A stretch of DNA of 64,000 nucleotides from Rufibacter sp. DG15C. GTDB taxonomy: Bacteria > Bacteroidota > Bacteroidia > Cytophagales > Hymenobacteraceae. The stretch is from contig NZ_CP010776.1 in NCBI RefSeq assembly GCF_001577755.1, positions 2,852,001-2,916,000 on the forward strand. The letters are read 5' to 3'. The position numbers were made by a program, and so were the translations under genes. The stretch's first letter is position 1. Each line of letters starts with the position of its first letter. A model generated the notes under the pieces. It ran no database searches, was not told the origin of the DNA, and saw only the letters and a list, made by a program, of their open reading frames with translations. Of the stretch, positions 1 through 64,000 are shown piece by piece.

Positions 1-2
1 GA

Positions 3-452
3 ATGCTGGAGCGCATTCCCTCAGACAAATTTGAGTGGCAGCCGCATTCCAAAAGCACGCCCTTGGGCACCTTGGCCGCGCACGTAGCAGAAATCCCAGA
101 GATGTTCATTGCGGGCTCATTGGGCTCAGAAGAGAAGGACTTTGTCAAAGAGAAATACAAACCGTTCAAGCCAACTACCACTGAAGAGCTGCTCGCCTAC
201 CATGACCAGGTGGTGGCCAACGTCACTGAAGTTCTCACCAACGCAACTTATGCAGACCTGGGTAAAAACTGGACGCTTCGGCACGGGGAACATGTGATTT
301 TTTCTATGCCCAAGACAGCGGTGATTAGAAACGTAGCCCTAAACCACCTCATCCACCACCGCGGGCAATTGTCTGTTTATTTAAGGTTGCTGGACATTCC
401 GGTGCCGGGCATGTACGGCCCAACCGCTGATGATGCCTTCAAAGGTGCATAG
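3..452 (+). CDS. DinB family protein (5'-truncated by window edge)
   Basis: C-terminal 149 residues of a DinB/YfiT-like four-helix-bundle protein, a family of putative metal-dependent hydrolases or thiol transferases. The visible part has the family's downstream signature, a His near residue 27 (AAHVAEIP) and the cluster NHLIHHRGQLSVYLR around residues 113-128, which supplies the usual metal-binding histidines. It closes with the common PGMYGPTADD tail. The sequence begins in mid-helix (LERIPSDKFEWQPH), which normally lies 15-20 residues into the protein, so the true start is probably outside the window and the first Met is internal. Substrate cannot be told from sequence. Confidence 0.85.
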   Translation: MLERIPSDKFEWQPHSKSTPLGTLAAHVAEIPEMFIAGSLGSEEKDFVKEKYKPFKPTTTEELLAYHDQVVANVTEVLTNATYADLGKNWTLRHGEHVIFSMPKTAVIRNVALNHLIHHRGQLSVYLRLLDIPVPGMYGPTADDAFKGA

Positions 453-476
453 CCAAGTCTTTGTTATTATTCAAGT

Positions 477-516
477 CCGTTTTTGACCTGATTTCCTAGA
501 AACAGGCCAAAAACGG
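477..516. repeat. Dispersed palindrome, copy 1
   Basis: Near-palindrome with arms CCGTTTTTGACCTG and CAGGCCAAAAACGG around a short centre, 24 bp after the DinB stop codon. It is one of about 31 family members whose consensus arms are CGTTTTTGGCCTGTTTTC and GAAAACAGGCCAAAAACG. Confidence 0.9.
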
Positions 517-665
517 AATTTTGGTATAAGCTTACTTTTCAGTCCTATTATATCACCATTGGATATTTGATTTACCCTAACTAAGCAAGCTGCCAAAAAT
601 ATATAATTGATTTATAGAACCACATACCCTAACAAGTCCGTATTTACAACATGACTTCTAAAAGG

Positions 666-703
666 CGTTTTTGGGCTGTTTTACAGGAATTTAGCTAAAA
701 ACG
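666..703. repeat. Dispersed palindrome, copy 2
   Basis: Diverged copy in the 400-bp gap before the desaturase gene. The left arm CGTTTTTGGGCTG is intact, and the right arm TTTAGCTAAAAACG has decayed. The rest of this gap (453-854) is AT-rich and shows no gene. Confidence 0.8.
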
Positions 704-795
704 GATTACTGGGAAAATTTAAACCAAATGGTTTCCTAGACCAGTTGAATTAATACTAACGTAGAAAGCGTTACCTTTAAAGTCAGTTATAGATA

Positions 796-803
796 TAAAT
801 TTG
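796..803 (+). promoter_or_regulatory. Candidate -7 promoter element of the desaturase gene
   Basis: TAAATTTG is an exact match to the Bacteroidota -7 consensus TAnnTTTG and lies 51 bp before the desaturase start. No clear TTG was seen at the -33 position, so this rests on one element. Confidence 0.45.
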
Positions 804-854
804 TGCCGAAGGCGTTTATTCATCTGTAGCCTTCTCATCATCTAATTACTATTT

Positions 855-1922
855 ATGGCTACGCCAAGATTTTTGCAACCCACTGGCTTTCACGCAGAGC
901 TGAAAAACCGGATCAATCAGTACTTCACCGATCGTGGTACATCTCCCACCGGTAACTATAAGCTTTACACCAAAGCGATCATCCTCATCTCCAGCTTAAT
1001 CTTATTGTATGTGCACTTAGTGTTCTTCACCCCAACCGTGTGGGTGGCGCTATTAGAATGCGTTTTGCTGGGCGGCGTAACCGCGGCCATTGGCTTTAAC
1101 GTGATGCATGACGGTGGTCACGGGAGTTTCAGTAAGAAGAAGTGGCTGAATGAGCTTGCCGGACTTTCTTTGAACGTGATGGGGGCCAACATCTTTATGT
1201 GGACCACCAAGCACAACGTCATTCACCACACCTACACCAATATTGACGGCGTAGACGATGACCTGGACGCACGTCCGTTCTTGCGTTTATGTGAGAACCA
1301 GAAGCACCTGGGCATTCACAAATACCAGCATTTTTATTTCTGGGGAGCGTATGCCATGTTGTACATCTACTGGATTTTCTTCACGGACTACGTAAAGTAT
1401 TTCACTCAGAAAGTGGGCGATATTCCATTAAAGAAAATGAAGCGCGCTGACCACATCTCGTTCTGGGCGTTTAAAGTGCAGCACTTTTTGATGTTTGTGG
1501 TAGTGCCCATTTACATGGTGGGCTTCTTGCCTTGGTTGGTAGGTTTCTTGGTGTATGGCATGTTCACGGGCTTGGTGTTGAGCATTGTGTTCCAGTTGGC
1601 ACATACCGTAGAAGACGCCCATTTCCCGGTGGCCACTGTTGAAACCAACAAAATTGAAGACGAGTGGGCCATTCACCAATTGCGTACCACGGCCAATTTT
1701 GCGACTAAGAACAAAGTGGTTTCTTGGTTGACGGGCGGTTTGAACTTCCAGATTGAGCACCACTTATTCCCTAAAATCTCACACGTGCATTATCCTGAGA
1801 TCAGCAAAATCATAAAACAGACTTGCGCTGAGTATAAGATTCCGTATATTGAGTACGAAAAAACAAGAACGGCCATTGCTTCTCACATTTCACACTTGAG
1901 ATATCTGGCTAAGGCTGCATAA
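855..1922 (+). CDS. Membrane fatty acid (acyl-CoA/acyl-lipid) desaturase
   Basis: Di-iron membrane desaturase of 355 residues that introduces a double bond into an acyl chain using oxygen. All three histidine boxes are present: HDGGH at residues 85-89, HNVIHH at 120-125, and QIEHH at 299-303, where Gln replaces the first His as in 'front-end' (delta-5/delta-6, linoleoyl-CoA type) desaturases. Hydrophobic segments lie near 41-60, 65-84 and around 205-250. There is no fused cytochrome b5 domain, so electrons must come from a separate carrier. The gene stands alone, with a promoter-like element upstream and a strong terminator downstream. A role in cold or membrane-fluidity adaptation is likely but inferred, and regiospecificity cannot be read from sequence. 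Confidence 0.9.
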   Translation: MATPRFLQPTGFHAELKNRINQYFTDRGTSPTGNYKLYTKAIILISSLILLYVHLVFFTPTVWVALLECVLLGGVTAAIGFNVMHDGGHGSFSKKKWLNELAGLSLNVMGANIFMWTTKHNVIHHTYTNIDGVDDDLDARPFLRLCENQKHLGIHKYQHFYFWGAYAMLYIYWIFFTDYVKYFTQKVGDIPLKKMKRADHISFWAFKVQHFLMFVVVPIYMVGFLPWLVGFLVYGMFTGLVLSIVFQLAHTVEDAHFPVATVETNKIEDEWAIHQLRTTANFATKNKVVSWLTGGLNFQIEHHLFPKISHVHYPEISKIIKQTCAEYKIPYIEYEKTRTAIASHISHLRYLAKAA

Positions 1923-1950
1923 GCTCCCATACCTGACACTAACTACAAAA

Positions 1951-1992
1951 CAGCAAGGCCTGAATCTACCAGATTCAGGCCTTGCTGTTTTT
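1951..1992 (+). terminator. Intrinsic terminator of the desaturase gene
   Basis: Perfect 17-bp stem (arms start CAGCAAGGCC and AGATTCAGGC) with a 3-nt loop, followed by T5. The T5 is the left T tract of palindrome copy 3. Confidence 0.85.
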
Positions 1993-2023
1993 GGCCCGTT
2001 TTCTGGGAAAGAGACCAAAAATG
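1987..2023. repeat. Dispersed palindrome, copy 3
   Basis: Left arm GTTTTTGGCCCGTTTTC, right arm GAGACCAAAAATG. It sits between two converging genes with a terminator stem fused to each end. Confidence 0.85.
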
Positions 2024-2056
2024 ACAAGGCCGTTCCCATTAGGAACGGCCTTGTCA
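2017..2056 (-). terminator. Intrinsic terminator of the S9 peptidase gene
   Basis: 15-bp perfect stem (TGACAAGGCCGTTCC and its complement, loop CATTA). On the minus strand it is followed by T5 from the right arm of palindrome copy 3. Confidence 0.85.
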
Positions 2057-2094
2057 ACTCTATTTATTAATCACTAGTCATTATTCACTTTTCA

Positions 2095-4260
2095 TTACTT
2101 CATGTACCGCTCAAAGAACTCATAGGTGCGGAGCATTTGGTCGATGCGCTGGCGGTTGTTGCCCGTGCGCGTGATCTCATGCGTGGCCCCTGGGTGCCGC
2201 ACATATTCTACCGGACGGTTCAGGATTTTGAGGGCCTTGTAGAGCATTTCGCTTTGAATGACGCCGGTGCGCAGGTCATTCTCACCATGGAAGATGATGA
2301 GCGGGGTAGTGATATTCTGCACGTAGGTGAACGGCGACTCGCTCTGGATGATGGCTTTGTGCTGGGCCTCCCAAGGGTAGCCGCCAAAGTAGTTGGGCAC
2401 TAAGCGCCAGGCGTTCCCTTCCCCGAAGAACGTGGTCAAGTCATACACGCCCCGCTGCGAGCAGGCCGCCTTGAAGCGTTTGTCATGAGCCAGAATCCAG
2501 GAAACCAGATAGCCGCCGTAAGAGCCACCAGTGATGGCTAGTTTGGAGGTGTCTGCCCAGCCTTCTGCTACGGTTTTGTCCAGCGCGGTCAAGACGTCAC
2601 TGGCCGGACCTGCACCCCAGTCCTTGATGTTGGCGCGCATGAATTCCTCGCCGTAGCCGCCAGAGCCGCGTGGGTTGGCATACACCACCCCATAGCCCTT
2701 CGCCGCGAAGTACTGGTACTCATGCCACATGCTGCTTTCGCCGGGTCCCCACATGGCCGTTGGTCCACCGTGAATCTCTAATAATAATGGGTATTTCTGA
2801 CCGGCCACGTAGTTGGTAGGTTTCATGACCCAATACTCTACGGTCTGGCCTTTGCTGTTGGTGAAGGTGTGCTTTTCGGGCTGGCTTAATTTTTTGGCAG
2901 TTACCCAGTCATAATTAAAAGAAGTGAGACGCTTGACGTTCCTAACCTCGGCGTTGGCGGCATACAATTCATTAGGGTTGGCTACTTCAGTCTTGGCAAA
3001 GACTAATTGTCCTTTCTTGACGTCAAAGCTGTTTACGCCGCTGTTGAAGTCGGTGAGTTGGGTCACTTTTTTACTTTTGACATCGGCGCGGTTTAAGACA
3101 AAACCACCGTTAGACGGAGACAGGAAATAGAGAGTACGGTCTTTCTCATCCCAAACCAGATTGCTTTTGGTTCGGTCATAGGCAATGGTGGTAATGTCGT
3201 TTGGCGTGCCGCTAACGGGCATGACCATTAAAATAGGATGCGCCACCTGCATGGCCTGGCTGTATTGGAAGGCCAGCATTTTACCGGACGCAGACACGGA
3301 CAAGCCATTGTAAGAGTAGCCAGGCTTAGAAACCAGGGATTTAAGTCCACTACCATCAGCATTAATGAGATAGATGGAATTCTCCAGGGCCCTATTTGGA
3401 TTTTCTTCTACTTTGGAATCGCCTTCAAACACCACCTGTTGCCCGTTGTTGACAAAATATGGATTGGAGCTGGACGCAAAGCCGGGCGTCAGGTCCTTGG
3501 GCGTGGCCCCCGGCTTGGCATCCATGATGAACACATGGGAAAGGTTGATGGTAGAAGAAGTAGTGGACTCTTCCTGAAAAGACAATTGGTTAATTACCTT
3601 GGCCTTGTTGTCTTTCTCGTTCTGGTCCAGATAGTTTCTGATCTCAGCTAAGGATCCATCTGGGTTGGCTTTGGAAGTATTGGGCCGCAGGTGCTCATTC
3701 TGGAAGAAGCCCGGCTTCTCATAAGACCATTTGGGTACATCACGCGTGGGGTTTAAAAGCGAATCTGCCAGTAACTCCCGCAGCGCAAAGCCCGACGTGA
3801 ACAAGATCTGCTGTCCGTTGGGACTCCAGCGCGGTTGGCTGGCGCCGTACTTGAACTTGGTTAACTGCACGGGCTCACCACCGGCAAACGAAAGCAAGAA
3901 AATCTGGGCCTTGCCATCTGCCACGCGCACAAAAGCCAGTTGCTTGCCATCTGGGCTCCAGGTGGGTTGGGTGGCGTTGTTGGTGCCGTAGGTGAGCTGC
4001 CGGGCGGGCGCGCTGCCATTGGTAGGTTGCAGGTACAGCTGGGTCACGTACTTGAACTCGTTTTTCTGGGTGGCGTCCGGCTCAATGCTGGTTACCGTAA
4101 AGGCTACCTGTTTGCCATCTGGTGACAAGGCCACAGAACCCATTTGCTTGATCTTGAGCATGTCTGTGATCTGGACCAAGTTGCTGGCCTGTTGCTGGGC
4201 AAAGCCAAAGGAAAGGCTTACCCACCAGAAAAGCAGGAAAGCCATACATTTTTTGTTCAT
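2095..4260 (-). CDS. Exported S9 family peptidase (DPP-IV / acylaminoacyl peptidase type)
   Basis: Serine peptidase of 721 residues with an N-terminal signal peptide (cleavage after FGFAQ). Residues ~25-430 form a beta-propeller with repeated TolB/WD40-like 'SPDGKQLAF' blades (SPDGKQVAF, SPDGKQLAFVR, SPNGQQILF) that gates access of short peptides. The alpha/beta-hydrolase domain follows, with the nucleophile Ser580 in GGSYGGY, Asp662 in ENDLRTG and His694 in GATHEITR, a complete triad in the expected order. It probably cleaves oligopeptides in the periplasm during protein scavenging, as do several other exported peptidases in this window. It converges on the desaturase gene, with paired terminators between them. 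Exact specificity (dipeptidyl versus acylaminoacyl) is not resolved. Confidence 0.92.
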   Translation of the reverse strand: MNKKCMAFLLFWWVSLSFGFAQQQASNLVQITDMLKIKQMGSVALSPDGKQVAFTVTSIEPDATQKNEFKYVTQLYLQPTNGSAPARQLTYGTNNATQPTWSPDGKQLAFVRVADGKAQIFLLSFAGGEPVQLTKFKYGASQPRWSPNGQQILFTSGFALRELLADSLLNPTRDVPKWSYEKPGFFQNEHLRPNTSKANPDGSLAEIRNYLDQNEKDNKAKVINQLSFQEESTTSSTINLSHVFIMDAKPGATPKDLTPGFASSSNPYFVNNGQQVVFEGDSKVEENPNRALENSIYLINADGSGLKSLVSKPGYSYNGLSVSASGKMLAFQYSQAMQVAHPILMVMPVSGTPNDITTIAYDRTKSNLVWDEKDRTLYFLSPSNGGFVLNRADVKSKKVTQLTDFNSGVNSFDVKKGQLVFAKTEVANPNELYAANAEVRNVKRLTSFNYDWVTAKKLSQPEKHTFTNSKGQTVEYWVMKPTNYVAGQKYPLLLEIHGGPTAMWGPGESSMWHEYQYFAAKGYGVVYANPRGSGGYGEEFMRANIKDWGAGPASDVLTALDKTVAEGWADTSKLAITGGSYGGYLVSWILAHDKRFKAACSQRGVYDLTTFFGEGNAWRLVPNYFGGYPWEAQHKAIIQSESPFTYVQNITTPLIIFHGENDLRTGVIQSEMLYKALKILNRPVEYVRHPGATHEITRTGNNRQRIDQMLRTYEFFERYMK

Positions 4261-4378
4261 GTTAGGTTGGTGTGTGGAGGTTTGGGTACATCTGGCTTTC
4301 TACAAGCCTTCCCTTAAATCTAGAAAAATACCTCCAAACCCCGCGTGCCGCTCAGAAATTACTTTGCATTGTAGTATT

Positions 4379-4417
4379 CGTTTTTGCCCTAGATTCTGGT
4401 AAATAGGTTAAAAACAG
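4379..4417. repeat. Dispersed palindrome, copy 4
   Basis: Left arm CGTTTTTGCCC, right arm TTAAAAACAG, between the S9 peptidase start and the end of the next minus-strand gene. Confidence 0.75.
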
Positions 4418-4450
4418 AAAGCCCCTTAAGATGAAAGGGGCTTTCTGTTT
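4412..4450 (-). terminator. Terminator downstream of the 80-residue unknown gene
   Basis: 16-bp stem (AAACAGAAAGCCCCTT and its complement, 7-nt loop). On the minus strand its U tract is supplied by the right arm of palindrome copy 4. Confidence 0.8.
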
Positions 4451-4482
4451 AAGAATGCTATAGTTATACGGAAAAGTTATTT

Positions 4483-4725
4483 CTACCTAGCCTTTTCAAT
4501 CTGCTGCACCAGCTCCTCATCTGACAAACTCTCCAGCCAGTCTTTGGCTACTTCTAGGCGTACGGTTTGAGCCTGACCGCTGGGAGTGCAAATGACGGTG
4601 ACGTTGCCGGCGTCTGTTTCACTCAGCTCGGTGGCTTTTTCGGCGGCGGCGCCTTCTAAGCTGGCGTAAGCCTGTACACACGTCCAGGTAAGATTGTCTT
4701 TATCGGTTACTTCGCGTTGGTCCAT
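4483..4725 (-). CDS. Unknown acidic 80-residue protein
   Basis: I do not recognise this family. The product is small, acidic and soluble, without signal peptide or membrane segment. It has a central beta-like stretch (NVTVICTPSGQAQTVRLEV) and ends in an acidic helix (SLSDEELVQQIEKAR). It is supported as real by a normal ATG, coding-like composition and a dedicated terminator just downstream. Its neighbour upstream on the same strand is another small unknown gene, separated by palindrome copy 5, so the two are probably transcribed separately. Confidence 0.6.
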   Translation of the reverse strand: MDQREVTDKDNLTWTCVQAYASLEGAAAEKATELSETDAGNVTVICTPSGQAQTVRLEVAKDWLESLSDEELVQQIEKAR

Positions 4726-4798
4726 GTTCTAAGGAGTTAGGGATTAAATTTAGAAAATGGGTTTAACGGGAATTCACTTGAAAGGGTGGAGACGTGAA

Positions 4799-4836
4799 CC
4801 GTTTTTGGCCTGTTTTATAGGAATGAGGCCATAATC
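4799..4836. repeat. Dispersed palindrome, copy 5 (degenerate)
   Basis: Left arm CCGTTTTTGGCCTGTTTT is consensus. The right arm GAGGCCATAATC has lost its A tract. Confidence 0.7.
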
Positions 4837-4850
4837 AGCAGATGAGCTTA

Positions 4851-5105
4851 TTAGTTAAGGAAGTCCTGCACGTCTAGGTTGCCTAAATACGGTTCCACCA
4901 CATGGAGCGCGTTGGCAGGTTCCAGAAAAGTGCCTACCACTTGCAAATCACCGCGGCCCCACACTTCTACAAACCGGTTGTCAATGTAGTAGAGTTTGAT
5001 GGTCCAGTCCTTATGGTATCTAATCGCCAGAAAGGCCCCTTTTTGGGCCAGTTCCTGCGCCTGCATCCAGGGCGGTAGCTTTCTGAAGATGGAATATTCT
5101 AGCAT
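4851..5105 (-). CDS. Unknown 84-residue protein
   Basis: Unrecognised small soluble protein, rich in aromatic residues (WTIKLYYIDNRFVEVW), with alternating beta-strand-like segments and a helix near the C terminus. There is no signal peptide. The composition is coding-like and the start is an ATG, but there is no strong motif. Nothing in the neighbourhood suggests a function. Confidence 0.55.
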   Translation of the reverse strand: MLEYSIFRKLPPWMQAQELAQKGAFLAIRYHKDWTIKLYYIDNRFVEVWGRGDLQVVGTFLEPANALHVVEPYLGNLDVQDFLN

Positions 5106-5232
5106 GTGCGTCTTTGGTATTGGGGGTACCCATTAAAAGTAAAAGTAAGGCAAATAAGTTTCGGGCAGGAGGGTAAGTGAGGCTACTTTCAAAAAGGAAA
5201 GCAGGCAAACGCCTGTAAACAAGAATTATCTG

Positions 5233-5262
5233 TTGCCTGACCGCATTCCTTTCCTAAATTAG
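5233..5262 (+). promoter_or_regulatory. Candidate promoter of the M28 peptidase
   Basis: TTG at 5233-5235, a 19-bp spacer, then TAAATTAG (7 of 8 matches to TAnnTTTG) at 5255-5262. A start site a few bases later would fall at or beside the first ATG (5268), so translation may begin at the second ATG (5277) or the mRNA may be nearly leaderless. Confidence 0.45.
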
Positions 5263-5267
5263 CAAGT

Positions 5268-6875
5268 ATGAAAACTATGAAAACTGTGTCTACCCGCCAC
5301 TTGCCTAAGGCGTTCCTGGTGGCTCTTCTGCTGTCTGCCCAAGTGGGCCAGGCCCAGAACCAAAACAACACCCAAACGCAGCTCCCTAAAAACCCGGTGG
5401 TGGAAGCCATTGTCAAAGAAGCCACGGAGAACTCCCAACTAGAGCGTTTGGCCTATGAGTTACTGGATGGAATTGGCCCGCGCTTGGTGGGCTCCCCGCA
5501 GATGAAACAAGCCAATGACTGGGCCGTGGCCAAGTACCAGGGCTGGGGAATCATGGCCCGCAATGAAAGGTGGGGCGATTGGCGCGGCTGGGAAAGAGGC
5601 ACCTCCCAAATAGAAATGGTGGCTCCTAGAATTAAAAGCTTAGAAGGAACGCAGCTGGCCTGGAGCCCTGCCACCAAAGGCAAAGGCGTCACCGCCGAGT
5701 TGATTACCCTGCCAGCCGAAATCACAGATTCCTTGGCCTTCTTAAAATGGCTTCCGTCTGTGAAAGGCAAATTGGTCATGATCTCTATGTACCAGCCTAC
5801 GGGTCGTCCAGACTACAACTGGCAGGAGTTCGCCTTGAAAGAATCTTTTGAGAAAATGAAAGCGCAACGCACTGCCCAAACCGAGGCTTGGCGTAACAAG
5901 CTCACCAAAACGGGGTATACCAGCCGCACCTTACCAGTGGTTTTAGAAAAAGCGGGGGCTGCAGGCATTGTCATGTCTAACTGGTCGGCGGGTTTTGGCG
6001 TGAACAAGATCTTCAATGCCTTCACCAAGAAAATCCCGACGGTAGACCTGGCCCTAGAAGACTATGGCATGCTGTACCGCATGGTAGAAGCAGGTGACAA
6101 ACCCAAGATCAACATCAAAACCAATTCCAAAGAGTTGGGCGTGGTGCCGGCGTTCAATACCATTGCAGAAATCAAAGGCTCAGAGAAGCCCAATGAATAC
6201 GTGATTCTTTCGGCGCACTTTGACTCTTGGGACGGCGGTTCTGGTGCCACAGACAACGGTACTGGCACTATTGTCATGATGGAGGCCATGCGCATTTTAA
6301 AGAAAATCTACCCCAACCCTAAGCGCACCATTTTGGTGGGCCACTGGGGAAGCGAGGAGCAGGGCTTGAACGGTTCCCGCGCGTTTGTAGAGGATCATCC
6401 AGAGATTGTTAAGAACATCCAGGCAGTCTTCAACCAGGATAATGGAACGGGCCGCGTGGTGAACATCTCGGGGCAGGGATTCTTGCATTCCTATGATTAC
6501 ATAGGCCGTTGGCTAACGGCTGTGCCGGCGTCTATCCGTCAGCCCATAGAAACCAACTTCCCGGGTACGCCAGGTGGCGGCGGGTCTGATCATGCCTCTT
6601 TTGTAGCAGCGGGCGCTCCGGCGTTTTCATTGAGTTCTTTGAACTGGTCGTATGGTACCTACACCTGGCACACCAACCGTGACACCTATGACAAGATTGT
6701 GTTTGATGATGTGCGCAGCAACGCTATTCTAACGGCCATCTTAGCATACATGGCCAGCGAAGACCCAACCAAGACATCAAGAGAAAAGATTGTCTTGCCG
6801 GTAAACCCAAGATCGGGTCAGCCAGGTACTTGGCCAGTTCAGTCTAAACCTACCCGTAAAGGAGGCTTGGACTAA
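5268..6875 (+). CDS. Exported M28 family zinc aminopeptidase/carboxypeptidase
   Basis: Co-catalytic di-zinc peptidase of 535 residues with a signal peptide ending near QVGQAQ. A protease-associated-like insert precedes the peptidase domain. Metal and catalytic residues visible are His317 (SAHFDSWDGG), Asp329 (GATDNG), Glu363/Glu364 (GSEEQG), an Asp in NQDNGTG and His442 (GGSDHASF), in the order expected for M28. Two in-frame ATGs (5268 and 5277) are possible starts and both give a signal peptide. It probably trims peptides in the periplasm. It is monocistronic, between a promoter-like element and a strong terminator. Confidence 0.9.
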   Translation: MKTMKTVSTRHLPKAFLVALLLSAQVGQAQNQNNTQTQLPKNPVVEAIVKEATENSQLERLAYELLDGIGPRLVGSPQMKQANDWAVAKYQGWGIMARNERWGDWRGWERGTSQIEMVAPRIKSLEGTQLAWSPATKGKGVTAELITLPAEITDSLAFLKWLPSVKGKLVMISMYQPTGRPDYNWQEFALKESFEKMKAQRTAQTEAWRNKLTKTGYTSRTLPVVLEKAGAAGIVMSNWSAGFGVNKIFNAFTKKIPTVDLALEDYGMLYRMVEAGDKPKINIKTNSKELGVVPAFNTIAEIKGSEKPNEYVILSAHFDSWDGGSGATDNGTGTIVMMEAMRILKKIYPNPKRTILVGHWGSEEQGLNGSRAFVEDHPEIVKNIQAVFNQDNGTGRVVNISGQGFLHSYDYIGRWLTAVPASIRQPIETNFPGTPGGGGSDHASFVAAGAPAFSLSSLNWSYGTYTWHTNRDTYDKIVFDDVRSNAILTAILAYMASEDPTKTSREKIVLPVNPRSGQPGTWPVQSKPTRKGGLD

Positions 6876-6920
6876 CCTAGTGAAGCTAGTTTCACAAGAT
6901 TTATAATCAATGATTGTTAA

Positions 6921-6971
6921 AAAGGCGCCTCTAGTATTGCAACATACTGCAACCCTAGAGGCGCCTTTTTT
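6921..6971 (+). terminator. Terminator of the M28 peptidase gene
   Basis: 14-bp arms AAAGGCGCCTCTAG and CTAGAGGCGCCTTT around a 21-nt loop, with T6 following. Confidence 0.85.
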
Positions 6972-7156
6972 GCTACAGCTTCCTAAAAAATGCCTGTTTG
7001 GTATTCTGCTTATAATTTTGTGTTCAATATTGATAAAGTTAAAAACTGTATAGGCTCAAAGCGATTTTTGTAAGAGATGAAATCAAAAAAATAGTATAAG
7101 AAATAACTGAAGGAGAGCGCTAATAAGTGAGAAAAAGATTTATTACTCACTCCATT

Positions 7157-7172
7157 GAATGTAGCTACATTC
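7157..7172. promoter_or_regulatory. Perfect 16-bp palindrome upstream of the histidine kinase
   Basis: GAATGTAGCTACATTC lies about 36 bp upstream of the candidate -7 element of the kinase gene, a position suited to an activator or repressor dimer. No cognate regulator is nearby. Confidence 0.4.
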
Positions 7173-7207
7173 TTTTAATAGTGCAATAAAAATAAAATTA
7201 TAGGTTG

Positions 7208-7215
7208 TACCTTTG
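7208..7215 (+). promoter_or_regulatory. Candidate -7 element of the histidine kinase gene
   Basis: TACCTTTG matches TAnnTTTG exactly. The implied transcript start lies near 7220, which makes the TTG codon at 7224 unlikely as a start and favours ATG 7239. Confidence 0.5.
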
Positions 7216-7238
7216 TTCCGGTTTTGAGCCAGACAAGA

Positions 7239-8594
7239 ATGATAGGAAGAGGGAGTGGGGCGCAGGCCTGGATACAACGTAAATGGATGCACTTAGTGGG
7301 CTCAAGCGATGAGTTTTCTATGGAGCAGCGGGTTTACAACACCTTTTCGCTTATTACCATTCTAGGAATTGGGTACAACATTCCGTTTAACATCCTTTCA
7401 AGGTTGTACGGTCCCTTCTTTGTGACCTTGTTCCTGTTGGCTCTGGTGACGTATGCGTTCTACCTTTCTAGGTTTAAAGGCAAGTACCAGCGCAGTTTTT
7501 TGATCCTGTCTATCTCCATTCACGCAGGACTGGGCATCAATTACTTCTTTAACGACGGTATTACCGGGCCCACGCTGGTTTTACTGTCCTTGTTTTTCTT
7601 CCCTATTCTGGTGGTGGCTACCAACAGCCGTTACTGGATCTGGACGTCTGTCAACGTAGGGCTTATCATCTTGCTGGCACTGACAGAGTACCTGTACCCC
7701 GAAGTCATCTTGGGCAAGTACCTCTCCCGTGAGACCCGTTTCATTGACATGGTCACCACCTACCTGATCGTGATCCTGCTCATACGGGTGTGCACCGTTT
7801 TCTTGCTCAACCATTACAACAATGCCCGTCTGGCTACCGAAGAGGCGAACAAGGCCTTGCAAAAGCTAAACCAAGAGAAGACCAAGCTGCTGTCCATTAT
7901 CTCGCATGACTTGCACGCCCCCTTGGCCAACATTCAGGGCTACCTGCAGTTCCTGACCAAAGCAGAAATGCCGGCAGAACAGCAGATGCAGATTAAAACC
8001 CAGTTGCTGCAAAACACCCAAACCACCTTAGATATGCTCACCAACGTGCTGGCTTGGTCTAAAAGCCACATGGAAGGCGGTAAGAAAACGATGCTATCTA
8101 TCAACGTGGACCAGTCATTATCCTCTACGTTGGAGCTGTTTAAAGACATTGCCCGCCGCAAGGACATAAAGCTGGAGTACCGCCTGGATAAAGACTTACA
8201 TATTGTGGGCGAAGTAGAATTTCTGCAATTGGTGGTGAGAAACCTGGTAAACAACGCGATTAAGTTCACAAATTCTGGAGGGGTCATTGCCGTTAGCGCC
8301 GTCAAAGACGGTGATTTCTTACTGTTACAGGTCAAGGACAGCGGCAATGGGAAACCAGCCCTCTTGTCACCAGATATTTTCTTGCTGAACAGCGGCACCA
8401 CCTACGGTACCAAGCAAGAAAAAGGCGTTGGCCTGGGACTGGTGCTCTGCCGCGAGTTTGTGGAAGCCCAAAACGGCCGCATCTGGTTTGAAAGCCATCC
8501 TACGTCTGGCGCTAGTTTCTTTGTAGAAGTGCCTTTAGTACCAGAAGCAGATGTGAGCGTTCCAGTAGAGCCCTTAATAGAAGCCGCTGTTTAA
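7239..8594 (+). CDS. Orphan membrane sensor histidine kinase
   Basis: Predicted two-component sensor kinase of 451 residues, with the start placed at ATG 7239 (an upstream in-frame TTG at 7224 overlaps the promoter). Residues ~30-195 hold about six transmembrane segments resembling a 6TM sensor region, then a short coiled coil (EEANKALQKLNQEKTKLL). The H-box ISHDLHAPL carries the phospho-acceptor His223. The ATPase domain follows, with N-box NLVNNAIKFTNSGG, a degenerate G1 box (DSGNGKPA rather than DTGxGIP) and G2 box GVGLGLVLC. No response regulator is adjacent, so the partner is encoded elsewhere. The signal sensed is unknown. Confidence 0.9.
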   Translation: MIGRGSGAQAWIQRKWMHLVGSSDEFSMEQRVYNTFSLITILGIGYNIPFNILSRLYGPFFVTLFLLALVTYAFYLSRFKGKYQRSFLILSISIHAGLGINYFFNDGITGPTLVLLSLFFFPILVVATNSRYWIWTSVNVGLIILLALTEYLYPEVILGKYLSRETRFIDMVTTYLIVILLIRVCTVFLLNHYNNARLATEEANKALQKLNQEKTKLLSIISHDLHAPLANIQGYLQFLTKAEMPAEQQMQIKTQLLQNTQTTLDMLTNVLAWSKSHMEGGKKTMLSINVDQSLSSTLELFKDIARRKDIKLEYRLDKDLHIVGEVEFLQLVVRNLVNNAIKFTNSGGVIAVSAVKDGDFLLLQVKDSGNGKPALLSPDIFLLNSGTTYGTKQEKGVGLGLVLCREFVEAQNGRIWFESHPTSGASFFVEVPLVPEADVSVPVEPLIEAAV

Positions 8595-8599
8595 GAACT

Positions 8600-8636
8600 G
8601 TTTTTGGCTTGTTTTCTGGAAACTAGGCTAAAAACG
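8600..8636. repeat. Dispersed palindrome, copy 6
   Basis: Left arm GTTTTTGGCTTGTTTTC, right arm GGCTAAAAACG. It begins 5 bp after the kinase stop codon. Confidence 0.85.
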
Positions 8637-8680
8637 AAGAAGGCTTGCTGGATTTTCTCTAGCAAGCCTTCTTCGTTTTA
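8632..8680. terminator. Bidirectional terminator between kinase and M1 peptidase
   Basis: Stem with arms starting CGAAGAAGGCTTGC and TAGCAAGCCTTCTTCG. The plus-strand U tract is its own TTTT. The minus-strand U tract is the right arm of palindrome copy 6. Confidence 0.8.
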
Positions 8681-8697
8681 TCTGGCCCTTTAACCGC

Positions 8698-10356
8698 CTA
8701 TTCTACCCGCTTACTGGTTACATAAAAATTGGGGTCTACCGTTATTTCAGCGGCTTTATGGGAGACCGTGGTTTTCTTCCAAGTAGTGGCTACGGGCTTG
8801 ATCCATTTGGTTTTGCCACTCACTACCACCTTAACCGGCATGTTGAAGGTGTCCAGGCAATTGGTCCAACGGTATTCTAAGGTGTTGCCATTGAGTTTGT
8901 ACTCCAGCACCGGAATGCGGGTGTCACGCAGGTATTGGTCAAAAAAGCCAGTGAGGTTCTGCCCGCTCTTCTGAGAAATGTACTGCTCAACTTGCGCGCC
9001 GGTCACTACCTGGTGGTAGAAGTCTTGGTTGAGGCCGCGCAGGATCAGGCGCCATTTCATGTCATTGCCCACCAGCTGCCGCACCATGTGCAGCATGTTG
9101 GCACCTTTAGAGTACATGTCCCCAGAGCCGGCGTAGTTGACGTCATACTTCCCTACAATGGGGCGGTTGTTTTGAATGCCTTTGCGCGTGCCAATCACAT
9201 ACGCGCTGCTGGCTTCTTTGCCGTAATAATAGTCCACAAACAGGTTCTCTGAGTAGGCCGTGAACGCCTCATGTACCCACATGTCCGCAACGTCTTTGTA
9301 GGTGATGTTGTTAGCAAACCATTCATGCCCGCTCTCATGGATGATGATGAAGTCAAACTTAAGGCCCCAGCCGGTGCCGCTCAAGTCTCGGCCCAAATAA
9401 CCGTTCTGGAATTTGTTGCCATACGTCACCGAGCTTTGGTGCTCCATGCCCAGGTATGGTACCTCTACCAACTTATAGCTGTCTTCATAGAAAGGATAAG
9501 GCCCAAACCAGTGCTCAAAGGCCTTTAGCATACGCGGCACGTCCTTGAACTGGGCTTTGGCTTTCTCCAGGTTTTCAGGTAAGACATAGTAGATACAATC
9601 CAGCGGTCCTTTCTCGCCTTGGTAGACTTCTGAGAACGACACATAGTTGCCCACGTTGAAGTTGACACCGTAGTTGTTGATGGGATTAGTAACCGCCCAA
9701 TGAAACGTTCTGGTGCTGTCTGCGTGCTCCTCCACCTTTCGTAACCTTCCGTTAGAAACGTCTACCAGCGGCAGGGGTACGTTCACGCGTATCATCATGC
9801 TGTCGGGCTCGTCGTACATGTGGTCCTTGTTGGGCCAGAAGAGGCTGGCGCCGTCCCCTTGCACCGAGGTGGCGATGAACGGATTTCCTAGTGCGTCCTG
9901 TTTCCAGGTGACGCCGCCGCTCCAGGGTGGGTTCACGCTCACCTGCGGCTTGCCACTGAAGTACACGTCAATGGAATGCATAGCCCCTGCCGTCTGTGGC
10001 TGTTGCAGTTGAATATACCAGGCGTTGCTGTCTTGCCGTACCACCAGGTTCTGCCCGTTCTGCGTCACGCGCTCAATGCGCATGGGGGCCTGTAGGTCAA
10101 TCTGTAGCGTCTGGTGCGGTTGCAAGACTTTGTAGCTGACCTTGTTCATGCCCTGCAGCGTACTGTCCTTCGGGTTTACTTTTAGGGACAGGTCATAGTG
10201 CGTCAAGTCCCACCAGGCGCGCTCTGGCGTAATGGAGCCGCGCAAAGTGTCTTGCCGCGTAAAGGTAGGCGTAGTTTGGGCCTGGGCCGAAGTGGCTAGT
10301 AACGAGAGCAGGCAAGCACCCATCACCCAGGTATTTTTGATCAAAAAGGTTTTCAT
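8698..10356 (-). CDS. Exported M1 family zinc aminopeptidase
   Basis: Gluzincin of 552 residues with its start at ATG 10356 (MKTFLIKNTWVMGACLL...), which opens directly with a signal peptide cut near ATSAQAQ. A longer frame to 10416 only adds a hydrophilic leader. The zinc site is HESGHEW (His340, Glu341, His344) followed after 18 residues by Glu363, the canonical HExxH-x18-E. The exopeptidase loop reads GMEHQ in place of GAMEN, as is common in bacterial M1 homologues. It is shorter than classical PepN because it lacks the C-terminal helical domain. It probably releases N-terminal residues from peptides in the periplasm. Confidence 0.92.
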   Translation of the reverse strand: MKTFLIKNTWVMGACLLSLLATSAQAQTTPTFTRQDTLRGSITPERAWWDLTHYDLSLKVNPKDSTLQGMNKVSYKVLQPHQTLQIDLQAPMRIERVTQNGQNLVVRQDSNAWYIQLQQPQTAGAMHSIDVYFSGKPQVSVNPPWSGGVTWKQDALGNPFIATSVQGDGASLFWPNKDHMYDEPDSMMIRVNVPLPLVDVSNGRLRKVEEHADSTRTFHWAVTNPINNYGVNFNVGNYVSFSEVYQGEKGPLDCIYYVLPENLEKAKAQFKDVPRMLKAFEHWFGPYPFYEDSYKLVEVPYLGMEHQSSVTYGNKFQNGYLGRDLSGTGWGLKFDFIIIHESGHEWFANNITYKDVADMWVHEAFTAYSENLFVDYYYGKEASSAYVIGTRKGIQNNRPIVGKYDVNYAGSGDMYSKGANMLHMVRQLVGNDMKWRLILRGLNQDFYHQVVTGAQVEQYISQKSGQNLTGFFDQYLRDTRIPVLEYKLNGNTLEYRWTNCLDTFNMPVKVVVSGKTKWIKPVATTWKKTTVSHKAAEITVDPNFYVTSKRVE

Positions 10357-10491
10357 AGCGCAGTAGTCATCAAGGCTGTAGTTACTAAGGTACGTGGCAA
10401 TTTCAAATTTATACACCTGTAAGCAAAGTTGGAGGCTAGTGAAAAGAGTAAAGGAAGTATGCTCTCATTGGGAAAGTAGTCTATGCTATTT

Positions 10492-10529
10492 CGTTTTTGG
10501 TCTGTTTTCTAGGAATCAGGCCAAAAATG
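10492..10529. repeat. Dispersed palindrome, copy 7
   Basis: Left arm CGTTTTTGGTCTGTTTTC, right arm CAGGCCAAAAATG. It lies in a divergent promoter region (M1 peptidase and aldo/keto reductase), so it cannot be a simple 3'-end signal here. Confidence 0.85.
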
Positions 10530-10647
10530 CAAGTTTATATCAGTGGTTTTGTAGGTCATTTGGCCTTGAGTATAAGGAGGCGGTTGGGTTATCCTTAGGG
10601 CGGCAACTCTCGTTCAATAAACCAACTATGTATCAAGAGCCTTTCCT

Positions 10648-11691
10648 ATGAACTACAACCTTTTCAGTGATACGGGTGTGCTGGTCTCAGAGCTGTGCCT
10701 GGGCGCCATGACCTTCGGCGGTGGAGAAAACGCCGGCATCTGGGCCCAGATTGGCCAATTACAGCAACAGGAAGTCAACCGACTGCTCACTACTTCCATA
10801 GACGCGGGCATCAATTTTATAGACACCGCCAATGTGTACTCCTTCGGGCAGAGCGAAACGTTGTTGGGCGCCGGGCTCAAGCAACTGGGCCTTAAGCGGG
10901 ATGAACTGTTCATTGCCACCAAAGTACGCGGCAAGATGGGCGAAGGCGTGAACCAGCAGGGCTTGTCTAGGTACCACATTTTCCAGAGCGTAGAAGACAG
11001 CCTCAAGCGCCTGCAACTAGACCACATAGACTTGCTGTACGTGCACGGCGTTGACCCTGCCACCTCTGTAGAGCAGATTGTACACACCCTGCATGACGTG
11101 GTCATGACGGGCAAGGTGCGCTACGTGGGCGTCTGCAACTGGCCCGCCTGGATGGTCATGAAAGCCGTGGGTATTGCCCAGCAGCGGGGCTGGCACGGCT
11201 TCAAAGCCATGCAGTACTTTTATACGCCCGCCAACCGCGACTCAGAACGAGACCTGCTGCCGCTGGCCCTGGACCAGAATCTGGCGTTCATGCCTTGGAG
11301 TCCGTTGGCTGGTGGTTTCCTGTCCGGTAAGTTCACCAGAGACCAAACCAACACCGGCGGTGGAAGCCGAAGAGATACCTTTGACTTTCCTGTCATTGAC
11401 AAAGAAAAGGCCTATGACATTATTGATGTGCTGCAGAAGATAGGGGAGAGCTACAGTGTATCTGCCGCCGAGGTTACTCTGGCCTGGGTGCGCCAGCAGC
11501 GCGGCGTGACCAGCACCATCATTGGGGCTAAAAAAGCCGAGCAGCTTACCTCCAACATTCACTCCACCACCCTGGAACTGACGGTAGATGAACTTGCCCA
11601 AATCAACCAGGCCAGCCAGCACGACCCTGGCTACCCCAACTGGATGGTAGAGCGCCAAAGCACCGGCCGCTTCCCAGAGCCCAAAAAATAG
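10648..11691 (+). CDS. Aldo/keto reductase
   Basis: NADPH-dependent (beta/alpha)8 oxidoreductase of 347 residues. The catalytic tetrad is visible: Asp59 (FIDTANVY), Tyr64, Lys92 (ATKVRGK) and His133 (LLYVHGVD). The C-terminal coenzyme-binding element SSTIIGAKKAEQL-type sequence (TSTIIGAKKAEQLTSN) is present near residue 290. It resembles the general-stress/YajO-type AKRs that reduce small aldehydes and ketones. The substrate is not predictable. It lies in the same direction as the ArsC-like gene but is separated by palindrome copy 8 and a promoter element, so probably not co-transcribed with it. Confidence 0.9.
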   Translation: MNYNLFSDTGVLVSELCLGAMTFGGGENAGIWAQIGQLQQQEVNRLLTTSIDAGINFIDTANVYSFGQSETLLGAGLKQLGLKRDELFIATKVRGKMGEGVNQQGLSRYHIFQSVEDSLKRLQLDHIDLLYVHGVDPATSVEQIVHTLHDVVMTGKVRYVGVCNWPAWMVMKAVGIAQQRGWHGFKAMQYFYTPANRDSERDLLPLALDQNLAFMPWSPLAGGFLSGKFTRDQTNTGGGSRRDTFDFPVIDKEKAYDIIDVLQKIGESYSVSAAEVTLAWVRQQRGVTSTIIGAKKAEQLTSNIHSTTLELTVDELAQINQASQHDPGYPNWMVERQSTGRFPEPKK

Positions 11692-11718
11692 CCAGATTCT
11701 TGTAAAGATAGGTCCTCT

Positions 11719-11756
11719 CGTTTTTGGTCTGTTTTCCAGGAATCAGGCCGAAAACG
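11719..11756. repeat. Dispersed palindrome, copy 8
   Basis: Left arm CGTTTTTGGTCTGTTTTC, right arm CAGGCCGAAAACG. Pairing extends outward by TCT/AGA to 11716-11759. Confidence 0.9.
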
Positions 11757-11775
11757 AGAATCTGGGCGCATTCCT

Positions 11776-11783
11776 TATCTTTG
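11776..11783 (+). promoter_or_regulatory. Candidate -7 element of the arsC-like gene
   Basis: TATCTTTG is an exact TAnnTTTG match 27 bp before the start codon. Confidence 0.5.
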
Positions 11784-11809
11784 AACTCCACCATCAAACC
11801 TACACCCAT

Positions 11810-12151
11810 ATGGTTACCATCTACCACAACAACAGATGCAGTAAAAGCCGTGAGACGCTGGACCTACTTGAAAATGCAGGCCAGGAAGTTGAAGTAGTGT
11901 CCTACCTTACTAACCCGCCCACAGTCCAAGAACTGAAAAACGTACTAGCCAAGTTGCAAATGGCTCCCGAAGACATCATTAGAAAAGGAGAAGCGCTATA
12001 CAAAGAGCAATACGCCGGGAAGCACCTCACGCAGGATGAGTGGATTCAAGTGCTGGTAGAAAATCCTGTTTTGATTGAGCGCCCCATAGTCGTCAACGGT
12101 GATAAAGCGGTGATTGGCCGTCCGCCCCAAAACGTGTTGACTATCCTTTAG
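11810..12151 (+). CDS. arsC: ArsC/Spx-family arsenate reductase-like protein
   Basis: Thioredoxin-fold protein of 113 residues of the glutaredoxin-coupled arsenate reductase family. Cys10 (NNRCSKSR), Arg58 (EDIIRK) and Arg91 (IERPIVV) correspond to the Cys12, Arg60 and Arg94 of plasmid ArsC, so the catalytic set is complete. The C-terminal IGRPPQNV is also typical. No arsR, arsB or acr3 lies nearby, so the job may be a general YfgD-like function rather than arsenic resistance. Confidence 0.85.
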   Translation: MVTIYHNNRCSKSRETLDLLENAGQEVEVVSYLTNPPTVQELKNVLAKLQMAPEDIIRKGEALYKEQYAGKHLTQDEWIQVLVENPVLIERPIVVNGDKAVIGRPPQNVLTIL

Positions 12152-12406
12152 CTTCCTTCCAACAATTGCAGACAACGTTTAATCAATAGTAGATAAACAG
12201 AGCTTAGTTAGAGTACAAGTAAGCGAGGATTGGTAGGCTAGCAGCGTAACCGCCTGTTTTCTTGTATTGAGCGGAGAAAGGCATATGATTGAACGTAGAT
12301 TTAGCGGGGTTCGCCTGAAAAATGGGGGCATTCACCTAATAAATAACAGGCAAATACTATATAGCACCATCTTTACAGCAGTTACTATAAACAATTACAC
12401 TGCTCC

Positions 12407-12748
12407 ATGAAAAGCCTAGTCCTTGCCTTAGTTGTTACCTTGTCTGTTGCTTCCTCTTCTTTGGCGGGCACGTCTGCCTCAGTTAATTCTGCCGGCGCGT
12501 TGGCACGCGAGTTGGCAAATACGTTGCAGTTGAATGAGATGCAGTACTTAAAGATCAAAGGCTTTGAGACCAAGAAGCTAGAGGCTATTAAGGAAGCAGA
12601 AACTACCATGACGGGAGAGGCCTTGGCAAAACATTTGATTTTGATTGAGACTTCCTTCTCGGCGTCTGTTGTAGAGGTATTGACGCCCAGCCAGCAGAAA
12701 GCCTATCTGGGTATGAAGTCTTTGATGGCCACCAACCAAGTAAAATAA
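12407..12748 (+). CDS. Small exported helical protein, Spy/LTXXQ-like
   Basis: 113 residues with a clear signal peptide (MKSLVLALVVTLSVASSSLAG). The mature part is helical, with LQLNEMQYLKIKGFETKKLE and, near the C terminus, LTPSQQKAYLGMK. An N-terminal and a C-terminal 'Lx(T/N)xxQ' segment around a long helix recall periplasmic Spy/CpxP-type chaperone-like proteins that are common in Bacteroidota. The similarity is by pattern only. The 255-bp gap before it (12152-12406) shows no gene or clear signal. Confidence 0.65.
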   Translation: MKSLVLALVVTLSVASSSLAGTSASVNSAGALARELANTLQLNEMQYLKIKGFETKKLEAIKEAETTMTGEALAKHLILIETSFSASVVEVLTPSQQKAYLGMKSLMATNQVK

Positions 12749-12770
12749 GGGTATATAACCCAAACCCATA

Positions 12771-12815
12771 AAAAAAGGAAAGGCTCTCTTGGTAAAGAGA
12801 GCCTTTCCTTTTTTT
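12771..12815. terminator. Strong bidirectional terminator
   Basis: 20-bp stem starting AAAAAAGGAAAGGCTCTC with a 4-nt loop GGTA, then T7. It ends the small exported protein gene on the plus strand and can serve the CsbD gene on the minus strand. Confidence 0.9.
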
Positions 12816-12962
12816 GAATAAACAATTGCAAAAGGTATGACGCTTTTGCCGGCCGCAATCCCAAGTCTAGAAAGTTGGCTCAGTATGAGAGCGCAACAGA
12901 CCCAGGAGAAATCCCCGCTCTACCGGACAGGCCAAGCATTGGGATTTGCCAGAGGAATTGTC

Positions 12963-13154
12963 TTACAGAGAGTCAATCCAAGATTTCACTTCGTGTTTTC
13001 CTTTGCCTATCTTCTGCTGTAGTTTCCCGATCCATTCGTCTTCCTGACCTTCGTCATAAGTTAGATCGTCATCAGACAAGTCCCCGTACGCTTGCTTCAT
13101 TTTGCCCTTGATTTCGTTCCAGTTACCGCGGGCTCTATATTCATGTTCGTGCAT
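12963..13154 (-). CDS. CsbD family stress protein
   Basis: 63-residue CsbD/YjbJ-like protein, a family of abundant general-stress proteins of unknown mechanism. The family core is clear: NWNEIKGKMKQAYGDLSDDDL then EGQEDEWIGKLQQKIGK. It is strongly charged and helical, and has no signal peptide. It is transcribed away from the J-domain-like gene and converges on the small exported protein gene. Confidence 0.88.
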   Translation of the reverse strand: MHEHEYRARGNWNEIKGKMKQAYGDLSDDDLTYDEGQEDEWIGKLQQKIGKGKHEVKSWIDSL

Positions 13155-13345
13155 GGCGCTTCTATTTATAAGGTTACATATAGATATGTAGTAATATACG
13201 CAAGCGCGGCACTATATGTTGGGCTACAGACCAAGAACTACGCCTTAGTTTTTACTGTATTTGTAAGCTGCATAGCCTTGCCCAAACCCCGGTTTAAAGG
13301 GACAGGTATTGAACGGTAGATGGCCCAAAATTGAAAAGGGTTATC

Positions 13346-14377
13346 TTACTGGAAGTTACGCATTTGTTTCAAGAATTCCCGCAACTGCATGGGTTCTTGT
13401 AACACTCGCAGTTCCAGGTCCAACTGGCTCAGTTCATCTTTCAATTCTTTCTTCACCTTCCTGAATTTCAAGTCCATCTGCCGCTCTGTGCCGGCAAACC
13501 GCTGGAAGAAATTGGCCTGCGGTCCCGTCTGGAAGTGCTGCAGTTCCCGCTCCAGTTCCTGAATCTGGTCTGTGAGCAGTTTCAGGTAATAGGTGAGCTG
13601 GTCTTCGGGCACTTGGTCCAGATGTTCTTCCTCTAAATGCAGGAATTCCATCTGCAGCCTGAGCAGTTCAAAGAAGTCGTCTTGGTTGTAGGCAATGGTG
13701 ACGCGCTTCATGGCCTCTTCTTTCCAGAGCCTAATGTCGGGGTCCAGTTCCCGGTCGGGGTGGAGGAGTTTGACCAGGGTGGTGTAGATTTTGCGACTGG
13801 CCTTGGTAAGCGAACTCAGTTCCATCTTTAGCTCAGAGGCTTTTTCTTTCTGCTTCTTGGCTTTCTGGCGCGCCTTCTGCTGGGCTTCGCGGTGCTGTTG
13901 TTGCTGGGCCTCCCAGGCCTCATAGTCTTCCTGGTCTTCGGGTGCTTCTTCTGGGGCCTCAGGATCTATCTCTTCGTCCTTTTCCTTCTCGGCCTCGTGG
14001 GGCACATACTGCGCATACAGGTCTTTCAGGTCATCGGCACCATAGGTATCTATCAGGTCATAGGCCAGTTTCTGAATCAGGAAGGCTATTTTCTCTTTCT
14101 CCTGCTTCTGGAAGAATTCCAAATGATAGGCGCGGTCCAGCAAGTGCACAAAGGCCCGGCGTTTCTCCACTAACTGCGTGATGAGCGGCTGTACTTCTTT
14201 CTGCACCCGCACTTTGGCCTGCGACAAAGCCGCCCGCTGTTGCGCCAACTGCTCTTTTAAAAAGTTGATTCTGGCTACGTACTGGTTGAATGCCTGTTGC
14301 TGAGGCGTACCGCCACTGGTGCGCAAACCCGTTACCGTAGGGAAGTGTTCTGGGGCAGAGGCTTTGCGTTTGGCCAT
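13346..14377 (-). CDS. Coiled-coil protein with degenerate J-domain-like segment
   Basis: 343 residues with the start placed at ATG 14377 (MAKRKASAPEHF). The longer open frame to 14506 merely reads through palindrome copy 9. It is almost entirely charged coiled coil, with a very acidic, Gln-rich middle (EKEKDEEIDPEAPEEAPED, then QQQQHREAQQKARQKAKKQK). A short block around residues 225-260 (YTTLVKLLHPDRELD...AYNQDDFFELLRLQ) has the HPD tripeptide and flanking helices of a DnaJ J-domain, suggesting docking to a DnaK. Cytoplasmic. Function beyond that is unknown. Confidence 0.7.
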   Translation of the reverse strand: MAKRKASAPEHFPTVTGLRTSGGTPQQQAFNQYVARINFLKEQLAQQRAALSQAKVRVQKEVQPLITQLVEKRRAFVHLLDRAYHLEFFQKQEKEKIAFLIQKLAYDLIDTYGADDLKDLYAQYVPHEAEKEKDEEIDPEAPEEAPEDQEDYEAWEAQQQQHREAQQKARQKAKKQKEKASELKMELSSLTKASRKIYTTLVKLLHPDRELDPDIRLWKEEAMKRVTIAYNQDDFFELLRLQMEFLHLEEEHLDQVPEDQLTYYLKLLTDQIQELERELQHFQTGPQANFFQRFAGTERQMDLKFRKVKKELKDELSQLDLELRVLQEPMQLREFLKQMRNFQ

Positions 14378-14452
14378 GGAAGGAGGGAGGTTTGATGAAG
14401 TTTGGTTTACTATGTAGCAAAGGTACTGGATTGTGGTTTGGTTTGCAGAGTT

Positions 14453-14490
14453 CGTTTTTAGGCTGTTTTCTAGAAAAGGGGCTAAAAATG
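14453..14490. repeat. Dispersed palindrome, copy 9
   Basis: Left arm CGTTTTTAGGCTGTTTTC, right arm GGGGCTAAAAATG. Confidence 0.85.
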
Positions 14491-14529
14491 GAAGCGCCTT
14501 GCTCAACTTGGTAGTTGAGCAAGGCGCTT
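14486..14529 (-). terminator. Terminator of pepD
   Basis: 16-bp stem (AAGCGCCTTGCTCAAC and its complement, 6-nt loop), with the minus-strand T5 borrowed from palindrome copy 9. Confidence 0.8.
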
Positions 14530-14548
14530 CGCATGATTGATGAATGTG

Positions 14549-16015
14549 TTATGCTGTTTTCTTTGGTAGCTTTTGCAAGGTCTCTAGCAAGAAGCCCCAG
14601 AATTTCTGCACGGAGCTAATCTGCACTTTCTCATCTGGGGAATGGGCGCCGGTAATATTGGGCCCGAAGGAAATCATCTCCATGTCTGGGTAGTTGGTGC
14701 CCAAGATGCCGCACTCCAGACCTGCGTGGCAGGCATTCACGTGCGGCGCGCTTTTAAACAGGTCCTGGTACAGGCTGCTCATCAATTTTACAATGGTGGC
14801 GTCTGGTCTTGGCGTCCAACCCGGGTAGGCGCCTTTAAAGGTCACATTAGCACCGGCCAGTTCAAAAGTTGACTTGATGGCATCTGCAAGGTCCAGCTTC
14901 TCACTGTCCACTGAGCTACGGGTCAAGCACTGCAAAGAATACTCGCCGTCTTTTACCAGCACGCGCGCCAGGTTGTTGGACGTTTGCACCAAGCCTTCAA
15001 TGGCGGGGCTCATGCGGTAAATCCCGTTCGGGCAGGCGTACAATACACGCAACAACAGGCTCTGGAACTCCTGCGAAATAGCCAAAGAAGGCAAGTCAAT
15101 GTGCTCGGCCTTAATGTCTAGGTTGGCGTCAGTGAGGGCGTATTCAGCCTTTAGGATCTCTGCCTGCTTGGTCAGGAACTGCTCAAAGGCTTCGGCCTTT
15201 TCTTCGGGCACAGCCACTTCTGCGAAGGATTCTCTTGGGATGGCGTTGCGCAAGCTTCCGCCGTCAATGCTGTACACGCGCACGTTGAACTTGTCAGCAG
15301 CTTGGTACAAAAGGCGATTCATGAGTTTGTTGGCGTTGCCGCGTCCCAGGTGAATGTCCATCCCCGAGTGCCCGCCAGTCAAACCCGTGATGCTCAGCTT
15401 AAACCCCGTGAAGTCAAACGGAATGCTTTCAGAGTTGTATATACCCGTGGCCGTCACGTCAATGCCGCCCGCACAGCCAATGGTCAACTCTTGATCGTTT
15501 TCAGTGTCTAGGTTGAGCAAGATGGAGCCGTCCAACAAACCGCCTTTCAAACCCATGGCGCCGGTCATGCCGGTTTCCTCGTCAATGGTGAACAAGGCCT
15601 CTAAAGCTGGATGCGCAATGTCTGTAGAGGATAGCAAAGCCATGATGGTGGCCACGCCAATGCCGTTGTCGGCGCCCAGGGTGGTGCCTTTGGCTTTTAC
15701 CCAGTCGCCGTCAATTTCCATCTGTATGCCTTGGGTGTTGAAATCGAACTCAGTGTCGGCGTTTTTTTGGTGTACCATGTCTAGGTGGCTTTGCAACACC
15801 AGGGTAGGGCGGTCTTCCAGGCCAGCGGTGGCGGGCTTCTTGATGATGACGTTGCCCACTTCGTCGGTGATGGTTTCCAGGCCTAATTTCTTGCCAAACT
15901 CCTGCATGAACTGGATCACGCGCTCTTCTTTCTTGGAGGGTCTAGGCACCGCGTTCAGCGCCGAAAAATGTTGCCACAGGGCTTTTGGTTCTAAAGATTC
16001 TATCTGACTGCTCAT
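14549..16015 (-). CDS. pepD: Cytosolic aminoacyl-histidine dipeptidase (M20)
   Basis: Xaa-His dipeptidase (carnosinase-like, M20C) of 488 residues that hydrolyses dipeptides in the cytoplasm. The start is ATG 16015 (MSSQIESLEPKALWQHF), the usual PepD beginning. A longer frame to 16102 adds a non-homologous leader. Metal ligands are in SHLDMVHQ, LGADNGIG and TIDEETGMTGA, and the lid/dimerisation domain contains GGHSGMDIHLGRGNANKLM. C-terminal HAGLECG carries a further ligand. Length matches the E. coli enzyme (485). It fits with the exported peptidases of the window as the last step of peptide use. Confidence 0.95.
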   Translation of the reverse strand: MSSQIESLEPKALWQHFSALNAVPRPSKKEERVIQFMQEFGKKLGLETITDEVGNVIIKKPATAGLEDRPTLVLQSHLDMVHQKNADTEFDFNTQGIQMEIDGDWVKAKGTTLGADNGIGVATIMALLSSTDIAHPALEALFTIDEETGMTGAMGLKGGLLDGSILLNLDTENDQELTIGCAGGIDVTATGIYNSESIPFDFTGFKLSITGLTGGHSGMDIHLGRGNANKLMNRLLYQAADKFNVRVYSIDGGSLRNAIPRESFAEVAVPEEKAEAFEQFLTKQAEILKAEYALTDANLDIKAEHIDLPSLAISQEFQSLLLRVLYACPNGIYRMSPAIEGLVQTSNNLARVLVKDGEYSLQCLTRSSVDSEKLDLADAIKSTFELAGANVTFKGAYPGWTPRPDATIVKLMSSLYQDLFKSAPHVNACHAGLECGILGTNYPDMEMISFGPNITGAHSPDEKVQISSVQKFWGFLLETLQKLPKKTA

Positions 16016-16139
16016 ACTGTTTCTTTTGGTTAGCCCTGCCGCCCAGAGACAAATTCTTCTGGAAGAAGGGATTCTGTTTCGGGGTAAAGGTAGTAAACAC
16101 AATTGACTCCTGCCGGCAGTTTGACGCAGAAAGCGCCGT

Positions 16140-16177
16140 CGTTTTTGGCCTAATTTCCAGAAAACAGAGCAAAAACG
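16140..16177. repeat. Dispersed palindrome, copy 10
   Basis: Left arm CGTTTTTGGCCTAATTTC, right arm GAAAACAGAGCAAAAACG. It lies in the divergent region between pepD and the oxidoreductase. Confidence 0.85.
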
Positions 16178-16306
16178 GTATCCTCTTCTACACCGCCAAG
16201 TGGGCTGACCAGCAAAACCCTGGCCACGAAAAGGGGTAAAACGAAAAGGGGGTTTTGAAGCAAGGGCTCCGTCTAAACCTTATTCACTCAATCATTTAAT
16301 AATAAG

Positions 16307-17257
16307 ATGAGCAAGAAAAACAAAGCAGCCTATTATGAAAACTACGGAGACGCCTCTGTGCTCAAAATTGGGGAACTGGATTTACCAGAAGTAAAAGAGG
16401 GCGAGGTGCTGGTGCGCATCAAAGCCGCCGCTGTCAATCCCGTAGATTCTGCCGTGCGCGAAGGCTGGCTCATGGCTTTCCTTCCCTTGAATTTCCCGGC
16501 CATACCGGGTTGGGACGTGGCCGGCGTGGTGGAAGAGTGCGGGTTCAGTGCGCGCCGCTTCAAGCCCGGGGACGAGGTATACGCCTATGCCCGCCGGCCC
16601 ACGGTGCAGCATGGCACCTTTGCTGAGTACATTGTCATTCCGGAAAGCTACCTGGCGCATAAGCCCCAAAACTTAAGCTTTGAAGAAGCCGCCGGTATTC
16701 CTTTGGTGGGCCTGACGGCGTACCAGTCCATGTTTGACGCAGGTAAATTACAGGCCGGACAGACGGTCTTGATTCTGGGTGCTTCAGGGGGCGTGGGTAG
16801 TCTGGGCATCCAGTTGGCCAAAGACAAAGGCGCGACCGTCATAGGCGTGGCCAGCCAGAAAAACCACGCCTTCATGAAAGAGCTGGGCGCCGACCATACC
16901 GTGGACTACAAAGACACTCATGTGGGCCAGGCGGTGAAAGCGATATTCCCAGAAGGCGTAGATTTGATTTTTGACGCGGCCAGCGGCGAAACCCTCACCC
17001 AAAGCCTGGAAGCGCTCAAGCCCAGCGGAAAGCTAGTCTCCATCTTAAACCAAGGCCAGGATTTAGACAAGAGCATTAACTTTCAATACGTTTTTGTGGA
17101 GCCCAACTCCACGCAATTGGAGCATTTGCGCCAACTAGGCGAAGCAGGGAAACTCAAGCTACATGTGAGCGGTACTTACACCCTGGACCAAGCCGCCGAT
17201 GCCATGCGCCAGATAGAAACCCACCATACCACCGGTAAAATTGTGATTGTGCCTTAG
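16307..17257 (+). CDS. Zinc-less medium-chain NADP-dependent oxidoreductase (quinone oxidoreductase type)
   Basis: 316-residue MDR-superfamily enzyme. An N-terminal GroES-like domain (KAAAVNPVDSAVREGW, PGWDVAGVVEECG) is followed by a Rossmann domain with GASGGVGSLGIQLAKDKGATVIGVAS near residues 150-180. The catalytic-zinc ligands of alcohol dehydrogenases are missing, as in quinone reductases and enoyl reductases of this group. It reduces small carbonyls or quinones with NADPH. No linked pathway genes. Confidence 0.88.
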   Translation: MSKKNKAAYYENYGDASVLKIGELDLPEVKEGEVLVRIKAAAVNPVDSAVREGWLMAFLPLNFPAIPGWDVAGVVEECGFSARRFKPGDEVYAYARRPTVQHGTFAEYIVIPESYLAHKPQNLSFEEAAGIPLVGLTAYQSMFDAGKLQAGQTVLILGASGGVGSLGIQLAKDKGATVIGVASQKNHAFMKELGADHTVDYKDTHVGQAVKAIFPEGVDLIFDAASGETLTQSLEALKPSGKLVSILNQGQDLDKSINFQYVFVEPNSTQLEHLRQLGEAGKLKLHVSGTYTLDQAADAMRQIETHHTTGKIVIVP

Positions 17258-17309
17258 CTGAAATCAAACACAGAGAATGCGCTTACTTAGAGTAAACTAC
17301 AGAAAGATT

Positions 17310-17347
17310 CGTTCTTGGCCTACTTCTCAGAAAACAGGCTAAAAACG
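17310..17347. repeat. Dispersed palindrome, copy 11
   Basis: Left arm CGTTCTTGGCC, right arm CAGGCTAAAAACG. Pairing extends outward with GATT/AATC to 17307-17351. Confidence 0.85.
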
Positions 17348-17414
17348 AATCCTTTTTTTAGCGGCATCCTTCTATCTTTAGGCGGGACTTTTCCTGCATC
17401 ATATTTTCCCCGCC

Positions 17415-19709
17415 ATGAGAAAACTCTTCTTCCTCACTTTCCTGCTCTTGCAGTTCTCTGCCTTTGCCCAGAAACCACCGTTTGACTTGGTGCGCTGGGT
17501 GAACCCCATGATTGGCACGGCTAAAATGGGACATACGTATCCCGGAGCCACGGCCCCGTTTGGCATGGTGCAACTGTCTCCGGATACGGACACCATTCCG
17601 TATGAGATGGGCGGCAAGTATAACAAGGACGTGTACAAATACTGCGCCGGCTACCAGTATGATGACCCAACCATTGTAGGCTTCAGTCACACCCACTTCA
17701 GCGGTACTGGTCACTCAGACCTAGGTGATTTCCTGATAATGCCTACTACCGGCAAACTGCAGTTGAACCCCGGCACCGAGACCCAACCTGAATCAGGTTT
17801 CCGGTCTAAATTTTCGCATAACAATGAGCGCGCCGAGGCGGCCTATTACAGCGTCAAGCTAGACGATCACAACATTCAGGCAGAACTCACGGCCACCAAC
17901 CGCGTGGGCATGCACCAATACACCTTCCCGAAGTCAGACGAGGCGCACATCATCCTGGACTTGATGCACGGCATCTACAACTATGAGGACAAGAACACCT
18001 GGACCTTTGTGCGCATTGAGAATGACACCTTGATTACCGGTTACCGCATGACCAACGGCTGGGCCAGAACGCGCACGGTTTATTTTGCGATGTCCTTCTC
18101 CAAGCCCTTCACCAGCTACGGTAACAAAGACTACAGCAAAGCACAGGTGTACAAAGGCTTCTGGCGCAAGTTTGACCAAACCAAGAACTTCCCGGAGATG
18201 GCGGGCAAGCAACTGCGCGCTTATTTCGATTTCAAGACAGAGGAAGGAGAGAAGCTGAAAATAAAATTCGCGCTGTCCCCTGTGAGTACGGCCGGGGCTT
18301 TGGCGAACATGCGTGCTGAGATTCCGCATTGGGATTTCGACCGCGTGAAGTACGAGAGCCAGGCGCTCTGGAACAAGGAGCTGGGCAAGGTGCGCGCCGT
18401 ACTGCCCACCAAGGATGATTACATCAACTTCTACACTGCGTTGTATCATACCTTCCTGGGGCCTACCACCTACATGGACGTAGACAACCAGTACCGCGGC
18501 TTGGACCAGAACAACCACGTAGCCAACGGCTTCACCAACTATACCACCTTCTCGCTTTGGGATACGTATCGCGCCCTGCATCCCTGGTTTAACATTGTCC
18601 AGCCCAAACGCAACGCCGACATGGTCAGCTCCATGCTGGCGCATTATGACCAGAGCGTACACAACATGTTGCCGGTTTGGTCGCACCACGCCAATGAGAA
18701 CTGGTGCATGATTGGCTACCACAGCGTGTCGGTGATCGCAGACGCCATTATGAAAGGCACGTACACCGGCGACGCCAATCGCGCCCTGGATGCCTGCGTG
18801 GCCACCGCCCGCCAAGGCTACTATGACGGCCTGCAATACTACATGCAACTGGGTTACGTGCCCGAAGACAAGAACGGCTCCTCGGTGTCCAAGACGCTGG
18901 AATACGCCTATGACGATTGGTGCATTGCTAAGATGGCGCAGAAACTTGGCCGCCAGGACGTGTACCAGGAGTTCAGCAAGCGCGCCCAGAACTGGAAGAA
19001 CGTGTATGACACCCGCATTGGCTACATGCGTCCTAAATTGAGTGACGGCACATTCAAGAAAGAGTTTGATGTGTTGAGCACGCACAACCAGGGCTTCATT
19101 GAAGGCAATGCCTGGAACTACAGCTTGTATGTGCCGCATGCGCCCGCGGAGATGATTCAAGTCATGGGTGGCAACAAGAAATTCGTGTCGCACCTGGATT
19201 CGCTCTTCACGATGCACCTGCCCGATGAGTTCTTTGCGGACACCGAAGACATCACCCGCGAAGGCATTATTGGCAACTACGTGCACGGCAACGAACCCGC
19301 GCACCACGTGGCCTATCTATACAACTGGACCGACCAGCCTTGGAAAACCCAGGAACGCGTGCGCATGATCCTCAAGAAGCAGTACCAAGCCACGGTAGAC
19401 GGCCTGGGAGGTAACGATGACTGCGGCCAGATGAGTGCGTGGTACTTGTTCAGTTCCCTCGGGTTTTATCCGGTGGCTCCCGGTTCTACGCAATATGCGT
19501 TAGGAAGCCCCTCCGTGAAAGAAGCTACTATTCAATTGGAAAATGGCAAGACCTTCACCATTGAAGCCAAAAACCAAAGCGACAAAAACGTGTTTGTGCA
19601 GAAAGTGGAATTGAATGGCAAGACTCTAAACCAACCATTCCTGAACCACGCAGACCTGGCCAACGGCGGCAAGCTGACCTTCTACATGAGCAGCAAACCC
19701 AAGAAGTAG
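17415..19709 (+). CDS. GH92 family alpha-mannosidase, exported
   Basis: 764-residue calcium-dependent glycoside hydrolase of family 92, which removes alpha-linked mannose (commonly alpha-1,2) from N-glycans or mannans with inversion. A signal peptide ends at SAFAQ. Family landmarks: VNPMIGTAKMGHTYPGATAPFGMVQLSPDT at the start, GFSHTHFSGTGHSDLGDF, the (alpha/alpha)6 barrel with SLWDTYRALHPW, and the C-terminal catalytic region GNEPAHHVAYLYNW...GGNDDCGQMSAWYLFSSLGFYPVAPG. There is no adjacent SusC/SusD pair, so this is a free-standing enzyme. A second, distinct GH92 lies at 31010-33310. Confidence 0.95.
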   Translation: MRKLFFLTFLLLQFSAFAQKPPFDLVRWVNPMIGTAKMGHTYPGATAPFGMVQLSPDTDTIPYEMGGKYNKDVYKYCAGYQYDDPTIVGFSHTHFSGTGHSDLGDFLIMPTTGKLQLNPGTETQPESGFRSKFSHNNERAEAAYYSVKLDDHNIQAELTATNRVGMHQYTFPKSDEAHIILDLMHGIYNYEDKNTWTFVRIENDTLITGYRMTNGWARTRTVYFAMSFSKPFTSYGNKDYSKAQVYKGFWRKFDQTKNFPEMAGKQLRAYFDFKTEEGEKLKIKFALSPVSTAGALANMRAEIPHWDFDRVKYESQALWNKELGKVRAVLPTKDDYINFYTALYHTFLGPTTYMDVDNQYRGLDQNNHVANGFTNYTTFSLWDTYRALHPWFNIVQPKRNADMVSSMLAHYDQSVHNMLPVWSHHANENWCMIGYHSVSVIADAIMKGTYTGDANRALDACVATARQGYYDGLQYYMQLGYVPEDKNGSSVSKTLEYAYDDWCIAKMAQKLGRQDVYQEFSKRAQNWKNVYDTRIGYMRPKLSDGTFKKEFDVLSTHNQGFIEGNAWNYSLYVPHAPAEMIQVMGGNKKFVSHLDSLFTMHLPDEFFADTEDITREGIIGNYVHGNEPAHHVAYLYNWTDQPWKTQERVRMILKKQYQATVDGLGGNDDCGQMSAWYLFSSLGFYPVAPGSTQYALGSPSVKEATIQLENGKTFTIEAKNQSDKNVFVQKVELNGKTLNQPFLNHADLANGGKLTFYMSSKPKK

Positions 19710-19726
19710 TCAAATTCAGTTTAATT

Positions 19727-19780
19727 GAAGAAGCCCCTTCTAATCGTTTGTAATACGGTTGGAAGGGGCTTCTTCTTTAT
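19727..19780. terminator. Terminator of the GH92 gene
   Basis: 14-bp arms GAAGAAGCCCCTTC and GAAGGGGCTTCTTC with a 21-nt loop, then TTTA. Confidence 0.75.
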
Positions 19781-19805
19781 GAGGAAGGTCTAGTGAATGT
19801 TTATC

Positions 19806-20282
19806 TTAGAACTTCATGTTCAGACCGAGGCCATTTCCAGTGAAGCCTAATTTCACATCTAGCTTAGGAACGGATGACTGCATCTGTCCGCCGTTATACA
19901 ATTGAACCGCTTTAGTGGCGTGCTTCACATAAGAGGCAGAGAAAGGAATCCCTATGGCTACCAATCCCGCGCCAACGCCTGCCAAGGTCCAGTTAGGCTC
20001 ACCACCACCCAAAGCCGCGCCTACCGGCCAGCCAATCAAGGCACCGCCCGCGGTTCCAAGAATAGAAGCTACCACGTTCTTGCTCTGGGCAAGCTGCATT
20101 TCCTTCTTGGCTTCTGGGTTTGATTGAGTGATTTCTTGCAATTGTTTTGGTGTCAGGTTTTTCCCGTTTTGTCTGAACGTGGTGGAAAATCCTTTCTTCA
20201 CCTCAATGCTGTCCACGCGCGTTTGGGCAAATAACTGTACCGTGAAAAGTAATGAGAAGAAGAGCGTAAAAAGTGTTTTCAT
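19806..20282 (-). CDS. Exported glycine-rich unknown protein
   Basis: 158 residues with a signal peptide (cut near LFAQ). A charged segment (GKNLTPKQLQEITQSNPEAKKEM) precedes a Gly/Ala-rich stretch (ILGTAGGALIGWPVGAALGGG...LAGVGAGLVAIGIPFSASY) that looks like a glycine-zipper hairpin crossing or lying in a membrane. The C terminus (LDVKLGFTGNGLGLNMKF) ends in Phe like outer-membrane beta-strand signals. The pattern is common in Bacteroidota lineage proteins without known function. Confidence 0.6.
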   Translation of the reverse strand: MKTLFTLFFSLLFTVQLFAQTRVDSIEVKKGFSTTFRQNGKNLTPKQLQEITQSNPEAKKEMQLAQSKNVVASILGTAGGALIGWPVGAALGGGEPNWTLAGVGAGLVAIGIPFSASYVKHATKAVQLYNGGQMQSSVPKLDVKLGFTGNGLGLNMKF

Positions 20283-20434
20283 AAAGGATTGTAAAAAGTT
20301 AGAATGGTTGGTAATAATGAGGTGCCAAAGATAACAAACAGATGACGCTTTTACAGGCTGAGAAATAGATAGTTGTTATGCTTTGGCTTGCGAATGAACT
20401 GCCTTCCTTGATTTAGTTTGCTAATAGGTAAAGC

Positions 20435-20472
20435 TGTTTTTGGCCTTATTTCTGATAATCAAGCTAAAAATG
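20435..20472. repeat. Dispersed palindrome, copy 12
   Basis: Left arm TGTTTTTGGCCTTATTTC, right arm AAGCTAAAAATG, in the divergent region before apbE. Confidence 0.8.
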
Positions 20473-20557
20473 AACTGGGGGAATTTATACCAGACCTTGT
20501 GGCATTTAAGACTAGAATTGAGTGCGGTGCCGTTATTAAAATGCCGAAATTTGCAGA

Positions 20558-21550
20558 ATGAAAAGTGTAGCCCTTCTATTCCTAGTATTGCTCAGCCTCA
20601 CCGTCAATGCGCAGGTTTTAAGAAAAAGAACCGTGAAATTGATGGGGAGTAGGTTTGACATTACCATTGTAGCGAAGGATTCTCTGACGGCAGAAAAGAG
20701 CATTGACGCGGTGATAGGAGAGGTGACCCGCATTGAATACCTCATATCAGACTGGAAGGAAGAGACGCAGATTTCTCAAGTGAACCGCATGGCCGGCATT
20801 GCGCCCGTCAAAGTAGACCCAGAAGTTTTTGCCTTGACCGAGCGTGCCTTGTGCCTATCCAAACTGACCAAAGGCGGCTTTGACATCAGTTTTGCCGCCA
20901 TGGACCGAATCTGGAAGTTTGACGGCTCCATGGAAGAAATGCCCAGCCCCGAGGCGGTGAAGAAATCAGTGGAGAAGGTAGGCTACAAAAACATTGTGTT
21001 AGACAAGAAAAACTCCACCATTTTCCTGAAGAAGAAGGGCATGAAGATTGGCTTCGGGGCGCTGGGCGAAGGCTATGCCACCGACCGTTGCCGGGACCTG
21101 ATGCTATCTCGTGGCATACCAGCGGGCATTGTGAACGGCTCCGGAGACATGAGCACTTGGGGCAAGCAACCAGATGGCACCGACTGGATGATTGGCATTA
21201 CCAACCCCGTGGATAGAGACAGTTTATTTGCGGTGGTGCCCCTCAAGCAGAGCGCCGTGGTGACGTCTGGGAGCTATGAGAAGTTTGTGGAGTTTGACGG
21301 CAAGCGCTATTCTCACATCATCAATCCCGCTACCGGCTACCCATCTACCGGCTTGACCAGCGTCACTGTCTTCGGACCCAGCGCAGAGATGGCCAACGGC
21401 TTCAGTACGTCCATCATGGTTCTAGGGCAAAAGAAAGGCCTGAAGCTTCTAAAGAAGTACCCACAATACAGCTGTATCATGATAACGGATGAAGGAAAGG
21501 TCGTTTCCTCGCCTAATTTGGATATGAGTCAGTTTAACCCAGAGCAGTAA
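20558..21550 (+). CDS. apbE: ApbE-type FAD:protein FMN transferase, exported
   Basis: 330-residue magnesium-dependent enzyme that attaches FMN through a phosphodiester bond to Ser/Thr of extracytoplasmic redox proteins. A signal peptide (MKSVALLFLVLLSLTVNAQ) without lipobox cysteine precedes the ApbE fold: VKLMGSRFDI, the FAD-site stretch GFGALGEGYATDRCRDLM, NGSGDMSTWG and the diagnostic HIINPATGYPS near residue 250. The neighbouring operon on the opposite strand encodes a DUF2271 protein with a matching acceptor-like motif and a flavin reductase fusion, so the three probably form one electron-transfer system. Confidence 0.93.
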   Translation: MKSVALLFLVLLSLTVNAQVLRKRTVKLMGSRFDITIVAKDSLTAEKSIDAVIGEVTRIEYLISDWKEETQISQVNRMAGIAPVKVDPEVFALTERALCLSKLTKGGFDISFAAMDRIWKFDGSMEEMPSPEAVKKSVEKVGYKNIVLDKKNSTIFLKKKGMKIGFGALGEGYATDRCRDLMLSRGIPAGIVNGSGDMSTWGKQPDGTDWMIGITNPVDRDSLFAVVPLKQSAVVTSGSYEKFVEFDGKRYSHIINPATGYPSTGLTSVTVFGPSAEMANGFSTSIMVLGQKKGLKLLKKYPQYSCIMITDEGKVVSSPNLDMSQFNPEQ

Positions 21551-21565
21551 TTACCTCTTTTATAT

Positions 21566-21840
21566 GGCGCGAGTCTTACGACTCGTGTCTATGGATGGTT
21601 GGAGTCTCCAGACTCCAAGCAATTACTCCTAGTCCGCCATAGTCATGGCACTAGTTCTACTTTCTATATAAACCCATGGCGCAAGCGTCCGCTTGTGTCC
21701 GCACGCATTGTTAATCTGATATGCGTGTGGACACAAGCGGACGCTTGCGCCATGGGTTTATATATTTATAATCTTGGTTCCCGGCGAGTCTGGAGACTCA
21801 CATCATCTTAAGTCACGAGTCTCCCGAAATCCTTCGGGAT
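21566..21840. repeat. Cluster of nested palindromes
   Basis: The 410-bp gap between the convergent apbE and flavoreductase genes is filled with inverted repeats. TGGAGTCTCCAGACTCCA (21599-21616) is perfect. A hairpin with 44-bp arms (21665-21708 and 21721-21764) has a single G/T mismatch and a 12-nt loop. Flanking GAGTC/GACTC units recur at 21569-21584 and 21784-21826. No open reading frame of interest lies here. Confidence 0.85.
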
Positions 21841-21906
21841 AAATTCCGACGCGCGCCTGTATTTTTTCCTTCAACGGATTAAGCAATCAATAACTAACTA
21901 CTGATT

Positions 21907-21946
21907 CCGTTTTTGGCCTGTTTTCCGCAATACAAGCCAAAAACGG
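21907..21946. repeat. Dispersed palindrome, copy 13
   Basis: Left arm CCGTTTTTGGCCTGTTTTC, right arm AAGCCAAAAACGG, 15 bp after the flavoreductase stop codon (minus strand). Confidence 0.9.
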
Positions 21947-21960
21947 GAATCACATAACCT

Positions 21961-24156
21961 TTAGTAACAGTCTGTAAGAAGTTGACTGCGGGATTGGTAG
22001 TAACTGAGTGGGTTGTTCAGTTTAGTCTGGCAGATGGTTTCCAGAAGGACCGTGACGTCTTTCTGCATAGACAAAGACCCGCAGATCATAAGTACGCCAC
22101 CCGCAGAAAGGGTATTGGCAATAAAGTCAGCGTCACGGTCAATCAAATCGCTTACGTACTGCTTTTCGCCTTCGCGGGAGAAGGCTACGTGCAGGTTGGT
22201 AAGCTTCTGCACCGACTGCTGTTCTTCTAGAAAATCTTGGTACGTACTGAAGGACGCCTGACTCCTGAAGCCGCAGTACAAGTGACAGGCCGTTTTTGGG
22301 CTGTTTTGGTGAACCATGCCCAAAAACGGACCTATGCCGGTTCCATTGGCAATCATGACTACTACGGGCGCTTTCTGGGGGAAATAAAAATGGGAATTGT
22401 TTAACAAGCGGGCCTGCATAGTCTGCCCCGTGGTCAACCTGTGCAGGAAGCCAGAACCTAAACCGTTGGGGTGCAAGCGCACGCTAATCTGTAATTCACC
22501 ATCAATAACTCCAAGGGAGTAAAGCCTCTCGCGGTGGTCGTTCTCTGGGTAGATGGCCAGTAAGTCACCAGAGGTTACGTTGGTGCGCTTTGCAGGCTTT
22601 AGCCTGACTATAAACGTGCCTTCTTGATTAATGGAGCCAGTGTTGGCCGTTACCGTGAAGGTGTCCAGGCGGTGACGGTTGGTTTGCATGAGCTCAGGCA
22701 GAACTGTCATGGCCACGCCGCTCTGCTGAGACCAAGCCTCGGCCCAAAGCGCAAACTCCTGCGGTGACCGGTCATTGACCGTGTGGATGTCTACCAACGG
22801 CTGGGCCCAAGACTGGTGCGAAAGCCATTGGTGCACTTCAAAAGCATATTGGCAGAAATCCGGATAGGCATGCGAACCGAAGCCCACCACTGAGAACTTC
22901 ACTGATTGTGCCTGCGGAACGGTCTGCACCAGAGAGGCGAATTTCTGAGCGTTGGAAGGTGCATCTCCCAAGCCATACGTTGCCGTCAGAATGAGCAAAT
23001 GCTCGGCCTTTGGGTAGGTGGTGTACTGGTTCAGTTCGGCAAGGAATGGTTTTTCGCCTTGCTTTAATAACTGCTGATATACGGCCTGTGCAAATCTATT
23101 CGTGCTTCCGTTTTCTGAGCCTACCAAAATGATGAAGCGAGCTTCCTGGGCCGTGTATTTGTTCTTGATGCGGTTGGCTCTGCGCTTAAGGGTAATGGCA
23201 AATCCTGAGTAAATAAAGAACAGAATGTTGCCAGAGGCCACCGCCAGTATAATCGCCCAGAGAATAGAAGTCCTGCCCGTGTGTACATCCAAACTTAGGG
23301 TAGTAAGGCGCTGGGTAGTAGGATATTTTACTTCGCTTAAGATGTCTCCTGTGATTTGATTGACGGCGAGCTCACGGTCCTTGAGTTTAACCGTGTAATA
23401 ATCCTCAGGGTCTTCAGAGAAAGGGAATTCTATAGATTCTACCTGCGCATACGTGGTGTTTTTGAAAAGGGCAAACTCTGACAATGGCTTGGCCGGCGCG
23501 GTCTTAATGGCGTCAAAATCAACCTCGGGAGAGACTTTTTCATTTTTGATGAGCTCAAATCTTTCCAGAGATAGATACGTGCCGGTCACGGCCAAGAGGA
23601 AAATGGGAATCAAGGAAAGGCGGCCAAGCACCACGTGGTAATACTGCGCAAAACTGTCTTTGACGATGCGGGTGAAGAAGCGCATCAAACCCCGCTGACG
23701 CTGGATGATGAGGATGGCACCCGAAATAGTAATCATTAAGAGCAGAAACGCGGTGAGGCCTATAAAAAACCGACCAGTCTCCTTTAAAAAAAGGGAGCGG
23801 TGCAGGTTAGTGACCCACTGGAAGAATTCATTCTGGGGCTGGGGCTTGCCTAGAATTTCTCCGGTCAAAGGATGAATGTAGGCTTCTACATTTTCCCCAT
23901 CGGTGTCACTGCCTTTGAGCAAAACAAACTGATGCGCATCTACGGTCAGCTCTGTGATGTCTGGGTAGCGCTTTTTGAGGGCAGGAAGTGACTGCGCCAG
24001 CGTTATTTGGTCAATGCCATCTAATTTGTACGGCTGGGCGTTTAAAACCACCGGCTCAAAAGCCAGCAGAATGCCCGTAATGGATGCTACCGCCAGTAAA
24101 AGAAAAGAAGATACAGCCAGGGCTAGGTGGCTGTATCTCCAGATGGAAATGGTCAT
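21961..24156 (-). CDS. PepSY transmembrane - flavodoxin - ferredoxin-NADP reductase fusion
   Basis: 731-residue inner-membrane flavoreductase. The first ~330 residues are a PepSY-associated TM domain with segments near 10-32, 130-152, 175-200 and 300-322, and histidines in several segments that could hold haem. A flavodoxin-like FMN domain follows (LVGSENGSTNRFAQAVY, LTATYGLGDAPSNAQ), then a CPR-type FAD domain (RERLYSLGVI) and an NADPH-binding domain (GTGIGPFLG, VLMICGS, ending in Tyr). The design matches reductases that move electrons from NADPH across the membrane to extracytoplasmic flavins or iron. Its start lies 8 bp after the DUF2271 stop, so it closes a three-gene operon. Palindrome copy 14 is embedded in codons 610-622. 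Confidence 0.88.
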   Translation of the reverse strand: MTISIWRYSHLALAVSSFLLLAVASITGILLAFEPVVLNAQPYKLDGIDQITLAQSLPALKKRYPDITELTVDAHQFVLLKGSDTDGENVEAYIHPLTGEILGKPQPQNEFFQWVTNLHRSLFLKETGRFFIGLTAFLLLMITISGAILIIQRQRGLMRFFTRIVKDSFAQYYHVVLGRLSLIPIFLLAVTGTYLSLERFELIKNEKVSPEVDFDAIKTAPAKPLSEFALFKNTTYAQVESIEFPFSEDPEDYYTVKLKDRELAVNQITGDILSEVKYPTTQRLTTLSLDVHTGRTSILWAIILAVASGNILFFIYSGFAITLKRRANRIKNKYTAQEARFIILVGSENGSTNRFAQAVYQQLLKQGEKPFLAELNQYTTYPKAEHLLILTATYGLGDAPSNAQKFASLVQTVPQAQSVKFSVVGFGSHAYPDFCQYAFEVHQWLSHQSWAQPLVDIHTVNDRSPQEFALWAEAWSQQSGVAMTVLPELMQTNRHRLDTFTVTANTGSINQEGTFIVRLKPAKRTNVTSGDLLAIYPENDHRERLYSLGVIDGELQISVRLHPNGLGSGFLHRLTTGQTMQARLLNNSHFYFPQKAPVVVMIANGTGIGPFLGMVHQNSPKTACHLYCGFRSQASFSTYQDFLEEQQSVQKLTNLHVAFSREGEKQYVSDLIDRDADFIANTLSAGGVLMICGSLSMQKDVTVLLETICQTKLNNPLSYYQSRSQLLTDCY
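22290..22329. repeat. Dispersed palindrome, copy 14, inside a coding sequence
   Basis: Perfect 12-bp outer arms CCGTTTTTGGGC and GCCCAAAAACGG inside the flavoreductase gene. In protein it encodes PFLGMVHQNSPKT just after the NADPH-binding GTGIG. Confidence 0.75.
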
Positions 24157-24164
24157 GAGCTAGA

Positions 24165-24647
24165 TTAGTTGGCGCTGAAGCGGACGTAACGGATAAAACC
24201 GGTACCGTCATTTTTAGCCGAAAGGCTGGCAGTAGTCAATGGAATCTCCAAATCTTTCACGTAGTATTCCTTGTCTTCCACTGAGGTCTCAAAACGTAGT
24301 TTGTAGCCCGCGTTGATCTTGGCAGTCTCAATGTCAAAGGTGGTGATGCTACGGTCGCCACCGGCTACAGAAGCACCCGTGATGGCGCTGATGTTCGCCT
24401 TCTTTTTAGTCTGAAACTTATGCCATTCTTTTAAGCTGTTGTACCATTTTTTGTCGGGACCCATCACGTAGAGCGTCTTCTCATATTGTCCTTTCGGGTT
24501 GATGAGGGAAACTACAATGTAGGCACCTTCGCCCACGTAATTAGACATCTGCAATAGGCACTTGTACTTGGTAGTCTGCGCCGATGCCTGGAAAGAGAAA
24601 AGACCTGCGATGATGGCTACCAGACACGCTCTGAAAATCAGCTTCAT
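24165..24647 (-). CDS. DUF2271 periplasmic protein with ApbE-type flavinylation motif
   Basis: 160-residue exported protein (signal peptide ends at ASAQ). The DUF2271 core is visible: VGEGAYIVVSLINPKGQYEKTLYVMGPDKKWYNSLKEW, followed by ISAITGASVAGGDRSITTFDIE. Residues 88-93 (AITGAS) fit the [S/T]GA[S/T] context in which ApbE covalently links FMN, which would make Ser93 the acceptor. It is probably the mobile or membrane-facing flavoprotein that receives electrons from the downstream PepSY-FNR fusion. It lies in the middle of the operon, 1 bp after the ankyrin gene and 8 bp before the reductase. Acceptor identity is inferred. Confidence 0.82.
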   Translation of the reverse strand: MKLIFRACLVAIIAGLFSFQASAQTTKYKCLLQMSNYVGEGAYIVVSLINPKGQYEKTLYVMGPDKKWYNSLKEWHKFQTKKKANISAITGASVAGGDRSITTFDIETAKINAGYKLRFETSVEDKEYYVKDLEIPLTTASLSAKNDGTGFIRYVRFSAN

Positions 24648-24648
24648 G

Positions 24649-26145
24649 TTATTGTTTTAAGAAATCTATAGATACTTTGTTTTTGGTTAGGAGCTCATTC
24701 TCCTTGGCCAGCGAGTAAGCGGTTTCTTCAAACTCAGTGGTACTATTCTTCTGGGCCCCAATAGAAACCAGGTATTTCAAAAGGACATCGTCTTTAGACA
24801 GCATGGCCGCTTTGTGCAAGACCGTAATGCCTTCTTTGTTCTTGGCGTTCACGTCTAGTTTCAAAGGCTCCAAACGCTTCAACAAGGCTAGGTCATTCTT
24901 AGTAACTGCGGCATGGTATAAGGTGCTACCGTCCTTCTGCGGGGCGGCAAAATTCAATCCCTTGCTTTGCAACAGTGCCATTTTGGTGCCAAACTCATCT
25001 GTAGCAGCTGGGGCAGAACCGGGTCTAGGCACTGCATACGACTGTACCAGATGGTAGGCCAGGTTAAAACCGTCTTTGTCTTTGACGTTAATGTCAGCTC
25101 CTTTATTTAATAAAAGCGTCACCACTTCTGGCGAACTGCTCTTCACGGCCATGGTCAAGGCAGATTCCCCTTTAGCGTTTACCGCGTTGATGTTCTGTAC
25201 TTTTGGTAACAACAGTTCTACCGTGGCGGCATCTTTGCCTGCCGCGGCAAACATGAAAGCCGTGTTGCCTTCAGCATTCGCCTTGTTCACGTTCACGCCT
25301 TTGGACATGAAATAAGTGACCAATTCTGTTTGGTTAGGTCTGCGCACCAAGGCATGCAACACGGTCTCGCCGGTTTGGTCTGCAAAGGCAGGGTTTAGTT
25401 TAAGGTCTTCTACTAGGTACTTGAAAACTTCTAGCGTGTTGGGGCCGCGGCGCGAGCCTTGGGCCGCCATAATGAGGGCGTTGTCATTGTACTTTACACC
25501 CTTCTGCAACAAGCTTTTCAAAAGAGCCACGCTGGCCGTTTTGGCGGCGTAGTTAAAGGCAGTATTCCCGTTGGCATCCACGTCTTTCAACGTCAGGCCT
25601 TTGGTGGTAAGGTGATTGGCCAGGACGAAGTCCTTGTCATTGGCAATGGTCATCAACAACAGATTAGCCCCATCCTTGTACTTTTTCTTCGGGTCCAAAC
25701 CTGCTTTGAAGAAGACATCATACAACGCCGGATTGGTCTGTCCACCATTGGCGGCAAACGCGATAGGGGTGTTGCCGTTGCTGTCCTGGAAGTTCATGTC
25801 AGAGCCTTTGGCTAACAGGTACTGCACCAGCTCCACATTGCCTCTGTTGGCGGCCCAGTGCAGGTAAATGCGGCCGTCATGGGTAGGCTTGCCTACTTTA
25901 TTTTCGGGTTGCTCCAGCAAGAACTTGATGGTAGCCAAAGGTGCATCATTGTTAATGGCGAGCACCGTAGGGTCAAACATGCCGGGATTGTAGGCGGTGG
26001 CGCTGTTTCCTTTGGCCATTTCTGCCTGCACGGCGGCCACGTCTGGGGTAGACTTCCAAAACGCCTGCTCTAAAAGCGAATTCTTCTGTTGCGCCTGAAG
26101 GCCTAAGCAAAGAAAGAAGAGGGGTAACAGCAATAGTTTTTTCAT
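24649..26145 (-). CDS. Exported ankyrin-repeat protein
   Basis: 498 residues with the start at ATG 26145 (MKKLLLLPLFFLCLGLQAQ), a clean signal peptide. The earlier Met at 26181 adds a polar leader. At least ten ankyrin units follow, with recognisable DGRIYLHWAANRGNVELVQYLLAKG, NGNTPIAFAANGG, NAEGNTAFMFAAAGKD, AKGESALTMAVKSSSPEVVTLLLNKGADINVKDKDG and KEGITVLHKAAMLSK. It is probably a periplasmic protein-interaction scaffold. As first gene of the operon with the DUF2271 protein and flavoreductase, it may hold those partners together (inferred). Confidence 0.9.
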   Translation of the reverse strand: MKKLLLLPLFFLCLGLQAQQKNSLLEQAFWKSTPDVAAVQAEMAKGNSATAYNPGMFDPTVLAINNDAPLATIKFLLEQPENKVGKPTHDGRIYLHWAANRGNVELVQYLLAKGSDMNFQDSNGNTPIAFAANGGQTNPALYDVFFKAGLDPKKKYKDGANLLLMTIANDKDFVLANHLTTKGLTLKDVDANGNTAFNYAAKTASVALLKSLLQKGVKYNDNALIMAAQGSRRGPNTLEVFKYLVEDLKLNPAFADQTGETVLHALVRRPNQTELVTYFMSKGVNVNKANAEGNTAFMFAAAGKDAATVELLLPKVQNINAVNAKGESALTMAVKSSSPEVVTLLLNKGADINVKDKDGFNLAYHLVQSYAVPRPGSAPAATDEFGTKMALLQSKGLNFAAPQKDGSTLYHAAVTKNDLALLKRLEPLKLDVNAKNKEGITVLHKAAMLSKDDVLLKYLVSIGAQKNSTTEFEETAYSLAKENELLTKNKVSIDFLKQ

Positions 26146-26266
26146 GACGTATGTGTTGTGCTTAGAACTAGTTAAGGTCAATGGTTCTTTTGGTTTTAGC
26201 CCTACTCAAAATGTAACTCTGCGTTGAAAATGTGCATCCTGAAAGGTAAACGGCAGAAGGTGTTAA

Positions 26267-26289
26267 TTATTTAGACTAATTCAAAATAA
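26267..26289. promoter_or_regulatory. Fur-box-like palindrome upstream of the flavoreductase operon
   Basis: A 23-bp imperfect palindrome (outer halves TTATTT and AAATAA, core TAGACTAATTCA) about 122 bp upstream of the ankyrin gene. Ten-of-eleven positions are not reached: four base-pair columns mismatch, seven pair, including the six outermost. AT-rich Fur sites in Bacteroidota look similar, and an iron-reductase role for the operon would fit. Confidence 0.35.
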
Positions 26290-26407
26290 TATGCAAATAT
26301 ACTATCTGCCCACAGATAACCATGGATTGATTAGAAAAATAATAGTCAATTATTAGGGTTAGGCAGGGCTTGAATTTTCATCTGAAAGTAGAGAAGGAGA
26401 AGCTTTT

Positions 26408-26445
26408 CGTTTTTGGCCTGTTTTCCAGAAAACAAGCTAAAAATG
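26408..26445. repeat. Dispersed palindrome, copy 15
   Basis: Left arm CGTTTTTGGCCTGTTTTC, right arm GAAAACAAGCTAAAAATG, in the divergent gap before the dienelactone hydrolase. Confidence 0.88.
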
Positions 26446-26502
26446 ACTGTTTACAAATTAGGATAACTTATCAAGTTCCAGTCGGTTACCAGATCAAGCT
26501 AC

Positions 26503-26532
26503 TTGCTAACTGTTCTCCCTTTTGTATCTTCA
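26503..26532 (+). promoter_or_regulatory. Candidate promoter of the dienelactone hydrolase gene
   Basis: TTG at 26503-26505, 19-bp spacer, TATCTTCA at 26525-26532 (6 of 8 to TAnnTTTG). It supports the ATG at 26549 over the TTG codon at 26522, which lies inside the promoter. Confidence 0.45.
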
Positions 26533-26548
26533 AGCAAACGAAACTGCC

Positions 26549-27400
26549 ATGGACCAACGCATCATCAACCTTTTTGACGAATACACCCACGAGCCGCTCA
26601 CGCGCAAAGAGTTTATCACCAGACTGGCCAAACTAACCGGAAGCCTGACCTTGGCCATGTCTCTATTGCCTATGCTGGAAAACAACTACGCGCAGGCGGC
26701 TACGGTGGCAGACAAAGACATCAAAGCCGAATACATTACCTATGCTGGGGCAGAAGGTGTGACCATGAAAGCGTTCCAGGCACGGCCCGAAGGCAAGAAA
26801 CTAGGAACGGTACTGGTCATCCATGAAAACCGAGGATTGAATCCGCATATCAAAGACGTTACCATGCGCGTAGCGCAGGCAGGCTATCTGGCCATCGCGC
26901 CAGATGCGCTTTCACCGTTTGGTGGCACGCCCATCAACGAGGACGAAGCACGCGCCATGTTCTCCAAATTAGACGCCCAGCAGAACCTGACCAATTTCTT
27001 GAAAGGACTGGAGTACCTGCAGAAGCATAAAAAGGGGAACGGAAAAACCGGATGCGTGGGCTTCTGCTGGGGCGGGGCCTTGGCGGCTCAATTGGCTATT
27101 CACTCTCCAGACCTGGACGCCGCGGTGGCGTATTATGGCCGTCAACCCGAAGTAGCAGACGTACCCAAGATTAAAGCCGAACTGCTCTTGCATTACGGCG
27201 GTCTGGACGAGCGCGTGAATGCCGGAATCCCGGCGTTTGAGCAAGCCCTGAAAGCGTCTAATGTCCAATACCAGCTGTTTGTTTATGAAGGCGCCAACCA
27301 TGCCTTTAACAACAACACCTCGCCGGCCCGCTACAACGAAGCCGCCGCAAATCTGGCTTGGGATAGAACGCTGGACTTATTCAAGCGCAAACTCAAGTAA
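26549..27400 (+). CDS. Dienelactone hydrolase family protein, probably exported
   Basis: 283-residue alpha/beta hydrolase, start at ATG 26549 (MDQRIINLFDEYTHEPLTR). The nucleophile is Cys173 in GFCWGG, as in dienelactone hydrolases rather than Ser esterases. Asp in GGLDERVN and His in GANHAFNN complete the triad, and ENRG near residue 95 is the family's Glu motif. The N-terminal TRKEFITRLAKLTGSLTLAM segment resembles the Tat-like leader often seen in this subfamily. The natural substrate is unknown because no aromatic-degradation genes are adjacent. Confidence 0.88.
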   Translation: MDQRIINLFDEYTHEPLTRKEFITRLAKLTGSLTLAMSLLPMLENNYAQAATVADKDIKAEYITYAGAEGVTMKAFQARPEGKKLGTVLVIHENRGLNPHIKDVTMRVAQAGYLAIAPDALSPFGGTPINEDEARAMFSKLDAQQNLTNFLKGLEYLQKHKKGNGKTGCVGFCWGGALAAQLAIHSPDLDAAVAYYGRQPEVADVPKIKAELLLHYGGLDERVNAGIPAFEQALKASNVQYQLFVYEGANHAFNNNTSPARYNEAAANLAWDRTLDLFKRKLK

Positions 27401-27421
27401 TCAGTAATCAATAACTCATTT

Positions 27422-27455
27422 AAAAAGGGAGCCCAATACGTTAGGCTCCCTTTTT
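27422..27455. terminator. Bidirectional terminator
   Basis: 12-bp arms AAAAAGGGAGCC and GGCTCCCTTTTT with a 10-nt loop between convergent genes. Confidence 0.88.
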
Positions 27456-28938
27456 ATTTTGAAAGCAAAGATCTGCTCCATTCCACTAGGCTTGCTTGAT
27501 TGTTTTGCATGGGTGGATTAGGTTTGGTAAGATACACGCTGTCTTTCTTCCAGTAAGCCGCGGTACCTACGTTTACCCAGCCATGAAGGCTGTCTTCTTT
27601 GGGGGCAATATCAATAAAAGTGATGGAAGGAGGGACTTTGGTTAAAGGAGGAAGAGCACAAGTCTGGCAGTTTGAAGTAGTCAGCGTTTTATAACGTGCC
27701 TGCATCTCCTGATCATACCTAGCGGCTGTTCCTGTAAGGAGGTCTGTGAACGCGGTGGTGATTGGGTTTTGCTGAGTTAAAACGTATAAAACGAAAAGCA
27801 AAACAGCAATGGCTGGTATTAATTTAGGAAAAGCCAGAGGCAAGGAGGCGGTGCTCAAGTGGTAACGCACTAGCCAGGCCTGCAAGATATAGAACCAACC
27901 CAAGAGCAAGTAAAAGTAGATCACATTCTCTAGGCGTGGCGTAGGCCGCTCCCCGGTAGACCAGACAAACAAAAAGTGCATGGCAAACATCGTAGTCAAA
28001 TAGAAGAAGCCTACCAACCTCAAGTCTAAGGTGAACAGCTTACCAATAGGTGAGTTGGTAGACTTTTTAGGAAAGATATAGAGGATGTACAACAGTGAGC
28101 CTATCAACAAGGGAAATGGCCATTTTACAAAAGCCATTACCGTCAACCCTGTAGCATATGCAACAGACCAAAACAGGTTTTGGGACTTCGCCTCACCAAC
28201 CATTCTTTGGTAATTGCCCGGGGCCATCACCATCACCAGCGCCGCGGCCAGACAAACTAGAATGATGGCCGACAAGTGTACTCGTATTGTAGATTTCTGT
28301 TGCCAGTGGTAGGCAAGAAGCAGGCAGAATGTACTCATCAACATGATGAGCGCCATTTCATTGGAACCAATGATCATGATGCCCAGAAGCGAGGCTAGCA
28401 CCGCATATAAGAACTTGCTACTCGCATGCTCGGTCAAACTCATTCGGTGAATAAAAACCAAGATCAACAAAAACAGCAAGCAAGAGACCGTGTAGGTGAG
28501 AAAGCCCGTCAGCCAGTAGAAGGATTCAGGCAGACTGGGGCACTGCACCATGTACAGAAGAAAAAGCAAAGCAGTCAACGCCTTCCTGTTGATGGCTGGC
28601 CAAGTGGCTTTGAGGAACGCTTCCACCACTAGGTACAGCCCTGCCGCAAATCCTAGGATCATGAAAAAAGAGACGATGCGGTAACCTGCAAAGGAGCTGT
28701 AGCGCAAAGGATTCAACTGCAATATGGCTGTCCCGAAGTACCTGCCCGACCAATTCATGTAGGTCTCTTTTTGAATGGCCCAGAATCCCTGCTTGGTGTC
28801 TCTTAGGGCATAGCCATAGTCATCGGCGGCTGGGTGAATATATTGAGTGAGCCAAAGCAGGACACCTAGCGCCAGTAGGGCCAGAAGGATGAGAGAGGTG
28901 AATACCCATTTTTCTTTGAAGAAAGAGGAAATCCTCAT
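27454..28938 (-). CDS. Polytopic membrane protein, DUF6056-like
   Basis: 494 residues with about ten to eleven membrane helices and a soluble C-terminal tail. The first outward loop reads IHPAADDYGYALRDTKQGFW, and the ADDY motif followed by WSGRYFG is characteristic of the DUF6056 family, thought to have a GT-C glycosyltransferase-like fold. It may transfer sugars from polyprenyl carriers to the cell surface, but this is by analogy only. The start ATG is directly followed by a basic stretch and the first helix. No glycan cluster surrounds it. Confidence 0.7.
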   Translation of the reverse strand: MRISSFFKEKWVFTSLILLALLALGVLLWLTQYIHPAADDYGYALRDTKQGFWAIQKETYMNWSGRYFGTAILQLNPLRYSSFAGYRIVSFFMILGFAAGLYLVVEAFLKATWPAINRKALTALLFLLYMVQCPSLPESFYWLTGFLTYTVSCLLFLLILVFIHRMSLTEHASSKFLYAVLASLLGIMIIGSNEMALIMLMSTFCLLLAYHWQQKSTIRVHLSAIILVCLAAALVMVMAPGNYQRMVGEAKSQNLFWSVAYATGLTVMAFVKWPFPLLIGSLLYILYIFPKKSTNSPIGKLFTLDLRLVGFFYLTTMFAMHFLFVWSTGERPTPRLENVIYFYLLLGWFYILQAWLVRYHLSTASLPLAFPKLIPAIAVLLFVLYVLTQQNPITTAFTDLLTGTAARYDQEMQARYKTLTTSNCQTCALPPLTKVPPSITFIDIAPKEDSLHGWVNVGTAAYWKKDSVYLTKPNPPMQNNQASLVEWSRSLLSK

Positions 28939-29081
28939 GACGGTACTTCGGTTCTGGCTTAGTGAGAGATTCTGTCTGGTGACGAGGTCAAATATAGTCT
29001 TTCCTGTTTTAAAAGCGCAGAAGGGTTTTGGCTGTTATCCGTAGAAAGAGCAAATTACAGCTTCATTTGATTCTTACGTGT

Positions 29082-30077
29082 ATGGCATATACTCCCTCAC
29101 CAACGCGCTACAGCGCCATGGAATACCGCCGCTGTGGCACCAGCGGTTTGCAATTACCTGCTCTGTCTCTGGGGCTATGGCACAACTTCGGGCATGTAGA
29201 TGTGCTGGAGAACTCCCGCCAGATCCTGCATGATGCCTTTGACGCCGGCGTCACCCATTTTGACCTGGCTAATAACTACGGTCCCCCGCCCGGCTCCGCA
29301 GAGGAGAACTTTGGGAAGATTCTGCACGAGGATTTCAGAGGCTACCGAGACGAGCTGATTATTTCCACCAAGGCCGGTTACCGCATGTGGGACGGTCCGT
29401 ATGGTGAGTGGGGTTCCAGAAAGTACCTTATCTCTAGCCTGGACCAGAGCCTCAAGCGCATGCAGCTGAATTACGTGGACATATTCTACAGCCATCGTCC
29501 AGACCCCAACACACCTCTGGAAGAGACCATGGGTGCCCTGGATTCCATCGTGCGCCAAGGCAAGGCCCTATATGTGGGCATTTCTAACTATGAAACTCCG
29601 GAGGCTACCCGGGCTATTGAGATTCTGAAGGAGTTAGGAACACCTTGCCTCATCCACCAACCTAAGTATTCTATGTTTGTGCGCTGGGTAGAGGAAAGTT
29701 TGCTGGACTTGCTAGAACAGCAGGGTGTGGGTTGTATTCCGTTTTCACCGTTGGCGCAGGGTCTGCTCACCAATAAGTACTTAAAAGGCATTCCGGAGAA
29801 CTCGCGAGCTGCCAAACCACATGGTTTCTTGCAGGAAGAGGAAATTACGCCAGAAAGGGTGCAGCAGATTAATCGATTGAATGAAATAGCCCAAAGCCGC
29901 GGCCAGTCTTTGGCGCAAATGGCCCTGGCCTGGCTGTTGAAAGACCCACGGGTGACGTCTGTCTTGATAGGGGCTAGTACCCCGGCGCAATTAGCAGACT
30001 CGCTTAAGTGCATGCAAAATACAAAGTTCAGCTCTGATGAACTGTCACAGATAGAAGCTATTCTGGAAAATAAGTAA
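29082..30077 (+). CDS. Aldo/keto reductase, YghZ/L-glyceraldehyde-3-phosphate reductase type
   Basis: 331 residues from ATG 29082 (MAYTPSPTRYSAMEYRRCG). A frame opening at TTG 29028 adds an unrelated leader. The subfamily signature is strong: LSLGLWHNFGHVD, HFDLANNYGPPPGSAEENFGKIL, STKAGYRMWDGPYGEWGSRKYL and HRPDPNTPLEETM. Catalytic Asp, Tyr, Lys and His are in DLANNYG, STKAG and YSHRPD. The E. coli homologue detoxifies L-glyceraldehyde 3-phosphate and methylglyoxal. The gene ends 3 bp before palindrome copy 16. Confidence 0.9.
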   Translation: MAYTPSPTRYSAMEYRRCGTSGLQLPALSLGLWHNFGHVDVLENSRQILHDAFDAGVTHFDLANNYGPPPGSAEENFGKILHEDFRGYRDELIISTKAGYRMWDGPYGEWGSRKYLISSLDQSLKRMQLNYVDIFYSHRPDPNTPLEETMGALDSIVRQGKALYVGISNYETPEATRAIEILKELGTPCLIHQPKYSMFVRWVEESLLDLLEQQGVGCIPFSPLAQGLLTNKYLKGIPENSRAAKPHGFLQEEEITPERVQQINRLNEIAQSRGQSLAQMALAWLLKDPRVTSVLIGASTPAQLADSLKCMQNTKFSSDELSQIEAILENK

Positions 30078-30080
30078 AGC

Positions 30081-30118
30081 CGTTTTTGACTTATTTTCCA
30101 GAAAACAGGCTAAAAACG
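30081..30118. repeat. Dispersed palindrome, copy 16
   Basis: Left arm CGTTTTTGACTTATTTTC, right arm GAAAACAGGCTAAAAACG, directly after the AKR stop codon. Confidence 0.9.
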
Positions 30119-30157
30119 AACGGCTCCACCTAAATGCAGGTGGAGCCGTTCGTTTTT
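30112..30157. terminator. Bidirectional terminator fused to palindrome copy 16
   Basis: Perfect 20-bp arms beginning AAAAACGAACGGCTCC, 6-nt loop, ending in T5. The first seven bases are the palindrome's right end, which serves as U tract for the minus-strand BSP gene. Confidence 0.88.
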
Positions 30158-30168
30158 ATAAAGTGCTT

Positions 30169-30840
30169 TTAAATAGCAGGGTTTGCTTTATAAGCCTCCC
30201 ACAACTCGTCTACGGTTTTGCCAGTAAGGGCTTGCCAGACTTCAGGGGTGTAGTTTTGGTTGCGCATATGGGCGTCTAAAGTGTCCACTAATTTCTTGTT
30301 TATCTTTTTCTCAGCCCAGAGCAGAAAGCGGGCGGTGATGCGGTAGCTGTTAGTGTAATGGTGCTTGTCAGTGAGTTCAGGCAGAGACCAGTTGGCACTG
30401 GCATTATCCACGCCGTATGCATGACGTACATAGTCCGCAATCCCTTCGGTAAGCCAGCCCGGTCCGCTATTGGGCGGATAGGCTTGCACTAGGTGCATGG
30501 CCTCATGGGTGATCACGTCAATGTCGCCGGGACGTTTGTGCAACCAGGCAGAAGCGATGGTGATCTTGCCGTCGTGCGCATAGGCCACGCCCGCATAGAC
30601 GGTGTCTATGGTGAGCGTCACGTGTTTGACGGTATTCTTGTTGAACCGCTTGGCTTCTTTGGGGTAGACCTTGAAAAAGGCGTTCACCAATTTGTCTTGG
30701 ATGGTCGGCTCAAACGTTGGGTCCTGGTTCACAAACGTAAGGGTGTACTTTCCTTTTTTGATAGTCGTAGTCTGGGCAGTGGCTTGATGATGCATAAAGC
30801 CGAGGGCAAAAACTAAGAGAAGGAAGAGTGCATTTTTCAT
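30169..30840 (-). CDS. Basic secretory protein (BSP) family putative metallopeptidase, exported
   Basis: 223 residues with a signal peptide ending at ATAQ. It belongs to the BSP/plant basic secretory protein family with a zincin-like site, HEAMH at residues 112-116 in THEAMHLVQAY, followed by GPGWLTEGIADYVRH, whose Glu and His are the expected extra ligand and supporting residues. It is thought to be an extracellular peptidase, though activity is rarely shown. It converges on the AKR gene. Confidence 0.85.
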   Translation of the reverse strand: MKNALFLLLVFALGFMHHQATAQTTTIKKGKYTLTFVNQDPTFEPTIQDKLVNAFFKVYPKEAKRFNKNTVKHVTLTIDTVYAGVAYAHDGKITIASAWLHKRPGDIDVITHEAMHLVQAYPPNSGPGWLTEGIADYVRHAYGVDNASANWSLPELTDKHHYTNSYRITARFLLWAEKKINKKLVDTLDAHMRNQNYTPEVWQALTGKTVDELWEAYKANPAI

Positions 30841-30874
30841 TCAATGTAATTCTTGTGAAGAGAGCGTTTTCTTC

Positions 30875-30973
30875 TTTTCTGTCATCTTGGAAAGATCTTG
30901 TGGGCAGGCTGTAGTAGCGTTTATTGAAGCACTTGTATAGCTTGCTCACAAGGTCCTTTCAGGATGATAAAAG
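30875..30973. repeat. Dispersed inverted-repeat element, family B copy 1
   Basis: Outer arms TTTTCTGTCATCTTGG and CCTTTCAGGATGATAAAAG, inner halves near CTTGTGGGC and GCTCACAAGG. A better-preserved relative lies at 58354-58500. The arms have diverged here. Confidence 0.7.
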
Positions 30974-31009
30974 AAAGAGTATAGTGGTGATAGTAGGATT
31001 TTTACTCCT

Positions 31010-33310
31010 TTACTGCTTCGGGGAGAACGAATATGGGAAGGCGCTTTCTTGGGTGCCGCGGTTGGTGTTGGGCTTATCCGTCATGTCAAACTTGAGACGG
31101 CCCCCTTTCATCAGGTCGAAATGGTCCACCCAGTTCTTGTCATAGCTTTTGCCGTTCACCTTTAACTCCTGCACATAGCGATTTTGGTCGCTGTTCTTAG
31201 GGGCTTCAATCTCCACCTTCTTGCCGTTCTCTAGCGTCAACGTCATCTTCTGGAAAAGCGGCGCGCCCAAAACGTACTGCGTGGTGCCGGGGCAAACCGG
31301 GTAGAAGCCCATAGCGCTGAACACGTACCAAGCACTGGTCTGACCGTTGTCCTCATCTCCGCAGTAGCCGTCTGGGGTGGGCTTGTACATGCGGTTCATG
31401 GTTTCGCGGGTCCAGTACTGGGTTTTCCAGGGGGCACCCGCAAAGTTGTATAGGTAAATCATGTGCTGGATGGGCTGGTTGCCGTGCGCGTACTGGCCCA
31501 TGTTGGCAATCTGCATCTCTTTGATTTCATGAATCACACTGCCGTAATAGCTCTCATCAAACACTGGTGGCAAGGTAAATACAGAGTCCAGCTTCTTCAC
31601 GAAGTTTTCTTTGCCGCCCATCAAATTCACCAGCCCCTGCACGTCATGAAACACGCTCCAGCTGTAGTGCCAGCTGTTGCCCTCGGTGAAGGCGTCTCCC
31701 CACTTGAACGGATTGAACGGCGATTGGAAGGTGCCGTCCTGGTTTTTACCGCGCATCAAACCAGTGCTCGGGTCAAACAGATGGCGATAATTCTGGCTCC
31801 GTTTAGCGTACAAGTCAATGTCTGCCTGTGGTTTCTTGAGGGCTTTGGCCAATTGGTAAATCGCGAAGTCGTCATAGGCATACTCCAGAGTGCGGGCGGC
31901 GTTCTCGTTGATTTTGACGTCATACGGCACATAGCCCAGCTTCTTGTAATACTCGGCGCCTTTGCGGCCAATGGCTGAGATGGGACCTTCGTTGTTGGCT
32001 CCGTGTAAAAGTGCCTCATACAATTTCTCAATGTCATAGCCGCGCAGTCCTTTCACATAGGCGTCCGCCACCACTGAGGCCGAGTTGTTGCCCACCATGA
32101 TATCGGCGTAGCCGGGGCTGGACCATTCAGGTAACCAGCCGCCCTCCAGAAAATCGTTGACCAGACCAGCCTGCATCTCTTGGTTGATGCTGGGGTACAT
32201 GAGGTTCAGGAAAGGGTAGAGCGCCCGGAAGGTGTCCCAGAAACCGGTGCCGGCAAAGCGGTAGCCTTCGTGCACCTGGCCGGTGTAGGGGCTGTAGTGC
32301 ACAATCTTGTTGGCAGCGTTCACCTCGTACATCTTGTGCGGGAAGAACAGCGTACGGTACAGGCAGGAGTAGAAGGTGCGCTGCTGTTCCTCAGTACCGC
32401 CTTCCACCTCAATCCGACTGAGGGCCTTGTTCCATAAGCTGCGGGCCTTCTCTTTAGTCTGTTCAAAATTGTCTTGGGCCAGTTCACGCTGCAGGTTCAA
32501 TTCTGCCTGCTCAAAGCTGATGAACGACGAGGCCACTTGCAGATTCACCTTTTCGCCTTTGGCTGTTCTGAACCCGATGACCGCGCCAGAGTGGTTGGAC
32601 GTCAGTTCAAGCGAATCCTTCACCAGCGTATTGCCTCTGAACGTGCGGGAAAACGTGAAGGCCTTGTCTACATAGATGACGAAGTAGTTCCGGAAGTTCT
32701 TCGGGTTGCTGCGGGCGGCGCGGGTGGTGTAACCCATGATTTTCTTTTGCCCCGGAAGCACCTTAATGTAAGAGCCTTTGTCCAGCGCGTCAATCACCAG
32801 AAAAGAACTGTCGGCTTTGGGGTAGGTGAACCGGAACTGGGCGGCGCGTTCCGTAGGCGTGAGTTCCGTGGTGACGTCATGGTCCGCCAAGTACACGCTG
32901 TAGTAGTAGGGCTTGGCGACCTCGGCTTTGTGCGAGAACCAGCTGGCGCGGCCGTCCTGGTCAAACTTCATTTTGCCGGTCACGGGCATGATGACAAACT
33001 GCCCATAGTCGTTCATCCAGGGGGAGGGCTGGTGGGTCTGCTTGAAGCCTCTGATTTTGTCGGCGGCGTAGGTGTAGGCCCAGCCGTTGCCCATGGTGCC
33101 GGTCTGCGGGGTCCAGAAGTTCATGCCCCACGGCACGGCGATGGCGGGGTATGTGTTGCCGTTGGAAAGGCTGGGTTTGGAGTCGGTGCCCATGAGCGGG
33201 TTGACCAGCTCTTCGGGGGCAAACGGGGCTTTTTTCTTTTGGCTTTGTGCAGATGAAACGGTGCAGGCCAGCGCCAGTAGGAGCAGGGGCAATCTGAGGA
33301 GACGGTTCAT
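31010..33310 (-). CDS. GH92 family alpha-mannosidase, exported (second)
   Basis: 766 residues from ATG 33310 (MNRLLRLPLLLLALACTVSS), where the signal peptide begins. A longer frame to 33376 only translates palindrome copy 17. Landmarks: LVNPLMGTDSKPSLSNGNTYPAIAVPWGMNFWTPQTG, GFKQTHQPSPWMNDYGQF, GFWDTFRALYPFLNL, GNQPIQHMIYLYNFAGAPWKTQYW and GDEDNGQTSAWYVFSAMGFYPVCPG with the catalytic acidic residues. It belongs to a different GH92 branch from the 17415 gene (no Cys in the catalytic GDEDNG). It probably acts on other alpha-mannosyl linkages. It stands alone, without SusC/D. Confidence 0.95.
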   Translation of the reverse strand: MNRLLRLPLLLLALACTVSSAQSQKKKAPFAPEELVNPLMGTDSKPSLSNGNTYPAIAVPWGMNFWTPQTGTMGNGWAYTYAADKIRGFKQTHQPSPWMNDYGQFVIMPVTGKMKFDQDGRASWFSHKAEVAKPYYYSVYLADHDVTTELTPTERAAQFRFTYPKADSSFLVIDALDKGSYIKVLPGQKKIMGYTTRAARSNPKNFRNYFVIYVDKAFTFSRTFRGNTLVKDSLELTSNHSGAVIGFRTAKGEKVNLQVASSFISFEQAELNLQRELAQDNFEQTKEKARSLWNKALSRIEVEGGTEEQQRTFYSCLYRTLFFPHKMYEVNAANKIVHYSPYTGQVHEGYRFAGTGFWDTFRALYPFLNLMYPSINQEMQAGLVNDFLEGGWLPEWSSPGYADIMVGNNSASVVADAYVKGLRGYDIEKLYEALLHGANNEGPISAIGRKGAEYYKKLGYVPYDVKINENAARTLEYAYDDFAIYQLAKALKKPQADIDLYAKRSQNYRHLFDPSTGLMRGKNQDGTFQSPFNPFKWGDAFTEGNSWHYSWSVFHDVQGLVNLMGGKENFVKKLDSVFTLPPVFDESYYGSVIHEIKEMQIANMGQYAHGNQPIQHMIYLYNFAGAPWKTQYWTRETMNRMYKPTPDGYCGDEDNGQTSAWYVFSAMGFYPVCPGTTQYVLGAPLFQKMTLTLENGKKVEIEAPKNSDQNRYVQELKVNGKSYDKNWVDHFDLMKGGRLKFDMTDKPNTNRGTQESAFPYSFSPKQ

Positions 33311-33311
33311 G

Positions 33312-33349
33312 CGTTTTTGGGCTATTTCCGGAAAAATAAGCGGAAAATG
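33312..33349. repeat. Dispersed palindrome, copy 17, at a start codon
   Basis: Left arm CGTTTTTGGGCTATTTCC, right arm GGAAAAATAAGCGGAAAATG. Only one base separates it from the GH92 start codon, so it covers the whole translation-initiation region. Confidence 0.8.
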
Positions 33350-33539
33350 GGAGATTTCCATTTTTGATTTTAGCATGCTACTAGCTTGGTCTAATGCAGA
33401 TGTTTCTCAACTGCTCTTGCCGTTGTTGGTGTTCTCACCAACGACTAAAACTGCTTTTCAAACTGACTTGCTAATTGCAACACATTGTGCACGCAGTTGG
33501 CTGTTCCTGAGAAGGTTCTTCCTTCCGGTGCCCTTATGC

Positions 33540-33815
33540 TGTATTGTTTCATTTTCGCCGCTAAGCGCTCGCGGCCGCGGGGCCCCGTCTTCCCGCCTCG
33601 CGCTGTACCAGCTTGCCTCTTCTGCGCAGCGCCATCCTCTGCTGATCAACCAATCCTGCCTTGCCCTAACCGCCGTCCTGCCAGAGGCGGCAACCTGCTT
33701 AGGCGACTCGTCAGAAAGACTGGATTGGGTGCTAGTAGCAAAGGCCTTTGCCAAACGCGGACTCCCCCCTTGAGGGGGGCGAAGGGGGGTGTTTGCAACA
33801 ACAGATGAAATCAAT
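33540..33815. repeat. GC-rich intergenic element
   Basis: Non-coding stretch of unusual composition (TCGCGGCCGCGGGGCCCCG, then C-rich runs) ending in CCCCCCTTGAGGGGGGCGAAG and GGGGTGTTTG. The latter part resembles 63668-63763. Overlapping frames in several directions look artefactual. The rest of the gap 33350-33827 holds no gene I can support. Confidence 0.5.
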
Positions 33816-33827
33816 CAACAATCCTCT

Positions 33828-33865
33828 CGTTTTTGATCTACTTTCCAGAAAACAGGCCAAAAATG
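33828..33865. repeat. Dispersed palindrome, copy 18
   Basis: Left arm CGTTTTTGATCTACTTTC, right arm GAAAACAGGCCAAAAATG. Confidence 0.88.
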
Positions 33866-33870
33866 GAAAA

Positions 33871-33903
33871 AGAAAAAGGCAGGAGAAGCTCCTGCCTTTT
33901 TCT
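33871..33903. terminator. Terminator of the ACP-like gene
   Basis: 15-bp arms AGAAAAAGGCAGGAG and CTCCTGCCTTTTTCT, 3-nt loop, with T tracts on both strands. Confidence 0.88.
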
Positions 33904-33932
33904 TTTGGTATGTATTGAAGAGAATGAAAATA

Positions 33933-34178
33933 TTATTTGGTGTGTGCTGCCAGAAAATCAATAAAGTCACCAACGGTCTGCAATGGAACATCATCCGGTA
34001 TCTCTACTTGGAAGCGTTTTTCCAGGTCCCAGATAATTTCTACTACTTGTAAAGTGTCTAACCCTAAATCTTGGTAAAGGTGGGCGGTAGGTTTCAGTTT
34101 GTGGGCTGGAAGTTTTGTGCGTTTCTGGATGAGGTGCACCACCTGCTCTTGTAGAGGAGGCGCTAATAAGGTAATCAT
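33933..34178 (-). CDS. Acyl carrier protein-like, Thr replacing the phosphopantetheine Ser
   Basis: 81-residue four-helix ACP-fold protein. The alignment to ACP is clear (TKLPAHKLKPTAHLYQDLGLDTLQVVEIIWDLEKRFQVEIPDDV), but the invariant DSL of helix II reads Asp41-Thr42-Leu43, with codon ACT. Known ACPs carry the 4'-phosphopantetheine arm on that Ser, and Thr is a poor substitute. It therefore may be a non-acylated ACP relative or a specialised carrier. It lies downstream of the RND operon but behind a terminator, so it is probably a separate unit. No fatty-acid or polyketide genes surround it. Confidence 0.85.
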   Translation of the reverse strand: MITLLAPPLQEQVVHLIQKRTKLPAHKLKPTAHLYQDLGLDTLQVVEIIWDLEKRFQVEIPDDVPLQTVGDFIDFLAAHTK

Positions 34179-34226
34179 AACTGATTTGTAAGGGAATGAA
34201 AAGAAGGAAAGTGGAAAGAAGAAGGG

Positions 34227-34252
34227 AAAAAAACGGGCGCAAGATGCGCCCG
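34227..34252 (-). terminator. Terminator of the RND efflux operon
   Basis: 8-bp arms CGGGCGCA and TGCGCCCG, 3-nt loop, T7 on the minus strand. Confidence 0.88.
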
Positions 34253-34281
34253 CCTTTCTATATCATTCATTCAGGTGGTAT

Positions 34282-37200
34282 TTATACAATGGCCACGTGA
34301 CCGTGGTGTTCTTTTTGGGCTTCCAGCTCAGCGGTTTCGCGCTCAAGTTCTTCGGCGGTTTTGTCAATCAAGATAATCTCCTCCGTCTTATCCCAGCCAA
34401 ACTTGGCCAGAATCCGGTCGAAGCCATAGTAGATGATAGGCACCACAATGAGGGTCAGGAACATGGACGAACTCAGACCGCCAATCAAGGCCCAAGCCAG
34501 GCCGTTTTTGGTCGCGGCTACGGATCCACCCGCCAGGGCAATGGGTAGCATACCAATCACCATGGCCAGGGTGGTCATCAAAATCGGACGGAAACGGATG
34601 CGCACGGCTTCCAGCAAGGCGCTCTTCACGTCATGGCCTTCTTTCTTCATCTGGTTGGTAAAGTCCACCACCATGATGGCGTTCTTGGTTACCAGACCAA
34701 TCATCATGATAATACCCAGGATGGAGAAGATGCTCAAACTCTGCGCAGCCAAAGCCAGGGCCAGCAAGGCACCAATGATGGCGAGCGGAATAGAGAACAA
34801 CACTACCAGCGGGTACACATAGGAGTCATACAGGGCCACCATGATCAGGTACACGAAGATGATGGACGCCAGCAAGGCAATCCCCAGCGTACCGAAACCT
34901 TCGCTCTGGTTTTTCAAGTCCCCGGCGTAGTCAACGGTCACGCCGTTCGGTATTTTAATCTCAGCCATTTTGGCCTGGATGTCAGCACCCACAGAACCAG
35001 ACGGACGCCCGATTACCTGCGAGTTTACATTCAAGGACGTCACGCGGTTGGTACGCTCTAATTGTGATGGGCCGGTAGACTGCTTCACATCAGCGAACTG
35101 GCCTAAACGTACCACTTTGCCTTGGTTGTTGATGAAGGAAAGGTTCGCGATGTCGGTTACGTTGCGGCGGTCAAACTCGTCCAGACGGATGTTGATGTCA
35201 TAGTCCTCGGTACCAGAGCGGAAGGTAGCGTCTGTGTTTCCGGAGAAAGCCATCTGCATACCAGCGCCCACGCTTTCCAGAGACATGCCTACGCTGGCCA
35301 TCTTGTCGCGGTCCACAATTACTTCAATCTCGGGGTTACCGCCTTCCACAGACACTTCCACGTCTACGGTTCCTGATACGCCTTCTACCACCTTGGTAAC
35401 GCGCTTAGAGAAGGCAATCAGGGTGTCCAAGTTAGAGCCTGACAGAACTATCTGAATAGGCGCCTGGGCGTTCCCTACCAAACCTACAGGTACCGGAGAA
35501 ACCTCCACGTTAGGCAGTTTGCTTTCAATATCAGCTTTAGCCTGACGGCTGAATTGCTGGGTACTGAATAAACGGTCTTTCACATCTACCAAGGCTACAG
35601 ACAGTTCAGCTTGATACGCCGAAGTCTGTCCTGCCTGCGAAGAAGCCGTAGTACCCACTGTGGTGAACACGCGTTTCACTTCAGGGATGGTGCGCAGGTA
35701 TTCTTCTACTTGTTTAGTGGCGTAGTTGGTTTGCTCTACGGTGGAGTTCTTCGGTAATTCTAACTGCAAGCTCACCTCACCACGGTCACCCGCCGGAATG
35801 AACTCAGACCCGATGAACCCGAATGGCACCAGCATGAACGAGGCAATCAACAACAGGAACGTAACCCCCAGCGTGATGAACTTGTGATTGAATGCCCACT
35901 TCAAGGTATTGGTGAAGCCTTCAATGATGTTGTCCAGTTGACGCTCAAACCAAAGGATAAACCGCCCGAACATGTTCTTATCAGACACGTGCTCCAGTTT
36001 AGAGAAACGGCTGGCCAGCAAGGGAATCAAAGTGAAAGCCACGAACAAGGAGATCATGGTCGCAATAGAAACCACCACCGCAAACTGGCGCAAGATGTCA
36101 GATACCAGACCGGTAGACAAGGCAATAGGAACGAACACCACCACAATTACCAGGGTGATGGACGTAACGGTCGCCATGATTTCTTTGATACCGTCATACG
36201 CTGACTGCGCTGGACTTTTGCCCATCTCCATGTGCCGGTAAATGTTCTCAATCACCACAATGGCGTCATCCACCAGAATGCCTACCACCAATGAGAGGGC
36301 CAATAGTGACATCAAGTTCAGGGAGTAACCCAGCAAGAACATGGCAATGAAAGTAGCCACCAACGAGGCCGGGATGGACACCATCACAATCACTGCGTTC
36401 CGGAGGGAGTGCAGAAATAATAACATTACCACGGCCACTAGAATAATGGCAATGATCAAGTCATGGATCACCGAGTCAGCGGCTTCTAGGGTAAAGTTGG
36501 AGCTGTCTGAGGCGATGTTAAATTTAAGGCCTTCCTTGGCATAGATTTTCTCCAGGTTGGCCAAAGCAGCCTTGGTCTGGGCACTCACCTCCACGGCGTT
36601 CGCATCTGACTGCTTCTGGATGGTAATCCCCACCGATGCTTTGGAGTTGATACGGCTCAACACGTCCACGTCTTTCTGGGTATCCTGCACCTCGGCTAGG
36701 TCAGAGAGACGTACGGTACCGTTCTGGTCAGATTTAATGACCAGGTTGCGCAGTTGGTCCAGGTTCTGGTACTTACCCGCCAAACGTAGCTGGGTCTGGC
36801 CGTTCTCGTTCTTGATTCTACCCGTTGGGAAGTCCAGGTTAGAGTTCTTGATGCGTTGTTGTACCTGCAAGATAGAGATGCCATAGGCTTCCAATCTGTC
36901 AGCCTTGATGTTGACTTTAATCTCACGCTCAGCCCCACCCAAAACTTTAATCTGGGCCATGCCCGGCACGCGGGAAAGCTCTGGCTTAATCTTGTTGTCA
37001 ATCAGATCGAAGAACTCGGTGGCGGGCATGTTGGCGGTGGCCCCCATCTTGATGATAGGCAGGTCGTCAAAGTCAAACTTGTTCAACGTAGGCGGGTCAG
37101 CGTCTTCTGGCAGACGGGCCAGAATGGCGTTGATTTTCCGCTGGGCGTCCTGCAAACTCAAGTCTACGTTGGTGCCCTGGTTCAATTGAATGGTGATGAT

Positions 37201-37467
37201 GGAGAAACTCTCCAGGGAGGTTCCTTTCATCTCCTTCACATTCTCCAGGGCAGAAAGCGCGTCTTCAATCTCTTTGGTCACTGAGTTCTCTACCTCATTT
37301 GGCGAAGCACCCGGATATAGCGTGGTAATGGTTAATACCGGCGGACTGAACTTGGGCAACAACTCGTAGTTGAGGGAGTTGTAGGAGACAACGCCTAGGA
37401 GCGTGAGGACCGTGAAGACCACCACTACCAAGGTTGACCGCTGTATAGATAATTTGGTTATGTTCAT
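34282..37467 (-). CDS. RND efflux pump, AcrB/MdtB (HAE-1) type inner-membrane subunit
   Basis: 1061-residue proton-driven resistance-nodulation-division transporter with 12 membrane helices in two halves and two large periplasmic loops. Typical motifs: ISIQRSTLVVVVFTVLTLLG at the first helix, YPGASPNEVENSVTKEIEDALSALENV, LEAYGISILQVQQ, and the TM4 proton-relay segment GILVDDAIVVIENIYRHMEMG with two Asp. It is encoded after adaptor and outer-membrane channel genes (gap 34 bp), a complete tripartite efflux system. Exported compounds may be drugs, detergents or bile-like molecules, and the pattern does not tell which. Confidence 0.96.
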   Translation of the reverse strand: MNITKLSIQRSTLVVVVFTVLTLLGVVSYNSLNYELLPKFSPPVLTITTLYPGASPNEVENSVTKEIEDALSALENVKEMKGTSLESFSIITIQLNQGTNVDLSLQDAQRKINAILARLPEDADPPTLNKFDFDDLPIIKMGATANMPATEFFDLIDNKIKPELSRVPGMAQIKVLGGAEREIKVNIKADRLEAYGISILQVQQRIKNSNLDFPTGRIKNENGQTQLRLAGKYQNLDQLRNLVIKSDQNGTVRLSDLAEVQDTQKDVDVLSRINSKASVGITIQKQSDANAVEVSAQTKAALANLEKIYAKEGLKFNIASDSSNFTLEAADSVIHDLIIAIILVAVVMLLFLHSLRNAVIVMVSIPASLVATFIAMFLLGYSLNLMSLLALSLVVGILVDDAIVVIENIYRHMEMGKSPAQSAYDGIKEIMATVTSITLVIVVVFVPIALSTGLVSDILRQFAVVVSIATMISLFVAFTLIPLLASRFSKLEHVSDKNMFGRFILWFERQLDNIIEGFTNTLKWAFNHKFITLGVTFLLLIASFMLVPFGFIGSEFIPAGDRGEVSLQLELPKNSTVEQTNYATKQVEEYLRTIPEVKRVFTTVGTTASSQAGQTSAYQAELSVALVDVKDRLFSTQQFSRQAKADIESKLPNVEVSPVPVGLVGNAQAPIQIVLSGSNLDTLIAFSKRVTKVVEGVSGTVDVEVSVEGGNPEIEVIVDRDKMASVGMSLESVGAGMQMAFSGNTDATFRSGTEDYDINIRLDEFDRRNVTDIANLSFINNQGKVVRLGQFADVKQSTGPSQLERTNRVTSLNVNSQVIGRPSGSVGADIQAKMAEIKIPNGVTVDYAGDLKNQSEGFGTLGIALLASIIFVYLIMVALYDSYVYPLVVLFSIPLAIIGALLALALAAQSLSIFSILGIIMMIGLVTKNAIMVVDFTNQMKKEGHDVKSALLEAVRIRFRPILMTTLAMVIGMLPIALAGGSVAATKNGLAWALIGGLSSSMFLTLIVVPIIYYGFDRILAKFGWDKTEEIILIDKTAEELERETAELEAQKEHHGHVAIV

Positions 37468-37501
37468 GTTCTAAACTTCTTCTGTAAAAAGAAAAGGATG
37501 A

Positions 37502-38563
37502 TTACTTAAGCGGTGTTACCTGGATGCCTTCGCGCAGGTTGATCTGGCCACTGCGTACCACTTGCTCTGTTGGTTGAACCCCGTCCAGAATCTCTACCTG
37601 GTCTTGCGTTACAATGCCCACTTTCACTTTGCGCAGATAGGCTTTGTTGTTTTTCACCACGTACACGCTTGGGTCCTGAATGCTACCTACAATGGCTTCA
37701 CGGGGTAACAAAAGCGCGTCACGCTGGGCGTTCACCGGGAAGAAAGCGGTACCGTACATACCCGCACGCAGGTTGTTGTTGGCAGTGTTTTTTACTTCAA
37801 TCTCCACGTCAAACTTTAAGCTGGCATCTGCGGCGGCGCCAATGGCCATCACCGTGCCTTCGTATTCCTGGGCTCCGCCTGCGTTGGCAGTCACTTTCAC
37901 CTTCTGGCCTTTGTTAATTAAAAGCACTTCAGACTCAGAGGCTTTCACATTCAGTTTCAGGCGGTCAACGTTCACGATGTCATACATCTTGGTGCCAGCG
38001 TTGGCGTTCAGGTATGAGCCTACCTCAATGTACATCTCGTTGATTTGGCCGCTAATGGGGGCCGTCACGCGGGTGTTGTTCTGGTTCTGACGGGCGGCTA
38101 CCAACTGCGCGCGGGTAGCGTTCACGTTGATTTGAGCGTCTTCTAACTGGCGTTTGGTCACCGCGTCACCGGCAATCAGATTTTTCATGCGCTCCAGGTC
38201 TTTCTGGGCTTTCTGGTAGTTGGCGTTGGCCGTAGCTAGGTTAGCATTGCTGGTGTTATCTTCTACCTGCAACAGCAACTCGCCGGCGCGCACTTTGTCG
38301 CCTTTGCGCTTAAGCACCCGCTGGATCTGACCAGAGATCTCTGAAACCAAGGTGAGGCTCTGCACGGGCTTGAAATTTCCTTGCGCGGTGAACGACTTGT
38401 CCAGCTTAGCCGACGTAACCTCGGTTAAGGTCACCGGAATGGCCTCGCTCTTGATTTCAGCAACGGCAGCCTTAGCGGTCATTTCTTTTTTGTTCTTGTT
38501 TAAGGTGTAGGCAACGGCGCCTATCAACACAACTGCAAGCAGGATATAAATCAGTTTTTTCAT
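37502..38563 (-). CDS. RND efflux periplasmic adaptor (membrane fusion protein)
   Basis: 353 residues. An N-terminal membrane anchor (MKKLIYILLAVVLIGAVAYT) without lipobox is followed by a barrel-sandwich/lipoyl domain (VSEISGQIQRVLKRKGDKVRAGELLLQVE), an alpha-hairpin of about 60 residues, the returning lipoyl half (RVTAPISGQINEMYIEVGSYL), a beta-barrel and a membrane-proximal domain ending GQINLREGIQVTPLK. It bridges the pump and the TolC channel. It is 25 bp after the TolC-like gene and 34 bp before the pump gene. Confidence 0.95.
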   Translation of the reverse strand: MKKLIYILLAVVLIGAVAYTLNKNKKEMTAKAAVAEIKSEAIPVTLTEVTSAKLDKSFTAQGNFKPVQSLTLVSEISGQIQRVLKRKGDKVRAGELLLQVEDNTSNANLATANANYQKAQKDLERMKNLIAGDAVTKRQLEDAQINVNATRAQLVAARQNQNNTRVTAPISGQINEMYIEVGSYLNANAGTKMYDIVNVDRLKLNVKASESEVLLINKGQKVKVTANAGGAQEYEGTVMAIGAAADASLKFDVEIEVKNTANNNLRAGMYGTAFFPVNAQRDALLLPREAIVGSIQDPSVYVVKNNKAYLRKVKVGIVTQDQVEILDGVQPTEQVVRSGQINLREGIQVTPLK

Positions 38564-38588
38564 TTTATGGGTGATGTACAGGTAAGGA

Positions 38589-39947
38589 TTATTGGACTAG
38601 GTTACTTAATTCGCCGCGGGCTTTGAGGTAGTTCAGCTGCGCGATTTTGTGTTTCAATCGTTCATTGTTGACGTTGGTCTGCGCCTCTCTCAGGGCCACC
38701 TCGGCATCCAATAAATCTGTCAAGGGAGAAAGACCTTCTTTGTATAGTTTGTTGGTAGTGTCATACACCTCCTGGGCCATGCGCACGTTGCGCTCCTGGT
38801 TTTCAATAGACAATTCACTGGTGCTTATTTGCTTGAGGGCGTTGTCTAAGCTCATCTGCGTGTTCAAGGTCAGGTTTTGAATGCTTAAATCCGTCTTTTT
38901 TACCTCTAGCTCTGCCTGACGGGTCTGGTACTTGCGCTGGAAACCGTCAAAAATGGGCACGTTCAATTTTAAGCCCAGCACAAAGGTGTTGAACCAAGGT
39001 TGGCTGGTGTCAAAGAGGTTAAACTCCTGGCGCTGCGCATTGTAAGAATACTGACCAAAACCAGCCAGCGTAGGGTAGGCCCTGCCTTTGATGTTTGAAA
39101 TGTTCAGGCCGTACAAGTTCTTCTGAGTCTGCAAGGCTTTGAAGTCTGCACGGTTGGCCAACACCTCATTGGCATTAGCCGTTAGCGGAAGCACAGTGGT
39201 GACCAAAGTAGTAGACTCCTCCAATTCAATGGGCTGATCCATGGGCATGCCCATGAAGAACTTAAGAGCGTTCTTCTGCTGCTCATAAGTAGAGGCCAAG
39301 GCCTCGCGCTGGTTCTCCAGATTGGTTTTATTGACCGTGATGCGGTTCACATCTACCTTTTTGGCGAAGTCGTTTTTGTATTGCAGCGTCAGAATCTTCT
39401 CTAATTGCACCAAGCGGTTGTAGTTGGCGGCAATAGTGTTGAACTGCTCTTTGGTCTGAAGCGCCTGTAAGTAGGCAGAGCTCACGTTGTACAACACGTC
39501 CTCTTTGCTCATCTGGGTACGCAGACGGTACAAGTCACGGGTAGTGGCCGCCGCTTCTAATCCTACAAAATAGGACTTGCTGAAAATCAACTGAGACAGC
39601 TCTAGCCCGCCGGTGGCGTTGTATTTCTGACCAAATTTCACAGGCACGTACGTGCCCGGCTCGCCAATGATTTCACCTGGCAACAACTGGGTAGGGATGG
39701 ACGGAGAAACGGTGAGCTGTCCAGTACCATTAATCTGAGGCAGACCAGAGCCTTTGGTTTCCTTTATCTTATATTCAGCGCCTTGCTCATCCAATTGAGA
39801 CTGTTGAATGGAAATATTGTTAGCGGTTGCAAAAGTAAGCGCCTCTTTCAAGGAGAGAGTAGTCCCCGCCTGAGGTTGATTTTGCGCAAAACTGGACCCT
39901 GCCGTCAGTGAGAGGAAAAGCCCCAGTAATAAATGCTTCTTATTCAC
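38589..39947 (-). CDS. TolC-family outer-membrane efflux channel
   Basis: Alpha-barrel outer-membrane protein. I place the start at GTG 39947, giving MNKKHLLLGLFLSLTAGSSFA as signal peptide (453 residues). The frame continues up to a TTG at 40007, but that codon lies in the second operator palindrome. Two OEP repeats are visible, each with SLKEALTFATANN / NEVLANRADFKALQTQKNLYG-type helices and the long coiled coil NLENQREALASTYEQQKNALKFFMG. It forms the exit duct for the adaptor and pump encoded downstream. Confidence 0.9.
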   Translation of the reverse strand: MNKKHLLLGLFLSLTAGSSFAQNQPQAGTTLSLKEALTFATANNISIQQSQLDEQGAEYKIKETKGSGLPQINGTGQLTVSPSIPTQLLPGEIIGEPGTYVPVKFGQKYNATGGLELSQLIFSKSYFVGLEAAATTRDLYRLRTQMSKEDVLYNVSSAYLQALQTKEQFNTIAANYNRLVQLEKILTLQYKNDFAKKVDVNRITVNKTNLENQREALASTYEQQKNALKFFMGMPMDQPIELEESTTLVTTVLPLTANANEVLANRADFKALQTQKNLYGLNISNIKGRAYPTLAGFGQYSYNAQRQEFNLFDTSQPWFNTFVLGLKLNVPIFDGFQRKYQTRQAELEVKKTDLSIQNLTLNTQMSLDNALKQISTSELSIENQERNVRMAQEVYDTTNKLYKEGLSPLTDLLDAEVALREAQTNVNNERLKHKIAQLNYLKARGELSNLVQ

Positions 39948-39983
39948 GGTTTTACTAAAATTAATTGGTTTGTATCTTTCTTT

Positions 39984-40007
39984 GTAGTTCAGGAAAATGA
40001 GAACCAA
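39984..40007. promoter_or_regulatory. Candidate operator O2 of the RND operon
   Basis: Half-sites GTAGTTCA (39984-39991) and AGAACCAA (40000-40007) with an 8-bp spacer, the same 8-8-8 design as the palindrome in front of the regulator gene. It lies between the regulator and the TolC-like gene. Confidence 0.5.
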
Positions 40008-40020
40008 ATGGGTAAAAAAA

Positions 40021-40488
40021 TTATTTCTGTCGGTCTTTCAACCATTTTTCCAGCAGCATGGGCACTTGGGAGGATAAGAACTCCATGAATTCAATCCGGT
40101 CCAACACTTTTTGGTTCATGTCTGGGTTGGCATCACCTCTTAAGTCGTTGGCCTGTCTCAATAGCTTACTGAACGCCAAGATGGAGTTCATCTTATTAAC
40201 CACTTCCTGGTTCCAGTTGTCCAACAGGGCGCTAAAATAGCGCTTGCGATCCCCAGAGAAGGTAGTGTACTCTATCAGGCGCATCTGCAACAACAGATTT
40301 AAGGCATTGCTTGTAGCGCTTTTGCTAATGTTCAAGGTCTCAATGATTTCTTCAAAAGTGAGGTACGGTTTCTCAGAAACAAACAGCAAGCCCATGATGC
40401 GTCCAGTCACCGGCGGAAAGCCTTGCTGCTCATGGTAAATGCCAATCTTTTCAATTAGCTGCTTTTGCTCTGGTGATAGTTTTAACAC
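40021..40488 (-). CDS. GbsR/MarR-type transcriptional regulator of the RND operon
   Basis: 156 residues from GTG 40488 (LKLSPEQKQLIEKIGIYHEQQGFPPVTGRIMGLLFVS). The open frame reaches a TTG at 40524, but that codon is part of the -7 promoter element, so it cannot be the start. The winged-helix motif is LTFEEIIETLNISKSATSNALNLLLQMRLIEY, with a wing FSGDRKRYF and a C-terminal dimerisation helix. Family members repress adjacent transporter genes and release on binding ligand. It is the first gene of the efflux operon (73-bp gap) and probably controls itself and the pump through the two palindromes described here. Confidence 0.88.
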   Translation of the reverse strand: MLKLSPEQKQLIEKIGIYHEQQGFPPVTGRIMGLLFVSEKPYLTFEEIIETLNISKSATSNALNLLLQMRLIEYTTFSGDRKRYFSALLDNWNQEVVNKMNSILAFSKLLRQANDLRGDANPDMNQKVLDRIEFMEFLSSQVPMLLEKWLKDRQK

Positions 40489-40521
40489 AGGTTTGTTCTC
40501 TTTGTTTGAGGTAGAACGCTG

Positions 40522-40529
40522 CAAAGATA
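40522..40529 (-). promoter_or_regulatory. -7 promoter element of the regulator gene
   Basis: TATCTTTG on the minus strand, an exact TAnnTTTG match. Transcription would start near 40515. Confidence 0.6.
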
Positions 40530-40542
40530 CTGGTTAGTTTCT

Positions 40543-40566
40543 TTAGTTCTTAATTTTGAGAACTAA
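40543..40566. promoter_or_regulatory. Candidate operator O1 of the RND regulator
   Basis: Perfect half-sites TTAGTTCT (40543-40550) and AGAACTAA (40559-40566) with an 8-bp spacer, positioned over the -33 region of the regulator promoter. Binding would repress the operon from its first promoter. Confidence 0.6.
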
Positions 40567-40742
40567 TTTTTATTCTTTTTTATGAAAAAGGTAAAAAAGG
40601 GTATCCCAAGGCCAGATTCTGCGATTTTAGAAAGAGGAAGGGCCTAAAGATGGCGCAAAGATAATGGAATATTTGACCTGCGGATGAAGTAGTTGTGGGC
40701 GCAATGGGGGAATGATTGCTTCCCAATTAACTTTTCACAAAC

Positions 40743-40780
40743 CGCTTTTGGCTTACTTTCTGGAAAACAAGCCAAAACAG
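40743..40780. repeat. Dispersed palindrome, copy 19
   Basis: Left arm CGCTTTTGGCTTACTTTC, right arm GAAAACAAGCCAAAACAG. It lies at the edge of the AT-rich island. Nothing else was seen in 40567-40799. Confidence 0.8.
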
Positions 40781-40907
40781 AGGTGATGTTTAAATATAGT
40801 GCTAACAGAAGTGATCTCGTTTTAAAGCAGACCTGCTGTAAAGTGTTGGTATTTTGCGTAAATAAATTCTATACGGGTGATGCTTTCAAGTGTGTTGTTA
40901 GGTTTCC

Positions 40908-41261
40908 CTATTCATTGGTTTTGATTACGAAAGCCTTCAACTCAGCCATCTTCCCATCCCTAAATCGCCAAACATCACAGTAGGAGTATTCAGCCATTTG
41001 ACCATCAGTATCTTTCAATCTGATTTTGCCAAGGGCAGTCACATAATCGCCTTCTGCTATCAAGTTTTCAACCATAAACTTAGGAGGCTCCAGATACGCA
41101 GAGGCTATGTACCGCCGGACGGCTTCCTTCCCTAGTAAGATCTGGTCCCCCACGAAGGTCCACGCCGTATCATCGGTGCAGAAAGCCAGAAATCCTTCAT
41201 TGTCACCCTTCGTGATAGCCGCGTTTGCCTTTTCTAATATTTTCTTATTCTCCTCTGCCAT
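40908..41261 (-). CDS. SnoaL/NTF2-like small protein
   Basis: 117 residues with the cone-shaped NTF2 fold pattern: an N-terminal helix (MAEENKKILEKANAAITKGDNEGFLAFCTDDTAWTFVG), GKEAVRRYIASAY, then beta strands with NLIAEGDYVTALGKIRLKDTDG and YSYCDVWRFRDGKMAELKAFV. Related to polyketide cyclase/steroid isomerase-like SnoaL proteins. No specific reaction can be given. It lies in the AT-rich island and may be a second cassette, see the attC-like sites. Confidence 0.82.
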   Translation of the reverse strand: MAEENKKILEKANAAITKGDNEGFLAFCTDDTAWTFVGDQILLGKEAVRRYIASAYLEPPKFMVENLIAEGDYVTALGKIRLKDTDGQMAEYSYCDVWRFRDGKMAELKAFVIKTNE

Positions 41262-41394
41262 TTAGATTTCTTTGCTATAGGTTAAAGTTTTATAGAATAA
41301 TTATGGTCAGATGTTTCTCAAATAGGTAGCACCACTCTTTAAGACGGTATCTACAAGTCTTTTTGGGTGTTTAATTAACAAGGAATTTATAGTA

Positions 41395-41465
41395 GCCTTA
41401 ACGGCTAGTATAAAAAACGTGCGAGGCCGTCGGCCGAAGCATGATTTTTATACAATGTTAGCACC
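41395..41465 (-). other. attC-like recombination site B (downstream of SUKH gene)
   Basis: Read on the minus strand it begins GGTGCTAAC (41465-41457) and ends GTTAAGGC (41402-41395). Inside, 9-bp arms GTATAAAAA (41408-41416) and TTTTTATAC (41445-41453) pair perfectly, then CGTGC/GCATG and GGCC/GGCC form an inner stem. This is the layout of an integron attC (R'' L'' loop L' R'). Confidence 0.55.
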
Positions 41466-42067
41466 TGTAATTTTTAATTTTCTTTAAGAAAGTATTCTCT
41501 GTTAGCTAACAGATTCTCCAGTTCATAAAACCAGAAGTTACCCTCACTTACAGCTTTCTCATCTATTGACTTTAATCTATAGTTAAGCTTTTCAAATTGT
41601 TCGTCCGTGAAATTGGAGTCGAGGAAAGCGTCCTCTCCATTCAAGCTTATTACTTCTTTCCCAAATTCCTTGTAGGCAGATAGAAACTGAAATAACTCAT
41701 TTACTGAAGTATTAACAAAGGTACTTTCGAATTCCTGCTCATGGTTTAGCACAACGACTTGGCAACCATTCATCAAGTCGATACAAAATGGGTCGCCGGC
41801 ACCTTCTGAGCCAATTATTAGAAGAAATTGATGTGCGAATTCTTCAGTTTCATAAACAAGTGCAATCGATTCTAGATTTAGAGTCGCTTCATTATGCCCA
41901 AATGTGAGAAAAGGTGCAGCTGATTTTGGGAGCCCGACTATAGACAAAAATTGAGTTGTATCATCATTGGCTCCCTTTTTTGAAAGTAAGTCACCATCAA
42001 ATTTGGACAGCTCTTTACCAGTCCAGTATTTAAGCAATTCTTTATAATTCATATTTATTGGTGCTAA
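41402..42067 (-). mobile_element. Candidate integron gene cassette carrying a SUKH gene
   Basis: The minus-strand unit starts inside GTTAGCACC and ends inside the next site's GTTAAGGC. Only 7 bp precede the start codon and about 8 bp follow the stop codon before the next R''-like box. If excised as a circle, the ends would form a site whose GGTGCTAAC and GTTAGCACC boxes are exactly complementary. No integrase gene is in the window, so this would be a CALIN-type remnant. Confidence 0.5.
41474..42052 (-). CDS. SUKH-type (SMI1/KNR4) immunity-like protein
   Basis: 192 residues resembling the SUKH superfamily (probably SUKH-4), whose members neutralise polymorphic toxins. Visible family traits are an N-terminal helix, LPKSAAPFLTFGHNE with hydrophobic strands, LLIIGSEGAGDPFCIDLMNGCQVVVLNHEQEFESTFVNTSVNEL and a C-terminal helical tail. 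Base composition is clearly AT-richer than neighbours, suggesting transfer. It is cassette-like, tightly bordered by two attC-like sites, and no toxin gene lies next to it, so it may be an orphan immunity gene. The assignment is by pattern, not search. Confidence 0.75.
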   Translation of the reverse strand: MNYKELLKYWTGKELSKFDGDLLSKKGANDDTTQFLSIVGLPKSAAPFLTFGHNEATLNLESIALVYETEEFAHQFLLIIGSEGAGDPFCIDLMNGCQVVVLNHEQEFESTFVNTSVNELFQFLSAYKEFGKEVISLNGEDAFLDSNFTDEQFEKLNYRLKSIDEKAVSEGNFWFYELENLLANREYFLKEN

Positions 42068-42120
42068 CTATTGTATAAACCGAACTATTCGGCTTATCTG
42101 CACTTTGTGCGTTATGCAGG
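42060..42120 (-). other. attC-like recombination site A (upstream of SUKH gene)
   Basis: On the minus strand from CCTGCATAAC (42120-42111) to GTTAGCACC (42068-42060), about 61 bp. An inner stem (CCGAA / TTCGG around CTA) and partial ATAAG/TTTAT pairing lie between the boxes. It lies 7 bp upstream of the SUKH start codon. Confidence 0.5.
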
Positions 42121-42153
42121 TCCTTACTAAATTCTTATTTTAACCCAACAAAA

Positions 42154-42204
42154 GTGGGCTGATGAATATACTACATTTAGTTTGTTGCATATTCATCAGC
42201 CCAC
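42154..42204. repeat. Inverted repeat with 16-bp perfect arms
   Basis: Arms GTGGGCTGATGAATAT (42154-42169) and its exact complement (42189-42204) around a 19-nt loop, adjoining the attC-like site. No T tract follows, so it is not a plain terminator. The rest of 42121-42296 holds no gene. Confidence 0.8.
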
Positions 42205-42296
42205 AATGAAACCAAATAATAGGCTCCATCATAACAGGTACAGGCATATGCGCTCATGCATGGCTGATTCTTCCTCAGCAACCTGTACATTTCCTG

Positions 42297-43949
42297 CTAC
42301 TGGCCAAAACGCGTCCCGAAGAAGTCACCTTGTTTCCAGGTTGGACGCTCTGGGGTATTGGCCACCTGGTAGCTGATTAAGAAGTTGAGCTGCACGTACT
42401 TCCTGCCGGCGTCAAAGTCAAAGGTGTCATTGAGTTCATCCTGTGGCTTGTGGTAGTGGATGGCGCGCCATTCGGCCACTTTCTTGTTGAGGTTGTTGAG
42501 GCCGTCGGCAGTTTTGTTTCCGTACTTGATGTGCAAAGCCGGAATGCCCTGCGTCACGAAGCTGTACTGATCGCTGCGTATGAAACGGTTCTCATTCGGC
42601 TCTGGGTCGGCTTCTACGGTCATGCCCAGGTAGGAAGCCGCATAGGCCACCGGTGTCTCTAAGGTAGAATGGTTAGAGCCTAAGCCCACCACCGATAGGA
42701 GCGGGGCAATGATGGTGGGCATGTCGGTGTTTATGTCAGCCACAATACTGCTCTTTGGTACGGTAGGATACTTGGCAAAATAGGCAGAGCCCAGCAGACC
42801 CATCTCTTCTGCAGTCACCATCACAATTAAGATAGAGCGCTTCTGTTTGTCTTTGAGGCGGGTGTAAGTGCGGGCAATCTCTAACAAGCTAGCTACGCCA
42901 GAGGCATTGTCATGCGCGCCGTTGTTGATGGAGTCGCCGTTCACTGGGGCCGTGATGCCCACGTGGTCCAAGTGTGCGCTGTGCACCACGTATTCATTCT
43001 TCAGTTGTGGGTCAGAGCCGGTAATCTTGCCAATCACGTTCCAGGAGTCGAAGTCCTTGTTAGAAGAGGTGTAGCTGGCCTTCACGGTCTGCTTTAAATC
43101 TGCCGAGGCGGGTTTGCCACTGCGCAAGGTGCTAAACGCCTGAGCCGTATCAAGACCCGCTTTCACAAAGAACTGGTGCGTAGCCGGCGCCGACAACGTA
43201 GCCATCAGTTTGATTTTATCTGAGACATAGTTTCTTGAGGTGGCTACTTTGCCATCAGCTCCGGCCACGCTGTTCACGCCTCTGGAGAGGTTGGGTACGG
43301 TAGCTTTCGGGTTCTGCGTGTTGGTGGCCATGAGCACGCCCACCGCGCCATGCTCGGCGGCGTTTCTCAAAATGGTGGTCACGTCAATGCTGTAAGAAGC
43401 CACGGTAGAAGGGAAGCTTTTGGGAGCACCGCGCAGTACCATCACAATCTTGCCTTTCACGTCAAGGCCCGCATAGTCATCATACCCCAGGTCCGGGGCC
43501 GAAATGCCATGCCCCACAAACACCACCGGCGCGTCTACGCTAGACTGGGCTTGCTCTGGGTGCGGGTTAATGGCCACGTCTTTGCCCACGGTCCAGGTCT
43601 GCGGAGTACCTTGGCCCGTCACCTGGCTGGTGAAAGAAGCGTCGGCGCCTGTGAAGGAGCGTCTCAGGCGCACTAGTTGCAGGTAGGTGTTGTTTTCGCC
43701 GCCCGGCTCTACGCCCATTTTCTTGTATTGATTGACCACGTAGTCCACGGCCATCTGGTAGCCTTCAGTGCCCGGTTGGCGGCCTTTGAGTTTGTCATCT
43801 GCCAGGTAGGCAATGTGTTTTTTGATATCGCTTGGCTTAGTTTTCTTCAAAGCCTTGGTCACGTTCTTGGGTACCTCCAGCGTTTGGGAGAAGGCCGTGC
43901 CCGTGCTCAAAAGCGCACTCAGACACAGCAGGAGAGAGGATCGTTTCAT
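42297..43949 (-). CDS. Exported M28 family metallopeptidase with PA domain (second)
   Basis: 550 residues from ATG 43949 (MKRSSLLLCLSALLSTGTAFSQ), a signal peptide. The reading frame extends to 44024 without homologous sequence. A protease-associated domain (VFVGHGISAPDLGYDDYAGLDVKGKIVMVLRGAP) precedes the di-zinc peptidase domain with HSAHLDHVG, GAHDNASGVASLLE, TAEEMGLLGS and a final His near IPALHIKYG. It resembles bacterial leucine-type aminopeptidases and acts outside the cytoplasm. It is related to but distinct from the 5268 gene. Confidence 0.92.
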   Translation of the reverse strand: MKRSSLLLCLSALLSTGTAFSQTLEVPKNVTKALKKTKPSDIKKHIAYLADDKLKGRQPGTEGYQMAVDYVVNQYKKMGVEPGGENNTYLQLVRLRRSFTGADASFTSQVTGQGTPQTWTVGKDVAINPHPEQAQSSVDAPVVFVGHGISAPDLGYDDYAGLDVKGKIVMVLRGAPKSFPSTVASYSIDVTTILRNAAEHGAVGVLMATNTQNPKATVPNLSRGVNSVAGADGKVATSRNYVSDKIKLMATLSAPATHQFFVKAGLDTAQAFSTLRSGKPASADLKQTVKASYTSSNKDFDSWNVIGKITGSDPQLKNEYVVHSAHLDHVGITAPVNGDSINNGAHDNASGVASLLEIARTYTRLKDKQKRSILIVMVTAEEMGLLGSAYFAKYPTVPKSSIVADINTDMPTIIAPLLSVVGLGSNHSTLETPVAYAASYLGMTVEADPEPNENRFIRSDQYSFVTQGIPALHIKYGNKTADGLNNLNKKVAEWRAIHYHKPQDELNDTFDFDAGRKYVQLNFLISYQVANTPERPTWKQGDFFGTRFGQ

Positions 43950-44027
43950 GTTGTTGGTTGTATGAGATTGGAGCAGGAAATTACTAATTAATGTAAGACG
44001 GAACACTATTTCTTGGGACACCATGGT

Positions 44028-44065
44028 CGTTTTTGGCTTGTTTCCCAGAAATCAGGTCAAAAATG
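44028..44065. repeat. Dispersed palindrome, copy 20
   Basis: Left arm CGTTTTTGGCTTGTTTCC, right arm GAAATCAGGTCAAAAATG, upstream of the M28 gene. Confidence 0.88.
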
Positions 44066-44099
44066 GAAACAGCCTAAGAGCCTGTGAGTGTAGAAATAA

Positions 44100-44131
44100 A
44101 AAATCCCTGCTACGGGCATAGCAGGGATTTT
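44100..44131. terminator. Terminator of the 38-codon small ORF
   Basis: 13-bp arms AAAATCCCTGCTA and TAGCAGGGATTTT, loop CGGGCA. On the minus strand T6 follows. No other minus-strand gene upstream could use it, which supports a minus transcript from the 44.2-44.4 kb region. Confidence 0.8.
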
Positions 44132-44189
44132 CAAGAATTAGGCAGATGTTAAAACGATTTGAACGCTTAGGGATGGTTACAACAGAAAC

Positions 44190-44306
44190 CTATCGGTTGG
44201 GCTGCTGACGCACCGGCACGGGAATAGGCTGGAGCGTAGGTCCGGTTAAGCGGGATATTAATTTTTTAAGTAACGAAGCGATGGAGGATAGTGTGTTGCT
44301 TGTCAT
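44190..44306 (-). CDS. Candidate small protein, 38 residues
   Basis: Encodes MTSNTLSSIASLLKKLIS followed by a proline-rich tail ending VPVRQQPNR. The first 20 residues would form an amphipathic, positively charged helix (LSSIASLLKKLISRL), the kind that lies flat on membranes. The next 90 bp lead to a terminator that fits only this transcript. It is too short for standard ORF calls and has no recognisable family. It might be a leader or regulatory peptide. The surrounding region 44307-44934 shows palindrome copy 21 and AT-rich sequence only. Confidence 0.4.
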   Translation of the reverse strand: MTSNTLSSIASLLKKLISRLTGPTLQPIPVPVRQQPNR

Positions 44307-44570
44307 GGGTTCAGTTTAAAAAGTTAAGCGGGTTTAGCGTCTAGTCCAGACACCCGAAGTTCACAGAGCCCTTACTCTCCCTCCTTTTCTACCAACGAAG
44401 TATAAGGTACAAGATTTTACGGGGATGTGTTGTTTCCTGAGGTAAAATCTTTTTTTATTCTTCTTTGGTTATATGTAGGTACAACAATTATGCCGCCTTC
44501 TCTGTTCCAAACCCCAAAATTCTTGTAAAGTAAAGCGGCCTATAGCCTTTCTAATCATAAGTTACCATTC

Positions 44571-44607
44571 CGGTTTTAGGCTGTTTTCTAGAAAATGGAC
44601 CAAAATC
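44571..44607. repeat. Dispersed palindrome, copy 21
   Basis: Left arm CGGTTTTAGGCTGTTTTC, right arm GAAAATGGACCAAAATC. Confidence 0.8.
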
Positions 44608-44934
44608 AGAGGAAGCTTATGTTGCCACTTACATTAAACCACTTACCCCAGCCTTTGTTCAAAAGCACACCTCTCACAACATGGTTTTAATTATTCGTTT
44701 TCGATTTTAGCTAGATTTTTAATCGTTATTTAGAAAGACAAATATTTGATTATTAAATGGTTGTGAATTTTTGAAAGAATGTAGTTATCAAAAGATAGGA
44801 TGGATTCTATATTTTAGGCAAGGTGTTTGCTGCAAGTAGGTTAAGGTGAAAAACTAGGGAAGAGAATGCGTTTCCTTGCAACGGTTCACCTCAAAGACAA
44901 ACACGTTTTTCACCTTTATTAACAGACAAAGAAG

Positions 44935-46245
44935 ATGAACACTTTTAAACACTATTGGGCCATGGGCATGCTTGCGCTGCTATTGGCCTTCTTAGCCGCC
45001 CCTCCGCACGCGCAAGCCCAGCCGGGCGCCAGAGTGTCATTTCAAACCTTTTATGATGAACTGGATCCGTATGGCCGCTGGATCAATGACCCAGAGTATG
45101 GCTACGTATGGTCTCCGGACGTAGACCGCGACTTCCATCCGTATGCTACCCGTGGGCACTGGGTGATGACCGAGTACGGCAATACCTGGGTCTCTGACTA
45201 TGACTGGGGCTGGGCGCCTTTCCATTACGGCCGCTGGGCCTATGACGACTATTATGGTTGGCTATGGGTGCCGGGCAATGAGTGGGGACCAGCCTGGGTA
45301 GACTGGAGACGCAGCGACGGTTATTACGGTTGGGCGCCCATGGGTCCAAGAGTAACGTATGTGATGCCGGCCAGCCGGTGGTGTTTTGTGCCGGTCATGT
45401 ACATCTCTAGCCCTAGAATCTACAACTATTATGTGCCTAGAACGCGGGTGGTGAACATCTACCATAACACCACCATCATTAACAACTATTATGAGCGCGA
45501 CAACCGCAAGTATGTGTATGGGCCAAGAGCTCAGGACATTGAGCGGTCTACCAACCGCAAGGTGAACGTGTACCGCGTGGACAATGATAGCCGTCCGGGT
45601 AGAAACCAGATTGCTGACAACACCGTGCGTATTTATCGTCCGGAAGTGTCTGGCAGACGTTCTGAAGCTCCTGCCAGGGTAGAAGCCAGAGACAGCCAGG
45701 CACCTACCAGAACCAGTAGAGATGCTACTGCTGCGCCTAGAACAGACAGAGCTGCAAGTGGTAGTAGAGTCACTTCTTCTGAAGCGCCGGCCCCCCGTAG
45801 AAGAGTCACTTCTACTGACCAAGCTGAACAGCAGCGCACTTCTGAGACCGGTGGTACCGTAAGAACCCAACCTAGTGCCGGCACAACAAGAGAGCCACGT
45901 AATACAAGAGTTCAGACAGCTCCTGACAACGCGCCAGCTCCGGTAAGGACAGAACGCAGTCAACCAGCTACCAGGACTAGAGAACAACAAGCGCCCAGCA
46001 CGCGCCCGAGAAGTTCTAACCTAGCCCCGGAAGGAGAGCGTACTACTGACTATTCTCCACACAGCGGTGACGCCAGAAGCCAGGCCAATTATACGCAACC
46101 GCGCGTAGAAACTGCGCCAAGCCCGCAGGTAAGCCAAGAGCGCAGCAGGGTTACATCAACCCCGCAAACCAGCCAACCGGTGCAAGGCGCTTCCCAAGAA
46201 CGGCCGGCCGCCGGGCGTGAAAGAACCTCGTCCAGAAGGAATTAA
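44935..46245 (+). CDS. Exported DUF6600-like aromatic-rich protein with low-complexity tail
   Basis: 436 residues with a signal peptide (cut near QAQPG). The N-terminal half has the repeating W/Y/G pattern of DUF6600 proteins (YGRWINDPEYGYVWSPDV, ATRGHWVMTEYGNTWVSDYDWGWAPFHYGRW, YGWLWVPGNEWGPAWVDW), thought to form beta-rich surface modules. Residues ~235-436 are a disordered Arg/Ser/Thr/Pro/Ala tail with short RVTSSEAP/RVTSTDQ and RTERSQPATRTREQQ-type repeats, likely extended across the periplasm or cell surface. Function unknown. It is followed by a terminator whose U tract comes from palindrome copy 22. Confidence 0.8.
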   Translation: MNTFKHYWAMGMLALLLAFLAAPPHAQAQPGARVSFQTFYDELDPYGRWINDPEYGYVWSPDVDRDFHPYATRGHWVMTEYGNTWVSDYDWGWAPFHYGRWAYDDYYGWLWVPGNEWGPAWVDWRRSDGYYGWAPMGPRVTYVMPASRWCFVPVMYISSPRIYNYYVPRTRVVNIYHNTTIINNYYERDNRKYVYGPRAQDIERSTNRKVNVYRVDNDSRPGRNQIADNTVRIYRPEVSGRRSEAPARVEARDSQAPTRTSRDATAAPRTDRAASGSRVTSSEAPAPRRRVTSTDQAEQQRTSETGGTVRTQPSAGTTREPRNTRVQTAPDNAPAPVRTERSQPATRTREQQAPSTRPRSSNLAPEGERTTDYSPHSGDARSQANYTQPRVETAPSPQVSQERSRVTSTPQTSQPVQGASQERPAAGRERTSSRRN

Positions 46246-46270
46246 GTAATGTGAAGTGATTGATGATAGA

Positions 46271-46307
46271 AGAGCCGCCCTTGCAAAAGGGTGGCTCTTT
46301 GTTTTTT
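46271..46307 (+). terminator. Terminator of the DUF6600 gene
   Basis: 12-bp arms AGAGCCGCCCTT and AAGGGTGGCTCT (one G/T pair), loop GCAA, then the T6 that opens palindrome copy 22. Confidence 0.85.
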
Positions 46308-46338
46308 GGCCTGTTTTCTGGGAAAGACTTCAAAAACG
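46301..46338. repeat. Dispersed palindrome, copy 22
   Basis: Left arm GTTTTTTGGCCTGTTTTC, right arm GACTTCAAAAACG. Confidence 0.8.
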
Positions 46339-46503
46339 AGCATATTCATAAGTCAAAAATCATTGGTCACCTTAAGCCATAGATGGGTTTTAAATTCAGG
46401 ATTTGTAGTAGCTTGGTCAAGTCAATGATCCATTGGTAACTTCATAGCCATCCAAGTATAAGCAAACCAAGTAGCCAACCCTTACCGAGTAAACAGAACC
46501 CAT

Positions 46504-47217
46504 ATGAGAACAGGCAAAGCCGTATTTCTGCATCTATTGCCCGGTGTCATCACCATTGTCTTAGTGGTACTGCTGGCACCCTTGCTTCAGAAATATGAAT
46601 GGCACACTGGGCTTTCCTTTCTGGTGGCCTTGCTTTTCATAACCATTCCCTTGCACGTGTATTTGTTGTTGAGGGAAGGCAAAAGGATCAACGGGTTCTA
46701 TACCCTTAGGGGAGTGAACCTATACCACCAACCCATGCCTGCGTGGCAGTATGTTCTTTTCTTTTTTGCATTTATTGCCTGGGCCTTTGGCTTGTTGTTT
46801 CTTCTGGCGCCGGTAAAAGAGTTTCTGCTGGAGGATGTGTTTTATTGGTTACCTGCTTATTTGAAGGGCAGCGAGCAGGTGCAACCCCTTAGCTACCAAG
46901 CTATGCTGTTGTTTCTGGTGTTGCAGATCTTGGTAGATGGTCTCATCATACCGGTGGTGGAAGAGTTTTACTTTAAAGGGTACCTGCTCTCCAGGATGAC
47001 TTCTTTGGGAGTGTACGCTCCTTTGGTATCAGCGGCGCTTTTTGCCTTCGCGCATTTTTGGCAACCCTACAATTATCCGCTCATTTTCCTGATTCAGCTG
47101 CCCCTCACGTACCTGGTCTGGTATAAAAAGAACCTGTATTTGGGCGTGTACTTGCATGTCTTTGGTAATCTGTTTGGCGCCATTTTAAGCCTGATAGGAT
47201 TTCTAAATGCTTCTTAG
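46504..47217 (+). CDS. CPBP family intramembrane protease
   Basis: 237 residues with about seven membrane helices, CPBP/Abi (CAAX-prenyl protease-like) family. The first catalytic motif EEFYFKG (around residue 158) has the diagnostic EExxx with Lys where most members have Arg. The second motif contains FAHFW and the third HVFGNLFGA near the C terminus. Members act as glutamic intramembrane proteases, some in bacteriocin self-immunity. No bacteriocin gene is nearby, so the target is open. Confidence 0.85.
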   Translation: MRTGKAVFLHLLPGVITIVLVVLLAPLLQKYEWHTGLSFLVALLFITIPLHVYLLLREGKRINGFYTLRGVNLYHQPMPAWQYVLFFFAFIAWAFGLLFLLAPVKEFLLEDVFYWLPAYLKGSEQVQPLSYQAMLLFLVLQILVDGLIIPVVEEFYFKGYLLSRMTSLGVYAPLVSAALFAFAHFWQPYNYPLIFLIQLPLTYLVWYKKNLYLGVYLHVFGNLFGAILSLIGFLNAS

Positions 47218-47240
47218 CGCCTTTGTCTGACCAGTATAAA

Positions 47241-47278
47241 CACAAAAGCCGACTCAATCGCTAGAGTCGGCTTTTGTG
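47241..47278. terminator. Bidirectional terminator
   Basis: 15-bp arms CACAAAAGCCGACTC and GAGTCGGCTTTTGTG, 8-nt loop. Confidence 0.88.
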
Positions 47279-47312
47279 TGTGAGTCGGGGGATATGACTA
47301 CAGGTAAGGTAT

Positions 47313-47510
47313 TTAAATAAAAAGGACAAAGATTAGTAACATGCTGGCAAGCAAGAGAAGCAGCAGGTAAAAAGCCACTACCTCCCCGGTAGAAAACTCA
47401 TCAGGATTGGTTTGCAGCAGAAGCCCCATCCACTCCCTGGGGGCGTTTCTTAGCAGTCCTGCTTTGGAGAGGACTTTGTGCAATGAAAGAAGTCTTAGTA
47501 AAAAGGGCAC
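47313..47510 (-). CDS. Possible small tail-anchored membrane protein
   Basis: 65 residues from a GTG start. A polar N-terminal part (LSLHKVLSKAGLLRNAPREWMGLLLQTNPDEFSTG) is followed by one C-terminal membrane helix (EVVAFYLLLLLLASMLLIFVLFI). An AGGA-like tract lies just before the GTG. It lies downstream of the candidate structured RNA and its terminator, so that RNA could be its leader. It may also be a chance frame. Confidence 0.35.
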   Translation of the reverse strand: MPFLLRLLSLHKVLSKAGLLRNAPREWMGLLLQTNPDEFSTGEVVAFYLLLLLLASMLLIFVLFI

Positions 47511-47526
47511 GGCGTTCCTGTTTTTT

Positions 47527-47653
47527 GAAAAAAGCTGAGATCTTGGGGGGAGATCTCAGCCTAGGGGATTGTAATGAAAGACCTAGTGGCAAAAGGAACT
47601 GGTATCAGCAGGCAGCCAATAGGGGGGGCGGTTCCTTTATTTTGCCATTAGGT
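47527..47653 (-). ncRNA. Candidate structured small RNA or leader RNA
   Basis: A 127-nt minus-strand unit with its own promoter element just upstream (TACATTTG at 47667-47660) and intrinsic terminator at the end. From its first base (47653) it can fold into a 19-bp stem, ACCTAATGGCAAAA + GGAAC against GTTCC + TTTTGCCACTAGGT, with one G/T pair and a 4-nt TAAA bulge. The 31-nt loop starts with CGCCCCCCC. The terminator loop also holds six C. The two C-rich loops could pair with G-rich mRNAs, but no target is known. No protein is encoded. An alternative is a 5' leader of the 47313-47510 frame. Confidence 0.5.
47528..47560 (-). terminator. Terminator of the candidate small RNA
   Basis: Perfect 10-bp arms GCTGAGATCT and AGATCTCAGC, 7-nt loop (TGGGGGG on the plus strand), then T6 on the minus strand. 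Confidence 0.85.
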
Positions 47654-47659
47654 ATGTGA

Positions 47660-47667
47660 CAAATGTA
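47660..47667 (-). promoter_or_regulatory. -7 element of the candidate small RNA
   Basis: TACATTTG on the minus strand, an exact TAnnTTTG match. A start site about 7 bases on coincides with the first base of the long stem. Confidence 0.5.
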
Positions 47668-47971
47668 GAGTACCGCCCTTTATAGAAGAATGAAAGAATT
47701 GCCTATTTTGTAACATAGACTTTTGGCTGATTTCCTTTTTGAAATAAATCCAATAGCGTAAAAAATGGGTTTAATACGGAGAAAAACTAGGTAAAAACTA
47801 CGTATTAGTAACAAATGGGCTTCGGCTTATTCAAAGAAGATAGAACCAGACAGCCGCTTACAGCAGAAAATCTTTGGAGAGTATGCCCACAGGCAAGGCT
47901 CGTATTCAATAAATAACCTTCAGACTTGGCACGCACTGGCAGCACCTCAGCAATTTTGGAGCAGCTAAATA

Positions 47972-48019
47972 GATTTCGTTTTTGGGCTGTTTTCCAGAAA
48001 TTAGGCCAAAAACGAAATC
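47972..48019. repeat. Dispersed palindrome, copy 23 (extended)
   Basis: Arms GATTTCGTTTTTGGGC and GGCCAAAAACGAAATC, with the outer GATTT/AAATC adding to the core. It ends 1 bp from the YpdA-like stop codon. The gap 47668-47971 otherwise shows nothing. Confidence 0.9.
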
Positions 48020-48020
48020 G

Positions 48021-49004
48021 CTAATGGGTACGCTTGGCCAGGATGTGCTGAATGATCTTGGGGGCGTGGTCCCTAGAATTCTCAATAAACCAGAGATGCG
48101 TGTCCATGCCGCCGCAGACCACGCCTGCCAAATATAACCCTTCTTGGTTGGTCTCCATGGTCTCTGGGTTGTGCTGCGGGTAGAGCTTGTCATCTGCAGA
48201 GAGTTGCACGCCAAACTTCCTGAGCAAGTCAAAGTCAGGTTTGTAGCCAGTCAGGGCTAGGACGAAGTCGTTGGCTAGGGTGACAGGGCCTTCGGGAGTG
48301 AGGATGTCTACTGCGCCGGGGCGTATGGCCGTGACGCTGGAATTGAAATAGGCCTTGATGCTGCCTTCGGCTATGCGGTTCACAATGTCTGGGCGCACCC
48401 AGTATTTAACCCGCTGGCCTATCTCTGGGGCACGCACCACCATGGTCACCTGGGCGCCTTTGCGGTACGTTTCCAGGGCGGCATCCACTGAAGAATTGCT
48501 GGCGCCTACCACCACTACTTTCTGGAGGGCGTAATAGTGCGGGTCCTGGTAATAGTGCGTCACCTGGGGCAGGTCCTCGCCGGGAACGTCCATGAGTGCT
48601 GGCAAGTCATAAAAACCGGTAGAGACAATGACGTGGTGGGCTGTATACCTGGCCTTAGAAGTCTGCACCTGAAACTGGTTTTGCACTTTCTCTACGTGCT
48701 GAACTTCTTCAAACAAATGTACGTTCAGCCCGAATTTTAACGTGACGCGGCGGTAATATTCCAGGGCTTCGGCGCGGCGCGGTTTGGGGTTGTCTGAGAT
48801 GAAGGGCACGCCGCCAATCTCCAGCTTCTCTGATGTAGAGAAAAAGGTCATGGTCTGCGGATAGTTGTAGAGCGAGTTTACCAGGCAGCCTTTCTCCAAG
48901 ATGACGTAAGAAAGCCCTGCCTGCTGCGCTTCAATGCCACAGGCCAGCCCAATGGGCCCGCCGCCTATGATCACCACCTCGTAAAAATTCTCTTGTGCCG
49001 CCAT
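48021..49004 (-). CDS. ypdA: YpdA-like FAD-dependent thiol-disulphide (bacillithiol) reductase
   Basis: 327-residue flavoprotein with two Rossmann dinucleotide motifs, VVIIGGGPIGLACGIEA (FAD, residues ~10-26) and KVVVVGASNSSVDAALETY (NADPH, ~165-183), plus the family's ALTGYKPDFDLL and EGLYLAGVVCGGMDTHLWFIENSRDHAPKIIQHIL. YpdA/Bdr reduces bacillithiol disulphide in Firmicutes, and close homologues are common in Bacteroidota, which make bacillithiol. It lacks a CxxC redox pair, unlike thioredoxin reductase. Function is by family. Confidence 0.88.
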   Translation of the reverse strand: MAAQENFYEVVIIGGGPIGLACGIEAQQAGLSYVILEKGCLVNSLYNYPQTMTFFSTSEKLEIGGVPFISDNPKPRRAEALEYYRRVTLKFGLNVHLFEEVQHVEKVQNQFQVQTSKARYTAHHVIVSTGFYDLPALMDVPGEDLPQVTHYYQDPHYYALQKVVVVGASNSSVDAALETYRKGAQVTMVVRAPEIGQRVKYWVRPDIVNRIAEGSIKAYFNSSVTAIRPGAVDILTPEGPVTLANDFVLALTGYKPDFDLLRKFGVQLSADDKLYPQHNPETMETNQEGLYLAGVVCGGMDTHLWFIENSRDHAPKIIQHILAKRTH

Positions 49005-49047
49005 GTTGCAAAGGTACTAAGCCTTAGGTTGTCTCTGGTCTGGATTT

Positions 49048-49085
49048 CGTTTTTGCCCTGGTTTCCAGAAAGTAACCCCAAAACG
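49048..49085. repeat. Dispersed palindrome, copy 24
   Basis: Left arm CGTTTTTGCCCTGGTTTC, right arm GAAAGTAACCCCAAAACG, in the divergent gap before the FUSC gene. Confidence 0.8.
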
Positions 49086-49178
49086 GATTGCTGCCAGCCA
49101 GAAAGAGACAACCCATGTACGGGAAGGAGGGTAGGCAAGATAAGGGCGGGCAAACTGCACTTAAGCGAAATCTAGGTT

Positions 49179-49186
49179 TACCTTTG
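49179..49186 (+). promoter_or_regulatory. Candidate -7 element of the FUSC gene
   Basis: TACCTTTG, an exact TAnnTTTG match 78 bp before the start codon. Confidence 0.45.
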
Positions 49187-49263
49187 CCGCCAATCACCCG
49201 TTAAGAACATTTCCTGAAGCCAACCGCGGTCTATTGAGTTTTTTGGGAAGTGATTTTCATGAC

Positions 49264-51408
49264 ATGAACATGCTTAGCAAACGGCAACTACAAAAATTCC
49301 AGTACTTCTTTTTCAGCCAGCACTTCTCTGACGGCCTCACCACCACGCTTGGGGTGCTGCTGCCATGTTTAGTGGCGTCTTACTTTGGCCATTTAGAGAT
49401 TGGGTTCAGTCTGTCCTTGGGGGCCATCTGCGTCAGCCTGGCAGACTCGCCGGGGCCGGTCACGCACAAGCGCAACGGCATGGCGGTGGGCATGGTGTTG
49501 TGCGCGCTGGTGGGCCTGGTGACGGGCTATGTGCGGCAGTACCCGGTGTTGTTGGGCCTGGAGATTCTGGTATTAAGCTTGGTCTGTTCCATGTTTTTGG
49601 TGTATGGTTTGCGCGCTTCGCTCATTGGTTTGGCATCCTTGCTGGTTATGATCATGACACTGGCCCAGCCCATTGAGCCCAGCGCCGTGCCGCGGTACAG
49701 TCTGTTGATCCTGGCGGGCGGTGCCTGGTATGCGCTTCTGAGCCTATTCACGGGACAGGTGATGCCTTACCGGCAGGCCCAACAAGCGCTGGCCGAAGGC
49801 ATCCGGGAGGTAGCCAAATTCCTCCAGATCAAAGCCGAGTTCTACAATCCTGCCGCCGACCTTGGAGAGCAGTATCGCAAACTAGTCACGCAGCAAGTGT
49901 TGGTCAACGAGAAACAGGACGCCGTGCGGGAGTTGCTCTTCAAAAGCCGACTGGTGGTGAAAGACTCCACCAGCAAGGGCCGCACGCTGTTCATGATTTT
50001 TGTGGACCTGGTGGACCTCTATGAGCAGATTACCGCCATTCATTATGACTACACCGCCCTTCGGGAGAAGTTTGCGCCCACCGGTGTGTTGCCAAAGATC
50101 ATAGAATTGATACAACTGTACGCCCAAGAACTGGACCATATTTCTTTGGCGGTGCAGGCCAACAGGCCGTATGCCGGGCAAGAAGAACTTTTGGCGACTA
50201 AGCTGGAAGAAATGCGACTCGCCATCTTGCAGATAGAGCAAAGCCACGAAGGACTACAGGTGCTGGTGCTTAAAAAGATCAATGTCAATTTTAAAGCGAT
50301 AGCCCAGCGAGTGCACAGCATAGAACAGTACCTGCGCGAAGGTGCCGCAGAAGACGCTTCTTTCTCGCCCCGTGAGGCCTTTGCGCCATTTGTCTCGCAT
50401 TTAAAACTGGACACGCAGCTGTTCATCCAGAACCTCACCTTTAAATCTTCGGTGTTCAGGTTTTCCTTCAGGATGGCGGTGGCCAGCTTGGCCGCCTATG
50501 CCTTGACCAAGATCTTCCCGTATGGCGAGCACAGCTATTGGGTGTTGCTGACGCTGGTGTTCATCTTAAAGCCCGGTTTTAGCGTGACCAAACAGCGCAA
50601 CTACCAGCGCCTGCTAGGCACCTTGGTGGGCAGTTTTGTGGGGATTCTGGTACTGTACTACATTGAAGATCCGCTGGCCAGGTTTTTACTGATGGTCCTT
50701 TTCATGGTGGGCACTTACAGCGTGCAGCGCATCAATTACGTCTGGAGCGTGCTGTTCATGACGCCATTTGTGCTGCTGGTGTTCAGTTTTCTGGGAGCGT
50801 CTGGCCTAGAGGTGGTGCAGGAGCGCATGATTGACACGCTGGTGGGCTGCGGCATTGCGTTCCTGGCCAGTTACCTCATCTTCCCCAACTGGGAGGCCAA
50901 ACAAATCAAGACCTTCCTGAAAGCCGCCATCCAGGCAAACCTGACCTACCTGCAGATGCTGGCCAAGCCTGACATCACGGAAGTGGAGTACAAATTGGCC
51001 CGGAAAGAAGTGTATGTGAGCGCAGCCAATTTATCTGCGGCATTCCAGCGCATGGCCTCTGAACCCAAAAGCAAGCAGCGCAAAAAGAAGGAAGTCTATG
51101 AGCTGGTGGTGCTCAACCATATCCTTTCCTCCTTCATCGCCACCATGGCCTCGGGGAGGTTATCCAACCAGAAGCAGGTCCTTTCAGAGCCGTATAAGCG
51201 GATAGTGCGCCGGGCCTCGCACGCCCTCCAAAGCGCCTTGCTCACCTTAGACCCTGCGCAACCAAAAATTGCTTTAGAAAGCCATCAGCCAGAAGTAAAA
51301 GCGCAGGAGCCCGCCAGCCAGGAAGATACCTTGCTACAAGAGCAGTTGGCATTCCTCAACAAAGTCTGCCATGACATTGCCAAAACCACCGAAGTCGTCA
51401 GTGCCTAA
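49264..51408 (+). CDS. FUSC family (YccS/YhfK-like) inner-membrane transporter
   Basis: 714 residues from ATG 49264 (an in-frame TTG at 49234 adds a leader, and ATG 49270 is also possible). It has two membrane blocks of about six helices each (from residue ~25 and ~400), separated by a large helical cytoplasmic domain, the FUSC plan shared by the aromatic-acid exporter AaeB and YccS. Motifs: SLGAICVSLADSPGPVTHKRNGMA and SYWVLLTLVFILKPGFSVTKQRNYQRLLGTLVGSFVG. The solute is unknown. No adaptor protein gene is adjacent. Confidence 0.9.
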   Translation: MNMLSKRQLQKFQYFFFSQHFSDGLTTTLGVLLPCLVASYFGHLEIGFSLSLGAICVSLADSPGPVTHKRNGMAVGMVLCALVGLVTGYVRQYPVLLGLEILVLSLVCSMFLVYGLRASLIGLASLLVMIMTLAQPIEPSAVPRYSLLILAGGAWYALLSLFTGQVMPYRQAQQALAEGIREVAKFLQIKAEFYNPAADLGEQYRKLVTQQVLVNEKQDAVRELLFKSRLVVKDSTSKGRTLFMIFVDLVDLYEQITAIHYDYTALREKFAPTGVLPKIIELIQLYAQELDHISLAVQANRPYAGQEELLATKLEEMRLAILQIEQSHEGLQVLVLKKINVNFKAIAQRVHSIEQYLREGAAEDASFSPREAFAPFVSHLKLDTQLFIQNLTFKSSVFRFSFRMAVASLAAYALTKIFPYGEHSYWVLLTLVFILKPGFSVTKQRNYQRLLGTLVGSFVGILVLYYIEDPLARFLLMVLFMVGTYSVQRINYVWSVLFMTPFVLLVFSFLGASGLEVVQERMIDTLVGCGIAFLASYLIFPNWEAKQIKTFLKAAIQANLTYLQMLAKPDITEVEYKLARKEVYVSAANLSAAFQRMASEPKSKQRKKKEVYELVVLNHILSSFIATMASGRLSNQKQVLSEPYKRIVRRASHALQSALLTLDPAQPKIALESHQPEVKAQEPASQEDTLLQEQLAFLNKVCHDIAKTTEVVSA

Positions 51409-51421
51409 ATACCTCCTCGTT

Positions 51422-51459
51422 CGGTTTTGACCTGTTTCCTGGAAATTAGCCCAAAAACG
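51422..51459. repeat. Dispersed palindrome, copy 25
   Basis: Left arm CGGTTTTGACCTGTTTCC, right arm GGAAATTAGCCCAAAAACG, 13 bp after the FUSC stop codon. Confidence 0.85.
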
Positions 51460-51594
51460 CAATAGGATGTTTTTTGCTAGCTGCTGACAGGCTTTTCCTG
51501 TAGGTACATTATTTGTCTCTATGCTAATTCAACTTGCTGTGAGAAAGAGCCGTATAGAAGGAGCACAAGTATTCAATTTCTAATATCAAAAACT

Positions 51595-52128
51595 ATGGCA
51601 ATTAAATGGACCGTTGACCCCATGCACTCAGAGGTGCAGTTCAAAGTAAAGCACTTAATGATCACCACCGTGACGGGGTATTTTCAGACCTTCAATGTGG
51701 AGGTAGAGACGGAGAACGATGATTTCTCCACCGCCTCCAAGATCCTGTTCACCGCAGACGTCAACTCCATCAATACCAACAACGAGCAGCGCGACACCCA
51801 CCTGAAGTCCGCCGATTTCTTTGACGCTGATACCCATGGCAAGATCAAATTTGTGGGCAACCGTTATGAGAAACGCGGCGAGGACGAGGCCCAACTGCAC
51901 GGCGACCTTACTATTAGAGGCATCACCAAACCAGTGACCGTGAACGTGGAGTTCGGGGGGATTGTGGTGGACCCGTACGGCCAGACCAAGGCCGGTTTTA
52001 CCATCAACGGCAAGATTAGCCGCAAAGAGTTTGGCCTGACCTGGAACGCCGTCACCGAAGCTGGTAGCGTGGTGGTAGCAGATGAAATCAAACTTTTGGC
52101 TGAGATTCAGTTAGTGAAGCAAGCCTAA
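51595..52128 (+). CDS. YceI family lipid-binding protein
   Basis: 177-residue lipocalin-like beta-barrel of the YceI family, which binds polyisoprenoids or amphiphiles. The pattern WTVDPMHSEVQFKVKHLMITTVTGYFQTF, the central SINTNNEQRDTHLKSADFFDADTHGKIKFVGN, and DLTIRGITKPVTVNVEFGG are all diagnostic. Unlike many members it has no signal peptide, so it should be cytoplasmic. Monocistronic. Confidence 0.93.
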   Translation: MAIKWTVDPMHSEVQFKVKHLMITTVTGYFQTFNVEVETENDDFSTASKILFTADVNSINTNNEQRDTHLKSADFFDADTHGKIKFVGNRYEKRGEDEAQLHGDLTIRGITKPVTVNVEFGGIVVDPYGQTKAGFTINGKISRKEFGLTWNAVTEAGSVVVADEIKLLAEIQLVKQA

Positions 52129-52142
52129 GACTTGCCTAAATA

Positions 52143-52186
52143 AACAGTACAGCCTGGTTTCTTTGTAGAAGCCGGGCTGTACTGTT
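52143..52186. terminator. Hairpin between convergent genes
   Basis: 15-bp arms AACAGTACAGCCTGG and CCGGGCTGTACTGTT, with no long T tract. It probably acts as terminator for both genes. Confidence 0.65.
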
Positions 52187-52205
52187 ATGGTGGAGTAGGA
52201 AAGGC

Positions 52206-52826
52206 TTAGTCCTTTAAGTGCACCAGGAACTTGGTGAGGTTGCCCCATTGAATAGCTTGGAAGCCCGCCCAGCCGCCAGTAGAAATCACCGTATTCAAAA
52301 TGGGCCGGTCGCCTGCTTCTTCGCCTTGGTTGTTGGCTACTTCATTCTTGCCAATTTCACAGGCCAAGAGGGTAGTGCCTTGGCGGGCTACCAGAAAGGT
52401 ACTGGTGGCTTCTTCGGTGAAGAAATGCTCGATTTTGCCAGGTTCTTCTGCCGGCGTTAGCGGGTTATGACTGGGCTGTACCACAAACTTGGCCAGGTTT
52501 TCTTCTTCCACCACTTCAATGACTTTCACCCAGTTCTCAATGGTGGTGGCCGGCAGAATGATTTTGATATAGTCGCCTAGGTCTGGTTTTTTATTCGGGT
52601 CGCGTTGGCCCTGGGCGTCATATAACTCAAAGGTAGAAGTGATGCCCGTCATGTGGGACCAATCCTCCACGTTGAACAGTTTCTGCCTGGATTCTGCAAA
52701 CGCTTGCACGGCGCTGGCCTCATCTGGGAAAGTGTTCTCGTGCTGGAAGAACTTGTCCTTGGCTTCCTCGCCTAGTATGGCTTTGATCTCTTTCTTTATC
52801 TTCTCAAACAAGTCGGTGACGCCCAT
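52206..52826 (-). CDS. Unknown cytoplasmic protein
   Basis: 206 residues, acidic and soluble, no signal peptide. The first half is helical (MGVTDLFEKIKKEIKAILG), then beta-rich segments such as DYIKIILPATTIENWVKVIEVVEEENLAKFVV and RPILNTVISTGGWAGFQAIQWGNLTKFLVHL. I do not recognise the family. It seems lineage-conserved by its well-formed composition. It shares direction with the GNAT gene but palindrome copy 26 lies between them. Confidence 0.65.
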   Translation of the reverse strand: MGVTDLFEKIKKEIKAILGEEAKDKFFQHENTFPDEASAVQAFAESRQKLFNVEDWSHMTGITSTFELYDAQGQRDPNKKPDLGDYIKIILPATTIENWVKVIEVVEEENLAKFVVQPSHNPLTPAEEPGKIEHFFTEEATSTFLVARQGTTLLACEIGKNEVANNQGEEAGDRPILNTVISTGGWAGFQAIQWGNLTKFLVHLKD

Positions 52827-52861
52827 GGTTTCTGTCGTTTTAAAGGGTTGATTAGAAATTC

Positions 52862-52896
52862 AGTTTCAGCCTGTTTTCTGGAAAAGAAGCCAAAAC
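52862..52896. repeat. Dispersed palindrome, copy 26 (degenerate)
   Basis: Left arm AGTTTCAGCCTGTTTTC, right arm GAAGCCAAAACTAA, 35 bp upstream of the unknown gene's start. Confidence 0.7.
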
Positions 52897-52905
52897 TAAG
52901 GTTGA

Positions 52906-53184
52906 TCAGTCCATCAAGGCCTGGTACTCCGGGTGCCGATGAACGTAAGCCTCCACCACAGGGCAAGAGGGGATGAAACGATAGTTGCGGGCCTTCACAA
53001 ACTCCAGCCCGGCCTTGACCAGTTGGTCGGCTAGGCCTTGGTTCCGGTAGGCTTCGGGCACAAAGGTGTAATCCAAATCCAGCACCTTGTCTTCTGAGTA
53101 GGTGTATGTTAGTTCGGCTTCCTCTTGGCCTAAAACAGCATAGAACCTGAGGTCCTCTTCGTCATGAATCACGTCCATTTCCAT
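52906..53184 (-). CDS. GNAT family N-acetyltransferase, YjdJ-like
   Basis: 92 residues from ATG 53184 (MEMDVIHDEEDLRFYAV). The frame to 53244 starts inside palindrome copy 27 and its first 14 residues are translated repeat, so it is not the start. It is a minimal acetyltransferase of the Acetyltransf_CG type: ELTYTYSEDKVLDLDYTFVPEAYRNQGLADQLVKAGLEFVKARNYRFIPSCPVVEAYVHRHPEY. The acetyl-CoA loop is RNQGLAD. Substrate unknown. Confidence 0.88.
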   Translation of the reverse strand: MEMDVIHDEEDLRFYAVLGQEEAELTYTYSEDKVLDLDYTFVPEAYRNQGLADQLVKAGLEFVKARNYRFIPSCPVVEAYVHRHPEYQALMD

Positions 53185-53205
53185 TGGCTCTATCTTTAGT
53201 AGAAA

Positions 53206-53255
53206 TTCCGTCGTTTTTGGCCTGATTCTGAGGAAACAGGCCAAAAACGACGGAA
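53206..53255. repeat. Dispersed palindrome, copy 27 (extended)
   Basis: Outer arms TTCCGTCGTTTTTGG and CCAAAAACGACGGAA extend the core. It lies 21 bp upstream of the GNAT start codon and 22 bp downstream of the M48 stop codon. Confidence 0.9.
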
Positions 53256-53277
53256 CCTATTAGATGATAATGACAGC

Positions 53278-54741
53278 CTACTTGGTAACTATCTTGAATA
53301 GAGTACCGGCGGGCAATTGGGTGTTTAACTGCATGCCGTTCAAGATGGCTATTTCTTCATGGCGTTTCTGCGGAATTTGGTATGAAGCCAAGGCTTGGGC
53401 CAGGGTAGTGGACTTAGCCGCTGTTTTCACGCGCACACGGTCTGGCTGACGGCCCAGTTTCTCGGGATCAGTGAGGGTCCTGAAGTTCTGCATGGTATTG
53501 GAAAAGGTAGGAGCGTAGGCGTTAAAGTCTGTGGCCGAGGTCACCCCAAATATGCCGTAAATGTTGCCGCCGTATTGGATCAGGTAAATCATGGCACGCA
53601 CGGCCGCTTGTTGCTGCTGTTGTTGCTGGGCTTCTTGTGATGGCTTCTGGTCTGCCACGATGGCTATGGCCGGCAGGCCGTTTACGGTTACGCTTCTAGA
53701 CTCCAGGGGCTGCAACTGGTACTTGGTCACTACTTCTTGCGCGGCAGACTCTAGGGCGGTGCCCGGCACCAAGGTCAGGAACATAAGCGCCTTGCCGTCT
53801 TTAGGGGCCATCTGTACTTGCTGCGGCGTGTTTTGGTACTGCCAGGCCTGAGGGATAGGGAACTGGAACTTGAGCTCAGGGTGGTAGAATACTTGGTTCT
53901 CCACGAAGCCCTGTTTCGGGTCCTCGCCGTAGATGATGCCGTCAATCAGTTTCAAGAAGCTGTTGCGGTTTTCCTTTAAAGGCGTATTGACCTTCTGTTT
54001 CCATTGGGCGGCCAGTTGCTTTACTGTGGTGTAACGGTCACCGGGGTTAGGGTGAGAAGACATGAAATCCGGCAGTTCCTGGGCCCCAGACTGCGCGCTG
54101 CTGCGTTGCAGGGTCTGGAAGAAGTCTGCCATGTGGGTGGCATCGTAGCCAATCTTGGTAGAGTATTCCACGCCCAGCTCATCACTCTCGCGCTCATCGT
54201 CCCGGCCAAATTTCAAGAACATAAGGCTAGCTCCCTGTGACAGAGTTTCGCCCATCTGTGCCACCTGGGGGCTCAAGATCATGCCCCCGATTAAAAGGCC
54301 TTGGGTTAAGGTCGCTTTGCTTTGCTGCGAAGCCGAGTGACGGGCCGTTACGTGCCCAATCTCATGGCCCAAAACGCCTGCAAACTGCGCCTCGTTGTTC
54401 ATGTGCGCCATGATGCCCCGTGTAAAATAAACATAGCCGCCGGGTAAGGCAAAGGCATTAATCACCTCTGAGTCCAGGACCCTAAACGTATATTTTAAAT
54501 TACTTCTGTGAGAAACGGCCGCCATTTGTTCGCCTTTCTCCTGAATGAATTTTTGCATGGCGGGGTCGTTGTACAACCCAAACTGCGCTACCACCTGTGG
54601 GTCGGCTTGTAAGCCCATGGCCAGTTCCTGGTCCTCGGTGACCAGCATCACTTCTTTCTTGCCGGTCACCGGGTTGGTGGCGCAAGAATTGAACAGCAGA
54701 AGGGCTGCCAGGGCGCCACTGTAGAATATGTTCTTTTTCAT
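53278..54741 (-). CDS. M48 family metallopeptidase lipoprotein with LysM-like tail
   Basis: 487 residues. The signal peptide ends in a lipobox with Cys20 (LLLFNSCATNPVTG). The zinc site is HEIGH at residues 126-130, with Glu in ERESDELGVEY downstream, as in BepA/Oma1-like periplasmic M48 proteases that watch over outer-membrane protein assembly. After the protease domain lies a segment with LKFQFPIPQAWQYQNTPQQVQMAP, a glutamine run (QEAQQQQQQQAAVRA) and a C-terminal LysM-like module (TTLAQALASYQIPQKRHEEIAILNGMQLNTQLPAGTLFKIV). It is probably periplasmic and outer-membrane anchored. The 349-bp gap before hutU (54742-55090) shows no gene. Confidence 0.92.
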   Translation of the reverse strand: MKKNIFYSGALAALLLFNSCATNPVTGKKEVMLVTEDQELAMGLQADPQVVAQFGLYNDPAMQKFIQEKGEQMAAVSHRSNLKYTFRVLDSEVINAFALPGGYVYFTRGIMAHMNNEAQFAGVLGHEIGHVTARHSASQQSKATLTQGLLIGGMILSPQVAQMGETLSQGASLMFLKFGRDDERESDELGVEYSTKIGYDATHMADFFQTLQRSSAQSGAQELPDFMSSHPNPGDRYTTVKQLAAQWKQKVNTPLKENRNSFLKLIDGIIYGEDPKQGFVENQVFYHPELKFQFPIPQAWQYQNTPQQVQMAPKDGKALMFLTLVPGTALESAAQEVVTKYQLQPLESRSVTVNGLPAIAIVADQKPSQEAQQQQQQQAAVRAMIYLIQYGGNIYGIFGVTSATDFNAYAPTFSNTMQNFRTLTDPEKLGRQPDRVRVKTAAKSTTLAQALASYQIPQKRHEEIAILNGMQLNTQLPAGTLFKIVTK

Positions 54742-55090
54742 AGTTAGGTAGAATTAGGGGTTGGGGTGTCTGTATGGTGCTGCGCTTCTATAAGTGCAAT
54801 ATTTCTCTTGCAACGGTTTAACGGTCTTTAGGTTGCATGAGGCCTTTTTGCCCACCTTAAATAGGTTTTTTAGGCAAGGTCTTTCTTTTTAAAATGAATG
54901 TGTTGCTGGAAGGTAGTCTTGCTTAATTTAAAGTTGTTCAAAGCTGATGGGATTCATAGACCAATTCTGAAAGTGCAAATCAGTAGAAGAACCACAAAGG
55001 GACTACAGCATTTTCTGAGGAACAATCTCCCATAGACTCCAAGAAAATCGCTAATTTCCTGCACTCATTTGCGTTTTAACCCTTGCTCAC

Positions 55091-56803
55091 ATGGAACTTG
55101 TAAATGCCCCGGCACCCGCTGTCTACTCTAATCTCACAGTAGAAGAATTCATCCAGAAATACGCCACGCACCCGGTCTACACGCCGCCCACCGGCCCACA
55201 GTTGAACGCCAAGAACTGGCAGTCAGAATCTGCCTTGCGCATGTTCCTCAACAACCTCACCGCCGAGGTGGCCGAGGATCCCGAGAAGCTGGTGGTCTAC
55301 GGTGGTATTGGCCAGGCCGCGCGTACGCCGGCAGACGCCCGCAAGATTGTGGAGCTGTTGTTGACCCTGGAAGAGGATGAAAGTCTATTGGTGCAGTCTG
55401 GCAAGCCCGTGGGCAAGATACGGTCGCACGCCGAGGCACCGCGCGTCCTCATAGCCAACTCTAACCTAGTGCCGCATTGGGCCACCTGGGAGCATTTCAA
55501 TAACCTGCGCGACCGCGGCCTGATGATGTACGGCCAGATGACCGCTGGAAGCTGGATTTACATTGGCACCCAGGGCATTCTGCAAGGCACCTATGAGACC
55601 TTCGCCGCCTGCGGTAGAATCCATTTTGGCGGAGATTTGCGCAATAGATTGGTGGTGACGGGCGGCTTAGGCGGAATGGGTGGGGCTCAGCCATTGGCGG
55701 CCACCATTGCCGGTGCGACTTTCTTAGGCGTGGACATTGACCCTGAGCGAATCAAGAAACGGCTGGAGACCCGCTACATTGACAAGATGACCTATGACTA
55801 CAATGAGGCCATGCGCCTGGTGCTGGCGGCACAAGCCAAAGGCGAAGCCATCTCAGTGGGCTTGGTAGGCGACATTGGCGATGTGCTGGAACGCATGATT
55901 CAAGACAACATCACCCCAGACGTGTTAACCGACCAGACTTCGGCCCATGACCCCATCAACGGCTATGTGCCCAACGGTATGACCTTGGTAGAAGCTAAAA
56001 GGTTAAGAGAAGAAGATCCTTCTGCCTATAAAGAGAAGTCTCTCAAAAGCATGGCCCGCCACGTGCACTTTATGCTGGAATTAAAAAACCGCGGCGCCAG
56101 AACCTTTGACTACGGTAACAACCTGCGCGAATTTGCGATGCAGGGCGGCGAGAAAGATGCGTTCCATATTCAGGGCTTCGTACCGGAGTACATGCGCCCA
56201 CTGTTCTGCGAAGGCAAGGGTCCGTTTAGATGGGCCGCCTTGTCTGGGGACCCAGAGGACATTAGAGTCACGGATGAAGCCTTGAAAGAACTCTTCCCTG
56301 AGAATACCCACATGATTAACTGGCTGGAGCAGGCGCAGGAGAAAGTTGCGTTCCAAGGCTTGCCGTGCCGCATCTGCTGGCTGGGCATGGGTGAACGTGA
56401 GAAAGCTGGCCTGATGTTTAACCAACTGGTGCGCGAAGGCAAAGTGAAAGCGCCTATCGTGATTGGTCGTGACCATTTAGACTGCGGTTCGGTGGCCTCG
56501 CCGTACCGTGAGACCGAAGGCATGCTGGACGGTTCTGACGCCGTGTCTGACTGGCCTTTGCTCAACCTGATGGCCAATACCAGCGGCGGTGCCACCTGGG
56601 TGTCGTTCCACCACGGCGGCGGCGTAGGCATTGGCTACTCACAGCACGCGGGCATGGTGATACTAGCAGATGGCACAGACCGCGCCGACCGCTGCCTAAG
56701 CCGCGTTCTGCACAATGACCCGGCCATGGGCATCTTCCGTCACGCAGATGCGGGCTATGAAACTGCTCAAGAGAACGCTGAGAAATTCGGCCTGAACGTA
56801 TAA
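55091..56803 (+). CDS. hutU: Urocanate hydratase
   Basis: 570-residue NAD-dependent enzyme that converts urocanate to imidazolone propionate, the second step of histidine degradation. Family motifs: [62 protein letters not shown], the NAD-binding [18 protein letters not shown] and [16 protein letters not shown]. The length is normal. It is followed by a palindrome-built terminator, so hutI is probably transcribed from its own promoter. Confidence 0.97.
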
Positions 56804-56817
56804 GAAATACCTGTGAT

Positions 56818-56875
56818 GAGCCTTTCCGTTTTTGGCCTGTTTTCTCGTAAACAGACTAAAAACGGAAAGGCTTTT
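56818..56875 (+). terminator. Terminator of hutU built around palindrome copy 28
   Basis: Outer arms GAGCCTTTCCG and CGGAAAGGCT enclose the palindrome and are followed by T5. In this copy the element itself forms a complete intrinsic terminator for the plus strand. Confidence 0.8.
56824..56870. repeat. Dispersed palindrome, copy 28 (extended)
   Basis: Core arms CCGTTTTTGGCCTGTTTT and AAACAGACTAAAAACGG, with outer CTTT/AAAG pairing. Confidence 0.88.
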
Positions 56876-56959
56876 TACTAAACTTTATGGTGAATTCTAC
56901 ATGAACCGCTAACCATGTGCAGGGCATCTTGGGGATACCACCAGCATGATAAATACAGA

Positions 56960-56991
56960 TTGAATCTCTACTAACAACAGGCGTAAATTAG
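56960..56991 (+). promoter_or_regulatory. Candidate promoter of hutI
   Basis: TTG at 56960-56962, a 21-bp spacer, TAAATTAG at 56984-56991 (7 of 8 to TAnnTTTG). Confidence 0.4.
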
Positions 56992-57028
56992 ACTATCCTA
57001 TTTAATTCCATCACCTTATCCTAAAACT

Positions 57029-58270
57029 ATGGCAAAAGCATCGTTTCTGTTAATCGGGCCGTTCGCGCAGGCGGTGACCATGGCCGGTTTGTCCCTGAAC
57101 GGACCTCTGTTGGATGAAGCCCTGCCTATTGTGGAACAGGCCGGGGTTCTGGTGCATGACGGGAAAATAGTGAAACTAGAGGCCTTCGCGCACCTGCTCA
57201 AAGAAGCCGAAGAACAACTGTATTCCGTTCAATGGATAGAGGAGCCGATGGTGTTATTGCCCGGGCTGATTGATGCGCACACGCACCTTTGTTTTGCCGG
57301 TTCCAGAGCCAAGGACTACGCCTTGCGCATAGCGGGTAAAACCTACTTAGAGATTGCCAGAAGCGGCGGCGGCATCCTGGACACCGTGCGCAAGACCAGG
57401 AAAGCCAGCCAGGCAGAACTGGAGCAAAGCCTGCTGCAACGCTGTCAACGGCACTTACAAGAAGGCGTGACCACCTGCGAAGTAAAGAGTGGCTACGGGC
57501 TAACCCTAGATGATGAACTGAAAATGCTGCGCGCCATCCAGAACGTAAGCCAGCAACAGCCTTTGGAGTTGGTGCCTACCTGCCTGGCCGCGCACATGGT
57601 TCCGCCGGAGTTTGAAGACGGGGCCACTTACCTGAAGCATGTAGTGGAAATCTTGCTGCCCCAGGTAAAAGCCGAAGGCCTAGCCAACCGCGTGGACATT
57701 TTCATAGAAGACACCGCCTTTGACGAAGCAGACGCCTTAAGCTACCTGAAAGACGCCCAGGACCTGGGCTTTGACATCACCGTCCACGCCGACCAGTTCT
57801 CTACTGGCGGAAGTGAAGTAGCCGCCCGTGTGCATGCTGCCAGCGCTGACCACCTGGAGGCCAGCGGCGAAGAGGAGATTGATATAATGAAAGAAGCCGG
57901 CGTGGTGGCCACCGTTTTACCAGGTGCATCGGTGGGTTTGGGTATGCACTACGCACCCGCGCGCAAAATGCTGGACGCCGGCCTCTGCGTCGCCATCGCC
58001 ACAGATTGGAACCCCGGCTCTGCGCCCATGGGCGACTTACTCCTGCAAGCCGCCCTGCTAAGCGCTGCCCAAAAACTTACCATGGCTGAAACCTGGGCTG
58101 GCATCACCTTCCGCGCCGCCCATGCTCTTCGCCTATCAGACAGAGGCACCCTGGCCACTGGCCAACTGGCAGACATGATTGCTTTCAATACAGATGATTA
58201 CCAGGAGATTCTCTATGTGCAAGGCAAGCTGAAACCAAGCAAGGTTTGGAAGAAGGGGATATTGGTGTAG
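57029..58270 (+). CDS. hutI: Imidazolonepropionase
   Basis: 413-residue metal-dependent amidohydrolase that opens imidazolone propionate to formiminoglutamate. Landmarks: LLPGLIDAHTHLCFAGSRAKDY with the metal-binding HTH, GGGILDTVRKTR, CEVKSGYGLTLDDELKML, VHADQFSTGGSEVAA and the conserved ATDWNPGSAPMGDLL. Complete, no odd features. It works between hutU and hutG. Confidence 0.96.
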   Translation: MAKASFLLIGPFAQAVTMAGLSLNGPLLDEALPIVEQAGVLVHDGKIVKLEAFAHLLKEAEEQLYSVQWIEEPMVLLPGLIDAHTHLCFAGSRAKDYALRIAGKTYLEIARSGGGILDTVRKTRKASQAELEQSLLQRCQRHLQEGVTTCEVKSGYGLTLDDELKMLRAIQNVSQQQPLELVPTCLAAHMVPPEFEDGATYLKHVVEILLPQVKAEGLANRVDIFIEDTAFDEADALSYLKDAQDLGFDITVHADQFSTGGSEVAARVHAASADHLEASGEEEIDIMKEAGVVATVLPGASVGLGMHYAPARKMLDAGLCVAIATDWNPGSAPMGDLLLQAALLSAAQKLTMAETWAGITFRAAHALRLSDRGTLATGQLADMIAFNTDDYQEILYVQGKLKPSKVWKKGILV

Positions 58271-58353
58271 GTTAGTAGACACAAGATTTAAGACACAAGA
58301 CAAAAGACCCACAGGTTGTAAGGATGTTCTTTTCTAGAAAGCACTTCCTTCTT

Positions 58354-58500
58354 TTTTTGTCATCCTGAAAGGACTATGTGGGCAAACTAAACAGGCAGTA
58401 GCAATGAAACAATCATCTCTGTAATTTTTAATAATGGAGTAAACTCACTGAAAAGGCGCTACTACAGCTTTCCCACAAAGTCCTTTCAGGATGACAAAAG
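58354..58500. repeat. Dispersed inverted-repeat element, family B copy 2
   Basis: 29-bp outer arms begin TTTTTGTCATCCTGAAAGG and end CCTTTCAGGATGACAAAAG with two mismatches. A second inner pair GGCAGTAGC/GCTACTAC lies inside. It sits in the 380-bp gap between hutI and hutG, which shows no gene otherwise. Confidence 0.85.
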
Positions 58501-58543
58501 TGGGTGAAATGCCTTTATAATATACCATGGCAAATTTTGCTGT

Positions 58544-58582
58544 CTGTTTTTGCTTTGTTTACCAGAAAACAGGCCAAAAGCG
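58544..58582. repeat. Dispersed palindrome, copy 29
   Basis: Left arm CTGTTTTTGCTTTGTTT, right arm GAAAACAGGCCAAAAGCG, with outer GTCTG/CAGAC. It lies 70 bp before hutG. Confidence 0.8.
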
Positions 58583-58652
58583 GGCAGACTTTAATAAAAA
58601 TCAACCTGCATTTAAGCAACTTAACTATCGTTACAATACATAACCAAGCCCC

Positions 58653-59630
58653 ATGTATAAACCCACAGATGCCCAGACCTGGAAAGGAAGAGTAGATGCC
58701 GCAGACGGTGAGTTGGGCTTGCGCTGGCACCAGGTGATGCAGTTGCTCAGGCTGTCGCCGGACCAGGAATTGCCACAAGTGGCGCCGGGCAAGCGTGGTT
58801 TTGCATTCCTGGGGTTCTGCTGTGATGAAGGCGTGCGCCGGAACCAGGGCAGGGTAGGAGCGGCCAGCGCGCCGCCTTTGATTCGGCAAGCCATGGCCTC
58901 CTTCGCGAACCACTTGCCCAGCAAATCTTCTCTACACGATGCGGGCGATGTGCTGGTGTTGAATCAGCATCTAGAAGAAGCGCAGGTGCAGTTGGGCAAG
59001 AAGGTGCAAGCCTTGCAGGAGCATGGCTACAAAACCATTGTCTTAGGCGGTGGCCATGAAACGGCGTATGGGCATTTTCTGGGTTTACAATCTGGGTTGC
59101 AGGAAGAGGAGACGTTGGGTGTCATCAATTTCGATGCCCATTTTGACTTGCGTAGTTACGCAACGCAACCCAGTTCAGGTACGCCGTTTTTGCAGATAGC
59201 AGACGTCTTAGATAAGCAGAACAAAGACTTTAATTACCTCTGTCTGGGCATTCAGGAATATGGCAATACGCGAGCTTTGTTCAATACCGCGCAGAACCTG
59301 GGTGCAGAATATGTACTGTCGCAGGACCTGCACATGTTCAAAGCCGAGGCTCTAAAAACCGACGTGCAGGCCTTTCTATCCAAAGTGGACAAAGTGTATG
59401 TGAGCATTGATTTGGATGTCTTCGCGGCGGGGTATGCCCCTGGGGTGAGTGCCCCGGCGGCGATGGGCGTGCAGCCAGATATTGTCCTTTTGCTTTTGCA
59501 GGAAATCATGAAATCTGGCAAGGTGCTCAGTCTGGACGTGGTGGAGCTGAATCCTCAGTTTGACATAGACAGCAGAACGGCCAAGTTAGCGGCCTCGCTC
59601 ATCTACCACAGCGTTATGAATTGGCGCTAG
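58653..59630 (+). CDS. hutG: Formimidoylglutamase
   Basis: 325-residue arginase/ureohydrolase-fold enzyme that turns formiminoglutamate into glutamate and formamide, the last Hut step. Manganese-site motifs: GGGHETAYGH near residue 130, NFDAHFDLR near 163 and SIDLDVFAAGYAPGVSAPAAMG near 250. The presence of hutG implies the direct route rather than the deiminase route. Its last 17 bp overlap the end of the convergent EcsC gene. Confidence 0.94.
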   Translation: MYKPTDAQTWKGRVDAADGELGLRWHQVMQLLRLSPDQELPQVAPGKRGFAFLGFCCDEGVRRNQGRVGAASAPPLIRQAMASFANHLPSKSSLHDAGDVLVLNQHLEEAQVQLGKKVQALQEHGYKTIVLGGGHETAYGHFLGLQSGLQEEETLGVINFDAHFDLRSYATQPSSGTPFLQIADVLDKQNKDFNYLCLGIQEYGNTRALFNTAQNLGAEYVLSQDLHMFKAEALKTDVQAFLSKVDKVYVSIDLDVFAAGYAPGVSAPAAMGVQPDIVLLLLQEIMKSGKVLSLDVVELNPQFDIDSRTAKLAASLIYHSVMNWR

Positions 59631-60378
59631 TAGAAGCGGGAAGGTGCAGAGTTTCTTTGTAGCGCATGCGGTAGGCGTTGAGCGCGGTGGTACCCAGCTT
59701 TTGCAACAACATATAATTGGCTATCGCACCTACGGGGGCGCCAATGATGGGCACTAACTGCGCCATCTTGGCCAGGTCAATATAGTCGCGGTACTCTTGC
59801 TGGAAGGTGCGCCAGTCAAATTCGTTTATGTCCTCAGGCAGGTGCTGTTTCTGGGTTTCCCAATCCACCATTTGCAAATATACCTCGCGGCGGTGCTGGT
59901 GACTACTGAACGCCAGCTGGAAGATGTGCAGCAAGTACACCCGCTCCCGGTAGTCGCGCACGTCAAACCCAGAAAGGCTACAAATCTCAAAAAGCAGCTT
60001 TAACTTCAAACTTAGCAACAGTGGAAAGTCGGCCAAACCCAGTAGTATTCCACCAGCGCCGGTGATGCCTCCCTCGGCGGCGGCGGTCTTTTTGTAGAAC
60101 TCAATGCGCTCTATCACGGCGGCTTCCTGGGCTTGCAGGCTGGAATATGAAACCGGCGGCCGGGACGTAATCTTCGCCCCGAACAGCACGGCTTTTATCA
60201 TTTGTCGCAAGGTGGTAGTAATGCCCTTATGGACCTTCTCCGGAATGAAGCTGTTTACCTTCTTTTGGAAACGGGCCGCCAGTTGGTTAACGAGGGTAGG
60301 CCTCCGGAGCATCTGCTCCTGCCACGCCCGCAGGTCATGCAAGACCTGTTGCTCATACTGGTGGTGTTCCATTTCCAT
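59614..60378 (-). CDS. EcsC family protein
   Basis: 254 residues of the EcsC family (PF12787-like), named after a Bacillus protein of unknown biochemical role linked to transport and competence. Visible: RQMIKAVLFGAKIT, then AEGGITGAGGILLGLADFPLLLSLKLKLLFEICSLSGFDVRD, and the C-terminal AQLVPIIGAPVGAIANYMLLQKLGTTALNAYRMRY. Glycine-rich amphipathic helices suggest membrane association. It overlaps the hutG tail by 17 bp on the opposite strand. Confidence 0.85.
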   Translation of the reverse strand: MEMEHHQYEQQVLHDLRAWQEQMLRRPTLVNQLAARFQKKVNSFIPEKVHKGITTTLRQMIKAVLFGAKITSRPPVSYSSLQAQEAAVIERIEFYKKTAAAEGGITGAGGILLGLADFPLLLSLKLKLLFEICSLSGFDVRDYRERVYLLHIFQLAFSSHQHRREVYLQMVDWETQKQHLPEDINEFDWRTFQQEYRDYIDLAKMAQLVPIIGAPVGAIANYMLLQKLGTTALNAYRMRYKETLHLPASTSANS

Positions 60379-60442
60379 TGAATTTCCTTGAGTTTACCGC
60401 GGTACCATCCCTAAAAACGCCGCTTGTATTTGTGAAGTTTTA

Positions 60443-61048
60443 TTAGTCTCTAGTTCCTAACTCAATTCTTAACTCCAAAATCTTATAGCCTGTGTCGCAA
60501 TTCAATTGGAGTTGGTTTTCTTCCAAAACTTCCATCTCCCAAATGACTGAAGGAACCTGAGTTTTTAACTCAATGATGGTAAGACCTACAGTGTCAAAAT
60601 ACAAGAGAGACGAGTGAGGACTTTTGGTTGAGTCCCATTGTTGGAGGAATATGCCGTCTTTATAGTGAAAGAACCAGCCTCCAAATGTTTTACCATCAAA
60701 ATCATGGAGTAATGGCTCACTTTTAACTGAAAAATAGCCCGGTCCGAATCGAATCTCACCTTCAAGGTTTTGGTACAGTTTGATGGAATTCATTTCAGTC
60801 CAATAGGTCCACTGCTCTATTGTGCTGGATTTAGTCAATTGGGCTTTCATCCGCAGCTTTTCTCCCTTAGTCCATGAAAATCTTTGGTAGAGCGAGAGGA
60901 GGCTTGCAGGAATCATGAAAAGAAGTCCTCCTAGCAGAATTATGGGAGTGAATAATAAAGACAAAAAGTAAAAGGAGAAGCTTTTTAAACTTCTCCTTCC
61001 TTCTGGCTTACTAACTAAGCCTAATTCTTTTACTTTTATTTGACTCAA
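60443..61048 (-). CDS. Unknown protein with one membrane segment
   Basis: 201 residues. A basic N terminus is followed by a membrane segment near residues 25-53 (FYFLSLLFTPIILLGGLLFMIPASLLSLY), and then a soluble beta-rich domain (FGPGYFSVKSEPLLHDFDGKTFGGWFFHYKDGIFLQQWDST). The codon choice is AT-richer than neighbours. I do not recognise it. Direction is shared with EcsC and rluF but no overlap is seen. Confidence 0.65.
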   Translation of the reverse strand: MSQIKVKELGLVSKPEGRRSLKSFSFYFLSLLFTPIILLGGLLFMIPASLLSLYQRFSWTKGEKLRMKAQLTKSSTIEQWTYWTEMNSIKLYQNLEGEIRFGPGYFSVKSEPLLHDFDGKTFGGWFFHYKDGIFLQQWDSTKSPHSSLLYFDTVGLTIIELKTQVPSVIWEMEVLEENQLQLNCDTGYKILELRIELGTRD

Positions 61049-61080
61049 TGATTAGTGGCTAGAAGACACTGCCTAATTAC

Positions 61081-62229
61081 CTATTTACTGCGTTTGCCGC
61101 CTCTGGTGCCCGCGGTGCGTTTGGCCGGGCCGCTGGCTTTGGGCTTACGATTGGCCGCCGATTTCGGGTTGGGGCTGGCCGCTGGTCTGGCTCCTAATTT
61201 GGTAGGCGCCGCGCTTTTGGGTCCTCTGGTAGAAGCGGGCTTTGGTCTGCCGCTGGCTTCCGCTTTTGGTTTGCCGGTGCCGGTTTTCTTGGCCGGGTAC
61301 TTGGCCTTGCGCTCAAAGTATTCGCGTTTCACTTCGCCGGGCAGGGTGCGCTTGTGCTCAGAGGCCGGAAGCGACTGCTGAGGTTTAGCGTAGTGAACCT
61401 TCACACCAAACTCTTCCTCTTCGCGCAGGTCAGAGAAGTCGTTCTCGGCTTCCTCGGCGGCCTGTTTGGCGGTGGTTCTGGTCTTGGCCGAAGCCTCCTC
61501 AGTTTTGGAAGAATCTGATACTGCTTCCAGTAGGCCTTTCATCTCGTCTGGAGACAAATGACGCCAGTGACCAGTAGGTAAATCAGCCAGTTTTACGTTC
61601 ATGATGCGCGTCCGCTTCAAGCTGGTGGCTTTATATTCAAGGGCTTCGCACATACGGCGCACCTGGCGGTTCCAGCCTTGCGTGAGCACAATGGTAAAGC
61701 TCTTAATCCCGCGTTTCTGCACGAAGCATTTCTTGGTCACGCCTTCAAACAAACGCACGCCGTTGCTCATCTTGGCAATGAACTCATCGGTTACGGGCTT
61801 GTCTACCGTCACCAAGTACTCCTTGTCATGGTTGTTGTCCGCGCGCAGAATCTTATTCACCAAATCCCCGTCATTGGTCAGGAAAATCAACCCCTCAGTA
61901 GGGTTGTCCAAACGCCCGATGGGGAAGATGCGTTTGGGATAGCCAATGAAGTCAATGATGTTGGTTTTATCCTTCGGGTCTGTGGTGGAGGTCACCCCGG
62001 CCGGCTTGTTAAAGGCCAACACAATGGGACGGTCCGACGGTTTTTTGGACTTGATGGTTTCGCCGTCCACAGCCACTACGTCGCCGGGTTTTACTGACGC
62101 GCCCATTTTGGGGATGCGGTCATTGATGGTCACGCGGCCTTCTTCAATGTAGCGGTCGGCCTCTCTTCTAGAGCAGAAGCCAGAGTCACTGATGTATTTA
62201 TTTAAGCGTACTTGTTCGTCTTTTGACAT
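61081..62229 (-). CDS. rluF: 23S rRNA pseudouridine synthase, RluF type, with basic C-terminal extension
   Basis: 382 residues. An N-terminal S4 RNA-binding domain (QVRLNKYISDSGFCSRREADRYIEEGRVTIN) precedes the RsuA/RluB-family catalytic domain with Asp108 in GRLDNPTEGL and the end motifs TQGWNRQVRRMCEALEYKATSLKRTRIMNVKL. It isomerises a uridine of 23S rRNA (U2604 in E. coli). Residues ~240-382 are a low-complexity Lys/Pro/Ala/Arg tail (TGTGKPKAEASGRPKPASTRG...) typical of Bacteroidota homologues and probably RNA-binding. Confidence 0.93.
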   Translation of the reverse strand: MSKDEQVRLNKYISDSGFCSRREADRYIEEGRVTINDRIPKMGASVKPGDVVAVDGETIKSKKPSDRPIVLAFNKPAGVTSTTDPKDKTNIIDFIGYPKRIFPIGRLDNPTEGLIFLTNDGDLVNKILRADNNHDKEYLVTVDKPVTDEFIAKMSNGVRLFEGVTKKCFVQKRGIKSFTIVLTQGWNRQVRRMCEALEYKATSLKRTRIMNVKLADLPTGHWRHLSPDEMKGLLEAVSDSSKTEEASAKTRTTAKQAAEEAENDFSDLREEEEFGVKVHYAKPQQSLPASEHKRTLPGEVKREYFERKAKYPAKKTGTGKPKAEASGRPKPASTRGPKSAAPTKLGARPAASPNPKSAANRKPKASGPAKRTAGTRGGKRSK

Positions 62230-62276
62230 GGTGATGTGATTCTTGGGTGATAGACTAATGCGCGGGTGACTCCTCT

Positions 62277-62498
62277 TTACTTGCCGCCGAAGGTTTTTAC
62301 GTACAGGTATTCCACCTTTGTACGAGCCCAGGGCGTCTTTCGGAGAAACTTGAGGCTGGATTGAATGCTGGGGTCACTGACAAAGCAGTTAATCCTGATG
62401 CGTTCGCCCAACTTCTCCCAACCGTAGTGTTCCACTAACTGGGCTAGAATGGTTTCCAGGGTTTTTCCGTGAAGGGGATTGTTCTTCTGTGTTTCCAC
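62277..62498 (-). CDS. VF530 family DNA-binding protein
   Basis: 73 residues matching the VF530 (DUF2132) family: [61 protein letters not shown] Vibrio homologue has been structurally studied as a small DNA-binding-like helical protein. It lies 47 bp before the rluF start on the same strand, and may be co-transcribed with it. Confidence 0.92.
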
Positions 62499-62679
62499 GC
62501 GCTTCTTCTATGATGATGTTTGTGACAATTGCTCCAAGGCAAGACCAGTGGTAACCTTCTTGAATAGAAGCTTTCTAGTCTGTACACAACAAATCAGGAT
62601 TTTGATGCGCACTGAAGCAAGACGCAAAGGTACCAACATTTGCGCGGACTACAGGATTTAATTAAGAAGAGAAGGGAGA

Positions 62680-62727
62680 GATGCCGTTTGGGGGCTGTTT
62701 TCCAGAAAACAGCCCCCAAACGGCATC
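62680..62727. repeat. Dispersed palindrome, copy 30: perfect 48-bp palindrome
   Basis: Arms of 23 bp with centre CA. Left arm runs GATGCCGTTTGGGGGCTG then TTTTC, and the right arm is its exact complement. Relative to the family consensus, substitutions in one arm are matched in the other. Confidence 0.92.
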
Positions 62728-62734
62728 TTATATG

Positions 62735-63556
62735 TTACAGGCAGTATTTCTCTACGGCCACGGCCACGCCGTCTTCTATGCTTTTCAAAGTGACTTCCTT
62801 AGCCACTGCTTTCACTTCGTCGCGGGCGTTGGCCACGGCTATGCCCAGACCCACTTCCTGCAGCATGTGAATGTCATTGTAATTGTCCCCGAAGGCAATC
62901 ACTTCAGACAGCTGGATGCCATGTTTCTGCAAGATTAACTCTAGACCCGATGCTTTGGAAATAGCTTTGGGCGCCAGCTCAAGGTACGTGTCTTTGGAAC
63001 GGTAGATGTGAATCTCCTCGCCAAACTGCCCATTCAAGGCTTGCTCTAAGGCATGGATTTCGGCCTCAGGGCCCATAAGCATGATTTTGTGCGCGCCGGT
63101 GTTGGCCTGTTGCCAGCTTTCTAGGACCTGGGCAGGGTGTTGCAGGATGGCCTTGGCTTTGGTGATTTTCTCTTCGCGCTCGGTCCATTGGTCCATTTGC
63201 GGGGCGTACCAGAAATCCTCCTGGTACAAGCTCATGTGTACCTGCGTGCCCTGCGTCATCTCCAGAATAGGCTGACAGATAGCTACCGGTATCATCACCG
63301 TCTCCAGGACTTCGGGCGTTCCTGAGCCTTCGGCAAAATGCAAGACATACCCGCCGTTGTAGCAGATGAGCGACGAAGGATGCACGCCCAATTCCTTCTG
63401 CAGGTGGTACATGGCGCTGGGCATGCGGCTAGACGCCAGAATCACCGGGAAATCTTTGGGCAGGCGCTGTAGAGTTGCAATGGTTTTTGGTGACAGTTCC
63501 CGGTCTTTGTTCAAGAGGGTACCGTCAATGTCTGTGCAGAAGGCTTTTAAAATCAT
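62735..63556 (-). CDS. Cof-type HAD-IIB phosphatase
   Basis: 273-residue haloacid-dehalogenase-like phosphatase. Motif I is TDIDGTLLNKD (nucleophile Asp9 and Asp11), motif II LASSRMPS, motif III Lys near 'PKAISKASGLELIL' and motif IV GDNYNDIHMLQEVGLGIAVANA. The IIB cap lies in between. Acts on sugar phosphates or nucleotides, and substrate is unknown. It ends 7 bp from palindrome copy 30. Confidence 0.92.
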   Translation of the reverse strand: MILKAFCTDIDGTLLNKDRELSPKTIATLQRLPKDFPVILASSRMPSAMYHLQKELGVHPSSLICYNGGYVLHFAEGSGTPEVLETVMIPVAICQPILEMTQGTQVHMSLYQEDFWYAPQMDQWTEREEKITKAKAILQHPAQVLESWQQANTGAHKIMLMGPEAEIHALEQALNGQFGEEIHIYRSKDTYLELAPKAISKASGLELILQKHGIQLSEVIAFGDNYNDIHMLQEVGLGIAVANARDEVKAVAKEVTLKSIEDGVAVAVEKYCL

Positions 63557-63667
63557 GATGCAAAAATACGAAGGACTGGGTTATAAAGACAGAAAGGTTA
63601 AATGCTTTCTCAGGTAGTCTATCCAAATCATTAGATGAAACGATGAAGAACAACCTAATAATAGCCA

Positions 63668-63763
63668 TTGCCAATCGCAGATTCTCCCCTTGAGGATTGC
63701 CAAAACGAGAGTTTGAGGCACCGAGCGCAGCTCAGTAGAGGGGTGTTTACACCTGCAAATGAA
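63668..63763. repeat. Intergenic element related to 33730-33810
   Basis: CCAATCGCAGATTCTCCCC and TTGAGG at the left, GGGGTGTTTACACC at the right, as in the other copy, with about 44 extra bases in the middle here. Confidence 0.5.
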
Positions 63764-63867
63764 GGCAATGCGTGTGAGACAAGGCAGTGCCTAGTCTCTA
63801 CAAATCCACCAATGCATTTCCCCCTCATCCTAACCTTCTCCCTCAGGGAGAAGGGACCACGCTAATA

Positions 63868-63905
63868 CGTTTTTAGGCTGATTTCCAGGAAATAGACCAA
63901 AAACG
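63868..63905. repeat. Dispersed palindrome, copy 31
   Basis: Left arm CGTTTTTAGGCTGATTTCC, right arm GGAAATAGACCAAAAACG, 23 bp after the stop codon of the truncated last gene. Confidence 0.85.
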
Positions 63906-63928
63906 GATATTAAAATTCACTTTAGCCT

Positions 63929-64000
63929 CTATCTGCTTTCCTTCAACAACTTCTCCGCTCTAAACAACCCATCGGCGGCTTGCAGAATCTTGGCTTTCAG
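63929..64000 (-). CDS. Unknown protein, C-terminal 23 residues (gene runs past the window)
   Basis: The open frame entering from the right edge reads LKAKILQAADGLFRAEKLLKESR and stops at 63929. The charged helical ending and the palindrome just after the stop are what a real gene end looks like in this genome. The family cannot be named from this fragment. Confidence 0.55.
   Translation of the reverse strand: MKAKILQAADGLFRAEKLLKESR

Follow-up and report, generated by a model that had tools for sequence, protein, structure and literature searches.

Background

The genome of Rufibacter sp. DG15C contains a gene for an immunity-type protein that is bounded by two exactly complementary boxes, and this locus raises the question of whether the gene is the cargo of a mobile cassette and which recombinase would move it. 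The window, the whole stretch of DNA analysed here, comprises 64,000 nucleotides of this genome (contig NZ_CP010776.1, positions 2,852,001 to 2,916,000). We refer to the window's own genome as G000 and to its nearest relative as G017.

Integrons are held to need an IntI integrase with an extra domain that is both defining and necessary, according to PMC9668308, which cites Messier and Roy 2001. The IntI insertion has also been described as essential but incompletely conserved in an integron-like subgroup (PMC8138268). Based on IntegronFinder 2.0, the Bacteroidetes are nearly free of complete integrons; only In0 elements were known earlier, and later a single complete integron, that of Salinibacter ruber (PMC9024848). 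A search of the open literature provided no paper joining Rufibacter with integrons, and the papers on Bacteroidetes integrons that it returned do not contain the system described below. This capture system is apparently undescribed so far.

Results

Organization of the window cassette

Read along the minus strand, the locus consists of a terminator-like hairpin of the M28 peptidase gene, the junction ...GCACAAAGTGCAGATAAGCCGAATAGTTCGGTTTATACAATA|GTTAGCACC, a SUKH-4 gene, GGTGCTAAC, a hairpin and GTTAAGGC. The features are as follows (window coordinates):

42154..42204, no strand assigned: terminator-like inverted repeat of 22 bp where the M28 peptidase gene ends, on the outer side of the docking site
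42163..42175, minus: TGTAGTATATTCA, a copy of motif TATAGTATATTCG; possible promoter
42063..42112, minus: attI-type site (docking site) with no adjoining integrase, ending ...GTTTATACAATA|GTTAG
42060..42068, minus: R' box GTTAGCACC, seen in the sequence, with 9/9 pairing to the R'' box
41474..42052, minus: cassette gene for a 192-aa SUKH-4 immunity-type protein (Pfam SUKH-4; cassette homologues in G017 and G018)
41457..41465, minus: R'' box GGTGCTAAC, seen in the sequence
41393..41465, minus: attC hairpin of the SUKH cassette (attC model R3, folding, compensatory changes in the family)
41395..41402, minus: R' box of the attC, GTTAAGGC, seen in the sequence
40908..41261, minus: SnoaL_2 gene (Pfam), an insert specific to G000 with no support as a cassette

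The original prediction had described this gene as a cassette between two attC-like sites, and much of that description holds. The boxes are real and exact at the coordinates given for them (GTTAGCACC at 42068-42060 and GGTGCTAAC at 41465-41457, both minus), the 9-bp arms GTATAAAAA/TTTTTATAC are present, and the downstream site forms the fold that had been predicted. Its R'' and R' boxes surround an imperfect hairpin in the order R'' - ATT - GTATAAAAA stem - TCGGCCGACGGCC apex - TTTTTATAC - TAGCC - R' (folding z -2.2 / -3.3). A covariance model had been proposed as a check for attC, and model R3, which was built from other genomes only and lacks any sequence of G000, matches this right-hand site with 76.8 bits (E 7e-19). 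In R3, 98.1% of the cells in the attC stem are paired, as against 25-50% when the stem is slid.

The left-hand site is of another kind. We compared it with R2, a model of 24 integrase-adjacent attI sites taken from other genomes only and from which the window's left site had been left out, and it matched with 51.8 bits (E 9e-15); therefore, the site that had been predicted as the left attC is an attI, and only the right one of the pair stands as an attC. The crossover would fall at G|TT between 42068 and 42067, a position that we infer from duplicated cassettes in G017.

The predicted combination of integron geometry and an immunity-type cargo gene was borne out, with a Pfam SUKH-4 match of the cargo at E 5.5e-12 (46.6 bits, cut-off 25.5). 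The product belongs to a family of immunity proteins and may protect against the toxin of a rival.

Exact copies of GTTAGCACC and its complement occur in the 64-kb window at these two sites only. Copies with one mismatch are at chance level in the window, and thus the boxes alone are not convincing, while the comparisons with other genomes are. An Rfam search of the window matched nothing. A hairpin occupies the same position as the 42154..42204 repeat in those genus mates where the interval is empty.

The neighbouring SnoaL gene, previously proposed as a second, weaker cassette at 40904-40800, is not supported as such for lack of an attC: the attC model gives no match at this place with a threshold as loose as E 1, and the proposed boxes agree at only 3/6 positions. 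The stretch that contains it (40567-41390), which has no recognisable attC, has no counterpart at this interval in G017 and the other genus mates; no SnoaL match was found at the orthologous interval in genus mates.

The cassette and its docking site in relatives

A protein search of 291 genomes of the order identified SUKH homologues with 56% (G018) and 54% (G017) identity. Both genes have GTTGGCAC or GTTAGCAC ahead of the start codon and GGTGCTAAC past the stop codon, followed by different hairpins. The same boxes, which the prediction had suggested looking for around other genes, are found at the same ends of these homologous SUKH genes in two genomes, with different hairpins and flanks. 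Including the attC, the cassettes of G017 and G018 are 85% identical over 671 nt, whereas their flanks fail to align (30% over 59 columns). Identity between the window cassette and that of G017 is 60%.

Comparison with related strains had been suggested in search of empty sites. The interval between the flanking MarR and M28 peptidase genes measures 1,777 bp in the window versus 293-581 bp in five other genus mates, which have no such cassettes. In G017, the interval between the same genes contains other genes, and the orthologous place (L042 4104-4144) is a decayed attI (16 bits) with different cargo. The genome of the window contains five dispersed attI sites, each followed by an attC, and two of these are orthologous to G017 attI loci that carry other cassettes. 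One is the window site (L269/L292); the other, at 2,606,908 (L275/L273), has flanks that are 84% and 72% identical between G000 and G017 and contains one versus two cassettes. Its cassette gene in G000 is homologous to one within the integrase-led array of G017.

attC sites, arrays and cassette units

Searching for R boxes as strict palindromes inside a single attC overlooked the sites, since the boxes of an individual attC stem from two different cassettes; a split-box test solved this. A geometric scan revealed near-uniform hairpins, a cluster of them in G017 and a pair in G000, in both cases between crcB and lpdA, directly behind a tyrosine recombinase gene and in the same orientation. An alignment of 14 attC sites contains compensatory change in 9 of the 15 stem pairs. 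The attC model R1 finds 11 sites in G000 (E up to 0.003) and attC in 77 of 150 genomes of the family, in genera including Rufibacter, Pontibacter and Adhaeribacter (genera as inferred from the matching loci).

The arrays are organized into regular units. In four arrays, the median cassette is 501 nt long, and R' is complementary to the R'' of the next attC for 55 of 57 neighbours, compared with 5.2% of 934 non-neighbours. The cassettes have G|TT bounds, with R' pairing to the R'' of the same cassette, and a duplicated cassette in G017 provides two copies with 100% identity that starts and stops at GTT. The predicted departure from the GTTRRRY consensus is borne out: R' boxes begin GTTR in 60 of 62 cases, and only 11 of the 62 fit GTTRRRY. 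The array of G017 contains fifteen attC and that of G048, a member of the same genus, contains 36 in 23 kb. This super-integron-like locus (G048:C1:1068199-1092716; L300, L301) has 36 same-strand attC, plus one weak site, behind a recombinase.

Most of the 30 integrase loci have a same-strand attC at most 1.5 kb downstream. Beyond the window's family, genes of the same recombinase family are followed by attC-like hairpins in Flavobacterium aciduliphilum (L168) and Algibacter onchidii (L169), where R' pairs with the R'' after it. In a Bacteroidia MAG (L165), an attC-like hairpin is repeated with 98% identity in the corresponding place; these arrays are therefore not restricted to the window's family.

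Conservation and dispersal of attI

Approximately 30 loci have a conserved attI about 100 nt past the integrase stop codon (CACATAGTGCAGATAAGC...GTTTATACTATA|GTTR), with compact homology of ~55 bp. Such sites number 5-31 per genome in 76 of the 150 family genomes and four genera; all 76 also have attC. Most are far from an integrase, with no integrase within 1.5 kb upstream at 43 of 56 attI loci checked. They have polarity as well: a same-strand attC lies downstream at 49 of 57 attI loci and upstream at none.

The TATAGTATATTCG motif, a possible promoter, occurs 50-75 nt outside 11 of 43 dispersed attI sites, including that of the window, compared with 0.8 in shuffles and with 0 of 13 integrase-adjacent sites. 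Several dispersed attI sites (L272, L273, L282, L286, L290, L293) share a conserved upstream leader, comprised of a TTGTCAAAAACGACAA-like inverted repeat and TATAGTATATTCG, which is not present at integrase-adjacent attI sites.

The associated recombinase

The original prediction noted that no integrase is in view. This is correct for the window but not for the genome, where a non-IntI recombinase with attC cassettes lies ~115 kb away. The search for an IntI gene recommended with the prediction gave no canonical IntI in G000, whose candidate enzyme is of the XerA type and heads two attC cassettes. This candidate of 554 aa (G000:C1:2776534-2778195) combines a SAM-like domain with a phage-integrase catalytic domain. 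With the integron-integrase model TIGR02249 it reaches 212 bits (cut-off 265), profile positions 181-242 being unmatched, and with the XerA-type model NF040815 it reaches 220.5 bits (cut-off 220); its nearest solved folds are XerA.

The IntI-specific additional domain, on which assignment as a strict integron depends, was tested for and is absent. The stretch from GKGxKDR to HTLRH spans 70 residues in the alignment of this recombinase family, versus 112-117 in IntI, leaving ~42 residues absent, and the G017 enzyme lacks ~48 residues relative to VchIntIA (2a3v). In the tree, IntI forms its own fully supported clade, with these recombinases outside it.

Structure prediction suggests two N-terminal beta-beta-alpha-beta-beta-alpha-beta units. 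Their similarity to HARP is below the Pfam cut-off (E 0.012-0.25 in 4 of 16 members), and a PDB fold search with the N-terminal part of the recombinase gave no significant match. Among the recombinases, the number of such N-terminal domains, which measure ~70 aa and have no Pfam name, varies from zero to two (A5 columns 1-200; models mfb49183d8976 and m595470c631f3).

Distribution across genomes

Among the 150 family genomes, attC and attI occur together in 76, attC alone in one, and neither in 73. The recombinase is present in 64 of the 76 attC/attI genomes versus 10 of the 74 others, a comparison among related rather than independent samples, in which co-occurrence p-values overstate and model E-values are rough. 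Twelve attC/attI genomes lack a recombinase match at E 1e-50 (G009, G029, G043, G058, G082, G088, G098, G104, G106, G118, G124, G132) and may represent either natural enzyme losses or divergent enzymes. In one further genus of the family, ten genomes contain a recombinase relative and no attI.

Canonical IntI exceeds its cut-off in two of the 150 family genomes, both of one genus (G014: L236/L296; G029: L237/L297), and the attC model found no attC of this family's type near either locus. In a sample of 395 genomes of the phylum, IntI was present in 107. All but one of these (106) lie outside the window's class, in which the XerA-type recombinase occurs instead. The recombinase profile matches 117 of the 395 genomes, many over the core only.

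Discussion

Proposed function of the system

Based on these comparisons, we consider the SUKH gene to be probably a mobile cassette that occupies one of the dispersed attI sites of an integron-like capture system, which is served by one tyrosine recombinase (probability roughly 0.85). Comparison at the sequence level documents where cassettes begin and end, that attC and attI are conserved, occur together and have a polarity, that cassettes have moved and been duplicated, and that a docking site common to sister species differs in cargo. The recombinase would act on attC folded as a single strand and recombine it with attI at G|TT, allowing insertion, excision and shuffling of cassettes in the array at its own attI. 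The same enzyme may also act in trans at the 5-31 attI sites scattered over the genome. This last step is less sure because the G000 enzyme is of a divergent type with ~37% identity to the common one, its neighbouring attI differs, and some genomes keep attI sites without the enzyme; the putative attI beside the G000 integrase is not recognised by R2 and differs from the dispersed sites.

A fuller model, to which we give slightly better than even odds, is that of a distributed integron. One non-IntI recombinase would serve its own array and 5-31 attI sites in trans, some of them preceded by a promoter-like leader. Cassettes would then pass among fixed sites of expression rather than be kept together in a single array. 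As the recombinase has no IntI insert, its recognition of attC would differ, perhaps relying on the N-terminal domains.

Alternative explanations

The original prediction of a CALIN-like remnant provides the most serious competing view, in which the lone attI and its cassette are left from a complete integron at this place that lost its integrase, with no use in trans. It would account for the missing integrase in twelve attI/attC genomes, for the many solo sites with only one or two cassettes, and for the decay of the orthologous attI in G017. It overlooks that scattered attI sites are the rule in these genera, and 5-31 of them per genome over four genera, homology as compact as ~55 bp and a promoter-like motif confined to dispersed sites all argue against it. 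The same is true of the solo-site cassette of G000 that has a homologue in the G017 array and of the different cargo at the same site in the sister species. We therefore regard a remnant as possible but distinctly less probable than docking at a dispersed attI.

An ordinary integron, whose cassettes are moved by a conventional IntI from other bacteria or by an unseen one with the XerA-like recombinase as a bystander, would explain why attC/attI geometry and G|TT boundaries resemble those of integrons, and another genus of the family does include two genomes with IntI above its cut-off. This is improbable, as the other 148 of 150 family genomes have no IntI, the arrays are headed by the XerA-type recombinase, and no such attC lies near the two IntI loci. 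An ordinary gene flanked by chance palindromes or by transcription terminators might be suspected in AT-rich DNA where one-mismatch boxes are as common as expected, but this explanation is already refuted by independent models at E 7e-19 and 9e-15, by homologues elsewhere with the same boxes, and by the exact duplicated cassette.

Relationship to known systems

The docking system has much in common with integrons (IntI, attI and attC; e.g. the sedentary chromosomal integrons of Vibrio), including attC hairpins with R''/R', an integrase-adjacent attI, one-gene cassettes of ~500 nt with G|TT boundaries, long arrays of near-uniform attC sites and duplicated cassettes. It differs in a recombinase that lacks the ~42-residue IntI insert, falls outside the IntI clade and has extra N-terminal domains, as well as in its rare fit to GTTRRRY, in the shared direction of integrase and cassettes, and in the many attI sites per genome. 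Judged from its sequences, the system appears to behave like an integron; it lacks the defining IntI domain and is for that reason not classed here as a strict integron.

CALINs are attC clusters without an integrase (PMC9024848), and the window cassette likewise has no neighbouring integrase. The window, however, contains one attC match rather than at least two, the site is marked by an attI, and a recombinase is encoded elsewhere in the genome. Cassettes at scattered genomic places are also reminiscent of attG sites, which, in the account of Loot et al. 2024 cited in PMC12444791, are neither attC nor attI and permit broad insertion of cassettes outside integrons; each place here is marked by a conserved ~55-bp attI-type site with polarity. 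The catalytic core is shared with XerA-type recombinases (NF040815, 'site-specific tyrosine recombinase/integron integrase'), although the enzyme here heads cassette arrays and has two N-terminal domains. In the delta-attI-type cassettes of class 1 and 2 integrons (PMC12901181), attI sequence also accompanies a cassette away from the platform, but as a shortened attI downstream of the gene, in contrast to the full attI upstream of the gene here.

About half of the family genomes sampled contain a platform of this kind, with dispersed docking sites, a recombinase other than IntI and up to 36 cassettes per array, which tools that require the IntI domain would miss. Such platforms provide a natural test of what an integrase needs to handle folded attC DNA and expose a large unread reservoir of cassettes.

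The recombinases at crcB-lpdA in G000 (L008:10531-12195) and G017 (L078:11267-12796) are only ~37% identical (54% in the core) and their attI sites differ, which suggests that the platform integrase has been swapped.
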